Source: Labia minor
Lineage: Eukaryota > Arthropoda > Insecta > Dermaptera > Spongiphoridae
Assembly: GCA_963082975.1 (NCBI GenBank)
Contig: OY720347.1
Coordinates: 31,203,398 to 31,267,397, forward strand
Length of the DNA: 64,000 bases
Direction: 5' to 3'
The notes beneath the pieces were generated by a model, which worked only from the letters and a program-made list of their open reading frames with translations, did no database searches and was not told where the DNA came from. Shown here piece by piece: positions 1 through 64,000 of the stretch (the stretch's first letter is position 1; each line of letters begins with the position of its first letter). A program made the translations under genes and the position numbers.

Positions 1-240
1 AACCTGGACGTTTGATTGAAAAGCCTGGCTGCTGGGACAGCTGCGAGGTGGGAACGTCGACCGGTTCCTAAGCACCTGGGTAGAACCAACGGGCAGAAAT
101 GCAGAAGATCTGTCTGTTGCGCTCTTCTTCGCTGTCCCTGAGTACCACGTGATCTACCGGTCTTCATGTCAAGCAAAGGCGATTAAGTCATCAATTTGTC
201 AATTACCAGCCACTGCTTCATCCATCTAATGAACATAAAT
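1..240. other. Unique less A+T-rich island at window edge
   Basis: Mixed-composition, non-repetitive sequence in an A+T-rich setting. It has stops in all frames of any length and no recognisable protein. It contains a CACGTG E-box near 147 and a homeodomain-type CAATTA core near 199. It may be a conserved regulatory element or untranslated exon whose left part lies outside the window. Only cross-species conservation would tell. Confidence 0.3.
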
Positions 241-610
241 TATAGTCATTTTGATAATTAATTACAACAAATATCTAATAACATAATAAGAAATATTACT
301 TAATGAAAATAAAATAGTTAACAAATTTGTTTGACCTTAATCTATCAAAAAACATTATACTTAATTATGGAGATGATTAACACTATTTATTTATCTATTC
401 ATCTATACATCTATAGAATATGCGTAATATATATATTTAAAAAAGTTTTAGTATTTCTTTGCTTAAAATTTAAAAAATTTACACTTTCGCTATAAAATAT
501 ATACAGAGAGGGTGGGGGAAGTGGTTGGAAAATGTCTTATTAAGATTTTTGCAATAACAGTGAGCCAATTTGGAACCTGGCAATGTTGATTTATGGTTTA
601 AACTTTAAAC
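241..610. other. A+T-rich spacer
   Basis: Low-complexity A+T-rich DNA with no reading frame or repeat family recognised. The last eight bases (603-610, CTTTAAAC) are the left target duplication of the following hAT element. Confidence 0.6.
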
Positions 611-928
611 CATAGGTTCCCAAACTTTTTTGTGTCGTAGACCCCTTCCATGTTTTTTAAATTGATTTTTTGAAAAAACATTTTGCCAATTTTTTAGAGC
701 CTTATTGAAAAATCAAAAATGTTTTAAGAGCGATGTCGGAAAAACCTTTTTTTTTAAACCATATTGAATTGTAAGATAGTGTAATGTAAGTAAATAAGCT
801 TGAGATCCACTTTTGTAGACCCCCATTTTCGTTTTATGGACTCCCAAATTTTTTATTCGCTGCTGTAGACTCCATGTAGGTTGCTATAGACCCTTAGGGG
901 TCGTTATAGACGACTTTGGGATCCTCTG
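611..928. mobile_element. Non-autonomous hAT element, 318 bp
   Basis: The left end reads CATAGGTTCCCAAACTTTTT and the right end, reverse-complemented, reads CAGAGGATCCCAAAG. Both resemble the CAnnGGTnCCCAAA termini of animal hAT elements. The flanks CTTTAAAC and GTTTAAAC agree at seven of eight positions, as expected of an 8-bp hAT target duplication. Copies of GTAGACCCC and similar words recur along the element. No transposase sequence is visible, so it would depend on a partner elsewhere. Confidence 0.7.
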
Positions 929-936
929 GTTTAAAC

Positions 937-2139
937 CAAATAAAAATTTCCTTATAAGATCGATGATTTGAGTCAATCAATAAACCAAGAATCTGATGAG
1001 GAGATAATATAAAATCAGATATGAGAGAATTAGAAAAAGACTAGGAAATGTATAAGTGATTCAGAAAAACACGGTTATAATCATTATCTTGGCTAGGAAA
1101 GGAAATTTCAAAACGTTCATGAATCATTCTAATAACATTTACTTTTATTATTATTTTATTCTATTTTTAAAAATACTTTAATATTTGCAATAAATAATAA
1201 ATATCTCTTTCAATTTGTATTTTAATTTTTAACATTAAAAATAAAGAAATAATAAAATCTTATAATAATTCTTTATATATATATATTTTCTCTTGTGAGA
1301 TTTCGGATAGAGAGAGTTCTCATCAATGAAGTCGTGTAATGGCTTATTAAATATATAAACTATAATTAACTTATGAATGAATATATTCATTATTTAAAAA
1401 TATTTAATTGTTAATTTATATATTTTTTTATTATTTTATCTTTTAATTATTTTAATAAAACAATTTAATCAATAATTTATAAAGAAAAAAAACGTCAATA
1501 AAAATATAATTATAATATTTTAAGTAATTTAAATATTAATTCAACTGTCGTTATTGTCTCTCTACAATTAATTGTTCAGTCATTAGTATAAATAAATTAT
1601 TATAATAATTAAAAATTATTTCACATTCTAAAAATTACATATTCATATAACGTAAACATAAATATAAAGATGTATTTTATGTTTCTTTCACTAGCGTTTT
1701 TCAATGTTAATTTAAATGATAAAATAATTTATGAAATGAATCATTATCATCTCATTTTATTTTTAATTGATTATCAGTAGATATAATAACTAAATCAATC
1801 CTATTATTTTTTTTTTATCAAAAAATGTCTTACTAGTATAATTAATATTACTATCCATCATTCTAATAACAAGTGGAAAAATTATCAATTTTTAAATAAT
1901 AAAATACAAAAAGTTTGTTTGTGATATAGAGAGAAAGAGAGAGATTCATAATATTTAATCTATTTGATTACCTTCAAGATAGGCAACCAAATGTACCTTA
2001 TTCTTATTAATTAGATTTATAAAAAATAATTTCTATACTATTTAAATGAAAAAAAATCTTTTTTTTTCCTTTTGTTGTATTAAAATAAAATCTAAATAAG
2101 TAATCAAAATAAAAAAACATTTATTTTTTTATTGGTTTT
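937..2139. other. A+T-rich spacer without recognised features
   Basis: Long A+T-rich stretch with short TA runs and a GA-rich simple repeat near 1925-1945. No reading frame of interest, TIR or tRNA-like motif was found. Confidence 0.6.
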
Positions 2140-2370
2140 TATTTCTCAGAACACCTACCATAAAGAATATTGGATATGGAGATATGTGCAACGTTTATCT
2201 GTTACTTGTTCTCCTGGAAGAAATAAAAAACTTGTCCATACACATAAAGTTTATGTTCATTTCTTTAATACAAAAGAGAAATAAAGATGATAGATTGCTT
2301 AATTAATACGAACTTCATAGACCTCACTGTTCAGGGCTGCAATTAAGCATTTCATCAAATAACCTGTTAT
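2140..2370. other. Weak unique-sequence island
   Basis: Slightly less A+T-rich unique sequence with homeodomain-type cores (TTAATTAATAC near 2300 and TTAATTATGG near 2370). No coding potential is evident. It is weaker than the islands further right and may be ordinary spacer. Confidence 0.2.
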
Positions 2371-2879
2371 TAATTATGGAGAACTTAAATATATATTTAG
2401 ATATTAGTAATTTCTAATGTTTAAATTAAATTTGAAAAGAATGTTTAATATAATACAATTTAATACTTATAATAATAAAACGTTTAATATACCCCTATGG
2501 TACACATATTAGTAAAACTGATATATGATTTTAAACTTTTATTTATAAAAATTTAAAACAAAAAAAAATGGTTAAAATTTTTTTAAAAATAAAGTATTCT
2601 TATATTTATAAGTATTTTAAAGTATTTATGCATATTTTTCAAAAGAAAACATTATCTAAATATAATTTATAATAGTAGGGCCAGATATGTATATACATAA
2701 AGAAAAAAACACTTCAGAGAAGAAATAATTAGAATTGAAATGAAAATCATACTCCTGAATGGATAGACTGCCCGCATCACAAGCTCCATTTCATCTACTC
2801 ATCTTCATATCAAATGATAATTACAAGGAGACCCTAAAAAATATATTTTATGAAATAATGAAAAATTTTCAAGAGGTAT

Positions 2880-3075
2880 GCTAACGGGATTTTATTTCGA
2901 GTGGAGGGGAGCAGTTGGCATTGAACGTGTGCCTTTAGTCAAGCACCGAACGTCAAGCGGTAACCATCCACGCATCAACCAACTCCCCTCCAATTCAAAC
3001 AGGTCACTAATTATTAATTTGTAATTAACGCAATTCCTTAATTAGACTCCATAAAGGATTTTGTTCCTATTCGCA
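2880..3075. other. Unique island with inverted repeat and TAATTA cluster
   Basis: Two arms, GGAGGGGAGCAGTTGG (about 2904-2919) and CCAACTCCCCTCC (about 2979-2991), are inverted copies differing by a three-base insertion. The right half holds several homeodomain-type ATTA/TAAT cores, including TAATTAT, GTAATTAAC and TTAATTAG, within about 45 bp. No reading frame is seen. It is a candidate regulatory element. Confidence 0.35.
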
Positions 3076-3799
3076 TTCTAATTGATTTATTTTGTAAAAA
3101 AAAATTAATTCCACATGTTAAAAAATAAATTAAACAAAAACATATCTTAACAAATATATAATAATAAAACAACAACCAAAGGAATTTATATAGAAATTCA
3201 TTTATTTATTTATTTATTTATTTATTGTCAAGAACATTTCAATCTATTTCTCAATTTATAAGATTTAATAAATTAATAAATATAATAATATAATAAAATA
3301 AACTTTAATCAACACACATCCAGTCTTATTTATTAATAAAATTAAAATCATTAATTATTTACAATTTTCTTTTCATTTATAAATTATAATTAAAACATAT
3401 ATATAAAAATTTTGAAAAACAATATTTTTCTAATGTATATTATAGTATTTAAACCATCTTTTATTTTTCAATAACGAATGATATAATATAATATCAAATT
3501 TTGAAATTCTCATCCATTTTTATACACGCAGAGAATATAAATAAATATAAACAAGTAGTTTATCTGGTTTTGTAAGTGAACATACATTTAAAACCAAAGA
3601 AAGAGTTATCTTTTTACAATTTATAAATAGTTTTTTTTTTTATTTTTTATTTTAAATCGAATTATTTCTGAAAATACTGTTGAAAAAAAAAATCAATAAC
3701 AATGCAATGGGAAATGTAGAACAAGTAATATTAAATTCTCAACATTTATTCCTTAAACGTTTATTCTTATCAGAAATCACGAATCAATGAATAGAGAAA
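3076..3799. other. A+T-rich spacer with (ATTT)n
   Basis: A+T-rich low-complexity DNA. It includes an (ATTT)n run at about 3200-3226 and long T and A runs. Nothing else was recognised. Confidence 0.6.
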
Positions 3800-4240
3800 T
3801 GTTTTTGCGAACTTAAACCCCCCATTGGGTCAAACCTGGCGCTACGTCCTCGATATTTAAATATAAAACTGACATTTAGTATAATATAGTCGGGGAGAGC
3901 ATGATCTTTGTTTGCGTGTTGCTGCCGGGGGAACCCTACATGCTATATAGCTCCCAGTAACCGCGTGTTAATGCCATGTTTCTCTTTAGCATATTCATGC
4001 TATAATTCATGAAGCTGAAAACACTGCTATAATTCTAACATATACACCCAAGTGTACGACACACATACCTAAACAAAGTTGGAAGGCTTAAACAACTTAA
4101 GACTATCCAGCGACACACGCACAATTGTCAGCAATATCTCGGGCTCGATCTTTGTTAGGGTGACACGGAATTAAATCAACGATTCAAGACAACCACGGAT
4201 AACCACGAAAACAAATCTTAGAAATTGTCAACAAACAACG
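3800..4240. other. Unique less A+T-rich island
   Basis: About 440 bp of mixed-composition unique sequence with no open frame of note. It includes a small inverted repeat near 3992-4014 (TTCATG ... TTCATGAA). It does not match any repeat family in this window. Candidate non-coding conserved element. Confidence 0.3.
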
Positions 4241-4543
4241 AATTTTAATTATGAGAATGGAATTGGATATTACTTTACAATCACTATAAATAAATGTAGT
4301 CATAAAATAAAAATACTTCAATCTTTACAATTTAAAAGAAATTAATTTATAAAAAATACATTGTGATACATATTGTTAAAATTTATTATAAATTTCAACT
4401 GTAAAATAGATTAGATTCAACTCAATCACTCTAAAGTCTCCAAACTAAATACCAGGTCCTTTCTGATCATAACTTTTAGAAAGTTTATAATTATTTCAAT
4501 ATAGTATATGAAGATAATTGACTTAATAAAGGTATATTATTGT

Positions 4544-4750
4544 TAGGGTGACCATATTTTGAAAACACTAAACCGAGATATTTTACCTTTTTTTTAGAAC
4601 CAAATTGAAAAAATCTTGAAAAAACTACGAAATGTCCTAAATGTTTAAAAAACGGGACAATAGGCTGTCCCAAAGACTTTTTTCGGGACGCCGGGACAGA
4701 GCACCTAAAAACAGGTCAATCCCGGAAAAACGGGACGTTTGGTCACCCTA
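4544..4750 (+). mobile_element. Non-autonomous hAT MITE, copy 1, 207 bp
   Basis: Termini TAGGGTGACCA and TGGTCACCCTA are inverted repeats. The flanks ATTATTGT (4536-4543) and ACTATTGT (4751-4758) match at seven of eight bases, an 8-bp duplication typical of hAT insertion. The interior is rich in GGGAC/GTCCC words. A second copy, inverted, lies at 28657-28850. No coding sequence. Confidence 0.75.
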
Positions 4751-4824
4751 ACTATTGTACATACTATAGATTATATATAGGTAGATTGTATTAGAAAGGG
4801 TTATAAAATCTATGAAGGACATGT

Positions 4825-5080
4825 AGTTAAGAAAAGACTCGCGAGGGACTACTTTGAGAGAAGACCAACTGAAAAAGGAACAGTAGTTGGAGAGAGGGGG
4901 GGAGTGAACCAAGGGCGTGTGGAGAAGACAATATACAGAGAGATTTGAAGGAGGTGAGAGGGAATGGGAATTGAATTGAATGGTGGTGACTTGGGATAAG
5001 GACGATTGAAGGAATGTGGAATCTGAGGCTACAATCTTTCGAGTTCAGTGGGATTACCAAAATAGATAATAGATATATCT
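4825..5080 (+). mobile_element. Eroded LINE 3' end
   Basis: The right part (roughly 4997-5055) aligns with the C-terminal tail shared by the better LINE copies: a region matching 'DRDTWR', then AATCTTTCGAGTTCAG in place of AACTTTCGAGTACCG. It ends in an ATAG-rich tail near 5062-5080. The peptide frame is broken many times. The left limit is uncertain. Confidence 0.45.
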
Positions 5081-5364
5081 ATTGTATATAAATATATGAG
5101 AAAATTTATCAGAGTGAGAAAAGAGTTTATATATTTCAAAGATTTAGTCAAATGTTTTTACACTTTTTCTAATTGTAAAAAATACAATTAAATTTAATTC
5201 CAACCCAATTCAAGCATTTAATCAATTCCGATCTTATTGCTATTACAGTTCCCGCTATAACCATTACTGAAAAAATTAAATGATATAAACTTCTGATCAC
5301 CAAAAAAGAAAGAAACCTTTATTTTCGGGGTATGAACCCAATAGCTTTAATTAGCTTACTTTTT

Positions 5365-6018
5365 ACCGACCGACGATAGTAAGGGAGGTATTGTTTTCAC
5401 ACCAAATTTCACATGTGGAGATTTTTACATATCTCCACGAATCATGCATTTTATAAACAGAAAAAAGTATTTTTAGCATGATGTCTGTCCGTCCGTCCGT
5501 CTGTCCGTCCGTCTGTCCGTCCGTCCGTCCGTCCGTCCGTATAGATGTGTACAGCCTGAACGGCTCAACCGATTTTGATGAAATTTGGTATATCTACTTA
5601 ATGCATCAGTGGGATGAATTGATCAACTTTTGGTGCAATTCCGGAAACCGGAAGTGGTAGTATTAGCGATCGACGATAGGAAGGAAAGGGTTATTTTCAC
5701 ACCAAAGGAGATTTTTTTATATATCACCACGAATCATGCACTTTGTATTGGTTTTATCCTCGAGAAAAATCATATTTATTAGTTTTTTCTTGATTTAAAA
5801 TTATATGACGTCATCCAGCCATTCATGACGTCACAGCCTGGTCTTGCATATATATTATAAATAAAATAAAATTAAAAATGTTTATATTTATTATTTATGT
5901 ATCCATATCTGTTTTTATTACATTAATAGATATATTAAAATTATTTGAATCTGTAGCTGGAAATTAATTTATTTCAAACAGTCGGTCGGTTCGGACCTGG
6001 CCACAGGTCAACTTATTT
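5365..6018 (+). mobile_element. Family A HINE/DINE-1-like element, copy A1
   Basis: About 650 bp. The 5' end is TTTTT followed by ACCGACCGACG; the inverse CGTCGGTCGGT-type sequence (here CAGTCGGTCGGT) lies just inside a 3' hairpin GACCTGGCCACAGGTC (5994-6009), which is followed by AACTTATTT. A (GTCC/GTCT)n microsatellite fills 5483-5541. Two related units of about 90 bp (starting near 5371 and 5670) flank the central block. The subterminal inverted repeat, GTCY microsatellite, 3' stem-loop and T-rich target match Helentron-derived HINE elements such as Drosophila DINE-1. It has no coding capacity. Copy A2 follows almost directly. Confidence 0.6.
5483..5541. repeat. (GTCC/GTCT)n microsatellite in copy A1
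   Basis: Tandem tetranucleotide tract within the family A element, giving a spurious Ser-Val-Arg-Pro reading frame. Equivalent tracts lie at about 6144-6200 and 35356-35404. Confidence 0.9.
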
Positions 6019-6020
6019 AT

Positions 6021-6690
6021 TTTTTACCGACCGACGATAGTAAGGGAGGTATTGTTTTCACACCAAATTTCACATGTGGAGATTTTTACATATCTCCACG
6101 AATCATGCATTTTCTTAACAGAAAAAAGTATTTTTAGCATGATGTCTGTCCGTCCGTCTGTCCGTCTGTCCGTCCGTCCGTCCGTCCGTCTGTCCGTCCG
6201 TATAGATGTGTACAGCCTGAACGGCTTAACGGATTTTGATGAAATTTGGTATATTTACTTAATGCATCAGTGGGATGAATGGATCAACTTTTGGTGCAAA
6301 TCCGGAAACCGGAAGTGGTAGTATTAGCGATCGACGATAAGAAGGGAAGGGTTATTTTCACACCAAAGGAGATTTTTTTATATATCACCACGAATGTATT
6401 GGTTTTATCCTCGGGAAAAATCATCTTCATTATGTTTTTCTTAATTTAAAATTATATGACGTCACCCAGCCCTTCATGACGTCACAGCCTCGGGTAACGC
6501 CGGCAACGCCGGCTACTTCAGCTATATATTATAAATAAAATAAAATTAAAAATATTTATGTTATATGCCTATCTGTTTTTTATTACATTAATAGATATAT
6601 TAAAATTATTTGAAATTGTTTCTGTAGCTGGAAATTAATTTATTTCAAACCGTCGGTCGGTGCGGACCTGACCACAGGTCAACTTATTTT
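6021..6690 (+). mobile_element. Family A HINE/DINE-1-like element, copy A2
   Basis: Full-length family A copy in tandem with A1. It starts with TTTTT and ACCGACCGACG and ends with GTCGGTCGGT, the hairpin GACCTGACCACAGGTC and AACTTATTTT. The microsatellite lies at about 6144-6200. It keeps both TGACGTCA octamers and gains a GCCGGC inverted repeat near 6497-6512 that A1 lacks. The second internal unit has lost the 'AATTTCACATGTGG' portion, as in A1, so the two share a subfamily history. Confidence 0.6.
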
Positions 6691-6694
6691 TAGT

Positions 6695-7634
6695 GAAATT
6701 ACACTTATGAAAAATTTTTGGTATAAGGATTCCAAATGTTTTCAGTCTTAAGAGAGAGAGAGAATCCAATAATTTTAATATTTTCAAACTCTAAATTTTT
6801 ATTTAGAATTATAAAAAAGTTAATCTTTTCAATAAAAAAATTCTTTAAGAGATCCCCTATAAGTTTTTTTACTTTATCAATATTTTATAAATGACAAAAG
6901 CATATAAATAATTCTAGAAATCTATTATCCTATGCATAAACTCTTTAGCTTATTCATGCTATAAATAATTTCATTACTCAAAATTTAATTTATAAGTACG
7001 TTCATTAGTTTTATTTTTAAAATAAAAAAAGTTTAAAATTTGTTATTATTATTATTATTATTATAAATTTAACACTATTAAAATTATAAAAATAAAATAA
7101 AGTAAAACTGGACTGTCTATATTTCTGTGAAAGTTTCAAGAAAACAAAACAAAAAAAAAAAAAAATCCGACATAAATTTATTATTTTATTAAAAATAACT
7201 TTAAATAAAAAGTCAAGCTTTGTTAGTTTTTACTCACGAAATTAATAATAATGATTTCTAAACGTATGTTTCTTATGAACAATAATAAATGATAAATTAA
7301 AGTAATAATTCACAAACATTTGTCCCTATCAATATGATAATTAATTTTAATTTCTGATCGAATTTTTAAAAAAAAGAAGTCAGAAGGTCAATTTTGTAAA
7401 CTATTTCAGGTCATTATCTTAATAATATAACAACTGGATTGCGAAAACATTATTTAAAAACATAAAGAATTATCAATTATCCCGACAGTTTTATTAAACC
7501 ATTTTTACATAGTATTTGCAGCTTTCGGCAAATATTATCAATATATATACATAGTCGAACTAAAACTATCTAATAAAACCTTGATTTTACTATTTTCTAT
7601 TATATATGTGTGAGAAGTGGTCCATAAATTTAAA
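6695..7634. other. A+T-rich spacer with (TTA)n
   Basis: A+T-rich low-complexity DNA with a (TTA)n run near 7041-7065 and a GA repeat near 6750-6763. Nothing else was recognised. Confidence 0.6.
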
Positions 7635-7945
7635 AGATACAAATAGATTCAATGTATTTAAAAATAAAATTTATCTTAAAATTTTTGAGCTTAAAAGAAA
7701 TGGAATCACAGACAAAGGAGTGAGATTTAATAACAAGGAATTGCATATACACCAACATAGTGTGATAAAATTGAGAATTTAACAATGGTTGAGAATTGTG
7801 GCTCGAATAGGTGAAGAAAGGCTAGTCTAAAATGGCCGATCGGTAAACGAAGGACGGGATAAACGTCTGTGAAAGGAAAAGTGAAGAAATTGGAAGTATG
7901 TAAGAACTTAATGGAGGTTCAAGAACTTTCTAGTTTTTTAGTATT
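7635..7945 (+). mobile_element. LINE 3' fragment, forward, eroded
   Basis: Translation gives 'RFNVFKNKI' then 'NNKELHIHQ' and, in another frame, 'VARIGEERL'. These are the RVFENRILR / HNEELHDLY / VARMGEER blocks of the LINE RT C-terminal region. The end, AAGAACTTTCTAG, corresponds to AAGAACTTTCGAG of other copies. It is frameshifted throughout and lies head to head with the reverse copy at 8023-8580. Confidence 0.6.
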
Positions 7946-7953
7946 ATTACAGA

Positions 7954-8023
7954 CTAGCTGCTCAGAGCTCCTTCGTCGCTCTTCACATCTAGACGGGGGC
8001 TCCGCCCCCTGTACCCCCCCGAG
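7954..8023 (-). repeat. 70-bp G+C-rich module, copy 1
   Basis: A sequence with GGGGGCTCCGCCCCC at its centre and GAGCTCCTTCGTCGC to the left. It is nearly identical, inverted, to 15766-15835, and a diverged relative lies at 12339-12380. Here it stands exactly where the adjacent LINE copy should have its last 80 bases or so. In the 15.8 kb copy it is joined to a family A 3' end, so it may be the 5' part of another HINE-like subfamily. Confidence 0.7.
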
Positions 8024-8580
8024 TGTCCCTATTCTGAGCTATAATCATCTAACTCCTAACCTGTCCCATCTCTCTCACGTTCCTTCCTACATTGTCCACC
8101 CTGTTCCCAATTGGTCTTCCAAACGGACGTTTTCCAATTGAACTCCCCACCAATATATTTTTCCTCTCCCATTCTAGCCATGTGCCCTGCCGATCCCAGC
8201 CTTCTCGCTTTTATAACCCTAACTATATCTAGAGGTGCATAGAGGTCATGCAATTCCTTGTTATGCAGTCTCCGCCATTCCCCGATGTCCTCAACTTTCT
8301 TTGGTCCATAAATGCTGGGAAGAATCCTATTCTCAAATACTCTGAATCTATTCTCATCTCCCAGGGTTATAGACCATGCCTCCCACCCATATAATACAAT
8401 TAATAATTTAATAATTTTGATCCCCTTTGATAATAATTTCCAGATTGCAACCTCGATTTAAATTCTTTGCAAATATTATTCTCTCTGATACTAATTATTT
8501 TGTCTTATCAAATTAATTAATTTCAAACCCCATCAATTTTCCTGCCTCGATTAATTTTTTTATGCTACTTTAAATGTTAT
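8024..8580 (-). mobile_element. LINE RT C-terminal fragment, reverse
   Basis: Read on the minus strand, this gives 'MHDLYAPLDIVRVIKARRL' followed by 'GHMARMGEE', preceded by blocks matching 'RVFENRILRxIYGPK' and the region after YADD. It keeps the residues between HNEELHD and IVR that the 19.7 and 34 kb copies have lost, so it belongs to an older or separate subfamily. It is frameshifted and truncated at both ends. Confidence 0.7.
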
Positions 8581-8879
8581 TAATTTATTTAAAAAAAAAT
8601 CAAAGTAAACAAAATAAAAATAAAATATAAAATTAGCATAACACTAAACTACTATAAAAATAATATTAAAAAATATATTATATATTAAAATCTTACGTGA
8701 AAATCCAATTATGAGATCAAATTTTCTTAATTAAAATAATTTACTCACATAATCTTAAAAATTAATAGTATTAAATTATAGCCGTAATGTGAATGTTTTC
8801 AAAGTTTAAAAGGCCAATAAGATCAATTGAGATATTGTAAATATCAATAGATATATAAAAAGATTTTTATCTGCACATT

Positions 8880-9165
8880 GCTCAGAATTTAAATTACCGC
8901 CAAATTATCGCCACCAGCGCCTCTATTGACATATTTTTGTTCTACATAATTTCCACTACCCGCCTATACTATATTCTTTATAATTTTTTTAAAATTTTTC
9001 TAATTCAAAAATCGAAAATCGGGCTTCGAGGTCTGGTGGCCAGCCCCTTTGTGCTTCCGTGTAAAAAATTCCAGGTCCCTGCGTGCGATAGATTTGCCTG
9101 GAGAGCTCGGTCAGACAGACAGACAGACACATTACACTTGCTTTTATTATAATAGATATATATGT
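8880..9165. mobile_element. Possible short element with (CAGA)n near its end
   Basis: Less A+T-rich block containing GGTCAGACAGACAGACAGAC and then CTTTTATTATAATAGATA. Microsatellite followed by such a tail is a common 3'-end layout for short invertebrate repeats. No second copy exists in the window and no TSD was found, so the class is open. Confidence 0.3.
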
Positions 9166-9239
9166 ATATATTAAATACTAAATATATAATATATATCGAT
9201 AGAAAAATCTCTAGATAGAAATTTACACTATTTGTCTTT

Positions 9240-9500
9240 TTAAAAGTTTTTGCTTTGAAAGGGTGCCCGTTGAACTAACGAATATTGATTGTTTAAGAGA
9301 ACTTTATGCGCTCCGAGATTTGTCTGCAAATGGAGTTGTTTTATCAATTTCCGGCCTACGGATAATCTTTGGGTAGAGATATTTCTCTATACAAACGAAC
9401 GGTTACATGGTAACGGGCCATTACATTCAGCCAGGCAATAAATATGTTACATTCACTCGAAGTACTATTGATTCAGCCTATCGACCTTTAAATTGAGACA
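9240..9500. other. Unique less A+T-rich island
   Basis: About 260 bp of mixed-composition unique sequence without a long frame or repeat similarity, just left of a simple-sequence tract. Candidate conserved non-coding element. Confidence 0.25.
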
Positions 9501-9595
9501 GAAACCATGTTGTTATTCCATCACTATATTTTTCCTAGCGTTTATTTCGATTTTAATAAAAATCACTCGTTTTTGCATAACAAGCAAATCTCATT

Positions 9596-9615
9596 TTTTC
9601 TCTCCCTTTCTCTCG

Positions 9616-9646
<31 letters not shown>

Positions 9647-9655
9647 ACACACTGA
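9596..9655. repeat. (CT)n(CA)n microsatellite
   Basis: A CT-rich run passing into ACACACACAC. It produces Ser-Leu and Thr-His strings in overlapping frames that are not genes. Confidence 0.9.
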
Positions 9656-9779
9656 CTCTCTCACTTTCTGGTTCACGATTTTCAATTACATTTGTTGAAA
9701 TGCTTCCAACTGAGAGGTGGGGTTATTTTTTAATCAACCCTAAACTTAATATAATACAATTTCCAACTTGAATTTCACA

Positions 9780-10849
9780 AATAAAATTGTAATTTTACAT
9801 AAGTGATGTTATCAGTGCAAGAATCGCGATCTGACTAATGATAAGAACGCACGCTAGAGTTTAATTCCCAACTCAACTGCAAACAATATTAAAAGTACAT
9901 TTGTTATTTCTTATTTAAATTCATATCAGTTAAGGGGATACAATTTTTAATTTTGACTTGAACACCATCTAACATACAATTCATAATCATTCGATTTTTA
10001 TTTTTTTTTTTTTTTTTATTTACATCCCCCCTCACTCTTTCATCCCTTCCTCTATCCTTATAAATTAGTTTAATTAAAAGATAAATGCATTAATTTGAAT
10101 GTTTTTGACATTCTACTCTGCGAAACAAAGTTGAAAAGATTTCAAGCAATGATAACAAGTGGCTTATAAAGGAAAATCTTAATATTCATTCCGTCAATGC
10201 CATATTCTAAGTTATCTCAAAATAATTACATACTGGTCAACTAGTTTATTAAAAAAAAATACTGATATAGATTGTATATAATTTTGAGTAGATAAGTACA
10301 CCCTAGATTATAAAAACCAATGTAAAGACATACGAAATTATTTATGATTTTATCTCATAAAAAAATGGCTAAAGTTATAGTTATGTATTATTGATACTGA
10401 AAATTAAACAATATATATTTTTAAGAAAAAATTTAAAAAATTAAAAAAATTGAATTAATATATTTATTTAATTTCTTGTCCTACTTTCTATATTGCAAAA
10501 GTTCTAATTAATTTTTTATAAAAGAAAAAACCTATTTATGGTAATAAAAGTAAATAATTTTAAATTGTATGTGTATTATATGGATAGTGTCATAAATATT
10601 TTTAATTTATATTCACAGTTGAAAAGAGTGTTCTTTGTCAACTGCGTATGTAATATGTGATTTTCTAATTAAAACAAAAACCTCTGGTTTTTGGACATCC
10701 TTAAAAGAGACATTGTCTATCAAGCAGATTGATATCTAAGCAGGGTAGATGAGTTATATGATCAGTATTCCTATCATCTCAACATTTGTCTTACTTCTTA
10801 TATCAAGTAGCTTTCCAATTTAGATCACATAAATTCAACACGAGAGAGA
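9780..10849. other. A+T-rich spacer
   Basis: Contains a T run near 9990-10018, then low-complexity A+T-rich DNA. Somewhat mixed sequence at 10680-10849 shows no recognised motif. Confidence 0.55.
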
Positions 10850-10935
10850 TTTTCGTGTCATACCTCGGACTTGAATCCAAGACCACGAGGTTGAATGTCA
10901 AGTTTGTTGCACTCCAGACTATGTGGCGTATAAAT
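10850..10935 (-). mobile_element. tRNA-like sequence, probable SINE head
   Basis: On the minus strand it reads a candidate A box (ATAGTCTGGAGTGC) and, about 45 bases on, a B box GGATTCAAGTCC inside a GTCTTGGATTCAAGTCCGAG stem-loop. The spacing suits an RNA polymerase III internal promoter, but no complete cloverleaf or acceptor stem is visible. It is best read as a tRNA-derived retroposon head, not a working tRNA gene. Confidence 0.4.
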
Positions 10936-10942
10936 ATATCTA

Positions 10943-11458
10943 TGAGGGCAGGTCAATAAGTCTGTAACTTTTTGAATGAAACACAGGTTTTTGGATTAAA
11001 AAATTATTTTATTTTTCAGCTTAGTCTCCTTTGAGCTCTATACACTTCGTTTAACGTTTCTTCAATTTTTTTATCCCTTCCAAAAAATAAGATTTGTCGA
11101 TGACATCAAAATAGATTTGTTTGTGAGATGATTTCATCGTTGGAGTCTCTTCCGCCGAGTCATTTTTTCAGGTTTGGAAACAAGAAATAGTCACTCGGGT
11201 CTAAATCCGGAGAACAGGGCGGATGAGAGAGCAATTCGTATCCCAATTTATGGAGTTTCATGGAAATTCACTTTTTTCCATTTTCTTCTCAAATCACGAA
11301 GTAATCTGCTTTAAATGGATGTCAAACAAAAACTAAAAGACCCAGCTGGTTTAATTTTCGACAGGAGTCAACTGTTAGTTGCCTGCTGACAGGAGCATTA
11401 TTGCCATTTTATTTAAGAGGAAAATTCGAAAGGTTACAGACTTATCGACCTGACCTCA
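10943..11458 (-). mobile_element. Internally deleted mariner element
   Basis: Inverted ends TGAGGGCAGGTCAATAAGTC and TGAGGTCAGGTCGATAAGTC are each flanked by TA. On the minus strand the transposase starts ATGGAAAAAAGTGAATTT (MEKSEF), hits a stop, and jumps straight to the C-terminal part with 'KLGYELLSHPPCSPDLDPSD', the region of the third catalytic Asp in mariner DD34D transposases, then 'LKGD' near the end. About two thirds of the transposase is missing. The copy at 30676-30897 is from the same family. Confidence 0.85.
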
Positions 11459-13545
11459 TATTTATACATATATGTTTATAAAAGTTTCTCTCTATATTTC
11501 TTAAATTATTTCATTTAAAACGATAATTGAAAAAAGATTAAATATTATTTCTATTAAAATATTTAATAAACATGATTTAATAATTACATTAAATTAATTA
11601 CAAAGATAACTTAGAATAAATCAATTAATTTAAATGATTATTCATTATTAGAAATTAAAATACAAATTTAAATACTTTAATAAGCATTATTATTTTTGTA
11701 TTGATACGATTAGAACATAAATTTGCATTTTTACATTAATTGATATTTGCCGCGTCCCCCCTCCACTATTCTACCTGGTTCGAGTTGTCTCAAGTCCCAG
11801 GCAACCTTGACAGAGTGAGTGTATGACGAATGATTACCTCGACATTAATAAATAAATAATAAAAATAATTTCAAAATAATTCACTATTTTTATAATTATC
11901 TATTCTTAATTAGTTATTTATTTAATTCAAGAAATATCATTAGTGCCTTTATGATGATTAAAAATTGAATCCAATCAAGAAATTTAAGAATATTTTTTTT
12001 TCCTGTATGGTAATTATTTAATTTACTTCATTAATAATTATTTTTAAATACAATACATTTTATTGTTTAATTATTTTATTCTTCTTGAAAAATCATTTAT
12101 TCACATTTATTAAAATTAAATTTAAAAAAATGCATTTCAATAATATCCTAAGCATAAGTCAAGGGAATCTCGTAATGTCTAAAAATCTTGATCACTTTTT
12201 AATGGAAACATTTAAAAAATTTAATAATTTATTTTGAGTGAAAAGATAATCAACACAAAAAAAAATGAATTTTTTACATATTATAGAACCTGACACCTAC
12301 ACAAAAAATAATATTTAATTAATATTTAATAACCTGCAGTGAAGATCGCCTTCAGCGCTCTGCCCCTGTACCCCCGGATATGTGTAATAGGTTTTCATTT
12401 ATTTGATATATCAAATTAAAACTAACTTATTTTTTTTAACTTAATTGGTCTCCCCACTACCATACGACTTTTAAATTAATTCAAATATTTATTTTTTTAA
12501 TTTAAATATGATTTAATTTAAACTTGTAAGTCATAATAATTGATGTACAGGAATATTCAATGTTATTAGAGAAATTAGATTTTAATCTAATGCTGTTCAA
12601 TTTGGCCTTAATCCGCATTGATATTCTGCTAAAATTTGAAAAAACTTATAAGTCGAATCCTATCCCAGTCCAATTCATATATCCATCCAAGATGCAGGAG
12701 GCACCTAAATTATGTCAAATAATACTTTTATTTTAATATTATAATTAAATATTCAAATTTTAAAGTAATAAATAATAAATAATTATAATAAATACATATT
12801 TTGGAATTTAATATCAAGTTGATTTCAAAATTTTATATGCAATGATATGACTTGTATTAAAATTTATTCAAATATTCTAATTTTTAAAATTATATACAAT
12901 TTAATATTATTTTTTTATTATTATTACATCAAAAAGAGAATTTATTAAACATAATATATATAAAAAAAGAAAGATTTTAATAGAATATAATCACATTTGG
13001 ATTTAAAATAAATTTTAAATACAATATTTACACAATTTAAAAAAAAAACAAAATATAAAAAACTCCTTTATATCATTTGTCTAAAAAATCATATTTTAAT
13101 TTTTATATATTATCAATAAATCATTTTTGCACTTAAAATATAGTAGTAATTAATAATTGAGTAATTAAACTAAAACCAAAAACAAAGATAATGTAATTTA
13201 GTCATTTTAATTGAATTTTTTAAAATATTTTTGAGATCGTAAAACACCGAAAAAAATATTTTTGTTTTTTTTTAAATTAAACATAAATAAAATGTTACTC
13301 TTTGCATTTAAATAGAAAAGAAGAAATATTCAAATGAAATAAGAATAATTAAAAAAAAAATAATAATTTAAAATAAATATCATCTAACTATTTTATTAAA
13401 TTAATTAAAATGAGAACTTATAGAATAAATTAAATATTTGAATTAATACATATATGAATATTAGAAAATTATAATCATTCTTAATGGGAATTTCTAGAAT
13501 TGAGTTTTTAAATTCTTCAATGTCCTACTTGCTAGGACATGCTCA
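11459..13545. other. A+T-rich spacer with two small G+C patches
   Basis: Mostly A+T-rich low complexity. A patch at 11750-11845 is unique and unassigned. A patch at 12339-12380 resembles the 70-bp module (GTGAAGATCGCC, GCTCTG, CCCTGTACCCCC in the same order), so it is probably a worn copy. The remainder shows nothing recognised. Confidence 0.5.
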
Positions 13546-13547
13546 CA

Positions 13548-13775
13548 GATTGGTGCAAATCCGGAAACCAGAAGTGGTAGTATTAGCGATCGACGATAGG
13601 AAGGGAAGGGTTATTTTCACACCAAATTTCACATGTGGAGATTTTTACATATCTCCACGAATCATGCATTTTGTATTGGTTTTATCCTCGGGAAAAATCA
13701 TCTTTATTAGTTTTTTCTTAATTTAAAATTATATGACGTCATCCAGCCATTCATGATGTCACAGCCTGGTTTTAC
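13548..13775 (+). mobile_element. Family A element, truncated copy A3
   Basis: Begins at the TTGGTGCAAATCCGGAAACC region of family A, past the microsatellite, and ends after the TGACGTCA pair, the second octamer being mutated to TGATGTCA. It lacks the 5' end, the microsatellite and the 3' hairpin. It retains the full second internal unit, including AATTTCACATGTGGAG, which A1 and A2 have lost. Confidence 0.65.
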
Positions 13776-14655
13776 ATATATATCTATATATATAAAGGAG
13801 AGTGTTTGTATGTATGTATGTATGTATATATGTATGTAATTTGTTTACTTTTTTGCTGTCATAGAAACAAACAAAAAAGAAATTTCCTACTTAACCGACA
13901 CTTTACCGGTAATTTAGAATTATAAACATCAAAAAATAAGAAACGATTTCTATGAAATTACATCACAATATTCTTATATACCTCTATGGTAACATAGGCT
14001 ATAGATTTTATTAATATCTAATCAATAACCGCAGAATTTAATTTTTTAAAGTTTATATATAGTTCTCCGTGTTGTTCATTCAAGAGCCAGGCGTGGCCCA
14101 CTGACTGGCGGACTCATTTTACACAATGTATATAACTCTAGGGATTCCCAATCAAAGAATTATTATAATATTTAACTTTTTATTTTAAATTCTAATATTC
14201 AAATATCATTTCAATTAAATAATTTATTCTAAAAGTTCTCATTTTAATTAATATAATAAAATATTTAAATCATATTTAACTTAAATTATTTTGTATTTAT
14301 TCTTTCCATATTTGAATAGGTACTTCTTTTATTTTAAGGGAGGGAATTAACTATGATCTAATTAATATTAATAAATGAACTTAATAATAAAAAATCAAAT
14401 AAATCCATTAATTTAAATTAATACTATTAATGAATGTATAGATTATTAATTTATCTTTAGTTTTAATCAATACTTTTATACCATTAATTTTTATAAATTA
14501 ATTTTTATAAATTGTCTCAAGTCTCTAACTTTGCATTTTCTCAAATTTTATTATAATTAAAAATATTCAATAAAAATCAAGCAATGAAATTAAAATATCA
14601 AAATGAAATGATCAAGAAATATTATACTCTATTATAACATATACAATACTTATAA
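13776..14655. other. (TATG)n tract and A+T-rich spacer
   Basis: A TATG-rich microsatellite at about 13805-13845 is followed by unassigned sequence, with a small mixed patch at 14070-14130. The rest is A+T-rich. The first part could be the end of another short repeat, but no second copy is present. Confidence 0.4.
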
Positions 14656-14659
14656 ACTA

Positions 14660-15610
14660 TAGGCGGAGGAAATATTAGACGATATCATTGCGGGTTCATG
14701 CCAAATCGATCAACATTAATTAAGATATTTTCATTATGACAGATATTAAAAAAACCGCGAATTCAATATCTCTGTTCACTAATTAATTGTAGACTTTAGT
14801 AAAACCTACGCATGACTCAATAGATCCGGATAAACTTTTTCAAATTTTGATCTTAAAATATATCTTGAAGGTAGTAAAGAAAGAATAAGATGCGGAAATC
14901 AATTGTAAAATATTAGGTGACCCAGACGACTCAAATATAATAGGAGATTCGGCAATTGCAATTACAGATACCGAGGAAAAATTAATCGAGGTAGGAAAAG
15001 AGATGAGGTTTGAAATTAATAATGATAAATAAATATATTTAGAAACAAACAGGAGCAGTATGAACATACAAAATGTAGAATTTGAATATGTAGAAAAATT
15101 GAATGTAATCACGAAGGATAATAATATTTGAGAAGAATTTAAATCGAAGTTGCAATCGGGAAACGCCTGTTATCATGCAGTAAAGAGGCTTATCTCATCA
15201 AAATTATTATAAAAGGGAATGAAAATTAAAATATATAAAACAATTATTTTGCGTGTTGTATTATATGAGTGTGAGACATGGTCTATGATCTTAGGAGATG
15301 AGAGTGGATTCAGAGTATTTGAGAATAGGATTCTCCCCAGCATTTATGGGCCAAAGAAAGATGAGTACATCAGGGAATGACGTACGAGAGATGGAACAGA
15401 GGCTCAGGATAAGGACACTTGGAGAAATGTGGTTGTAGCTGCCAAGAACTTTCGAGTACCGTTGAGCCACGCATGGTCTATGACCCTGGGAGATGAGAGT
15501 AGATTCAGATTATTCTTTCCAGCATTTATTGGCCAAAGAAAGATGAGGTCACCGGGGACACTTGGAGAAATGTGGTTGTAGCTGCCAAGAACTTTCGAGT
15601 AGATAGATAT
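14660..15610 (+). mobile_element. LINE reverse-transcriptase fragment, rearranged
   Basis: The most 5' reaching LINE copy here. The peptide 'GFMPNRSTLIKIF' and the later 'DS-IDPDKLFQI' match early RT palm/finger blocks. Next comes 'ILGDPDDSNIIGDSAI', the YADD-box region with the motif altered to DPDD, then 'VEFEYVEKLNVITKDNNI' and the C-terminal tail. The tail is duplicated: GGACACTTGGAGAAATGTGG followed by GCCAAGAACTTTCGAG occurs near 15414-15460 and again near 15557-15601. There are many stops and shifts. Confidence 0.75.
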
Positions 15611-15765
15611 AACATATTCAATAATAATATATATAATTAATTTACTATTTAAATTAAAATATATTTTAAATAATCACACAATAAGAAATGAATGTTTTAT
15701 GTTATACATTGTTTGAAACAAAATGGATGAAAACCTTTTACTACTTTCAACCAAATACTATGTAC

Positions 15766-15835
15766 CACTCGGGGGTACAGGGGGCGGAGCCCCCGTCTAG
15801 ATGTGAAGAGCGACGAAGGAGCTCTGAGCAGCTAG
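15766..15835 (+). repeat. 70-bp G+C-rich module, copy 2
   Basis: Near-identical inverted copy of 7954-8023. It is fused at its right end, with no gap, to the 3' portion of a family A element. Confidence 0.75.
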
Positions 15836-15991
15836 TTATAAATAAAATAAAATTAAAAATATTTATTTTATATCCATATCTGTTTTTTATTACATTAATA
15901 GATATATTAAAATTATTTGAAATTGTTTCTGTAGCTGGAAATTAATTTACTTCATCGTCGGTTCGGACCTGGCCACAAGTCAACTTATTAT
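15836..15991 (+). mobile_element. Family A 3' end, copy A4 (chimeric)
   Basis: Carries the 3' third of family A: TTATAAATAAAATAAAATTA, the GTAGCTGGAAATTAATTTAC block, a shortened ATCGTCGGTTCGG and the hairpin region GACCTGGCCACAAGTC, then AACTTATTA. Instead of the usual left part it has the 70-bp G+C-rich module. This indicates module swapping or a distinct subfamily with a shared 3' end. Confidence 0.65.
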
Positions 15992-16309
15992 GAAATATAT
16001 TTACATTAAATTAAAATTATATCACATTCGGCAAACAATTTTAAATTTAAATTGAACCATTTACATTAATACGCCACCTCCTTGTTTTTTTTTCAAAATA
16101 TGATAATTTCATTAATGAACTTCTTACTGATATATTTATAATTTTTTTTTTAAATTTTCATTAAGATCTTTGAATAAAATTAAGCTTATTGATTTAATAG
16201 AATTATAAACTCATTGATTCGATTTAAGATGTATTCTAAAACACCACTAATTTTAAAAATTAATATTTGTTTATTTTATTTTATTTTAATATGTATTTTA
16301 TTTGAAATA

Positions 16310-16480
16310 ATTTGCAGTAGAGCGCTCACCTCTGCACTCCCCGCTCGCCCCTCTCCATGCCCCTCCGCCGCCTGAACTGACCTCCTCATGCAGGAGGGCG
16401 ACTCGTACGCAGTCAGTTCCCCTTCCCTGTGAGACACTGGACGCCCTCTCCACTGAAATCATCCCTTAATCAGTCGCTAA
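16310..16480. other. G+C-rich unique island
   Basis: One of the most G+C-rich patches of the window (CCCCTCCGCCGCC and similar). It has a stop in each forward frame and includes CAGGAGGGCGAC-type sequence. No protein family, tRNA or repeat was recognised. It may be a promoter, an untranslated exon or a conserved element. Confidence 0.35.
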
Positions 16481-18009
16481 TCAAGAATTAATTGTAATTT
16501 TATTATTTATTTTTATGAATTAAAAGGAAGATTAGGGAACTTTAAAAAAAAATATTTCAATAAAAATTAAATTTTATAAAGTGCATTTTTATAATTTTTT
16601 ATTCATATACCCAAATAAATTTATAAATTTTTCATTCAAATCTTTGAAAAGAATTAATCTTAAATATTCTATCAGATCTCATTAATTAAATTTTATTAAA
16701 AGTTAAATTAAAATTATTTAAAAATTAAAAAATCATATACAAAATTTTATTTTCCTTTAAATATATTTATTGAAATATTTTTTAAATTTCAATATATATA
16801 TTAATCCTATTAAAACTTATTTATTTAAAAAATAGGAAGATGTGCTGATTATTTTCAAAATTCATATAATATAATTATAAATCAAAAAAATATAAATTGC
16901 TTATATACATATAGGAATATATAATTTTAAATATTCTATATATTCTTTCTAATCTCATTATCGCTCACACCGTTCCTTTCAAATCTCATATGAATATTGT
17001 TTTGTCAATTTCATATTATTATAACACTTTTGAAAAATGAATAATATTTCTATTACCTACTCGTATATATCAATTAAACAGAATAAAATCTTCGTGAAAT
17101 TAATAATATAATCATAATTAGTTTTCTGATGTTTTCTAAGATATTTTTATTATATGTCTATTAAATGCGTATTATAATTATTATAATCAAGGTTCTATAT
17201 AGAATAGAATGGAAAATAATTTTAGTATTTTAATATTACAGAAATACGACAATATTTTTAAAAATCTATACACTTTTTTAATCCTATTAATATTATTTAT
17301 TTATTTATATCTTATTATTTTTATTTCCTGTATATAATATAAATATCTAATCTTAATTATTTTTTTCTTTATCGAGGCAAGAGTGATGGACATCAATTCA
17401 AGTCTACGAGCTGTTCTTCGTGTTTAATCTGCGAGAAATATCAACCCTTTATTAACTCCGAGGTCAGTATTTATTATTAATTTTATTTTTAATTCAATTT
17501 AAATTTATTGATTATAAACTAATAAGTTATTTTTCTTCTTCTATTTCATGTTTCAATCTTCGTTCCTGCTACTGAATGTTGATTTGAATTCTTGATTATC
17601 TTCTCCATCCTTCATGTCGATGAAATGATTTAAATACAGCTCTCCAAATGTAAGTAATAATCGTTATTTATTTAGCATGGCGCACTTTAAAATAGAAAAT
17701 GTAAATATAATATTTAAAGTAAAGTTTAATATAATATAGAAAGTAGAATTAAATTACAATGATTTTTTGCTTTTGATAATATTCATTAGGAGAGTATAGA
17801 TAACAGCTAGCTAGTTCTACAAAGGTGGCTCAGGAATGCTCTTACATATATTAAATTAGATGACAGAATTTAGTGAGATTAGGGAATTTCAGAGTACATG
17901 TTTCAAGAAGAAGCATTGATTAAGGAGGTAGAAGAGACAAAGGTATTTTTAAAATTAGTAGGTTTCGAAGCGTTATTCTGGGAGGGTGGCTATTTATATA
18001 TATATATAT
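16481..18009. other. A+T-rich spacer
   Basis: Mostly low-complexity A+T-rich DNA. A mildly mixed patch at 17370-17460 has no recognised content. Confidence 0.5.
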
Positions 18010-18600
18010 AGTTGTTAGGAATTTTTAAGTGGTTGCCTCCTACACATCCATGCATGATCTCATCATACTAATTCATAGATTAGATTAGAATTAATAAATA
18101 AATAAAATGTGGGTGGATAAAACAAATGCCATGCTATTATTTAAGGGATGGATTGCATGAATTGCACTCCAGGTCTGAATTGTGCCATTTTGTATTACTG
18201 AGAGTGTATTTGAGGTGGATAGGATGAACGCGAATTCGGGAAGGTAATTCAGCACAGTTCCAAAATGGGATTAGCCTGAACAGGAACAAATTGTTGGATA
18301 CCTTTTGAGCGCAGAGCTTTTTCGATTAGCATGGGCCTTCCATCCATATTGATGGAGGCTATGCACTCCCTTACTAGGTAGGTTTTATTTCAGGTTGCCC
18401 CGAATGTCGCGATTTCATTTCGAAATCCAAAAAATCAAAGGCACTCTCAGCCGATTCAAAGAGGCTACAGACCAAACGCCTTATTTTTTTTAATCTTTTT
18501 TTTTAAGGCAAACTTTCTTTATTATTACTTTTTCTAAATTTCGGAAGGCGAGGCTTGGAAGGGCTAATTTATGGGGAAAGGAGGAGGCCCTATTAAATAA
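18010..18600. other. Unique less A+T-rich island
   Basis: Nearly 600 bp of unique mixed-composition sequence with no sustained reading frame. It holds an inverted repeat CCATCCATATTGATGG near 18339 and AT-rich homeodomain-type cores at its left edge. No similarity to the repeats here. Candidate regulatory island. Confidence 0.3.
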
Positions 18601-19323
18601 TCAATTGTTTTTTTTATCTAATTAATAATAAAAAAATAATTGAATATCGCGATTATTTTCTTTAACTTTTTATTTTCATTTTGAAATATACAATTTCATA
18701 ATTTAAACTTTGATATATTTTAAATATTTTATTATATAGGTAGATTTAATTATTATTATAATTTCTCAATTTAAAATTAAAATGCAAACATCACAAAAAA
18801 ATAAATCATATATATTGTAAAAATAAAACTCTTTTTCATTATTATTTCTTTTTAACTTAGCAAATATAAAAATATTTTATTTTTTTTTATTATGGAAATT
18901 ATTTCTTATAAATATAAATATATTGTAATCGAATATATCTATACTCAATAATAATATAATATTAATAAATTATCAAATTTTTTTCTTATCATTGTACTGA
19001 TAAATCATATTTGGAAAGAAATAAAATACATATATATAATTAAGCTTATTTAAAAAATTAACTTAATGTATAATTTTTGTTAATTATAAACATGTGGTAC
19101 AACTTATTTTAAATAAATAAATAAAATTAGATCTCCTAAAATTTTTTTTAATTTTGATAGATCAAATATTCTTATTCTTTAGCTGACTTACAAATCCCAT
19201 ACGATCATTTTGCTTATTCTTATGTGTATTCTGTCCCAGTGTCCCCGCAAAAATTCTCCGGGAGATAAAAATGTCTCGGTTTACATAAATAATAATATCA
19301 TCCGTGAATAAACTCAATATTAT
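18601..19323. other. A+T-rich spacer
   Basis: Low-complexity A+T-rich DNA with long A and T runs. A small mixed patch at 19180-19270 shows nothing recognised. Confidence 0.6.
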
Positions 19324-19692
19324 TCAATTTTTACCGACCGACGATAGTAAGGGATGTATTGTTTTCACACCAAATTTCACATGTGGAGATTTTTACATAT
19401 CTCCACGAATCATGCATTTTGTATTGGTTTTATCCTCGGGAAAAATCATCTTCATTAGTTTTTTCTTAATTTTAAATTATATGACGTCATCCAGCCATTG
19501 ATGAAGTCACAGCCTGATCTTACATATATATTATAAATAAAATAAAATTAAAAATATTTATGTTATATCCATATCTGTTTTTTATTGCATTAATAGATAT
19601 ATTAAAATTATTTGAAATTGTTTTTGTAACTGGAAATTAATTTACTTAAAACCGTCGTTCGGTTCGGACCTGGCCACAAGTCAACTTATTTT
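19324..19692 (+). mobile_element. Family A element, recombined short form, copy A5
   Basis: The 5' end TTTTT-ACCGACCGACG and the 3' end with GTCAACTTATTT are both present. However, the first internal unit runs directly into sequence that in full copies follows the second unit (CATTTTGTATTGGTTTTATCC). The microsatellite and the central block of about 290 bp are absent. This is what recombination between the two roughly 90-bp internal repeats would produce. One octamer TGACGTCA survives; the other reads TGAAGTCA. Confidence 0.7.
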
Positions 19693-19726
19693 ATATTTAA
19701 AATTAAAAAATGAATTTCTAATATAT

Positions 19727-20212
19727 CTATCTATCTATCTCAGTGGCTCTACCGAACTCGAAAGTTCTTGGCTGCAGAAATCGCACTTCTCCAAGTATCC
19801 CTATTCTGAGCCACAACCCTGCAATCCGCACCCTCTTTCATCTCTCTCACGTCCCTTCCTACATTATCCACCCACTTCCTTGGTTTTCCAAGCAGACGTT
19901 TCCCACTCGGTCTCACCACCAATATATTTGTCGCTATTCTTTCCTCTCCCATTCTAGCCACGTGGACTGTCCATCGCAGCCTTCTCGATTTCATAATTCT
20001 AACTTTATATGCAATTCCTCGTTATTCATTCTCCGCCATTCCCCGGTGGCCTATCTTTCTTTGGCCCATAAATGCTTCGCAGAATCCTATTCTCAAATAC
20101 TCTATATCTACTCTCGTCACCTAAGGTCATAGACCATGCCTCACACCCATACAATAAACCGGCAAAATAATTGTTTTATATATTTTCATTTTTATCCCCT
20201 TTGATAATAATT
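19727..20212 (-). mobile_element. LINE 3' fragment, reverse, with ATCT tail
   Basis: Minus-strand frame 19994-19749 contains 'KSRRLRWTVHVARMGEER' and 'WVDNVGRDVREM', ending 'AAKNFRVR'. Upstream are the ILRxIYGPK and CEAWSMTL blocks. The 3' end abuts TATCTATCTATCT (19727-19740), a microsatellite tail as in RTE-type LINEs. It shares with the 34 kb copy the loss of the residues between HNEELH and the IIKSRR block, so the two form one subfamily. Confidence 0.8.
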
Positions 20213-20908
20213 TTTGGTGCTTTTTTGTCTAGGGATTTTTTGATAATTATCGGCGATCTACCGAAGATCCATGAACCCTCAAAATTAGGGCTTTCTCTTT
20301 CTGCTTTTTTATGATTTTAAAATTTATTCTTTAATTTGTAACTAATATTTATATAACCTGTATGTGTGAAACGAAAAATATTCATTTATTCAAATATTAT
20401 CTATTTTTTTAATTTTCTTAGTTTTTATTGTTTCTTTTTTTGGATGACACTGAATTCAAATTTTGTTATAGAATGCAGAAATTGTATTTTGTATCAATTC
20501 TTTCTATTAATATACCTAATATAAATATAAATAATAGAGAAAAAAAATTTGAATAATTCAACATGTTTTTTGTTTTAAATACTGACCATGATTGTTCAAA
20601 ATGTTTTTCTTTTATTTCAATTTCTATCGTTAATATGTTAGAAATAATAACTGCTTCATTTCATATCATCGAAATAATGGCCAAATGAATACCAAAAATT
20701 TACCTTTCAAAAAATAATAGTGTTCGTTATTTAAATGAATGAATATTTTTGTTTTATATATAGAAATCAAGTGTTGAAAAAAGAAATTTTAAAAATAATT
20801 TACTTTAAGAAAACAATATACCAATAGATAATAACATATAGATAATATAGATAATAATATTACATTAATTTTACAAAATTTGTTTAGTTTAGAATATTTG
20901 CAATGATG
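20213..20908. other. A+T-rich spacer
   Basis: Low-complexity A+T-rich DNA with a short mixed patch at 20235-20300. No feature was recognised. Confidence 0.55.
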
Positions 20909-20910
20909 TA

Positions 20911-21441
20911 CAGTAGAACCTCGATAAATTAAAGTCCAAGGAAACACAAAATATTTTAAGTTATAAAGGTTTTAAGTTATATGATAGTCTATGTTAGGGA
21001 TAGGGGGGGGGGGGTTAATAACATTTTTTTAAAGGCTAATTCATGTCTTTTCTTAAAATTATCTAACCAGCCATTGCTGGCTTTAAAATTTTGGATTTTC
21101 AGCGATTTAGCGAACTCTTTAGCTTTTTCTTTCAGTATGGGTTCATTAACACTGATGTTTTTGTTTCGACACTGTTTGAACCACGTAAACAAACATTGTT
21201 CTAAATTAGGGAATTCGGCAACTTTTTCGTTTTTTATATCACATTGAAGACTTTCTCCTGATTCTTGTTTCTTCAAGATTTCAGCTTCTGAGGGCCAATA
21301 CAGAGATTACTTATTTAAGTTATAGAGGATGCGTATTTTAAGTTATTGAGGTTTTGGGCTCTGATGGGAAGGGAACATATTATTTTTTGAAGTTATAGAG
21401 ATTTTTAAGTTACCGAGGTTTGAGTTATCGAGGCTCTACTG
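20911..21441 (-). mobile_element. Internally deleted pogo/Tigger element
   Basis: The ends CAGTAGAACCTCGATAA and, reverse-complemented, CAGTAGAGCCTCGATAA are the classic Tigger-type terminus, with TA on both sides (20909-20910 and 21442-21443). Only the N-terminal coding part remains, on the minus strand. The catalytic DDE domain is deleted, so this is a non-autonomous remnant. Confidence 0.9.
20989..21276 (-). pseudogene. Tigger transposase N-terminal fragment (CENP-B-type HTH)
   Basis: A frame of 95 codons. Residues about 22-80 match the CENP-B/Tc5-type DNA-binding helix-turn-helix, with 'LEQCLFTWFKQC', 'LKEKAKEFAKSL' and 'NGWLDNFKKRHEL', the last being the recognition-helix signature. In an intact element this domain binds the TIRs and is followed by a DDE nuclease, here absent. 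The C-terminal residues after FKK come from readthrough past a G run at 21003-21014. The reading frame is well preserved, which suggests a fairly young copy. Confidence 0.8.
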
Positions 21442-21499
21442 TATTATAAATAAAAATTAATTCTATTTTAATCATTATTCAATTTTTCAATTTGAATAT

Positions 21500-21558
21500 C
21501 ATGTGACCCGCACCAACTCCCAATCCAGCCCACGGGACAAAAAGTTTGGACACCTTTG
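21500..21558 (-). mobile_element. Orphan hAT-like right end
   Basis: Reverse-complemented, the sequence starts CAAAGGTGTCCAAACTTTTT followed by GTCCCGTGGGC, very like Charlie-type hAT termini. No matching left end was found upstream within the window, so this looks like a truncated element next to the Tigger insertion. Confidence 0.5.
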
Positions 21559-22067
21559 ATATATAGTAAGCGCCCACATATAATAATATTATAAATTATT
21601 ACATTTTTTTTTTATTTTTCATTTATTGTTTTATTAATTGCCAAATAAAACATAATCGCATTTAATTAAATATTTATTGAACTTAAAAAAAAATTTTTGA
21701 ATTAAACTTATTCCTGGTATTATAAAATAATGCTACATATATATATATATATATATAAATTCAACATGGAGATATTTTAAAAATACCCTTTTAAACATAG
21801 TTTTAAAGCATAAATGTTGTATCTTTAGTACAAAACTGATTATGTATAAGATTTTTGTATATAAAAATATTATTACACACATTCATAAGTTAATTACTTC
21901 TATTTTAAATATTATATATTATGATGTACATAATTTGTAAAAGAAATATTTTTCAATACAATTTCTTTTTAATTAATTGTTTATTATTTCTTTTTATAAA
22001 TAATTAAAATAATAATAAATAATTTCAGGTATTTTTTTATTTTATTTTAATTTTAAAAATATTTATT
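21559..22067. other. A+T-rich spacer with (AT)n
   Basis: Includes an (AT)n run near 21738-21758. Otherwise low-complexity A+T-rich DNA. Confidence 0.6.
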
Positions 22068-22633
22068 TATCTATCTTCTTGACTCGAAAGTTCTTGCAAA
22101 AACCATATTCTTCCAAGTACCCCCATCTTAAGCTACACCCATCCAACTTTTTTCCCATCTTTCTTATACCCCTTTCTACATTGTTCCCAATCTCGTCCTT
22201 GTTCTTCCACCCGGACGTTTCCCAATGGTTCTCCACCCAAATATATTTTTCGCTAATCTTTCCTCTTTAATTCTAGCCAAGTGTCCTGCCCATCGCAGCC
22301 TTTTGATTATATAACCCTAACTATGTCTCGAGATACATAGAGTCATGCAATCCTTCGTTATGCAGTTTCCGGACCTCATGTTTGCCCATAGAAGAATCCT
22401 ATTTTCAAAGATCATCCCTGACACCCTTAAATAATTGTTTTATATTTTTTAATTTTGATTCACTTTGATAATAATGTTGACGAGATAAGCCCCTTTATTG
22501 CATAATAGCAGGCCTTACCGGATTGCAATCTCGATTTAAATTCTTCTCGAATATTATTATCCTTCATGATTACTGATTAGTGATTACAGAACCCAAGTAT
22601 TTAAATTTTTCTAAATTTTCAAATTCTATTTAA
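22068..22633 (-). mobile_element. LINE 3' fragment, reverse, eroded
   Basis: Begins after CTATCTTC with GACTCGAAAGTTCTTGC, the LINE 3' end. It passes through the VARMGEER-equivalent region, the ATATGTCTCGAGATACATAG-type spacer retained also at 8 kb, and the region upstream of CEAWSM. Frames are broken and a short T-C-rich duplication is seen. An older copy of the family at 34 kb. Confidence 0.65.
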
Positions 22634-22969
22634 AAATAATTGAAAAGTTTATTTTTAATTTTTAAAATATAGTTTTAAAATTTTTTCCAGTTTAATTCAA
22701 AATTTTTTTAATTATTCCTATCGTAATAAAAATATTAAAATAAATTTAAAAATTTAATAAAATATATGATTAAATAATAATTTGAATTCAAACAATTGAG
22801 TTTATAAAGATTAGTAACAATTGATCAATGTTTTATTTTTTAGAAAAAAACATGTATTTTTGTGTTGTGGATTTTTGATGGTTAAATAGAAAAAAGTGTA
22901 GGATGGTGAATTGGAAAAGTTTCATCTCTAATGTAATGTACTAAAACGATCGTGTAACTGAGTAATGAA

Positions 22970-23440
22970 TGCATTGAAGTTGGTCGACTCGCGACGTGCG
23001 CCTCATTTGTACAACAAATCCAATACACGGGGGACGGGGTTCGACGCCCGGCTGCCACCGCCTCTTTTGTCCGGGCTTGTAAATGTACTTACACAATCTT
23101 GATACTTGCTTTCTATATAAATCGAACCAGACGGAGGGTGAATGGAATCAGGGGTGCAAGGTGCGAGTTAACAAAGAAAAAACCATCTGAAAAGGAACAG
23201 AAGCTGTGATTGAAGTGAAAATGGAGAAAAGGGGGACGGGATAGGTGATGTAGGGGAGGAGGGGTGAGAAGGGGGGGACGAGCAACGGCAGACACCAGGC
23301 CGCAAACATCTCGCCTTCTACTTCGTACGAATTCCCGATGGGATTCGAGCTGACCCACCCACATCTCTTTTATCCCTCCTTCTTCCCTTCCCCTCTTCCC
23401 GTCTTTACCACCGCTCTCCTACAACTTTAACTTCCTACAC
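22970..23440. other. G+C-rich unique island with purine-rich strand bias
   Basis: The left part contains GGGGTTCGACGCCC (23036-23049), a near match to a tRNA B box, but no acceptor stem or good A box accompanies it. The right part switches from G-rich (GGGGGACGGG, GGGGAGGAGGGG) to C-rich (CCCTTCCCCTCTTCCC) sequence. Frames give low-complexity Pro/Ser/His peptides that are not convincing. Promoter, untranslated exon or conserved element are all possible. Confidence 0.35.
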
Positions 23441-23524
23441 TTGTCATATTCAACCTTTTTTTTTCAAGATATGCTTTTGAAATTGAACAAAACTTACAAT
23501 TTATTTAAAAAATATCACCCCTCA

Positions 23525-23525
<1 letters not shown>

Positions 23526-23557
<32 letters not shown>
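23526..23557. repeat. (ATT)n microsatellite
   Basis: About ten tandem ATT units. Confidence 0.95.
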
Positions 23558-23561
<4 letters not shown>

Positions 23562-23679
23562 ACCTTCTTACAATCAATATAATAAAAATGAATAAGAGGA
23601 GAACATAGATAATATTGACAGGATTAAAGAAGTTCTCAAATTAATTTTGTTATTGATTTTTCTCAATCATTCAGATATT

Positions 23680-24010
23680 TAATATAAATGTCAAAGGAAA
23701 CAATACAGATAAATTCATTTTGTTCTTTGGATGAAAATCAATATTTTCTATTCTTCTCCTCTTTAAATGAACATATAAAAACAGGTTTGTTTTTGGCCTC
23801 TCTACTCAGCACATTTATTTTATCCCCACCAAACGGAAATAAAGCCGAGTTGAGCATCCACTCATTCACTTGTTCTTCTGCCTTGTTGTTGCTTGTTGGA
23901 TATGACCCAGGGGCTAACTAATGTTTGCATTCATCTACAAATCCGACAGGAAAATTACTTGTTCCTTCAGGAAATACAATCACTGCCATAGTGGAAGAGA
24001 AAGGCCAGAA
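23680..24010. other. Unique less A+T-rich island
   Basis: Mixed sequence with a 77-codon frame (23688-23921) that resembles no family I know and has hydrophobic, low-complexity content. It is more likely non-coding. Candidate conserved element. Confidence 0.25.
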
Positions 24011-24160
24011 TACTCAGAACAATGTAAAAACTTACAATGTAGATTCATAATTTTTACACACTTTATAATTAAAAATGTTTGTTTTATTTTTTAAACATTT
24101 AATTCTCTCTTTATCCATGTCAAAGACTGTGAAAGAATAAATAATTGAAGTTATTAAACA

Positions 24161-24668
24161 GGGTTATTCTAGATGATAGATCCATTTTTAAAATTTTCTA
24201 TTTATTAAAGTACAAATCCAAAATTAACAATCTTCATACCAATGAAAACAGAAAGTTCAAAAGTTAGGGTTATTCTAAATGATGAACCTATTTTTAAAAA
24301 TTCGTACTTTTCACCTTAATGGAAGAGTTCTCCGAAATCTCCTGACTATCCATAAGACTATTTCTTATGAATATTTTTCTTAAGAATTAAGGAATCTGTT
24401 TACTTCCGCCTCTATCAACAACTCTGAAAGATCTGCGAAGTATCATTGCTGTCGTGCACTCAATAACAGCAGATATTATTTGTCGTGTTAAACGAGATTG
24501 GCTACCGCTTAGATTCCGTAGATGTTTGCAACGCTCCATATTGAAAACTTATAATGTATGGAAAACTTTTTAACTTCCTGTTTTTATTGGTGTGAAGATT
24601 GTTAATTTTGGATTTGAACTTTAATAAATACTAAATTTTAAAAATGGGTCTATCATTTAGAATAACCC
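24161..24668 (+). mobile_element. Long-TIR Tc1/mariner-superfamily element with transposase tail
   Basis: Inverted repeats of about 100 bp (24161-24262 and 24568-24668) begin GGGTTATTCTAnATGATAGA and are about 90 percent alike. The right end is followed by TA; the left flank is CA. The first 40 bases of the TIR occur a third time at 24267-24307, preceded by TA. The interior (24405-24550) reads 'LKDLRSIIAVVHSITADII' and, in the next frame, 'EIGYRLD', the C-terminal signature of the transposases that end 'YRLDVCRVTNGAHIE'. Most of the transposase is gone. Confidence 0.75.
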
Positions 24669-24670
24669 TA

Positions 24671-25149
24671 TATAATGATATAAAAAGAATCATTAACTAA
24701 TAATAATTTAGGATTCAAACATGATTTGGTCTTTTCAAATCACTTATAATTTATTAAGTTTTCTCTATTTCTATAAAATAAATGTCAGACTGTATTTATG
24801 GAATTATACAAATATAGACAAAGCAAGGAAATATTATATAAAAAGGCAAGAAATAAACATATATTACATAAGTTACCATTTATTTTTGTACATCCTACGA
24901 TAGAATATCGCCTATCATGTTGGTTGCCTCTTAAACGGAATAAAGTTGTTCTATGTAGATCCACTCAACCTTTATCTTGATTTTCTTGATGAGAGGATTT
25001 TAAAAAATATATCAAGTTGTAAAGAAAGAACAGAGCGGGCTGAAAATGTATTTTATTCTAATGCTATTTGAAATTTTTCTCTCTTGAATGTATTTGTTTG
25101 TTTCCTGTTTCAAAACCAAAATGACATATCGTGAAAATTTTAAAATCTT
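24671..25149. other. A+T-rich spacer
   Basis: A+T-rich sequence with two overlapping 60-codon frames of no recognisable content. Confidence 0.5.
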
Positions 25150-25490
25150 AACTCTTTATATTGATGATTGATGTACACATTTGGTGTAGATTAATAAAGA
25201 CATGCACACTACCTCACCGTTGCTTATTAGATCTGTATGTATTTGAACCCAAGTACAAAATGCTACATGATTTATTTCCATTAGGCAGCGCATCATCAAG
25301 CATTATTATCTTGACTCATTACGGAACGTGCTGGACCAAACGAGGATTGATGTTGCCATTGGGGATGAACAGGGAAAAAACCTGGCTAGGTCTCTTGGGG
25401 ACTAAAACCGAGGCTCGGATTTGGTCTCTGTCTTTAACACACCCGATTAAATGTAATACAAGCAAAGAGAAGAAATATTTTGAAAATCCC
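25150..25490. other. Unique less A+T-rich island
   Basis: The plus strand has a 112-codon frame (25161-25499), long for this A+T-rich window, beginning 'MMIDVHIWCRLIKTC'. It has no recognisable domain, signal peptide or flanking splice pattern that I can defend. It could be a stray exon of a large gene or a conserved non-coding element. Confidence 0.25.
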
Positions 25491-25952
25491 CGAAACTAAG
25501 CAAAAACATTCTAGAATATTTATTAACTTAATATTAATTGAAAAATAAAATAATTATAATTTCTTATTGGAACTGGTCAAATACATTTCAAAATTAATAA
25601 TTATTTTAAATGAAATATATATTATATTTAACATAATTAAGATAAAAAATATATGCATTTTATAATATACAATATAATATAATACATTCTATATAAGTAA
25701 CAAAGGTTCCATTTGAAATGATGTTCACAATATTAATGATCATCCAATACACTTAAATATTTAACAAAAATCTTTGTTACTAACATAAACTATTAAAGTT
25801 TCTTTCAAAATATTTTATTCATAACTATATTTTTTAATTCTAATCATTATTTTAGTATTATAAAAGAAAATTTATTCTCTTCTAAAATATTAAGTATATA
25901 AATAATACTATCTTTTATTCATTCCAATTTCTATTATATTTTATATTATATA
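25491..25952. other. A+T-rich spacer
   Basis: Low-complexity A+T-rich DNA up to the left target duplication (25953-25960, TTATATTA) of the outer hAT element. Confidence 0.6.
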
Positions 25953-26172
25953 TTATATTACAACGGTGGCCAAACCGTGGCTCGCGAGCCACATGTGGCT
26001 CTTTTTGAGTTTATTGTGGCTCGATTAAAAAATGTAAAGTTATCACAATTTAGAATTTAAATATATTAAACTGGAAAAGGGCTACGTCGTGACACATTTT
26101 ATTTACGTATAATTATTTAAAGAAAATTTAAAATTTAGTTATTCTGCAAGTTTTAAAAAATTTGTTGTAAAA

Positions 26173-26921
26173 CAGGGATGGGCATTAAGTCGATCGCGAT
26201 CGACTGGTGGACCGCCGAGTCATTTTAAAGTGATCGCCTTTACTCATTGCCTTTTTTACTTAAACTACTCCTTAGCATATAAAAAATTCCATTACTCGGG
26301 GAAGAAATAACTAAAAATATAAACGAATTGTTTTCTATAACTATTGAGGAAGATGAAGTTCTTCTTCTTCAAAATGACATTTTAAAAGCACATAATTCAG
26401 ATCCTACAAATATTTTTTGAAATTTAATGGACGAAGTTAAGTATCCTAATTTAAAAGGTCTCGCATTAAATTTAACATCGTTCTTTGGCTCTACCTACCT
26501 ATGTGAATCTGCATTTTCTACGCTGAATATAATTAAATCAAAATATCGCTCCCGTCTTACAGACAATCACCTCGAATGCAGTACAAGACTGGCAGTTAGT
26601 AATTATACACCAAGATTTACTAAATTAGCAGAGGATATGCAGTGTAAATCTTCTAATGCGGACAATTTCACATGACTTTATCTTAAATAATAATTCGAAT
26701 CAGAATATTTCTTATGAACTTGATATTTTTATACTTTTATAATCTTTAAATTTTGTTTGAAAATATATACCTAAGTTCCTTTCTTATTCTATTTTTTTAG
26801 TTACCTATGTACATTTATACCACATTGTTTATTATTATTATTTTAATAAATATCTGGTGGACCGACTTATTGTAAAAAAATTAAAAGTAGACCGCATCCT
26901 AAAAAAGTTTGCCCATCCCTG
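26173..26921 (+). mobile_element. Inner hAT element with transposase C terminus
   Basis: Terminal CAGGGATGGGCA at both ends, inverted, with exact 8-bp duplications TTGTAAAA at 26165-26172 and 26922-26929. It lies within the outer hAT. CTGGTGGACCG occurs near both ends in the same orientation, at about 26202 and 26855. It is 749 bp, far shorter than an autonomous hAT, and keeps only the 3' part of the transposase gene. Exact duplications and an almost open frame indicate a recent insertion. Confidence 0.9.
26289..26675 (+). pseudogene. hAT transposase C-terminal (hATC dimerisation) fragment
   Basis: A frame of 129 codons, open except for one TGA at 26418 where Trp would fit ('IF-stop-NLMDEV'). 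The second part, from the Met at 26427, reads 'YPNLKGLALNLTSFFGSTYL', 'CESAFSTLNIIKSKYRSRL' and 'LTDNHLECSTRLA'. These are the conserved blocks of the hATC dimerisation domain, closest in style to transposases related to the vertebrate ZBED5/GTF2IRD2 group. The BED finger and most of the RNase-H-like catalytic core are absent, so it cannot be an active transposase. Confidence 0.85.
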
Positions 26922-27178
26922 TTGTAAAATGTATCCGATCTATTCCATAACTCTGTCTACTTTAACATATTACAATAGCAACAGAAGAACTATTGCATGC
27001 GGGGCTTAAGACTTATTATTAATATTATTAGGTATTTTAATCGCGCATATAGTCGAAATTTTTGCTTCTTTGATTAAGAACCCCCCAAGTAGATTTTTTT
27101 TCGATTTGGCTTTCAAACATTTTCGATTTTTCAATATGACTTTAAGTATCACCAAGTGTGGCCACCCCTGTTATATTA

Positions 27179-27579
27179 TATTTTCATTCTAGAAGCAATT
27201 AAATTAAACTAAGTAACTAAAGTTTTTCCCGTGTATTGTTGATTGCATTATTACTTCAATGCCAATTTTTTTTTCTAGAAATAATCTATTAAGTGTTATA
27301 CCTGAAAGTCAACTGGTGTTTGGAAACCACAAACCCTATCCTCATGTATTAAAAAACATTCCTAAACATTTTTAAAGATACAACAATTTACCATAATAAC
27401 CAACATGTTATTTATCAAAGGATGAATTCATTTGTACTTTAAAGCAACATTCTTTTTTCTAAAGAATTCAAATGAATCTATCCTCTTTCAAAATTTAAAA
27501 ATGATTGATTTCTATTTTCTTACCTGTGTCATTTATTATTTCATTTATGTTTGGATTTAATTTTAAATTTTTTCTTTGG
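27179..27579. other. A+T-rich spacer
   Basis: A+T-rich sequence to the right of the nested hAT pair; nothing recognised. Confidence 0.5.
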
Positions 27580-28130
27580 TGGCTTCATCATTTATATCCA
27601 TTTTGTCCTCATCAGTGATTCTATTATTAGATGGTGGGCTGTTTTGTGATGTTGTGCTACCGAAGACTGAGGAATGTCCGATGTTTCATGGCTACACTTG
27701 TATTCATGCATTAAGTTTGATTAATCACAACGCAAATGGGGTGACAAACCCACAAAGCCACCCCCCTGATTTACTTTCTCAATGCAAAACGTGTTCACAC
27801 TTAGAAAGGGCAGACAATCATGCTCTAACAATCTTCGATCTCGTTTCTGATGGAGTCCAAACAGGTCTGTTTGGGGGAGGAGGAGGTGAGAGTCCTTTTG
27901 CCACACCCATCACCCATTCGATCTCACTTAGTATTTGCTGACAGAGGAGCCAAGCCATAAATCATGGAAGCAACGAGTCATTGAGAAGTCCCGACCGAAC
28001 TCACACTTTGAAAGAGCTCCTGCCGACGATTTTTTTTTATTACGGAGCCCATTCATGGTGGTCCCCGCATCCCACACACCTCACTTACCTTTTCGCTTGC
28101 TGACATATCAACGAAAATTGAATGAGTTTG
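27580..28130. other. Large unique less A+T-rich island
   Basis: About 550 bp of unique sequence. It contains the perfect palindrome TGATTAATCA (27718-27727), a homeodomain-type site, and several C-rich and G-rich words (CCACCCCCC, GGGGGAGGAGGAGG). A 121-codon plus-strand frame (27576-27941) and shorter frames on both strands show no recognisable domain. It is followed by a T run. Candidate enhancer-like conserved element; an exon is possible. Confidence 0.35.
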
Positions 28131-28648
28131 TTTTCATTCTCAAATCATTTGTTTTTATTTTTTTTTTTTTTTTTTACTCTATCTTTCTCTTTGATGTATT
28201 AAAAATTTGAAAACATTATTCTACTCTCACATAACTAATTTGATAATCATTACGAAGAAATTGGCAAATATATATATACAAAAATAAATAAATAATGAAA
28301 GAAATATTATCTCAAATAGATCTTGCTAATTTTATAACTGGATATTTCAAAATGTAATTATAATAATTTATTTATTTATAATATTTATAATTTTATATTT
28401 CAATTATTTTTTAATTCTATTTTATATTTTTTCTTCCTGAATGTGCCTCAACTCTATATTCTTTGTTGCTTTTTAAAAAAAAATAACTTTGATTACCTAA
28501 TAATACTAATGTGGGCTTAGTTATTCAAATCTCTCACAATAGTAATAATAATAATAGCATGAAGCTAGATACGAGACTGATTATTCTTCTTATAGGTTTG
28601 ATTTAAAAAAATAAAAATTTCTTTATGTGATATTTATTTAAAATGTCA
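28131..28648. other. A+T-rich spacer
   Basis: T run near 28157-28174, then low-complexity A+T-rich DNA. Confidence 0.6.
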
Positions 28649-28656
28649 ATTAAAGA

Positions 28657-28850
28657 TAGGGATAAAGTAACGTCCCGTTTTTAGGTGCTCTGTCCCGGCG
28701 TCCCGAAAAAAGTCTTCGTGACACCCTATTGTTCCGTTCTTTAAATATTTAGGACATTTCATACTTTTTTCAAAATTTTTTCAATTTGGTTCTAAAAAAA
28801 AAGGTAAACCGTTTGTCCCGGTTTGGTGCTTTCGAAATATGGTCACCCTA
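28657..28850 (-). mobile_element. Non-autonomous hAT MITE, copy 2, 194 bp
   Basis: Inverted relative to the copy at 4544-4750. The right end is GGTCACCCTA; the left end has decayed to TAGGGATAAAG. Exact 8-bp duplications ATTAAAGA lie at 28649-28656 and 28851-28858. Shared internal blocks include the TCCCGGCGTCCCGAAAAAAG region and the GGTTCTAAAAAAAA region. Confidence 0.8.
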
Positions 28851-28933
28851 ATTAAAGATATATAACTAAAACATTTAACAAATTAACAAATCAGGAGTAG
28901 AGGATGGCTTTAATATATATATATGATTATACG

Positions 28934-29230
28934 GTTGGAGATATAAGGGCAGTCAAGGAACAATTAATTAGCAAATTATTATATTTTAATTTTAGTCTAC
29001 GTTTCGAACGTTAGTCTCGTTCTTCCTCAAGACTAAAAAGATGTTAATTGATACACCTAGTTATTTTTTGTGGAATATAATGTCTGTACAATATTATTAA
29101 TAATAACTCTGTTTTGCTTCTGATTGCTTTTCTGAAGAAGAATGTGACTAGTTTTCGAAAAGTCGGCAAAAATTAAAATATAATAATTTGCTAATTAATT
29201 TAATCTTTGACTGCAACTTCTTTCTCCAAC
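28934..29230. mobile_element. MITE-like inverted repeat, 297 bp
   Basis: Ends GTTGGAGA and TCTCCAAC. The inverted arms share TTAATTAGCAAATTATTATA and TTTTAATTTT, and carry related TCGTTCTTCCTCA / CATTCTTCTTCAG words further in. No convincing target duplication was seen and the class is unknown. Confidence 0.5.
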
Positions 29231-29569
29231 TTGATATAAATAATTACATTTATTAATGACAAATCTTAATCTTTATAAATATCCTATATTTAATTGATTT
29301 TCTTGAAAGTTCCACTTCATGAACTGAATAGTAGGTATATAAAATCCGTTAATGTAAATAAATTATAGTCAGAATATCTTCTTGCTATATTCTTGAATGG
29401 ACATGGAAGAGACATTCCTAGGAAAATTGCTTCATCATAGTTCTTTAATAATTTTATGTCAACAAAATTTAATCTTTTCTTTACCTAAGTAGAAATGAAA
29501 TTCTAAACATTCAATAATCCACAGTCAACCGTGACAAACTGATTGACACAATTATTAACTAGTATTCTA

Positions 29570-29880
29570 TCTATTTATTTGTATTCCGGTGAAATGTTTA
29601 TTTTCCACAAGTTGAACGTTGGAACAAGGCTTGCCTGGACTGAGAAAGAGTAAACAGAACGGTGAAAGAAACAAATGAATGGACCCCAAATTGCGTGCAG
29701 AGCCGAGTCGTCCACTTCTTATGACTTGCAGTTGTTGAACTGCTTAAGACCTTTCACCGCAGATTAATTTGATAAATGATTTTGGACAGACGTTATTATG
29801 TCATCTTAGCCCCTTTCATAGAATGCCAAGCTATCTTCATTCTACAATCGATTTCATAAGCTGAGGATGGTTTTTGTATT
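29570..29880. other. Unique less A+T-rich island
   Basis: Mixed unique sequence, no frame of note, with homeodomain-type TTAATTTGATAAATGATT at about 29764. Candidate conserved non-coding element. Confidence 0.3.
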
Positions 29881-30673
29881 GCAGCACTTTTTTTTTTTAA
29901 TTCTCTCCTATCATTTACCATTGAATGCATTTTGTTCATTTATAAATCTACCTGTTTAAAAGTGATCATTAATTCCAAACTGAATTAGCCATTTATCTTG
30001 TTAGAGTAAACACGTCAGTCTCTATCAGGAGAAGTACGTGTGCACTATAATTCAATGTAACAATTCACGAGTTTTACGTAATTCCTAGAAAAATATATCC
30101 ATTCTAAAATTCAATTAAATCGTTTCACAACATTAATTAAAACGACATAAAATGATAGATTTTGAAAATAGAAAAATTATATAGAAACATATAGAAAATA
30201 AATAAAATTTTCATTTATTAAAAAAAGAATATTGATTCAAATCTTTTTATGAGAAATGAAAAAGAAATGGAAAATGATAAATAATTGATATTAACAAACT
30301 AATTTGTTGTAAATTAAAAATTCATTCATGAAAATATTTTTATTAAATAAAAAAAAATAAAAAAATAAAAAGAAAATTGGCATTACAGTTACTCATTCAT
30401 AATTTGTGTGAGTTGTAGAAAATTTTAATTTGTTTTTGTTCAACGTTTTCCTCTTCTAACTTTCAGTTTGAATATCTTATCTTTAAATTAGACACAAATA
30501 CTATTATATTATACTTCATATACACATAAGAGAAATAAATTTTTATTTGTCTTTATAATTACATATGCTATTTTAATTATTTTTAAAAAACAGGATGATT
30601 CCAGGTATATTCAATAATATAAATAAATAAAAAATATAATAATAGTAATAAAAATATGTCTTTTAAAAATAAA
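29881..30673. other. A+T-rich spacer
   Basis: Low-complexity A+T-rich DNA with poly(A)-rich stretches near 30350-30380. Confidence 0.55.
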
Positions 30674-30675
30674 TA

Positions 30676-30897
30676 CGAGGGCAGGTTAGTAAGTCCGTGA
30701 CTTTTTGAATTTCTCGTCTCTTAAATGAAATGGCAAAACTGCTCTGCTCCTGTTAGCAGGCAACTATCAGTTGACTCCTGTCGAAATTTGAACCAGTAGT
30801 CTTTTACTTTTTGTTTCACATCAATTAATAACAGACTACCTGGTGATTTGAGAAGAAATTGGAAAAAAGTGAATTTCGTGTGCTTATTTGGCGTTGA
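30676..30897 (+). mobile_element. Mariner 5' end fragment
   Basis: Begins CGAGGGCAGGTTAGTAAGTC after TA and shares the 5' untranslated region of the mariner at 10943-11458. It then enters the transposase start as TTGGAAAAAAGTGAATTTCG (EKSEFRVLI, with the Met codon changed to TTG). Homology stops after about 12 codons. It is a truncated copy without the 3' half. Confidence 0.75.
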
Positions 30898-31439
30898 TCA
30901 ACCTCAACAAGTTTTTATGCCGTTTCCGTTTATCTCTTCTCCCCGGGCAATATTTTTTTCCTCTTAAAGTCTTATTCTTTCTTTCTATCTACTATATTCT
31001 ATCATTACTACTTCTATCTATTAATGGTTGATAATTATGATCATAAATAATTTGAAACAAGCATTCAACATGAATATTAACATAACTATTATCACCTGAA
31101 ACGGATAAATATATTCCATTGTCAATTTGCAAATTTTGTTAAATGACTTCTGAATGGTTTCCTATTTCCATTCCAATTTTGACAAGCAGAATTAATAAGA
31201 TACGAACATGAAAATGAAACAAGTGTTTTTTAGTTAAGACTAACTTAGAATGATTTATTTATTTAATATATGTATATAACCCTCATCATCAAGCTAAGAT
31301 AAATCTTGTATAATAATTATTGCAAAATTTGATTATTATACAATATATATGTTAATGATGTGGGCTACATCCTTTGAAATTAAACTTTAAACTACGAGTA
31401 TATTCACATTAATTTCTTTTTAATTTATTTATCTCATAT

Positions 31440-32530
31440 AATTTATAGTACCGGGACCCCGAGCCTCGGCTCGGTACTTAAGTTAAAAAAAATGATTCAT
31501 TATTATTGGATTTGGCTGGTAATATTAATACCTGGGACACCGAGCTCTCGCTCTACCCTTTAAAAAATATTGATACACAATTCTTTAATTATTTATTACA
31601 ATTATTAAATGTTACACATTTGCATCAATCTGATTAAAATTAATGAACTTGTGCTCCTCAATAATACATAAATATATAATATATAGGTACATATATTTTT
31701 TTTCTATAGTGTTTTTTTGAAAAACTGTTTAGCGCCCCAAGTGGTTATAAAACAAACTAAAGACAAAAAAACGTGCTTTGCAGCTTTTCGGAATTAAAAA
31801 AGCAAAATTGGCAGTCGTGGGACTGGCCGACAGAAGTGAAAACTTCTGCGTAAGAAATTTTAAAACAGACGAAATTCGCGCTATTTCACGAGAAAGATGA
31901 ATTTCATATGCATGTATATATATATAACTTATATATTATTTTAAACATATATTTTAAACAAATTTGTAACTTATATTTATATATATATAAATACACAACT
32001 TTGTTTAAAATATTGCAATACGAACTGTTTTATAATTCTTATCTCTAACATAAAATATATATTTATTATGTGAAGTTCATTTCGTATAATTTTGATTATA
32101 TATGTATATATGAAATGAACTTTACATAATAAATATATATTTATATGTTAGAGATAATTTATAAAACAGTTCTAATGACAATTCAAATTTCGCGCTCTGT
32201 TATAAGAAATTTGAAAGCAGATGGTTTCATGGTGTTGGTCACGATCACGCGAGTTCTATACTTTTTCCCCATCCCGCAAAAGTGCTCAACGCCGCTAAAG
32301 AAGTTTTCACTTCAAAAATTATTTAATATTTGGAAATATATCTGACTTATAGAAAAAATGAATATTAATTAAAGAAAGAAATAGTTTTTAAAATATCCTG
32401 AATAATATGTAACAATTTTCAAGATAGAAATTTATTACAATATTACAATTATTAACTGTTGCATCATTGCATCAATCTGATTAAAATGAATGGAACTTCG
32501 GGTACTCAATAATAATAAATAAAATAATAT
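31440..32530. repeat. Composite region with hairpins and 85-bp direct repeats
   Basis: It opens with a G+C-rich hairpin CCGAGCCTCGGCTCGG (31459-31474) inside GTACCG...CGGTAC, with a worn partner at 31528-31560. A direct repeat with TTGCATCAATCTGATTAAAA lies at about 31583-31668 and again at about 32430-32516. Between them is an inverted repeat of about 61 bp (32022-32083 and 32112-32172, about 94 percent alike). The flanking direct repeats suggest an element with LTR-like ends or a tandem pair, but the class is unknown. Confidence 0.4.
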
Positions 32531-32699
32531 TAATAAATATATTGAATAATATTTTATTGAAAAAATATTAAAACTTATAAAACTATCTAAAACTTTATTA
32601 ATAAAAGAACAATGAATAAATAAATATAGAATAGTAATTTATTAAAAAGTAAACAATAGATAAAAAGAAAAAAAAATAACAAAATCATTATTTTCATTT

Positions 32700-32785
32700 T
32701 TAAATAACGATTCACCCGGCGAGTTTCGAACCGACGAAATCCACTCGTTAAAACATCAGTCCAACCGCTGGACTATATGTATTTA
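32700..32785 (-). mobile_element. tRNA-like sequence, probable retroposon head
   Basis: On the minus strand ATAGTCCAGCGGTTGGACTG is an A-box-like D arm and CGTCGGTTCGAAACTCGCCG contains a B box (GGTTCGAAACTC). The T stem pairs poorly and no acceptor stem is visible, so it is not a working tRNA. The following sequence to about 32995 ends in AATCGTTAGAGCGGTTTTTG, a block typical of short interspersed repeats. Confidence 0.45.
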
Positions 32786-33000
32786 GATAAAAAATTGTCA
32801 TTTTTTTACTGTCTTAGCAGGCAGTATTAAAAATTTTGACGTTTTCCATATATAATTTTCAATTAAGAAATTAATAATGAAGCTGTATGTTTCAAGAGAT
32901 ATCATCAATAAAACTTAATTTTTCTTTATAAATACTATATCTAGTGTGAATTTGAAAAAAATCGTTAGAGCGGTTTTTGAGAACCAATATATATAGATAA

Positions 33001-34159
33001 ATACATATATACAATTTTAGCTAGCATAATAAGATAAGATATAAGTATAAATAATTGAACTACTTTAGTTAAACTTTATATTATTATATATTCATTTTAT
33101 TTCTTAGATGGATTTATAGATACAGAAAAATAAATTTATATCTGTATATATTGCAATTAAATAAATTGCTTTCTAAAATTACCTTTCTGGAATATACTAG
33201 TATAATTAAAGAATTCTTTATAATTTTGTTAAATATTATTACTTGTACTTACATCTGGAGGTTATATTAAGCATTGAATATATATATATATTTAATTAAT
33301 ATAATGATATGTTTTTCTATATGAACCCCTTAGTTTCCTTTGTCAAATATTAAATAATGTATTTATTTTTAATTCCTTTAATTTCTTTCTTTCTTGAAAT
33401 TTTTTGTATTTATTAACCTTATTTAATTAGTGATTTACTCTAGATCTTTTCCTTGCAGGATTATCCACTGAAACTCTACATCATTCCATTTAATTTCTAA
33501 AAGTTTGAATATTTTTTTTTTCATTAATAATATGATATTAAACTAATATTATTAAGAAACAAAAAAATGAATTAAATTGTAAAGAATAATTTCTGAAAAT
33601 TGTTAAATTTTATTTGTGTTAGCAAAAATAAATAAAAATAAAATTTAGTATCACTACTTAGATTTAAAGAATCATTCTTTCAATAAACTAAAACAATAAT
33701 AATTTATAAAGTTTTAATAACGACAATTATCGGTATTATCTTTGATTATATTGCAAACTGCATAACTATATTTATTTATAATTATTAAGAAATAGTAAGA
33801 ACAGGCATACAATTAATATAATGAATTATTTACTTTTTTTACCACCTTTGATTCCTTTTTTATTTTTCTTACTTACTTTCTTAAATGTGAGAGATTTTTG
33901 GCTTAAAAATAAATATAATAAATTAGTACTTTAGGTGTTATAGTGTATTTTTATATAATTTATTTAAATTTTATTATTTTCTTTATTGAAGGTCACAAAT
34001 GAAATTAGTAGTATGAACCACAGGATTAAAACTAGGGAAGTGGTAAGCCATGATCGATGTGGTTGAAATATTGTAGAGTATTATATATATACAATATATA
34101 ATATTATATATGAGACTGTAATTTTAAGAAAATTATTATTTTCTTTAATTATTTATCTA
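33001..34159. other. A+T-rich spacer
   Basis: Low-complexity A+T-rich DNA. Nothing recognised. Confidence 0.6.
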
Positions 34160-34170
34160 TCTCTGTAGCT

Positions 34171-34976
34171 CTACGGAACTCGAAAGTTCTTAGCCGCAGC
34201 AACCACACTTCTCCAAGTATCCCTATTCTGAGCAACCACCCGCCAATCCCTACCCTCTCCTATCTCTCTCACATCCCTCCCCACATTATCCACCCACCGC
34301 GTTCTTGGTCTTCCATGCGGACGTTTCCCACTCGGTCTCCCCACCAATATATTTTTCCCCATTCTTTCCTCTCCCATTCTAGCCACGTTCACTGTCCATC
34401 GCAGCCTTCTCGATTTTATAATTCTAACTATATATGCAGTTCCTCGTTATGCAGTCTCCGCCATTCCCCGGTGACCTCATCTTTCTTTGGCCCATAAATG
34501 CTTCGCAGAATCCTATTCTCAAATACTCTATATCTACTCTCGTCACCTAAGGTCATAGACCATGCCTCACACTCATACAATACAACCGGCAAAAAAATTG
34601 TTTTATATATTTTAATTTTTATTCCCTTTGATAATAATTTCGACGCGATAAGCCCCTTTATTGCATTACCCGATTGCAACCCGATTGCAACCCGATTGCA
34701 ACCCGATTGCAACCTCGCTTTAAATTCTTCTCGAATATTATTATCCTTCGTGATTACAGAACCTAAGCATTTAAATATTTCTACATTTTCAAATTCTACA
34801 TTTTGTATGTTAAGACTTTGTGTGTTAATACTATTCCTGTCTGTTACTAAATATTTTGTCTTAGCATTATTAATTTCTACCTCCACCTCTTTTTCTGCTT
34901 CGATTAATTTTTCTACGCTATTTTTAATTTCAATTGCTGAATATCCTATTATATTTAAGTCGTCAGCATAACTCAA
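34171..34976 (-). pseudogene. LINE reverse transcriptase C-terminal region
   Basis: Frame 34976-34428 (182 codons) starts 'MSYADDLNIIGYSAIEIKNS', so it begins at the RT catalytic YADD motif and lacks the fingers and most of the palm. It continues 'VFENRILRSIYGPKKDEV' and ends 'RRLHNEELHI'. A loss of about 22 bp then shifts the frame; the next frame (34392-34171) carries 'NVARMGEERMGKNILVGRPS' and 'RPRTRWVDNVGRDV' to 'AAKNFRVP'. An in-frame tandem gain of 33 bp (11-bp unit, 34669-34712) gives a 'LQSGCNRVAIGLQSGNA' stretch in place of the short LQSGNA of relatives. It cannot make an active polymerase. Confidence 0.85.
34669..34712. repeat. 11-bp minisatellite inside the LINE
   Basis: Four tandem copies of CCCGATTGCAA. 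Three extra units equal 33 bp, so the coding frame is kept. The LINE copies at 8 and 22 kb have a single unit. Confidence 0.9.
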
Positions 34977-35230
34977 TACTTGAATTTTTTTGTTTAGTTT
35001 TTCTTTAATTATAATGATTTAAAATCATTTAATTATTATTACTTTTCATTCAAAGGCGTGTGGGGTTAGAGGTATGGGATATGCTCAGATGATATATTAA
35101 TATATTAAATATTTATAGGTATTTTATTTTATAAATAAATAAGATATATTTATATTAATATTCTCCTAACTGGTTTAGAGTACATATCAACACACAAACA
35201 TTTACACAATCGCTCACTCAAATTAAAATA

Positions 35231-35896
35231 CACTTTTTACCGACCGACGATAGTAAGGGAGGTATTGTTTTCACACCAAATTTCACATGTGGAGATTTTT
35301 ACATATCTCCACGAATCATGCATTTTCTAAACAGAAAAAAGTATTTTAGCATGATGTCTGTCCGTCCGTCTGTCCGTCTGTCCGTCCGTCCTTCCGTCTG
35401 TCCGTATAGATGTGTACAGCCTGAACGGCTCAACCGATTTTGATGAAATTTGGTATATTTACTTAATGCATCAGTGGGATGAATTGATCAACTTTTGGTA
35501 CAAATCCGGAAACCGGAAATGGTAGTATTAGCGATCGACGATAGGAAGGGAAGGGTTATTTTCACACCAAATTTCACATGAGGAGATTTTTTTACATATC
35601 ACCACGAATGTATTGGTTTTATCCTCGGGAAAAATCATCTTCATTATGTTTTTCTTAATTTAAAATTATATGACGTCACCCAGCCCTTCATGACGTCACA
35701 GCCTCGGGTAACGCCGGCTACTTCAGCTATATATTATAAATAAAATAAAATTAAAAATATTTATGTTCTATCCATATCTCTTTTTTATTACATTAATAGA
35801 TATATTAAAATTATTTGAAATTGTTTCTGTAGCTGGAAATTAATTTACTTCAAACCGTCAGTCGGTTCGGACCTGGCCACAGGTCAACTTATTTTA
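35231..35896 (+). mobile_element. Family A HINE/DINE-1-like element, full copy A6
   Basis: TTTTT-ACCGACCGACG start, (GTCC/GTCT)n at about 35356-35404, central block, second unit, two intact TGACGTCA octamers, CCGTCAGTCGGTTCGG and the hairpin GACCTGGCCACAGGTC followed by AACTTATTTT. It lies about 250 bp from the LINE at 34 kb. It is the best reference for the family in this window. Confidence 0.65.
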
Positions 35897-36179
35897 TTTG
35901 ATTTTCAAATTATTTTTAATGCTTTTAGAGTTTTAGTTGTAATTAGTAAAAATTGATTAATTTTTTTTTTAATTATTTAATAATTTATTGTTTTTTATTT
36001 TTTAAAGTATAATATTTCAATATAAAAATTATTTATAATTATTATTAATTTTTAATTTATTCCTCTTAGAGAATGATTTTAAAATTATTCTTTTTCTTTT
36101 TTTTTTATACCTGTATAATATTTATTATTATTTATTTATTCGATCTAAGCAAAAGAACAAAGAAAAGAACATTTTTTTT

Positions 36180-36630
36180 TCGAAAGTCTTGTACAATTTT
36201 CTACTCATGAAAACTAAAATAAAACATTTTAGCATGACAATTTTCTGTTTGTTGAACATGGTACCTTGGAAAAGCTTCATGAAAATGCTCTCAAGAGGTG
36301 ATCAAAAGTCCCTTCTCATGTTACTTTTTAACCCCTCAAGGGAGGCAAGTCTTGAGCTAAGTTATAAATAGGGATATATTTGCAAACGACGCAGATTGTG
36401 AACGCCTTTTCCAATGCATGTCTTTAGTAATTAGCTTTTGCCGAGTCGCTAATGATATTCCTAAAAGACACAGCACAACAAAAACAAGGGTTATTCTTTA
36501 ATTAAAAGCCACGATTCGCCCTAAGAATTACTTTCAAGGCATTCTTCATGAATTTACAAAGACATATTTACCCTTTCGTTTGAGTAAGGCATCCAATTTC
36601 TAAACATCGTCACTTGAGTATGTTACAACT
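36180..36630. other. Unique less A+T-rich island
   Basis: About 450 bp of unique sequence. A 60-codon plus-strand frame (36189-36371) has no recognisable domain. It contains TTAATTAAAAGCC near 36498 and TAGTAATTAGC near 36426. Candidate conserved element. Confidence 0.3.
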
Positions 36631-37606
36631 TTCCTGTTTATATTTAATTGAAAAAAAAAAAAAAAATAATTACAAAAACAAGAAATGTTTTGAAGCCTTT
36701 TAAAGAAAACTTGAAGCAGATTAAATATTTCTTTTAATAAAAAATATAAAAATGATTCCTGATAATTTTTCTATCCAATGAATTTTGTTAAAAATTTTAT
36801 TGTAAATATATCAATTCTAATTGAAAATATTCTTTCGCGATATGATTTTAAAATATTAATTAAGATTGTAATAGATCTATTCATAAAATGAATAAAAAAA
36901 AATTTTTCCGATTAAATATTAATTTTAAAAATGATTTTTTTTTAATTGCAAATATCTCATCCTTTTTTAATTGATAGTGAGTTCATTTTAGTTAATAGAT
37001 TGAATTGATGAATAAATTCTTCCTAAAAATATTTAGACTATTTTTGAACCGGATTAATTTGTATATTATTCATTTAAAATGACACCTGTCGGAACTAAAA
37101 GTTAAGCACGCTAACAAACCACCCAAGAGGCTCAAATTAAAATATCATATATATATATATATATATATTATATAATATAAAATATATAATATTAATAGTT
37201 AAAAATAGTACATAAAAATTTATATAACTATACATTTAGCCATTCCAAATTGAAAGAAATCAAATTTTGTGAATGGTGGGAGGGGAGAAGATTTTTATAA
37301 CACCTTATATACAATAGGAATGATCTAAATCTTAGTTTTGTTTAAAGGATATTTGAATCAATCATCAATGGGGTCTTATTAATTAAATTTTGTTTTTAAA
37401 TTTCTACTTTTTAAGGATATTTTTAAGAGACCCAATTGAAATTACTTTATTACTTAATTTACTTATTAATATTGGTCGTTAAAATAAATAATTGAAATAA
37501 TGATAATATTATTCAGTTTAATTTCATATTAAGACCCAGAATCACAAAATTCTCAAAGTTCTCCTTAAAATAACTCCACGGAATAGAAAAGAGAATATTA
37601 ATTTAT
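36631..37606. other. A+T-rich spacer with (AT)n
   Basis: A-run near 36651-36668 and (AT)n near 37145-37170; otherwise A+T-rich. A patch at 37081-37130 is unassigned. Confidence 0.55.
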
Positions 37607-37620
37607 TACTTCATTAATTA

Positions 37621-37856
37621 TTATTATTATTATTTGCGTTTGGACCATCTGGGATCACGCAAAGCTCCCACATTGTGGTTGCTAATTTTTTGAAGTAATC
37701 CTGCTGGTGCAGGGTTATTTAGAACCAGGCTTGTCAATTCCTGGAGCGGGAGGCGGCTGATGTTAAATTGAATTTATTAGAAAATTTTTGTTCTTAGTTA
37801 GAATCGAACGCCGACTTCATGTGTAGAAAATTGCCACTATACACGCACGGCTAAGC
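37621..37856 (-). mobile_element. tRNA-headed SINE, 236 bp, with 14-bp target duplications
   Basis: Exact duplications TACTTCATTAATTA lie at 37607-37620 and 37857-37870. On the minus strand it starts with a tRNA-like head (A box about 37847-37856, B box GGCGTTCGATTCT at about 37799-37811). A body with CTCCAGGAATTGACAAGCC and CAGCAGGATTACTTC follows, then GGGAGCTTTGCGTGATCC and an (AAT)n tail. Such duplications and the 3' repeat tail mark target-primed reverse transcription by a LINE partner. It is the short sibling of 61949-62457. Confidence 0.85.
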
Positions 37857-37870
37857 TACTTCATTAATTA

Positions 37871-38295
37871 GTATAAAAATAATAATTCAAACGGATTACT
37901 GTTTAGATTCCGTATTAATAGAAAATAATAGCAATTATTTTTAGGATTTTCTTTAAGTGAAATTATTTCTTCTTATAGAATAAAGCGATCCAAAGGAGAA
38001 GCTTTAAAAATATATAATCTTCTTAGAGCAAGATATAAATATTTTTACATACTTTCTAAAGTATTTAATCAATTATTCATTTGATTTCAAAAGTATATAC
38101 TATAAATAGAAAGAGGTTTTTATTTATATATATATATTTATATTTTCTTTCTACTTTCTTTCTCTTATTTATATTCTTCTTCACCTACACAAATATATAA
38201 AAATTGAATTTAAAATCAATGAATTTCAAAATTTCTATTTGAATTAAAAATAATAACCAAATGAATGTTATCAAATATATATATTTATGTATCTA
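37871..38295. other. A+T-rich spacer
   Basis: Low-complexity A+T-rich DNA; nothing recognised. Confidence 0.55.
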
Positions 38296-38660
38296 CACGA
38301 GAGTCATTCTCTAAGTAAAGAGACAAATGACTATTAAAAACGGTTTATTTGATTCTTACAAAATTTAGGCTATTTTTCAACATAATCACCCCCCCCCCCC
38401 TCCCACAGTTATGCACTTGTCCCATCTTTCTTTCAGCTTCCTAAGATGACCCGTGATAAGCTTTAATAATTGGGTTGGAAGGTCTTACATCATCCTGCCT
38501 AGAGTCCCGACCTCGCCCCATCTGATTTTTACTTGTTTGGACCACGCAAAGACACCCTACTTGGAAAAAGATTTGCTAACAATGAGAAACTTAAGGAAGC
38601 GGTGCAAAAGTGGCTTCGGTTAGGTTCGAAGAATTCTTCGCCAAGGGAATTAGGAATTAT
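38296..38660. mobile_element. Second mariner family, 3' half with inverted end
   Basis: The plus strand at 38467-38650 encodes 'LGWKVLHHPA', a stop, 'SPDLAPSDFYLFGPRKDTLL' and 'GKRFANNEKLKEAVQKWL', the mariner region with the third catalytic Asp (SPDLAPSD), then in another frame 'EFFAKGIRN'. The part that should follow, with 'RWDKCI' and a DYVEK stop, lies to the left on the minus strand (38310-38450), interrupted by a C run at 38391-38401. The 3' end is therefore inverted relative to the catalytic region. Confidence 0.75.
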
Positions 38661-38762
38661 TATATACTTATATGTATAAATGTATAATTTACAATTTATT
38701 TATATTTTGAGATTGTTAGCAAAAAAAAAAAAAAACAAGTCTCGCTGTTTTTCTATCTATTT

Positions 38763-38873
38763 ACTATCTCGCCAGAGATAGCATTGCGATCACGAAAATT
38801 TTCGATGTTGAGATTTTGATGTTTTTATACGTTTTGAAGGTTCCTGAATCATTTTCACTAAGGTTGAGAAAAA

Positions 38874-38921
<48 letters not shown>

Positions 38922-39400
38922 TGTGTATGTATGTAGGCAAGATTACGCAAAAACGGTTTGAGCTAGAATGATGAAATTTGGTACATGGACATTATTCAAA
39001 ATTCATAGTTTTCTATCAACTTTTGAGAAATGTAGCTCAACCGGAAGAGGGTCATTACCTACAACGTTTTGATTTTTTTTCCTCTAAAGTGACCGTAAAA
39101 ATAAAGTTATATGTTTGATAATTTTTCACATGATTAATAATTGTATAAAACTGCTATATATAGAATTTCAGCTTGATTGATTCGCTGAAATTACCAGAAT
39201 TAATTTTTTAACACTGCAAATCTCACGCGCCAACACGTGACGTGGTGCCATCAACAAAAAGCCAAACATGCGCTGGTTTAATATTTATTATTTATTATTT
39301 ATAATTTATAATTAATTAAATTTAATTTAAATATAATATATTATATTATTTAATCCAATTCAAATTTCGAGATAGTCGAGTGGAGACACTCCAGCTAATT
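38763..39400 (-). mobile_element. Family B HINE-like element, copy B1
   Basis: Read on the minus strand, it starts AAAATTAGCTGGAGTGTCTC, with CTCGACTATCTCG close behind. It ends with the hairpin GCTATCTCTGGCGAGATAGT and an A-rich flank. An (AC)n microsatellite lies near the 3' third (38876-38931, TG-rich on the plus strand). The terminal hairpin, subterminal inverted repeat and central microsatellite parallel family A, although sequences differ. An internal hairpin has AATTTCAGC and GCTGAAATT arms. Three relatives lie at 59-61 kb. Confidence 0.6.
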
Positions 39401-40929
39401 TTCTACTCATTTCATTCAACTTGTCAACACGAGTCTAGAATGATATTATAAAAAATATAACATGTTTACATGTATCTCAGTGTACTGAAAATTTCTAAAA
39501 TAATTCTTTGATTAAGTATTTAATATCTATGATAAAGTTAATGTTTTTTTGTTTAAAAAAAAAAAATATATTCAGCAAGTGTAAAAATAACATTAAATAT
39601 ATTTAGTAAAAACAGTAAATTTTTAATATGAATATATTATTCATTAAATGATTATTTCTTTTAATCATTTATATATATTCTCATTTAATTATTTAAATTT
39701 AATGAATCAGATATTTTACTTATAAAATATATTTGAATATTAACCTAGGTTTTTTTTTTGAAAATTAAAAACTAATTAATGTATAATACAAATTCACAAT
39801 ACTTTACACAATAATTAATATAATAATTAATAAGGTATAATAGAATTTATATATATGATTATTTTTAATTTTGTAACAATTAATTATTTATTAAAATAAA
39901 TTAAAAGTAAATTCACCATTTAAAATTTTTTTTGTTTTAAATTTAAAATTTCGAGAATTTAAATTTGTTTTACACACAATTTTGAACTCTTAAATAAAGT
40001 GAATAAAACAATGCAAATTAATATCTATTTAAAAAAGTATATGATTAAATATTAATACCTATATATATAAATATTATAAGCCTATTTTTTATTTAACTTT
40101 ATTAAAATAATCTGATAAAATAGTTTATAGTTTGTAAAAAAATATTAATTCAACTATTTATTTATTGATTAAGTTTAAAAAATGAAATATAAACAATTAT
40201 TATAAACGACTGAATAAAAATTAATTAATATACCCTTTCAAACTTAAAAACGTATCAAAAACAATATAAATACAATTAGAAAAACAAAGATCAAGAATTT
40301 AATTATTTAATTAATTGATTTCATTACTAATAATTATTAAATTTGATTAAAATCATATATTAATAAAATGTCTGCACGTATTACAAAGAATATAATTTAA
40401 AATTTTTTTGGTGTGTATAGTGATAAAATGTTGATCTCTAAATATAAATCTCATCAAGGTTTCAAAAATATACTATAAAAATGATATGAATATAAAAATG
40501 AGCTTAAATCCTGAAAGTCAAGGAAAAAATAATAAAAAATAAATATCTATTTCAATGAAATAAATATTAATATAAAAATAATCAAAGTATAATAGAATAA
40601 TTTATTAAAAATAAATAAATAAATTGAACATACAGCATTTAGATTCATTAGATAATTAAAATTTTATAATTCTATTGATATCACATCTGTAAAAATGATT
40701 ATATATAAACATATTAGATCAAAAAGATAAATAGGTATATAGAAATGTGAATAAACTGAAGTTACTTGTCAAGAATTTTAGATAATTTTTCATCTGTATA
40801 AATTGGTTCATTTTAGTTTTAAATCGTATGGATACTATCTGATTTAAAGTCATGTTTTTACAAATGTTACATATTGAAAAGATTAGTATGTCTTTAAAAA
40901 AAAAATTGACACTTGAAATTTTAATAAGC
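39401..40929. other. A+T-rich spacer
   Basis: One of the longest featureless A+T-rich runs in the window; only short TA and A runs are seen. Confidence 0.6.
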
Positions 40930-41570
40930 AGATCGAGAATAAAAACGTGAGAGATTTTTTTTTAGCGAGGGGAGGATTGGATCATTGTTCGAATGTCTGA
41001 GCAACGGATTGTCAGGTGTGGGTGAGTGATGGGTTCCACTTGTCATTCAAGATCATATGCGCCCATTGCAGGAACAGCTCCATTGGGGCTGATCATGTCT
41101 TATTCATTGTGCGTAGGGCGGGAACAGATTCCACGTTCTGGTTACCGGGAGGTGTTGACCTGTTTTTCTGTTACCTGACCTTTTCTTTTCATTTCGTTCA
41201 TTCAAGCGTTAAATGTCTAACACCTATTTAGTTATTCGAAAAATGGACAAACACTCACCGAAGTTAGTAGCATGTCGATGGCGGCCGTTCGAGGCGCAAC
41301 GACCGCGATGCATCCGTCGATCCGCTCGGCAATCGTCCTCGCGAAGTTCACGCTTCTCAGCCAGGTTTTAACGAACAAACACAAAAACCAGGACTACCAC
41401 TTTCGGGAGGTCCTCCCCTGGTCCTAAATAACCACTAATTAAAGTATAGGGACCGGTCTCCAGAAAAACGGAGGGCGCCTCACCAGAAACTCGTTCGATA
41501 AATGCCTGGCTGCCCGCCCGCCGTCCACTCATCTCATCTCCGATCTTTTTTTTCCCTGAAACCAACCTCC
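40930..41570. other. Large unique island with CpG-dense core
   Basis: Unique mixed sequence. The core at 41276-41362 holds about a dozen CpG dinucleotides in fewer than 90 bases, exceptional for this window. On the minus strand an open frame of about 33 codons through the core ('NFARTIAERIDGCIAVVAPR') ends exactly at TCG|GTGAGT (donor at 41258-41253). Further right are TAATTA and CCCGCCCGCCG words. It could be a short coding exon with a good 5' splice site or a CpG-rich regulatory element. I do not recognise the peptide. Confidence 0.4.
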
Positions 41571-42959
41571 CATTTTTTTTTCCTTTTTTTTAATCAACTT
41601 TACTTCTCCTCTCTTTTTACCTGTTTAGAGATTATTTTAAAATTTCAACTTTTCTCCTCATATACCATATATTTAAAAAAAAATTAATCTTTCTAAATAT
41701 ATAAAAGCAATTTTTAAGATTAAAAAACAAATTTTTTTTATATCCCATACTCCCTTCGGTATAAATTTTTAGAAATTTGAATACATTAATGTTACTACTC
41801 GTATATTCATATCCTCCACTTACCTAAAGAAAATAACTTTGAATTAGAATTCATTTTATAATTTAAACATCAAAATTTCAATTTCAAAACATATTGATAG
41901 ACAATAATAAATAAATACATAATTTTCCAATAAAAATTTTTTAGATAGAATTGATGTATAAATTAATAATATATTATATATTCATTATAATAGTGAAAGA
42001 GGAAAGTATTAAAATAATGAATCATTTTAATTTTTTTTTTCTTTTTTTCATTCATTATTAGCTTTTGAAAATCCCTGAAAGGGTTTTCATTTGGCTAGTA
42101 CTATGCAAATAAAGACAATAAAATTATATTCTCTTCTAAACCTTCATTCAATTATTAATAATTTATAATATCTAGTATTGAAACTTTTATTTCAAATAAA
42201 TTTTTATTCCTTCCTAACTGTGCTAAACAATACAATTTAAAAAAAAATGTTTGATTTAAATATCTTCTCCCAGTTTAATATCAAATTAAATAAATTTTAT
42301 ATAAAATGTATATAAGAATTGATTAAAAAATTGTTTGAAGACTTGTGTGTATGTATATTTTTATATAGACATATTAATAATATAAAATTTATATTTTTAT
42401 CAAACTGAAGTACAATGAAGCTCTCATAAAATGGAATAATTCAAATCCTTATTACTTTTTCTTTTGGTGTATAAGTAATTAATTAATATTTTTCTTTATT
42501 ATTTATTTTTTATTTAACTTAATGAAAACACAAAAATAATATACTTATCATTAATGAATTTCTTATTCTTTTGTAAAAATATAAGTTAAAAATACAAGAT
42601 TTAATAAATTTAATGTATTTTTACTTGAAGCAATTTGTATTTGGCCCGGGGGTGGGAATTAATGTAATTTATTCTATCGAAAAATTAAAAAAATGCTTAA
42701 GTCAGCTGAACAAAGAACAGGAATGCTTTTATTTATAATATGATAACGCCCCCAACAAAAATACCTGAAGACACGTAACCCGATTTTTAAATTCGATAAA
42801 AACCAACCTGAATTTCAACTAAGAGCATGTTTTATTAGAATATCTTTTATTGATAACGCAAGGTTTTCACAAAAAAAAAAAAATAGAATTCTACGTTAAT
42901 TTATTGAATTTTATTGAAAAGAGAAATTTTAATGATAAAATAATGATTGGATTATATAT
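41571..42959. other. A+T-rich spacer
   Basis: Low-complexity A+T-rich DNA with T runs near 42030-42050; small mixed patches at 42640-42830 without recognised content. Confidence 0.55.
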
Positions 42960-43320
42960 TCAGGTGTCATTTTATGCCCTTTTGATGACTTTGATGGATA
43001 CTTATTTAAAGAGCTCGGGGAAATATATTTTTGGATTTTATTTAATAATAATTGTGTTTCGGAGTGGCTATTGTCAACCAATAGGCAATTGAGTAGATGA
43101 ATGATCACTCAAAAAGGGCCTTTTCATTAAATAAAATGCATTGGTACAAATTAGTTAGGCTCGTTACATGCAGGTGATTTTATTCAAGCATTTAGTGGTC
43201 ATGTCGTTGTGTTTATACGCACATAAACACGAAGGATGAATGAAAATACAGCTTGTGGGATTTTATTGCAATGAAATCATTTTCTCATATTGTAATCATT
43301 AATTCCCTAATTAGGTTTTA
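42960..43320. other. Unique less A+T-rich island
   Basis: Unique sequence with GTGATTTTATTCAAG (43173-43187) and GGGATTTTATTGCAATG (43258-43274), both carrying an ATTTTATTnnA core like posterior Hox sites. No coding frame is convincing. Candidate regulatory element. Confidence 0.3.
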
Positions 43321-43549
43321 ATAGAAATATATTTTTCAATTTCATTCACTAAATAGATAAAATAAAGCAAATTTATAATCTATATTGTATATACATATCA
43401 AAATACATTATTTATTTATTTATTTATTTTTATTTATCTCCATTAAAGACTTACAAATTTTTTAAATTATTTTTTTTCGAAATCACCATTTGTTTAAATA
43501 GATACTTTATTTAATTTTCTCAAATTCTAAAACGAAACTATTATTATTA

Positions 43550-43880
43550 TCCTTTAAGGGCATATCAACTTGGGAGTCATGTTATACACGTATATATGCT
43601 TTTATGGAAAGTTATTTCTGGATTATTTCCGGATTTGTTTTTGTGATATTTGAGCCTCAACGTTTCGGCATCTATTTTGGTGTCATTTTCAAGAGAATTT
43701 GTTTTTAGGAGGGAATTTTTTGAGATTGAGTGTGACCAAGAGTCAATGATGGTATTTGAATGGGTTGAATGGGTGGGTAATCTTTGATTTAACGCACTCT
43801 AAACCTCTTAAGAATCCTCGGGATTGTTGGCTTCGGGTCGTGGTACGAGCCAAACGTTTGTTAGTGCTAGTGCTATCTAT
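43550..43880. other. Unique less A+T-rich island
   Basis: Unique G+T-rich sequence without frames of note; contains AATCTTTGATTTAAC near 43780, resembling a TCF-type core. Candidate conserved element. Confidence 0.3.
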
Positions 43881-46800
43881 ATATACTAGTAGCTCAAAAA
43901 CAATCAAATTTTATTATTATATAATGTAAATTAATTTCTTTTTTAAAACATGTAAAGTCCTTTATTATGATTATTTGATTATAATATATCCTTTAAAGAT
44001 TTATTTATATTAATTTATTATTTCTTTATATTCCAGACATTTTATTGAAACTAGCAATACACTTATTTTCTTATATCTTATATTTTTTTAAAATTGATTA
44101 ATTTAGATCAATTCTCTTGTCTAAAGTTAATTTCTCATTTGTCAATATTTGATAGTTTAAAAATATTTCTAATATCATACATTTTGAAAGAACCACCAGG
44201 ATTATCACTTAAAAAAAAACAATACAGTTAATAAAGTAATTTAAATTTATGTATTTGTAATGTAGAATATTCAGTGTGTGTGTTTAAATTATTATATTTA
44301 TTTTCATTATACTTTTTGATTATATACTATGTTTTAAATAAACATAAAATTATATATTTTATATTTCGTTGAAAAGAGAATTCTTCCTTGACCTTAATCT
44401 ACCTATATGTATCAACTTCAAAAAGAAATTGAAAGTTCTTGACCGATAAAAAGGACAGCTTCGTTCAGCCCACTCAAGCATGATCCTACCAAATTAGATC
44501 GAATTTTATACTCTCACTTTTTGATTATATACTTTGAAATATAATTTTACATTACACTCGGAGTATTATTTATTGTTTTAATTTAATAATTTGAATCCAT
44601 AACTATTCAAACTTCCTAATTATAATGTTTTTTTTTTTTTGAATTTTATTTTACTTTTATTAATTTGTTATTTAAATTTTTTTTATTAACAAATGCGATT
44701 TTATAACGTTTTTCTCAACTTCACTTGGAGTGAATAAATAAAACTAAATGCTCAACGTTTTTCGTTGAATATGAAGTAATTCATTCATAAACTTTGTCAG
44801 GCTTATAGAAAAATTATTTTAATCTTTTTAGTCCATGAGAAAAACGTTATTTTATAAAAAAATTTTATATTTATATTATTTTTAAATGAATTTGTCTAAA
44901 TAGAAATATAGATTCCTCACTATTGTCAGAATTGGAGTATTTATTGTCTTGAAGATTTTGAAAAAATATTTTATTGCACTATATCGCTCAAATTTTTAAA
45001 AAGTTTTTCTTTTTTTGTGTTCTGAAGCTCAGACATTATTTTTTTCTTTTTATTTCAATCTATACAATAAATGAAATGAAAATTTTAAAAATTCAAATTT
45101 TACAAAAAAGGTATTTTCAAGGCTCTGTGTGTGTGTTTTAAGAAAAATGATTATTTTTGAATTTTTATATACTTTTAGAAGATTTTTGCTCACAAATATT
45201 TTGTTCTGTAGTCACAGAAAATAAAATTAATAAGAATTTCTTTTTACTGACTCCAACCCAAGCATTGAAATGTGAAAGCATACCTACTACCTAACGTCCT
45301 GCTGATATTTATTAATTTAATTTAAATTTAAATTTAATTCGTAAATGGATCTTTTATTTATTTCAATTATGTTAATTTAATATGACAACACGAAGTTAAT
45401 CCTTTAATGCACTTTTTTTTACTTCAAATTGACATGTAATGAATGTTAAGTGTAAATTTATTTGGTCAAATAACAATTTTCACTTATCGAATATATTCAC
45501 CTAATTATTTAAATGAAAAAAAAATTAAACTTAAAGACTAAAGAATAAATTATTTTACCGATAAAAAGAAAGATAACAAAAAATAAATATTGCTTGTTCA
45601 AGAAGTTTGTTGAAATATATTTTAAAGACTCTTGAACATAAATTTATGCAATAAGCTAAGTGAAGGTTAAGACAAACTAAGTTTTAGATAAAAAAAACTA
45701 TTTTTTTTTTTTTTTTTGAATATAAAATATTTATTTTTTTAAATAAGATTAAAGATTCAATATTGATGGAATTAATTAGAGTAGCCTTCACATATCAGCA
45801 AAATCTTCATCTGCCTATTCATGTTAAATTATACTACAATTTCTTGAACCTTTGAAAGATTTATAAATTTAGATTTTTCCATTAAAATATTCAACTAAAA
45901 GAGTGATACAAAGAGATTGTTATAATTATTAGTTTTTAGTGAAATATGCTCATAAAAGAAAGGGAGAGTGAAACCTCGTTAAATTTTATATTTTATATTT
46001 ATTATCAAAAAATCTTCTAAAAAATTAGGTAAAATTAAAATAGAATATTCAAAACAAGATACATTAGATAATATATATATATAATATTTTAATAGATTTA
46101 GAGATATATCAGGAATTATATCTTTTATATATGTATATAATTAGTATATAATAGAATAAAAAATTATTAAGTACCTATAAAAACAGGATTAAAAACAACT
46201 GATTTTGTTAAAGGATTGATTAAAATCTTAGTAAATTTTACTAAAAAAAATCATAATTAACTTTTTCATTATTCATTGAGATTTTAATTTCAGCAACTAA
46301 AGTTATTTACTTATAAAATATTTCATTAATATTCAAATAAAAATTGAATTTTATTCATAAATTACAAAAAAAAAACAATAAAATAAAATCAATAAGAATT
46401 CCTTTATAATTAATACACATATTTAAATAATTTAACTTATTAAATAATTTGAAGCCGAAAAGTAGTTTAATTTTAATTTCTGTTGAAATATTTAAAACAT
46501 ATAATTAATTTATTTTGGTTGATATATTTAAAATTTTATTTAAACAAGTATTGATTTCTCAATTTGTGTATATAATTATATATAATTTGATGTGTTGAAA
46601 TTGATTTAACAAAATATTTAAATATTTGTTAAATTCTGTGTTGACAGTTACTTTTATAAAAAACATATTAATCACTATATTATGTTTAGTAATTTTTATG
46701 GAATTTTTAAGTAGTTACACATTTTGATTTTTATCTATTGCTAATGCAAATACAGATTTCTTCTTTTACATAATTATGTTTTTATTTTTTTATAAGATGT

Positions 46801-48209
46801 TCTTATTTTATTATAAATTTGATTGATTCATCTTTCTTTATTATATCAGTAACTTGTAGGAACTTCAATAGATACTCTACAAAAATTTTTCCTATTCCTT
46901 TATATTATATAAAATATTTAGAGAAGATTACATTGAAGGTGATAGTAAAAGGAATTTGATTAATGTGATTTATAATTTATTTATCAAATATAATAATAAT
47001 AATAATAATTAATAATTAATTAATAATCAGTGTAAATAATGTATAATAATGAAATAACCATAAAATACGCTTAGTGCTGAACTGGGCAGATTGCTGTACT
47101 CTCAAGGAGTTTAATAATAAAATAATTATAATTATCTAAATATACATTATATATATATTTTTATAAATTTTTATAAATCCAAAAATTTGCCGGATTAAAT
47201 ATTTAATTTCATATAAATATAATTTATAAATATATCTATTATCTCAGTTTTTTAGGATTATTGAAATTTCAAATGATTTATTATACTATATTTTTATAAT
47301 TATACCTATATATTATTTTTAAAATTTTGAGAATTTATTAAAAATTATCTACTTTCTTAACGAATTTCTTAACTCATTCCTTAATTCATAGCTGTTTTTA
47401 CATCTTTTAGTTATCTAACTGCAATATATATATTTTTTTTTAATATCTTAAGGCACAAATGGTCTTTGTTGCTGAGGTGCCTCGATGTTCAAATAAAAAT
47501 TTTTTTTTTTTAATTTTTATAATGCAAAATTGAAAAAGAGATATTACTTATCTCATTTTTTAAACCTGAAATTTAAGTTTAAAAAAAAACTAAAAATATT
47601 TAATAATAATATTTATAAATTTATTCACTTGATATTATGACAAACAAATGGATATATTCTTTGATTTCCCCTCATCCTTGTAGTTTTTTCTTTTAAGCTG
47701 ATTCTCGTAGTTATATTATTTTTCTCTTTTACTTTTTGTCAGTTTATTTATTTATTTATTTTTTTATTTAAATTTTAGAATAATCTAAAAATTTCAACAA
47801 AGAAGAATAAAAAATAACCACATAATATATCTTTTTCAAGCGGTATGAGGGAGTTATCAAGATTTATGGATCAATCTCAATTAATAATTTATTGAATTTT
47901 TATTATTATTTTTGTATAAGTTTATAAATTAAAAATTGTTTCAAATTTTTATTACAAGAGATTTTTACAAGAGACATGTTTTTAAATAATTTTCTTTTTT
48001 TATATTTCTTAAATATATCATCTTAGAATTATATATATATATCTGACCTAGCTTATGAAAAAATAACCTTATCAACTTAAAAAAAATGAAAAGTCAAGAT
48101 TTACATTTTAATTAAAATATGTATTATTATATCCCTTTTTTTTAATGAAGTAACTTTAATTAAACATCTGGTATAGTGTTTTATTTTTTTGTTTGGTAGA
48201 ACAAAATAT
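43881..48209. other. Long A+T-rich spacer
   Basis: Over 4 kb of A+T-rich low-complexity DNA with only faint landmarks. The word TTTTTGATTATATACT recurs at about 44311 and 44516, flanking a mixed patch (44400-44510). There is an (AAT)n run near 46990-47010. Small mixed patches at 47070-47105 and 47450-47495 may be scraps of short retroposons. No gene is supported. Confidence 0.55.
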
Positions 48210-48660
48210 CTTATTTGTCTGTTGAATTCTCAATGACAAGCGGTTGTTTTCACTTATAAATGGATTTCGATTAAGTTGCCACCAATTTACCTGTTCAGAT
48301 TGGGATGTTTAATTATTAGTGGATCACTATAATTAACAGGGGTTAAATTGAGGGTTAATCTAATACTAGGGGGAGTTTTGATCTTGGTCGAATTAAGGTG
48401 TCAAACATGGAAGGTGTTTGTTGTAGTGAATAACAGCAGCAGCATTGGGTTTCAGTCTCTATAAACAAATGTTGAAAGTAGACAAGCGAGCGGGAGTGGT
48501 CGGCCGGGTGGTTGGTTGTCTGGTCAGTTCTGTTTAGACACGTTTGTCAACCATGACTTGTCATAATTAGTCCTATGATTGAAAGACTTCGCTCGGCAGG
48601 TAGCTGGATTCTTGATTCTCGTTATTAGCCGATCCAGACAAATCTAAATTTGGAATTTCA
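48210..48660. other. Unique less A+T-rich island
   Basis: About 450 bp of unique sequence with several homeodomain-type cores (TTTAATTATTAG, ATAATTAAC, CATAATTAG) in the left half and a G-rich right half. No open frame of interest. Candidate regulatory element. Confidence 0.35.
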
Positions 48661-50009
48661 TTCTTCAATTTGTATTAAATAAACACCTGTGGACATATTA
48701 AAGAAAGGTATACTTATTCAACAACAGTAAATGATATAGAAATACATTTGTACAAGATTGAACAAGTTTTTCAACGAAATCTAATAATTATTGAATGTTA
48801 AGAGATCGAAATTAAATTAAATATATAAAAATTATAAATTTGGAAATTTCAGAAAAAGCAAAATTTGAACTTTTCACATTTTTTTTTTTAAATTATTTTG
48901 AATTTTATAAAAATTTTCTTTAAAAAAAAATTATGTTTTCAAACCAAATTTGTTTTTTAATGAAATTATCTACATTGCAGTCTACTGAGTCGGGGCAAGC
49001 GTACATGACTTGATAACGGCTGCAAAATAAGCAGTACATTTATTTAATTAAATAAATAAATTATACAAATATGTGGTGTATTAATATATATATATATATA
49101 TATAAATCCCTTTAATAAATTTTCTACAATTTACAAATATTTTCCATGTTTTCCCATTTTTTCACTTTGTTTTCTATTTATTATCTTGATAATAATAATA
49201 TAATAATAACATTCGTTTAAAAATCATAAATTTTTATTAAAGATAAAAAAAATTGTAAATTCATCTTTGTATTATAATCTGTATAAGAAAAAACATCATG
49301 ACATCAACTGGTAGGCAATAACCAAGCTTGGTTACCAATTGTGTTGTATGTGGTTGGGATAACTGATTTATTCCTGAAAAATTTTTCGACTTTTTTCGAA
49401 TGTCAAGGCATTTATTCTAAACTCATGGGTTTTAAAAATTTTAAAATCAGTCCCAGATATTGAGTAAATTTATAGGCTTTCCATTGCTAACACTGTTTTG
49501 CCTACCAATCCATGTAAATTTTAATTAATTTTAAACAGTGCGTTTTCTATATAATCTAACCGTAAGTGTATGATAATTTTTGAGAATTAAATTTTTGATA
49601 CTTTATTTGTATAATTTTATGATTGGGTCATTCTTATATATCATTTTAATTAAATCCATAAAGTGATATATAAAAATAATTCTAATTTTATAATTTATAA
49701 TTTCAATTATTTTTCATTTGTGCAATTATATCATTTAAATTATTCTGTTCACACTCTTCGGACAATAGGTTTATTATGTAAATATATAACTCGAATAATA
49801 TACAGTCGAAATGTGCATAATATTTTAATAAATTTTTTTATAACATTTAATGATTAATGTTGCCCCGGGCTTTTCTGGTTATATTAAAATACAAATACTT
49901 TTGTCAACCCTTTAAATTAAATTCATTTTATCATTCTACCAAAATTTAAAAAAAAAATCAAATTATACTTTTTTCTAATAATTTAATATCTAAAATCAAA
50001 ATTCAGAAT
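48661..50009. other. A+T-rich spacer with a possible weak MITE
   Basis: Mostly A+T-rich. At 49301-49519 the words TGGTAGGCAATAAC and, inverted, GTTTTGCCTACCA bracket 220 bp and could be TIRs of a small unclassified MITE, but no target duplication was confirmed. An (AT)n run is at about 49084-49104. Confidence 0.4.
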
Positions 50010-50190
50010 TACTAGCGGTACTGTAAAATTTCTTGGCCTCAGTAAACACTTTACTTCTTCCTTGATTATTCTAAATTACTTCCATCCAATTACTTTCCTC
50101 GACAAATCTTATCATGACTATTTTTTTAAATGTTTTACCGTTTCTTCTTTTACTTATTTCCCACGCTTGATAATGTAATCAATGAGGAGG
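50010..50190 (-). mobile_element. Very old LINE 3' end
   Basis: Minus-strand similarity to the LINE tail: CGGTACTGTAAAATTTCTTG, then CACTTTACTTCTTCC corresponds to CACACTTCTCCAAG in younger copies. Too eroded to translate usefully. Confidence 0.4.
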
Positions 50191-50999
50191 ATGCACAGAG
50201 ATTATGCAATTATCTACTTTTTATAAAAAACAAACTTATAAAAAATAAACATTTATTAACGATAATTTTAATTTTATTCTCCTGATTTCGTTAGAAACTG
50301 ATTTATATTCATATTTATATATATTTTTCAGTATTTAATTTTGCTTACAACAATTCAAATTTCAATATCACTATTTGAATTAGAATTTATCTAAAAATCT
50401 TATTATAAGAGACAGTTAGTTACAAGTAACTATGAGTTTGCAATTTGCGTGAATTTCAACGACAATCAATACCTACCCCTAAAAAATGTTATATCTATAT
50501 TTGTCTTACAAACAAAACCTTTACTGTAATTCTATCACCCTGATTTTAGACAAAGTTGAATAAAACATATTTCTCTGTTTTTTTTTAACTTGCATAGAGA
50601 CATGTAATTTAGTGTTAAATCATTTGAACATTGAATGCAGTAAAGTAATTTACATGTATAAGTTAAAATGTGCATCAAATAATATCCTATAGTGTATTAA
50701 TATGCAATATTTAGATTAGAAACTTTTACTAAAAAAATATGATTATTTTTATAATATAATATTTAGGAACTTCTATCGAGGTAAATAAAAAAAAAATTCA
50801 CATCCTCTGTGTAAAAGTGAATCGATAATTTTTTTTTTTCTAATCAAATATAGATAAAAACTAGGTCGTTTGGAAATAAATTAACATGTATATTTTTATT
50901 TCTATTGATCTTATGATAAAGAGCAGGAATAATATCATTTTGTTGTTGTTTTTTTTTTTTTTACTAAAAATTATGAGTTAACGAACCAATGACCTGGGA
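50191..50999. other. A+T-rich spacer
   Basis: A+T-rich DNA with poly(T) near 50949-50962; nothing recognised. Confidence 0.55.
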
Positions 51000-51550
51000 T
51001 CTTAATTAAAATCTAATAAAGTGGAATATAGGAAGGAACAAGACGGGTGAGATCGATCTCGATTCATTGGAAATTGATAAGACCTGGACATGGACGCCAT
51101 CAACAGTTGCCAAAGTGTGAGAAAAGTGAGTGATTAAGAATTGACTTGGGGTCCTCCCGGCTTTCACTAACCCGGCGAGTGCATTGAGGGTGAGCCGCCG
51201 CTCAAATATGGTGGTGTTGATCCTTTTCAGGAGGGTGATTTATCACCCCCACAGAGACGATTTCACCCCATCTCTGAGGGAGTGATTTATTGGCCAAGTG
51301 ATGGCCTACGACGAGAGCCGCTCAACGGAGAAATGAATCCCGCCAGGGCTTTTGCCAGTGCGATTTTACAGGTGTTATCGGAGCTTCCAACTCATCCCCC
51401 CTTCCATTCCCTTCACTTTCCCCACCTCGCACACATACAAAAAAAGAAGATTGCTTCCCTTGCAATATTCAAAACGCAGTCGATCTCTTTAAAGTGAATT
51501 TTAAGCCCAGAGGAAAGCGATTCAAATAAACTTATTCAGAGTGTTAAAAT
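51000..51550. other. Unique island with paired TGATTTAT sites
   Basis: About 550 bp of unique sequence. TGATTTAT, the composite bound by Extradenticle/Pbx with Hox partners, occurs at 51236-51243 and 51283-51290, the first inside GGGTGATTTATCACCC, an inverted repeat. TGATTAAG lies near 51132. No reading frame has recognisable content. The left flank carries TTAATTAAAATC. It is a strong candidate for a Hox/TALE-responsive regulatory element. Confidence 0.45.
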
Positions 51551-52295
51551 TTAGAAAGTCGTATCATGGAAGGGAATCGTGTTTCTCAGCAGAGTATAAA
51601 ATAATAATAATAAAAAAAAAAGAAGTTAAAGTGTTCTTCTTTTAAATAATAAAGATATTCAGAAGGAATACACCATATTAGAGAAATATATATTATCTAT
51701 ATAGACAATATTAAATTTATTTTTATATTCCTCTCATATATAAATACAATAAATTATACATATTTTGATAATTATAATTTAAACCATTATATGTGATTTT
51801 TATTTTATCTTAAGAAGCAAATAAATAATTATATTTTCTATATTCAAAATCAAATTTTTTAATTACTTATTCCATTAAATTTAATAGATAAAAAAAAAAT
51901 ATTTATTTATATTAATATTAATTAAATAACAAATAAGTTTTTTCTTAGTTTTTATTTCATATTTTTTTTAAAATATGTATTATTATTATTATTATTTAAT
52001 GTTGATATTAAAAATATTTTATCTTAAGACCAATCAAAATACAATTTTTTTCTCAATTTTCAATTAACATTAAATAAAAACTAGAACAATAATAAATTAC
52101 ATGACAACAAGATTCACTCAGTATTCAAAATTTAGAAGCTATTTGAAATAAGAAGTAACGATCAAGAAATGAAGGTTGAAAGGATCTGTTGTACTGATCA
52201 TACAATACTTATACTCCGCTTAAGAGACAACCGACTTAAAATGAGCTGTCCTTTCAAATAATATAAATGCTAATATTCAGGGTATTTTTGATATA
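51551..52295. other. A+T-rich spacer
   Basis: Low-complexity A+T-rich DNA including (ATT)n near 51978-51993. Confidence 0.6.
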
Positions 52296-52613
52296 TTTTT
52301 GAAATATTCAATTTTCTTTTCATCCAATTGCTAGAAAAATACGTATATTTTATAAAAAAATATATTTTTTTTATCCAAAATAAAAAAAAGATATTTTTAT
52401 TTAATTTTTTAATAATTTATTTTAGGCTCTTTTTCTGACTCATTATTATTATAATTATTATATATATGAGTCAGAAAAAGAGCCTAAAATAAATTATTAA
52501 AAAATTAAATAAAAATATCTTTTTTTTATTTTGGATAAAAAAAATATATTTTTTTATAAAATATACGTATTTTTCTAGCAATTGGATGAAAAGAAAATTG
52601 AATATTTCAAAAA
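52296..52613. repeat. Perfect 148-bp inverted repeat with 22-bp loop
   Basis: The arms 52296-52443 and 52466-52613 are exact reverse complements with no mismatch that I can find, separated by an A+T-only 22-base spacer. No TSD or known TIR motif lies at the outer ends. The flanks return at once to ordinary unique A+T-rich DNA. Confidence 0.95.
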
Positions 52614-52859
52614 AGTGTAAATTCTGATTGATTGAATTGATAAAATTAGTTATATTTCATTTAATACTCTAATTAACTAAAGGTTTTTTTAATTTATTAT
52701 TTTAAATTATACTTTAAATATATATTATTATAAAGAAATATGTTATTTATAGGGTAAGGTAGGATTTTACTTAAATTAAAGTATTGAAGTTGTAATTAAT
52801 GAATAAAAAAAAAACAAAAAAAAATAAGTTATACTACTAATTGAAGTAAATGTGTTTTA

Positions 52860-53220
52860 TGAATTCGTCTTGGCTCCCATTCTAGATTCTGGGTGGCATT
52901 AAAACGAGTTTGTACCATCTAATAGGAGAGATGTTTTCCGTATCACAAGAGCAGGAGCTCATGGGAAATACATGGTGTGTTGCAGCAGCGGGGGAGGACT
53001 TTTTAAGATTGAACTCTAAGCCCATTTTATCCAATTAATAGACTTTTAGTAACCTTTTAATCATAAATGGATAATGTCTCTGATTCGAGGGTTGCTAGGG
53101 AGGGTTCCACCCTGACGTCATTCATCCCCTTAGCAGTCATGCGCTCACCCCTGCGCATTACGCACACCCTAATTGGAGCGAATTGAGTGAGTTGTAAATA
53201 TTATTCCGGCTCCCTCTAAA
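52860..53220. other. Unique less A+T-rich island
   Basis: Unique mixed sequence with homeodomain-type cores (CCAATTAATAG, CCTAATTGG, TTTTAATCATAAA) and one TGACGTCA at about 53113. No coding signal. Candidate regulatory element. Confidence 0.35.
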
Positions 53221-54039
53221 ATTCATTTTAAACTTATATTTGGTATTAAAACTCAAGAAAAAAAGGAAAAAAATCACATTTCAACAACAAAAAAATATTC
53301 TTTGTATTTATCTTTTTATAAATATTATAAAAGAGATAAGTAATGTATTGAAATTGAGATATTCCGATTTACCTTTTATAATTAAAAAAAAATATAAAAT
53401 TTGGTTTCTTTACATATCATATTTTAAAATAATACTTCAAATTAATTTTAATAATATGGACTATACAATATATTATTAGTTATAATAAATATATATATAT
53501 ATATATATATTATTTTCTAATTATCTTATTTGAAATTTTAAAATATTAATGATTTTTAAGAGAATGATGGACATGATTCAATATTTAAAAGAACAATTTT
53601 TTTTAAATTTAATTAATTACAATAATTATATACTAATATAATATATATTAATAAAAGAAATTTAAAATTATATTTTAAAACAATCTTTCCTAAAAAATTA
53701 TTCTTAATATTTTGAACATGCATTGAGTTCTTCAAATTGAAAATATCCTACCTTACCTTATTTTGTAATAATTTGTGTATTTTGGTCCTAAATGAAATAT
53801 TGAAATTGTGTTAAATATAATAAATAATAATATATTAATACTGAAGAAGAAATAATAATACATAATATATATATATATTAATATATATTTTATTTAAATA
53901 AAAATTAATTAACATGATAGAGATAATAATATCATTATAATTATGATACGATCAATGAATTACTAAATCTCTTGTTTTATTATAATTTGTATTAATATTT
54001 GTATAAAATATATGAAAAAGAAATGTTAGTGTTGGTTAG
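53221..54039. other. A+T-rich spacer
   Basis: Low-complexity A+T-rich DNA with (AT)n near 53490-53510 and 53865-53890. Confidence 0.6.
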
Positions 54040-54210
54040 TGTTTTTAATTTTATGGGAATATCTTGCAAGTGGTGCCCCCTAAACGGCCTAAACATCAAC
54101 TAGGAAGTTAATGGGAAAGAGCACGCTCTCGCTAACCAATAATTACGAGTATGCCTAGGCTATTATTATGTACCGTAACAACCATCAAAGATAGTCTCTG
54201 TTCATTTTCC
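54040..54210. other. Small unique island
   Basis: About 160 bp of mixed unique sequence with an AATAATTACG core near 54138. No other content recognised. Confidence 0.25.
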
Positions 54211-55779
54211 AAAATATTAGAAATTTTTAACCATTTATTGCAAGCAGGTGGAAAATCTTGGCTATTATCAATTTTTAACACATTTTATCTCTCTACTTTT
54301 ATAAAACTTTACCTTAATATATATAATTAATTCATTGATTTAGTCTTAATCGGTATAATTAAAAACATAATATACATAAACCTATTTAATTATTTACCAT
54401 TGAGGTTGTAAAAGATATAATTTAAAAATTTTATATTATGAAATGTTCATTATTTATTCAAAGTTTATGGAATTTGTATTTTCATTTATTATTTTTCATA
54501 CAGGTTATTTTTTTTAAACAAGATCTATCAATAAATCATCATCATTAAATATGTCATAAAGAATAATTCAAAAATATCTATCTCTCCAATCAAATTATAT
54601 AATTTTAGAAAAATTTTAATAACCCCCCCCCCAAAAAAAAAAAAAAAACTAAGATCATATATACTGGTACTTAAGTAATTGAATATATTTGAGTTAAAAT
54701 TTGTCAACAAACCACTGCAAAAATATTTTTAATATATTATAAAATATAAATATAACTTCATAAGTTGAATAATAAACTCAATAATTATTATAATATGTTT
54801 TAACTTGTCTTTTACTAATTACCAATATTAATTAAATAATAAATTTTAAGATATATTTTTATTTTTTTAATTTTATGCATATCTTCTTGATAGATTTTAA
54901 ATGCTTTTGTATTACTATTTTATTTTCTTATATATAGATAATAATTTAAAATTTTATATATTTACCTAATTATAATAAATTATTATATTTTACAATTAAA
55001 AAAGTCACCAAAATAATGCTGGTGCCTAAACCTTAATATAATTTTTTTTTTTTCAAATTATTATTTCATATTAATCAAATTTTTATAGTTTAAGAGTTGT
55101 ATTTAATTTCTTTTTAATTATAGATTAATAAAAATGTATTGATTTGCAAATAAATTTGCATAAAATAAAAATATATATGTATATTAAATCTATACATGAA
55201 TTTAGGTAGGTTTTTATTATAAATATATATAAATAGACCCTAAATAAGGAAAAAAAATTAAAAAGTTACAATATTTGTATTAAATCAAATTTAGGAAAGT
55301 AAGAATTTTTTTTTAATTTTTAACGTAATTAATTATCTTAAATAAAAATGTACAATGTTTCTATTATTAAATTCTATTATAAATTGTTTATAATATCTAT
55401 AATAAATCATTAAATTTATGAAAATATAAAAATATTTCTAGGTACATAATTAAGAATTAATGAATTTATTAATTGTTAATAATTGTTTTTAATATTTTTT
55501 TATATAATATATTTAGTTAAAATATTTTAATGAGTTAGGATTTATGAATAGATGGATTAATGAGTAAATCGAACAAGAAATATATGAGTTGATAGTCTGG
55601 TAAAGCAGGTATTTTAAAAACATTGTAATAAATTTGAATTATTACAAACAATTACATATTGACCTCAATTTCTCTCCCTCTCTCTTCCCCCTCTCTTTAT
55701 ATTTATAAATAGCTAAATAATTAAATGTTCCTCCTTTTAAAAATATAGATTTTTGCTTATTTAAAGATGATCAACTGCC
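54211..55779. other. A+T-rich spacer with homopolymer junction
   Basis: Includes a C9 run directly followed by a long A run at about 54623-54648. The rest is low-complexity A+T-rich DNA. Confidence 0.6.
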
Positions 55780-56090
55780 CATTCTTGTTTTATGAGTGAA
55801 CTAGAAGAGTCTGTATTGTACTTTTCAAGTGTTTCCATTGTTCAACGTTTATTTAGCTGCAGCGAGATATTTATTCTTAATATTCATACGCCACTTGTAT
55901 AAACATTGGGGCGCCAATTAAAGGTCTGGCCAAAAGGGCCGAGGACATTTTCGTGGTCAGGGACAGTTGCACCCAATGAGTGGTTTTCCCACCCCTGAAA
56001 ACCAGGTGGTTGTTTGTGGCTCGCCCTTTCCACCACAGAAAACGATTTTGGGGTAAAAAGTGTCATGGCCATTCATAGCTTAATCTCGTT
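55780..56090. other. Unique less A+T-rich island
   Basis: About 300 bp of unique sequence with the Runt/RUNX-like words TGTGGC and ACCACA, and GCCAATTAAAGG near 55914. The 62-codon minus-strand frame (56072-55884) has no recognised domain. Candidate regulatory element. Confidence 0.35.
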
Positions 56091-56269
56091 AAATATCCAG
56101 AAAACTTCTTTAGAAATATCATCAAATGCTTTGATCCAAATTTCCACCTTGAATTATATACACACCTAACTTCCTGTTTATCAGACTATGAAATATTTTT
56201 TTTTTTTTAATACATATATCTTTAATTTTTTTTTTTTTTAAATTTTATTTTTTAAGTCAAGTGGATTCA

Positions 56270-57020
56270 GAATTCATGAAGGGGGGAAGGTTTTTTTGTT
56301 CACCGTCCGTGAGGGATATAAATGAACTGAATGGTATTCCAAACACTAATCAAGTTTATTCATGAGGAGACAATGATCTCATTGATAGTCAACTTAAAGT
56401 GAATCCAATCAAAGAAATAAGGTCTCCGTTGGACCCTCCTTTATTCTCTATTAATTCCAGACTAGTGTTGAACACATTAGCCGATTTAAATATATAAATA
56501 ACAATAAATAAGGGTGAGTGGTTGCAATTGTATGCATGGGTACTCTCCCCATTTTTTTTTTTTTTCATTTCACACAGATATACATTTATATACATGGAGA
56601 CTAATACGCAATAATACAAACAGATATCCACATCCAGTCGCACATTGAATGCAATGAAATAATTCCGGCTTACAAAAAATGCAGTGGTCCTGGCTAAATC
56701 ACATTGTGTGTCCATGGATTATATTATGCCCCGAGGTGTGCTATCTACATAAAAACAAGTTGCCTCTTTCACGGCCTGTCCTGGGGAGGGGGAGGCTTAG
56801 TCCTGGCTGGAAAAAGCGCATTATCTACATACACACGGTGGTATCTATGTATATAGGGTTCGTTCACAATCGTTGCTTTCTTTTTCAACTCGCAGACCCC
56901 ATTATCAATTTTCCCCAATGTCGCAGTGCCATGTCCACTGTTATGTCAGAGGTTTAATCTGACAAACCCCATTGGGCCAAGAGTCCGATGGGGAGCTCTA
57001 CAGTCACCCGATTTAACCTC
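56270..57020. other. Largest unique island of the window
   Basis: About 750 bp of unique mixed sequence, interrupted by a T run near 56553-56566. Frames of 108 codons (minus, 56715-56389) and 92 codons (plus, 56679-56957) overlap but show no recognisable domain, and both are interrupted by low-complexity patches. GATA-like words (ATTATCTAC) recur in the right half. A transcription unit cannot be excluded, but a cluster of regulatory sites is at least as likely. Confidence 0.35.
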
Positions 57021-57934
57021 CCATCCGAAAGCCTTTTCAATTTCTATTTTCATTTTCTTAACAGATAGAAAAAAAAATTCTCTCTGAATATTAGAGAAAA
57101 GATTTTTAGGATAATCAATGTTTACGTTTGAAAGCTTTCAATAATTAAATTTTTTTTCTACGGATTCTTCTTTATTTTTTTTTTTCTTCTTAATATCATT
57201 TACATTTGATTCAGAGGAAGGAATCTTTTAAAATATTTAAATTACTTTATTCCGATAAAAAAAAAAATAATGAGATATCATTTCATATAATTTTCATTTT
57301 AATTCTACTAGACATGAATAGAAAAGGTAGATAGATGACTATTAAAGTTAGAATCAACTCTCTTTAAAAAATAAGTCAGGTTTGTAATTATGTCTTAATG
57401 AATATATGCATATGAACATATATACCTAATCAGGTATATTCTAAAAAAATTGCAACTATTAAAATAAAATAAAATTGAATAAAAAAAAAAAACACTAAAA
57501 TTTTAATTTTATTTCATATTTTATTAATATCAATATTTTTTTTTTATATTACAAAAAAAAATTCGAATTATTTTATTAAATAATTTTATATTATAATAAA
57601 AAATATGACATTTAAAAAATTTTAAATTTCTACATCACAAAATTGAATTGAATTATCTAAATCTCACTAACATTTAACCAAAATTTTATATATATCTATA
57701 TTTAGATTTTATATTGTAAAGATTATAAAATTCAATACCAATATAATGCTTTTATTTTATTTCAAAAAATTATTCATATTATAAAATATAAAATATTTAA
57801 TTTTAATATTAAACATTTTCTTATTTCCAATTGATTCCAAATTATATTCAATTTTCAATTTATTTATTTCTTTTATCTTTTATAATTATGATTAAATGAT
57901 TAAATAAATAATTTTATTTTGCTATTTATTTAAG
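57021..57934. other. A+T-rich spacer
   Basis: Low-complexity A+T-rich DNA with many A and T runs. Confidence 0.6.
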
Positions 57935-58085
57935 AGGAGACCAGATGGAAAGATACCGAATGTTAGACCAAGAATGTGATGAGTAGACAAGATAGGGGGG
58001 GGAGATGTGCTAAATGGAGGTAGCTCTGTATAGGGACGGTTGGAGGAATTTAGATGCTGCAGCCGAGAACCATATAAATAGATGT
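57935..58085 (+). mobile_element. LINE 3' tail, diverged
   Basis: Plus-strand translation gives 'GRPDGKIPNVRPRM', stops, 'VDKIGGEMC' and, later, 'RDGWRNLDAAAENH'. These parallel 'GRPSGKRPHGRPRTRWVDNV' and 'NRDTWRSVVAAAKN' of the 34 kb copy. The end AAATAGATG resembles the ATAG tail. Probably a diverged subfamily or a related LINE. Confidence 0.6.
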
Positions 58086-58959
58086 TATTTTTTTAATATT
58101 TAACTTTAATTTCTATTAAATAACAAATAAATACTTTTCATAGTTTTTCTTAATTCAATTCTTTCAAAAGTAATATTTTGATAATTTTTTTTTTTGTTAT
58201 CTTATCCATAAGAAATTTAATGTTTGTAATTTTTAAAATGTGTCACAATATGAAATTCGTTGAAAATGTAATTTTTTTTTTTTTTTTTTTGCTGTGTTTT
58301 GACTTTCTTCCTTTTCCTTATAATTACAAGAGCAAAGAACACCTGGATCTAATATGATAGGTAGATGGATAGATAATATACGTACAGTGAAAAGTTGATA
58401 ATTGAGATAGGAAAATGGAAAGAATCGCTTGGGGCACATTGTCAACTTTTAGTTAATCATCACGTAACCAATATTGAACAACCCAATTTGAAATAGATAA
58501 CTTTTTAATCAGGACAAGTTTTATATTAAATCGTTAGCATGCAATCTCCATTTAAAACTTCAATTTCGTCAATTAGGTAGTCTTCAAATAAAAGTTTCTT
58601 TAGTGCCTCCAGGGACTTAGATCAAATTAACTCTCCAAATCAGACAGTTGATAGAATTCTATTATTGTTGTATTGATTAAACTATGATTCTAAAATAAAT
58701 TAAATTTAAAATTATAACTAAAAAATAATTTTTTGATCGTAATTATATAAATTTTTGTTAATTTATTGTCTATAACTTTTAAAATCATTTGTGATAAAAT
58801 AACAATATTTTCGTATGTCTTTACGTTTTAAGGTTTCTAAAATTATTACGGTTTTATGTGTTTGTTCTGTGTAAACACTCGACAACCTCTAAATCAATTT
58901 GGATAATTAAGAAATTTCAGCCAAATCTTATCTATACCTCTTTTCTTATCACTTATAAA
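58086..58959. other. A+T-rich spacer with a weak unique patch
   Basis: A T run at about 58272-58291, a weak mixed patch at 58440-58660 without recognised content, then A+T-rich DNA to the first clustered family B element. Confidence 0.5.
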
Positions 58960-58960
58960 A

Positions 58961-59576
58961 TTAGCTGGAGTGTCTCCACTCGACTATCTCGCAATTTGAA
59001 TTGGATTAAATAAAAAAATATATTATATTTAAATTAAATTTAATTAATTATAAATTGTAAATAATAAATATTAAATCAGCGCATGTTTGGCTTTTTGGTG
59101 ATGGCACCACGACACGTGTTGGCGCGTGAGATTTGCAGTGTTAAAAAATTAATTCTGGTAATTTCAGCGAATCAATCAAGCTGAAATTCTATATATAGTA
59201 GTTTTATACAATTATTAATAATGTGAAAAATTATCAAACATATATCTTAATTTTTACGGTCACTTTAGAGAAAAAAAAATCAAAACGTTGTAGGTAATGA
59301 CCCTCTTCCGGTTGAGCTACATTTCTCAAAAGTTGATAGAAAACTACGAATTTTGAATAATGCTCATGTACCAAATTTCATCATTCTAGCTCAAACCGTT
59401 TTTGCGTAATCTTGCCTACATACATACACACACACACACACATACACACACACACAGACATTTTTCTCAACCTTAGTGAAAATGATTCAGGAACCTTTAA
59501 AACTTATAAAAACATCAAAATCTCAACATCGAAAATTTTCGTGATCGCAATACTATCTCTTACGAGATAGTAAAAA
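58961..59576 (+). mobile_element. Family B HINE-like element, copy B2
   Basis: Starts TTAGCTGGAGTGTCTCCACT (preceded by AAAA) and ends CTATCTCTTACGAGATAGT plus an A run. The (AC)n tract lies at about 59422-59457. It is collinear with B1 (which is inverted), including GTTGGCGCGTGAGATTTGC and the AATTTCAGC/GCTGAAATT internal hairpin. No coding capacity. Confidence 0.65.
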
Positions 59577-59882
59577 TTATTAAATATAAATGCTTAATAG
59601 ATAAATTTTATTAAAATGGGGTATTATAGGGTTATCTTGATGATTTAATTTACATTTAATCAAAGACCCAATTTTATTTAATCTTGACAATTTTTGTAAT
59701 TATGATAATCAAATTAAAAATAATAACTATAATTTTTGATTTAAAATTTTTTTAAAGAATATTATTATTATGTATTTTTTAAAATACTGCCTTATACAGG
59801 CCAGTTAAGAGAACTTCTCGAATTGCGGTCTATGGGACGGAGTCCATTCAGCCTCCGGGATAAAAATTGGGAAGTTATTTGA
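59577..59882. other. Spacer between B2 and B3
   Basis: A+T-rich, with a small mixed patch at 59788-59870 (AGGCCAGTTAAGAGAACTTC and following) of unknown nature. Confidence 0.5.
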
Positions 59883-60521
59883 AAATTAGCTGGAGTGTCT
59901 CCACTCGACTATCTCGCAATTTGAATTGGATTAAATAACATAATATATTATTTTTAAATTAAATTTAATTAATTATAAATTATAAATAATAAATATTAAA
60001 CCAGCGCATGTTTGGCTTTTTGTTGATGGGACCATGGCACGTGGTGGCGCGTGAGATTTGCAGTGTTAAAAAATTAATTCTGGTACTTTCAGCAATTCAA
60101 TCAAGCTGAAATTCTATATATAGCAGTTTTATACAATTATTAATCATGTGAAAAATTATCAAACATATATTTTTATTTTTACGGTCACTTTAGAGGAAAA
60201 AAAATCAAAACGTTGTAGGTAATGACCCTCTTCCGGTTGACCTACATTTCTCAAAAGTTGATAGAAAACTATGAATTTTGAATAATGTCCATGTACCAAA
60301 TTTCATCATTCTAGCTCAAACCGTTTTTGCGTAATCTTGCCTACATACATACACACACACATACACACACACATACATACACACATACACACACACACAC
60401 AGACATTTTTCTCAACCTTAGTGAAAATGATTCAGGAACCTTCAAAACGTATAAAAACATCAAAATCTCAACATCGAAAATTTTCGTGATCGCAATACTA
60501 TCTCTGGCGAGATAGTAAAAA
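59883..60521 (+). mobile_element. Family B HINE-like element, copy B3
   Basis: Same orientation as B2. Starts AAAATTAGCTGGAGTGTCTC and ends with the intact hairpin ACTATCTCTGGCGAGATAGT and AAAA. The CA-rich microsatellite at 60339-60402 yields a Thr-His string fused to a 35-residue pseudo-frame. B4 begins with no intervening unique DNA. Confidence 0.65.
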
Positions 60522-61142
60522 TCTGGAGTGCTCCACTTGACTATCTCGCAAATTTGAATTGGATTAAATAACAGATTTTATATTTAAATTAAATTTAATT
60601 GATTATAAGTTAAAATTAATAAATAATATATATTAAACCTTTTTGTTAATGGCACCACGTCACGTGCTGACGCGTGATATGTAGTGTAAAAAAATTAATT
60701 TCGGTACTTTCAGCGATTCAATCAAACTGAAATTCTATATATAGCAGTTTTATACAATTTTTAATCATGTGAAAAACTATCAAACATATATCTTTATTTT
60801 TACGGTCAGTTTAAATCAAAACGTGGTAGGTAATAATCCACATTCGGATGAGATACATTTCATAAAAGTTGTTAGAAAACTACAAATTTTGAATAATGCC
60901 CGTGTACCAAATTTCATTATTCTAGCTTAAACCTTTTTTGCGTAATCTTGTCTACATACACACACACACATATATATATATACCCAGAGAGAGAGAGAGA
61001 GAGAGAGACAGACGGACAGACAGATATTTTTCTCAACCTTAGTGAAAATTACTCAGAGACCTTCAAAACATATAAAAACATCAAAATCTCGACACCGAAA
61101 ATTTTCGTGATTGCAATACTATCTCTGGCGAGATAGTAAAAA
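60522..61142 (+). mobile_element. Family B HINE-like element, copy B4
   Basis: Tandem with B3. The start is decayed to TCTGGAGTGCTCCACTTGAC; the end has the intact hairpin CTATCTCTGGCGAGATAG. The microsatellite differs from its sisters: (AC)n, (AT)n, (GA)n and CAGA units at 60955-61025. It is the most diverged copy in the window, with deletions in the mid part (loss of the GCGCATGTTTGGC region). Confidence 0.65.
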
Positions 61143-61399
61143 GTAGCGCCACCGATCAACAAAATCAAGATTAAGGTTGAGAATACCCGTTTTACTGATC
61201 ATCCTCTTAGGTACTGTCCTTTGGTAGGTTGTACAAAATACAGAGGTTTTTTTTCTAAATTATCAAATTATGATAAATGAAATTACGTAATGTTGAATGT
61301 TAAATTTAAAAAAAATAAATTGTATAATAATTCTATAATTTTAAATCAGAGCTAAACAAATTTCTTAAATTTATTGCATTAGTGAAAACGATCCTAGTA

Positions 61400-61830
61400 A
61401 TTGAATATCTGTCAATCAGTAGTAGGGAATGTCATTCATGAGTCCAGCCAGTCGCAATCGGCGGCTCTTGTGGCACGCGTGTGGCAGATGTCAAGTGGCA
61501 CTCTTGGACCCCTCCGCTTATTAGTTTCTTTGGCCACCCCAACCCCATTCGATTACTCGCCATTGTCTCCCCGCGTTTGCATCCGTGATTGACATGTTTG
61601 CCAGGCCACGATTGAAAAGCCCAGCATCCTTCCAACTGACATCCATGTAAGACAAGCTTCGCTTTATAATTTCGAGGTATTACAAATAAGACGAGCTTTT
61701 TTCTATTCTGTTTGTCAACGATTTTGTTATTGAAATCATTGCAGCCCCTTAGTGATCCAATCCATTTTCTAAAGGAATAAACACTTTGCCAGCTGGATGT
61801 GATTTAGGTTAGAATAAATAAAAATTAATA
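61400..61830. other. Unique island with two Pbx/Meis-type sites
   Basis: About 430 bp of unique sequence. CTGTCAATCA (61409-61418, inverse TGATTGACAG) and TGATTGACA (61586-61594) both match the composite site bound by Pbx/Extradenticle with Meis/Homothorax. The intervening sequence is G+C-richer, with CACGCGTGTGG. Overlapping 63- and 67-codon frames on opposite strands carry no known domain. Candidate TALE-responsive regulatory element. Confidence 0.45.
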
Positions 61831-62019
61831 ATTCATTGATCAATCATTGCTTTATTCAATGTCCAAACAAAATATTCTTTGATAATCATGCACTCCTCTT
61901 TTTTCTATAAGTAGATTAAAATAATTTATTTAGTTCAATATTTAATATTATTATTATTATTAATTATTATTATTAATTGCGTATGGACCGTCTTGGATCA
62001 CGCAAAGCTCCCATAAATT

Positions 62020-62246
62020 TTTAGAAGCGCATCGCATCCTCATGGTTATGATGTGATTGCTGATGGCATTGACTTCTAATATTGAAATTATGATCTTCTT
62101 GTTCACAATGAACGCCACGCCCAGAAGTGGTAAACCTCTTCTAATTCGCTTGGCCGTCTTGCTCTTGAATATGCGATAGTTCTTATAGTCCATTGTATTT
62201 TCCATCCGTGAATCTTGTCTCTTGAAGAGCAATTATCTGGATATTC
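62020..62246 (-). pseudogene. LINE apurinic-type endonuclease fragment
   Basis: Minus-strand frames read 'NIQIIALQETRFTDGKYNGL', with the ALQETR motif whose Glu is a catalytic residue of LINE endonucleases. After a frameshift comes 'NYRIFKSKTAKRIRRGLPLL', then 'GVAFIVNKKIIISILEVNAI' and 'SNHIITMRMR'. This is the N-terminal third of an RTE-like endonuclease domain; the catalytic His/Asp part and the RT are absent. It lies inside the retroposon at 61949-62457 and is not functional. Confidence 0.8.
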
Positions 62247-62385
62247 TATCACGATTCATGGTTGCTTGTTTTGAGGTTATCCTGCAGGAGCAGGCTTTGT
62301 AGAACCAGGGCTTGTCAGTTCCTGGAGCTGGGGCATTAATTAATTAAATAATTAAATAATTAAATAAATATATAATCTTGAGTTC

Positions 62386-62457
62386 TATGCTGGGATTCGA
62401 ACTCAGGCTTCCTGTGTAGAAATCTCGTACTCTACCCACTCAGCCATGCTGCCCCAA
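62386..62457 (-). promoter_or_regulatory. tRNA-like head with RNA polymerase III A and B boxes
   Basis: GGCTGAGTGGGTAG near the 5' end and GAGTTCGAATCCC about 40 bases on match A- and B-box consensus. The T arm pairs well, but the acceptor and anticodon arms do not complete a cloverleaf. It would drive transcription of the retroposon from its own 5' end. Confidence 0.7.
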
Positions 62458-62472
62458 TTCAATATTTAATAT

Positions 62473-62733
62473 AATATATTTTTTTTAATTTTATTGGTTT
62501 TTGATATTTTTTTCCCATTTTAACCAAACTTTTCAATTATTTGAAATTAATTATTAATTCTTAAATCTTAAATTTAAGTGATCTTGAATTCCTTCATCAC
62601 AAACTACAATTCTTTTTTTAATTGTGTTTATTATACCAATATATTATAATAATAATTTATATAGGTATAATATACATTTTTAAATAAAAATAATAGGGAT
62701 TTTAAATTCATTTCTAATTTGTGATTAACATTA
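62473..62733. other. A+T-rich spacer
   Basis: Low-complexity A+T-rich DNA; nothing recognised. Confidence 0.55.
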
Positions 62734-62735
62734 TA

Positions 62736-63099
62736 TAGGGTAAAGCATATAGTCGTTGGCCCCCTTAAGCAATTCCTAGCAGTCTTTATCTGGACAAATT
62801 GCGGAACAATCTGTGTCAAATTAGGTTTGCAGAACATAGATACTATGAGCATTTTGACGAATAATAAATAAAATCATTTTATCATGACATTTTCAATAAG
62901 CACTTTAAAAAAAATCCTAAAAAATACAGTTATTGGCCCCCTGTTATAGTTATTGGCCTAGGTATTCTATAGTGATTATACATCCATACAACAAACGATT
63001 ATATAACCATAGTATATAGCGCAATTTTTAAAATACAAATCTCTTATTATTTGTGTTTTAGTAATAGGGGTTTAGTAATAGGGGGCCAATGACTCCCTA
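62736..63099. mobile_element. TA-flanked MITE with GGCCCCC motifs, 364 bp
   Basis: The left end TAGGGTAAAGCATATAGTCG is followed by TTGGCCCCC. The right end, reverse-complemented, is TAGGGAGTCATTGGCCCCC. Both ends are flanked by TA. The word GTTATTGGCC recurs inside at about 62931 and 62949. No coding sequence; probably a Tc1/mariner-superfamily MITE. Confidence 0.65.
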
Positions 63100-63101
63100 T
63101 A

Positions 63102-63689
63102 TAAGAAATAGTCGTTGTTTTGCTTATATTTTAGAGTAATTTTTACAATACATATATATATATACTTAATTCTAGTCCTTATTATTTACTAATATTTTTC
63201 AGGAAACTAACTTATAACTGAACATACATTTTTTTTATTAAATTATTTATATTAAGCTACACTCCTGGTCAATATCAAATATTAAATTCTAATAAAAACT
63301 TTTCTAAATTAAATATATATTATTATATTATAATTTTCTAAATTTATTTTATAATTGAATGAAAAATTCAATATTAAAAATAATTTTAAAAATTGTTAAA
63401 AATTTATGATTTAATTTATTTTTTGTTTTGAAATTAAAATTAATAAATCACGTAATTATGTAATTTGAATGAAAAAAAATATATTTATTTAATATTTTTT
63501 TTTAATAAAATCAAACCCAACAATCTTATTTAAATAAATAAAATGTAATCGATATTCTTAAAAATGACATTTTTTTCTTTTGTCTATTTTCGAGTTATAA
63601 CAATTTTTCTTATTTCGTTTTATTTAATATATTACATAATATAAATCAGTTAATATTTCTTTGAATGACTTTTTATTCTCAATTGATTT
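63102..63689. other. A+T-rich spacer
   Basis: Low-complexity A+T-rich DNA; nothing recognised. Confidence 0.6.
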
Positions 63690-64000
63690 AGATTATTTTC
63701 AAGTGATGTACAACCTGTATGTTGTATAAAAGTAACACGATAGTTTTGGATTCTCTTATCTGTCTTGAAAACTAACATTTGATTCAATTACTTGAATATG
63801 AAAGCGGCCAGAAGTATCACATTTCGATGCTTTGTTATGGAATCAGAATAGTAAACACAAAAGGATAAAAATGAATTCTACTCGAATTTCAAAAATGTTA
63901 TAATTGGGCTGTCAAGTCTACACACACAATACCTGCATATGCCTTCTGGAACCCCGCCCTTTTTCACCCTCGAATCACCACCTGAAGGTTATTCTACCAA
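63690..64000. other. Unique less A+T-rich island at right edge
   Basis: Mixed unique sequence running off the window, more G+C-rich towards the end (AACCCCGCCC). No frame or motif recognised. It may be the left part of a further island. Confidence 0.25.

Follow-up and report, generated by a model that had tools for sequence, protein, structure and literature searches.

A retroposon unit of 509 bp runs from 62457 to 61949 on the minus strand of the 64,000-nucleotide stretch of DNA analysed here (the window), between exact direct repeats of 15 bp at 61934-61948 and 62458-62472. The coordinates, the strand and the exact 15-bp target duplications that an initial annotation had given for this unit were correct. 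Its parts, listed from the 5' end of the element to the 3' end, and a related shorter SINE are as follows.

62458..62472, no strand: target site duplication (TSD) flanking the element on its 5' side, reading TTCAATATTTAATAT on the plus strand, an exact 15-bp repeat
62383..62457, minus strand: tRNA-like head, with A box at 62446-62436 and B box at 62403-62393
62335..62382, minus strand: AT-rich linker, 6% GC
62259..62334, minus strand: SINE body, predicted to form two small hairpins and also present in the SINE at 37856-37618; perhaps a decayed endonuclease start
62014..62258, minus strand: LINE endonuclease slice, recognisable from 62245 and interrupted by one frameshift; the short SINE does not have it
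61979..62013, minus strand: 3' tail, hairpin-capable, shared with the short SINE
61949..61978, minus strand: simple repeat at the 3' end, TAA/TTAATAAT-type
61934..61948, no strand: TSD flanking the element on its 3' side, an exact 15-bp repeat
37618..37856, minus strand: related SINE of 239 bp that lacks the slice and is flanked by a TSD of its own, TAATTAATGAAGTA

A TSD of this length is rarely matched by chance: in 4000 random draws of two 25-base sites 524 apart, no match of at least 15 occurred, and a single one of 3000 AT-rich site pairs at the same spacing reached 15. GC content by part was 0.51 in the head, 0.06 in the linker, 0.55 in the body, 0.38 in the endonuclease slice, 0.57 in the tail and 0.00 in the end repeat. 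No reverse transcriptase was seen by eye in the six frames of the unit (Pfam scans covered the endonuclease frames). Because the unit is short and holds a partial, frame-broken endonuclease as its sole LINE enzyme code, we regard it as non-autonomous; being short, non-autonomous and bordered on both sides by the 15-bp TSD, it has the properties of a SINE.

The head of the long copy matches the A box and the B box at 11 of 11 positions each, against consensus strings that were entered by hand. Its score against the Rfam tRNA model was 18 bits, under the 29-bit cut-off, and the head was not among the matches of an Rfam scan of the whole window, in which ARAGORN likewise found no tRNA. A true tRNA gene was therefore rejected for this position, and we call the head tRNA-like, as had been proposed initially; the two complete boxes bear that description out, though the Rfam score is under the cut-off. 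The head of the short SINE matches the same hand-entered strings at 9 of 11 positions at best (A box) and 10 of 11 (B box) and gave no Rfam match. Similarity between the long and the short head is weak, being confined to 29 nt (blastn, E 0.027).

The short SINE is itself bounded by copies of TAATTAATGAAGTA at 37857-37870 and 37607-37620, the first three bases of which overlap the end repeat; a match of at least 14 occurred in 1 of 4000 random pairs placed 253 apart. With these boundaries the element is 239 bp long and not 236 bp as first described. A blastn comparison of the unit with the window aligned the bodies of the two copies at 82.9% identity over 76 positions (37750-37676 in the short SINE) and their tails at 89.7% over 58 nt (37670-37613), in agreement with the original claim that the tail recurs in a SINE elsewhere in the window. 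The core of the tail has 3 mismatches in 35 nt, the same small hairpin is predicted in both copies, and TAA-type repeats end both. Within the window there are two related copies, one of which has the slice, and the tail is present at two places, both of them SINEs. After the shared AGCAACCA, 5 bases precede the tail in the short SINE versus 245 in the long copy, a junction that we read from the sequence and at which automatic alignment places the gaps elsewhere. The tail begins at the same base in both copies, and ATG stands at both slice junctions.

In the slice, about 230 bp encode the central part of a LINE endonuclease; from 62245 it reads through about 77 codons with no stop and one frameshift. 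It was compared with a profile built from three RTE-type endonuclease sequences that were entered by hand. We took these three references to represent the endonuclease fold because Pfam assigned all three to Exo_endo_phos (best E 6.7e-15) and a PDB search with the reference profile gave three matches, all exonuclease or endonuclease entries, the best being exonuclease III. Among 2847 six-frame pieces of the window, the frame containing GVAFIVNKK ranked first with this profile (E 3.2e-8), and the frame containing ALQETR, taken alone, ranked third (E 0.22). In pairwise comparison with the three references the slice scored 82, 90 and 93; 2000 shuffles for each reached at most 48, 50 and 46. A frameshift-tolerant alignment covered profile columns 29-106 with one frameshift, the columns beyond about 101 corresponding to the tail. 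Direct Pfam searches with the slice frames returned no family, and PDB sequence searches with the slice returned nothing credible, a single row at E 1.1 being judged a chance match. The two motifs picked out at the start are endonuclease code on the evidence of the profile, with the amendment that a single frameshift, unmentioned at that time, separates them. The slice may come from an RTE element rather than from another LINE clade, RTE being the one clade with which it was compared.

Beyond the window, the same endonuclease profile gave 2 relatives of 27 in prokaryote genomes, both in bacterial records and 27% and 24% identical. None of 108 and none of 196 pattern matches in viral contigs were confirmed as relatives. 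The tail pattern was met at two loci in the viral contigs, L003 and L004, of which L003 was judged a chance match (61% GC, unlike flanks); the body pattern had no match, and a plasmid collection gave no match.

If the unit contains one contiguous piece of a LINE, the SINE body should encode the start of the endonuclease. A first local test gave no signal: the long body scored 15 and the short body 17, where 60 shuffles averaged 16. When the alignment was instead extended from the slice, the body of the long copy scored 1.3 with the pooled profile, a value reached by 67 of 200 shuffles; with the three single references, 136, 42 and 5 of 200 shuffles scored as high, and a repeat with the third reference gave 12 of 500 shuffles, the score also being reached by 10 of 200 stretches taken elsewhere in the window. 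For the short SINE, the 13 bases that precede the slice were attached to the body at the corresponding base. Here 0, 14, 5 and 6 of 300 shuffles scored as high with the pooled profile and the three single references, respectively, and the pooled score of 12 recurred in 3 of 1500 shuffles and in 6 of 600 stretches from elsewhere in the window. The corresponding alignment spans 22 columns in register with the slice, up to a Trp column, with a single frameshift, and the signal was kept under three of four other scorings (2, 0 and 0 of 200) and disappeared with the harshest stop penalty. In the long copy, the 22 columns ahead of the slice contain two stops and one frameshift, whereas a stretch of the slice scored 49 with the third reference, and none of 100 shuffles exceeded 19. 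A 5' LINE part may lie behind the head: the endonuclease slice is there, and the body signal is fair in the short SINE and absent to weak in the long copy. The SINE body probably derives from a LINE, as a decayed endonuclease start, a claim that we keep at probable since the references were entered by hand and several tests were made.

Neither edge of the slice carries a target duplication: the longest repeat across both junctions is 5 nt, a length reached in 885 of 2000 shuffles. Together with the outer duplication, this absence points to insertion of the whole unit in one go, and in all likelihood a single RNA carried the 509 bp, which the initial annotation had already described as moving together.

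The explanation that we favour, at a little better than even probability, is a single insertion of a non-autonomous retroposon made of a tRNA-like head and RTE-like LINE pieces, in which the slice was regained by a template jump. RNA polymerase III, guided by the two boxes in the head, would probably have made an RNA that carries the head, the body, the RTE-like LINE endonuclease slice, the 3' hairpin and the TAA-type repeat. A LINE enzyme would then have recognised the tail, and target-primed reverse transcription would have produced the 15-bp duplication. The body would probably be a decayed start of endonuclease code, which the slice continues in register, and a jump of reverse transcriptase between LINE and SINE RNA at a matching place could have returned a fresher slice to an older SINE. 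Such a regain is suggested by the body being far more decayed than the slice. Capture of the slice by a template jump is accordingly worded here as slightly more likely than its origin by deletion. Several results weigh against the favoured explanation. It is drawn from a single 509-bp copy, which a DNA-level rearrangement of one SINE copy could also have produced, and the partner LINE is putative: no LINE bearing this tail was found within the window, and the other LINE copies there were rejected as partners, the three 3' ends inspected differing from the SINE tail. Pfam and PDB were blind to the slice when searched directly, and the profile was built from hand-entered sequences; the long body fails the pooled test for an endonuclease start; the signal of the short body is lost under a harsher stop penalty; and neither head reaches the Rfam cut-off, that of the short SINE having in addition an imperfect A box.

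Compatible with the favoured explanation, and in our estimate evenly balanced between true and false, is the reading that a single event gave rise to this copy and to no other, so that no family of the 509-bp form ever existed. The slice is present in one of the two related copies in the window, and single jumps have been published for R2 and LINE-1 (PMC3414825, PMC13174262, both in excerpt).

Deletion offers a different direction of descent, in which a tRNA-headed, internally deleted RTE-like element came first, its 5' part continuing from the body into the endonuclease slice, and a further internal deletion gave the 239-bp SINE. We consider this reading tenable, though less probable than the favoured one. 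The in-register body and slice favour an element that held both from the outset, and the register is seen in the short body with the pooled profile (score 12) as well as with each single reference; the third reference favours the long copy too (5 of 200, then 12 of 500 shuffles), but its score there is equalled by 10 of 200 other window stretches. One deletion would suffice, the shared start base of the tail and the ATG at both slice junctions would allow a microhomology deletion, and 5' parts of RTE elements have been published as SINE components (PMC3747384, PMC7245038, in excerpt). However, the extra junction bases in the short SINE are not expected from a plain ATG-to-ATG deletion, the first local test of the body (15 and 17 against a shuffle mean of 16) was negative, and decay has gone much further in the long body, with its pooled score of 1.3, than in the slice, a stretch of which scored 49 over a shuffle maximum of 19 with the third reference.

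It is unlikely, in our judgement, that the 509-bp form is a multi-copy transitional family, namely a tRNA-promoted, internally deleted RTE LINE in which endonuclease code survives and which is turning into the 239-bp SINE; the body of that SINE would be what decay has left of the first part of this endonuclease. If many copies were to share both junctions, they would give a stepwise view of a SINE body being taken from the coding region of a LINE, and would tell gain by template jump from a leftover of deletion; a single copy would be another chimera of a sort already described.

A nested insertion, in which a LINE fragment dropped into an older SINE, is very improbable: the slice does lie between two SINE parts that are just 5 bases apart in the short SINE, but it has no target duplication of its own at its edges and no LINE 3' end of its own. 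An assembly or DNA-repair artefact joining unrelated pieces is more improbable still, since, even though the unit is known from a single sequence, the outer TSD matches across all of it and its parts follow the same order as in the second SINE.

The derivation of SINE bodies from LINEs is reportedly an established idea, to judge by the title of a 2018 paper by Kojima. The kind of element described here looks like one already known, with a small-RNA head followed by 5' and 3' RTE-like LINE pieces. Papers given below by PMC number are represented by excerpts, and the comparisons extend as far as these excerpts go. In hagfish, SINE1-1_EBu, SINE2-9_EBu and SINE2-10_EBu consist of a small-RNA head and then 5' and 3' pieces of an RTE LINE, and the origin proposed for these bipartite SINEs is internal deletion and chimera formation, template switching being one route (PMC7245038). 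The hagfish elements and the unit have in common the small-RNA head, the 5' and 3' RTE pieces, which are putative in the unit, and TSDs of similar length. They differ in that the 5' LINE piece is 5' UTR in hagfish and endonuclease code here, and in that the hagfish 3' piece is from an RTE LINE, while the LINE origin of the present tail is putative (PMC7245038).

Published SINE/LINE pairs have 3' ends in common, and those listed with RTE or Bov-B tails include Bov-tA, Bov-A2, MAR4, RTESINE1 and RTE1-N1_LA (PMC3747384). The likeness of these five to the unit is one of description, the part of the 5' end that they hold being unspecified in the excerpt (PMC3747384). Among insects, HaSE1 of Helicoverpa armigera is a tRNA-derived SINE with an RTE-LINE-like 3' end (PMC3272025). 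It resembles the unit in its tRNA derivation, its RTE-like 3' end, putative in the unit, its terminal trinucleotide repeats and its direct repeats of 5-18 bp, but its body is termed unrelated to known sequences and its description, as excerpted, has no endonuclease part (PMC3272025).

R2 and LINE-1 have also been described as forming chimeras with foreign RNAs, tRNA among them (PMC3414825, PMC13174262). These template-jump chimeras and the R2 SIDEs are like the unit in joining a tRNA or other RNA to a LINE in one insertion, or the 5' and 3' parts of a LINE to each other; unlike in the unit, the foreign RNA in the R2 and LINE-1 jumps is followed by a LINE that extends all the way to its 3' terminus, and the tRNA pieces joined to LINE-1 are mostly antisense halves (PMC3414825, PMC13174262). 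Here a sense tRNA-like head is combined with a slice from inside a LINE and with the tail of a SINE. Published examples exist of template jumps, of derivatives with internal deletions and of SINE parts that come from RTE elements (PMC3414825, PMC13174262, PMC7245038). Of the original interpretation, the single retroposed unit is supported, each of the two origins that it offered, template switching and internal deletion, has evidence in its favour, and the expectation that it would be newly informative about how SINEs arise is weakened by the RTE-derived SINEs already in print (PMC7245038, PMC3747384). An endonuclease slice between a SINE body and its tail was not met in the literature searched, nor were the letters of this tail and body, which leaves their absence from print unproven.

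The window holds further repeats and transposon remnants. The region 58954-61145 holds three copies of a repeat of about 640 bp, of which the last two lie side by side; the copies are 80-93% alike, and an inverted copy, up to 96% alike, lies at 38757-39405. Another repeat, of about 660 bp and holding GTCC arrays, forms a tandem pair at 5356-6690, with full or partial copies at 13550-13827, 15836-16016, 19331-19694 and 35232-35899. Stretches that match their own reverse complement, foldback or MITE-like, occur at 52296-52613 (97%), 32022-32172 (85%) and 28934-29230 (71%). Fragments of another LINE family lie at 34150-35018, 19728-20213, 14925-15382, 8019-8440 and 22020-22628, and 34428-35018 gave a weak Pfam match to reverse transcriptase that is below the cut-off (E 4.6e-5); LINE 3' ends near 34150 and 19728 have GATAGATA-type repeats, unlike the SINE tail. 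DNA transposon remnants were found at 20989-21306 on the minus strand (Tc5-type DNA-binding domain, E 2.3e-22) and at 26421-26675 on the plus strand (hAT dimerisation region, E 3.9e-6).

At 5365-5170 on the minus strand, a tRNA above the Rfam cut-off (31.1 bits) appears to resemble mitochondrial tRNA-Met, and the stretch behind it, in the invertebrate mitochondrial code, presumably resembles the start of nad2. Such an order of genes is that of arthropod mitochondria and would hint that the host is an arthropod. The stretch at 5365-5170 is probably a nuclear copy of mitochondrial DNA.
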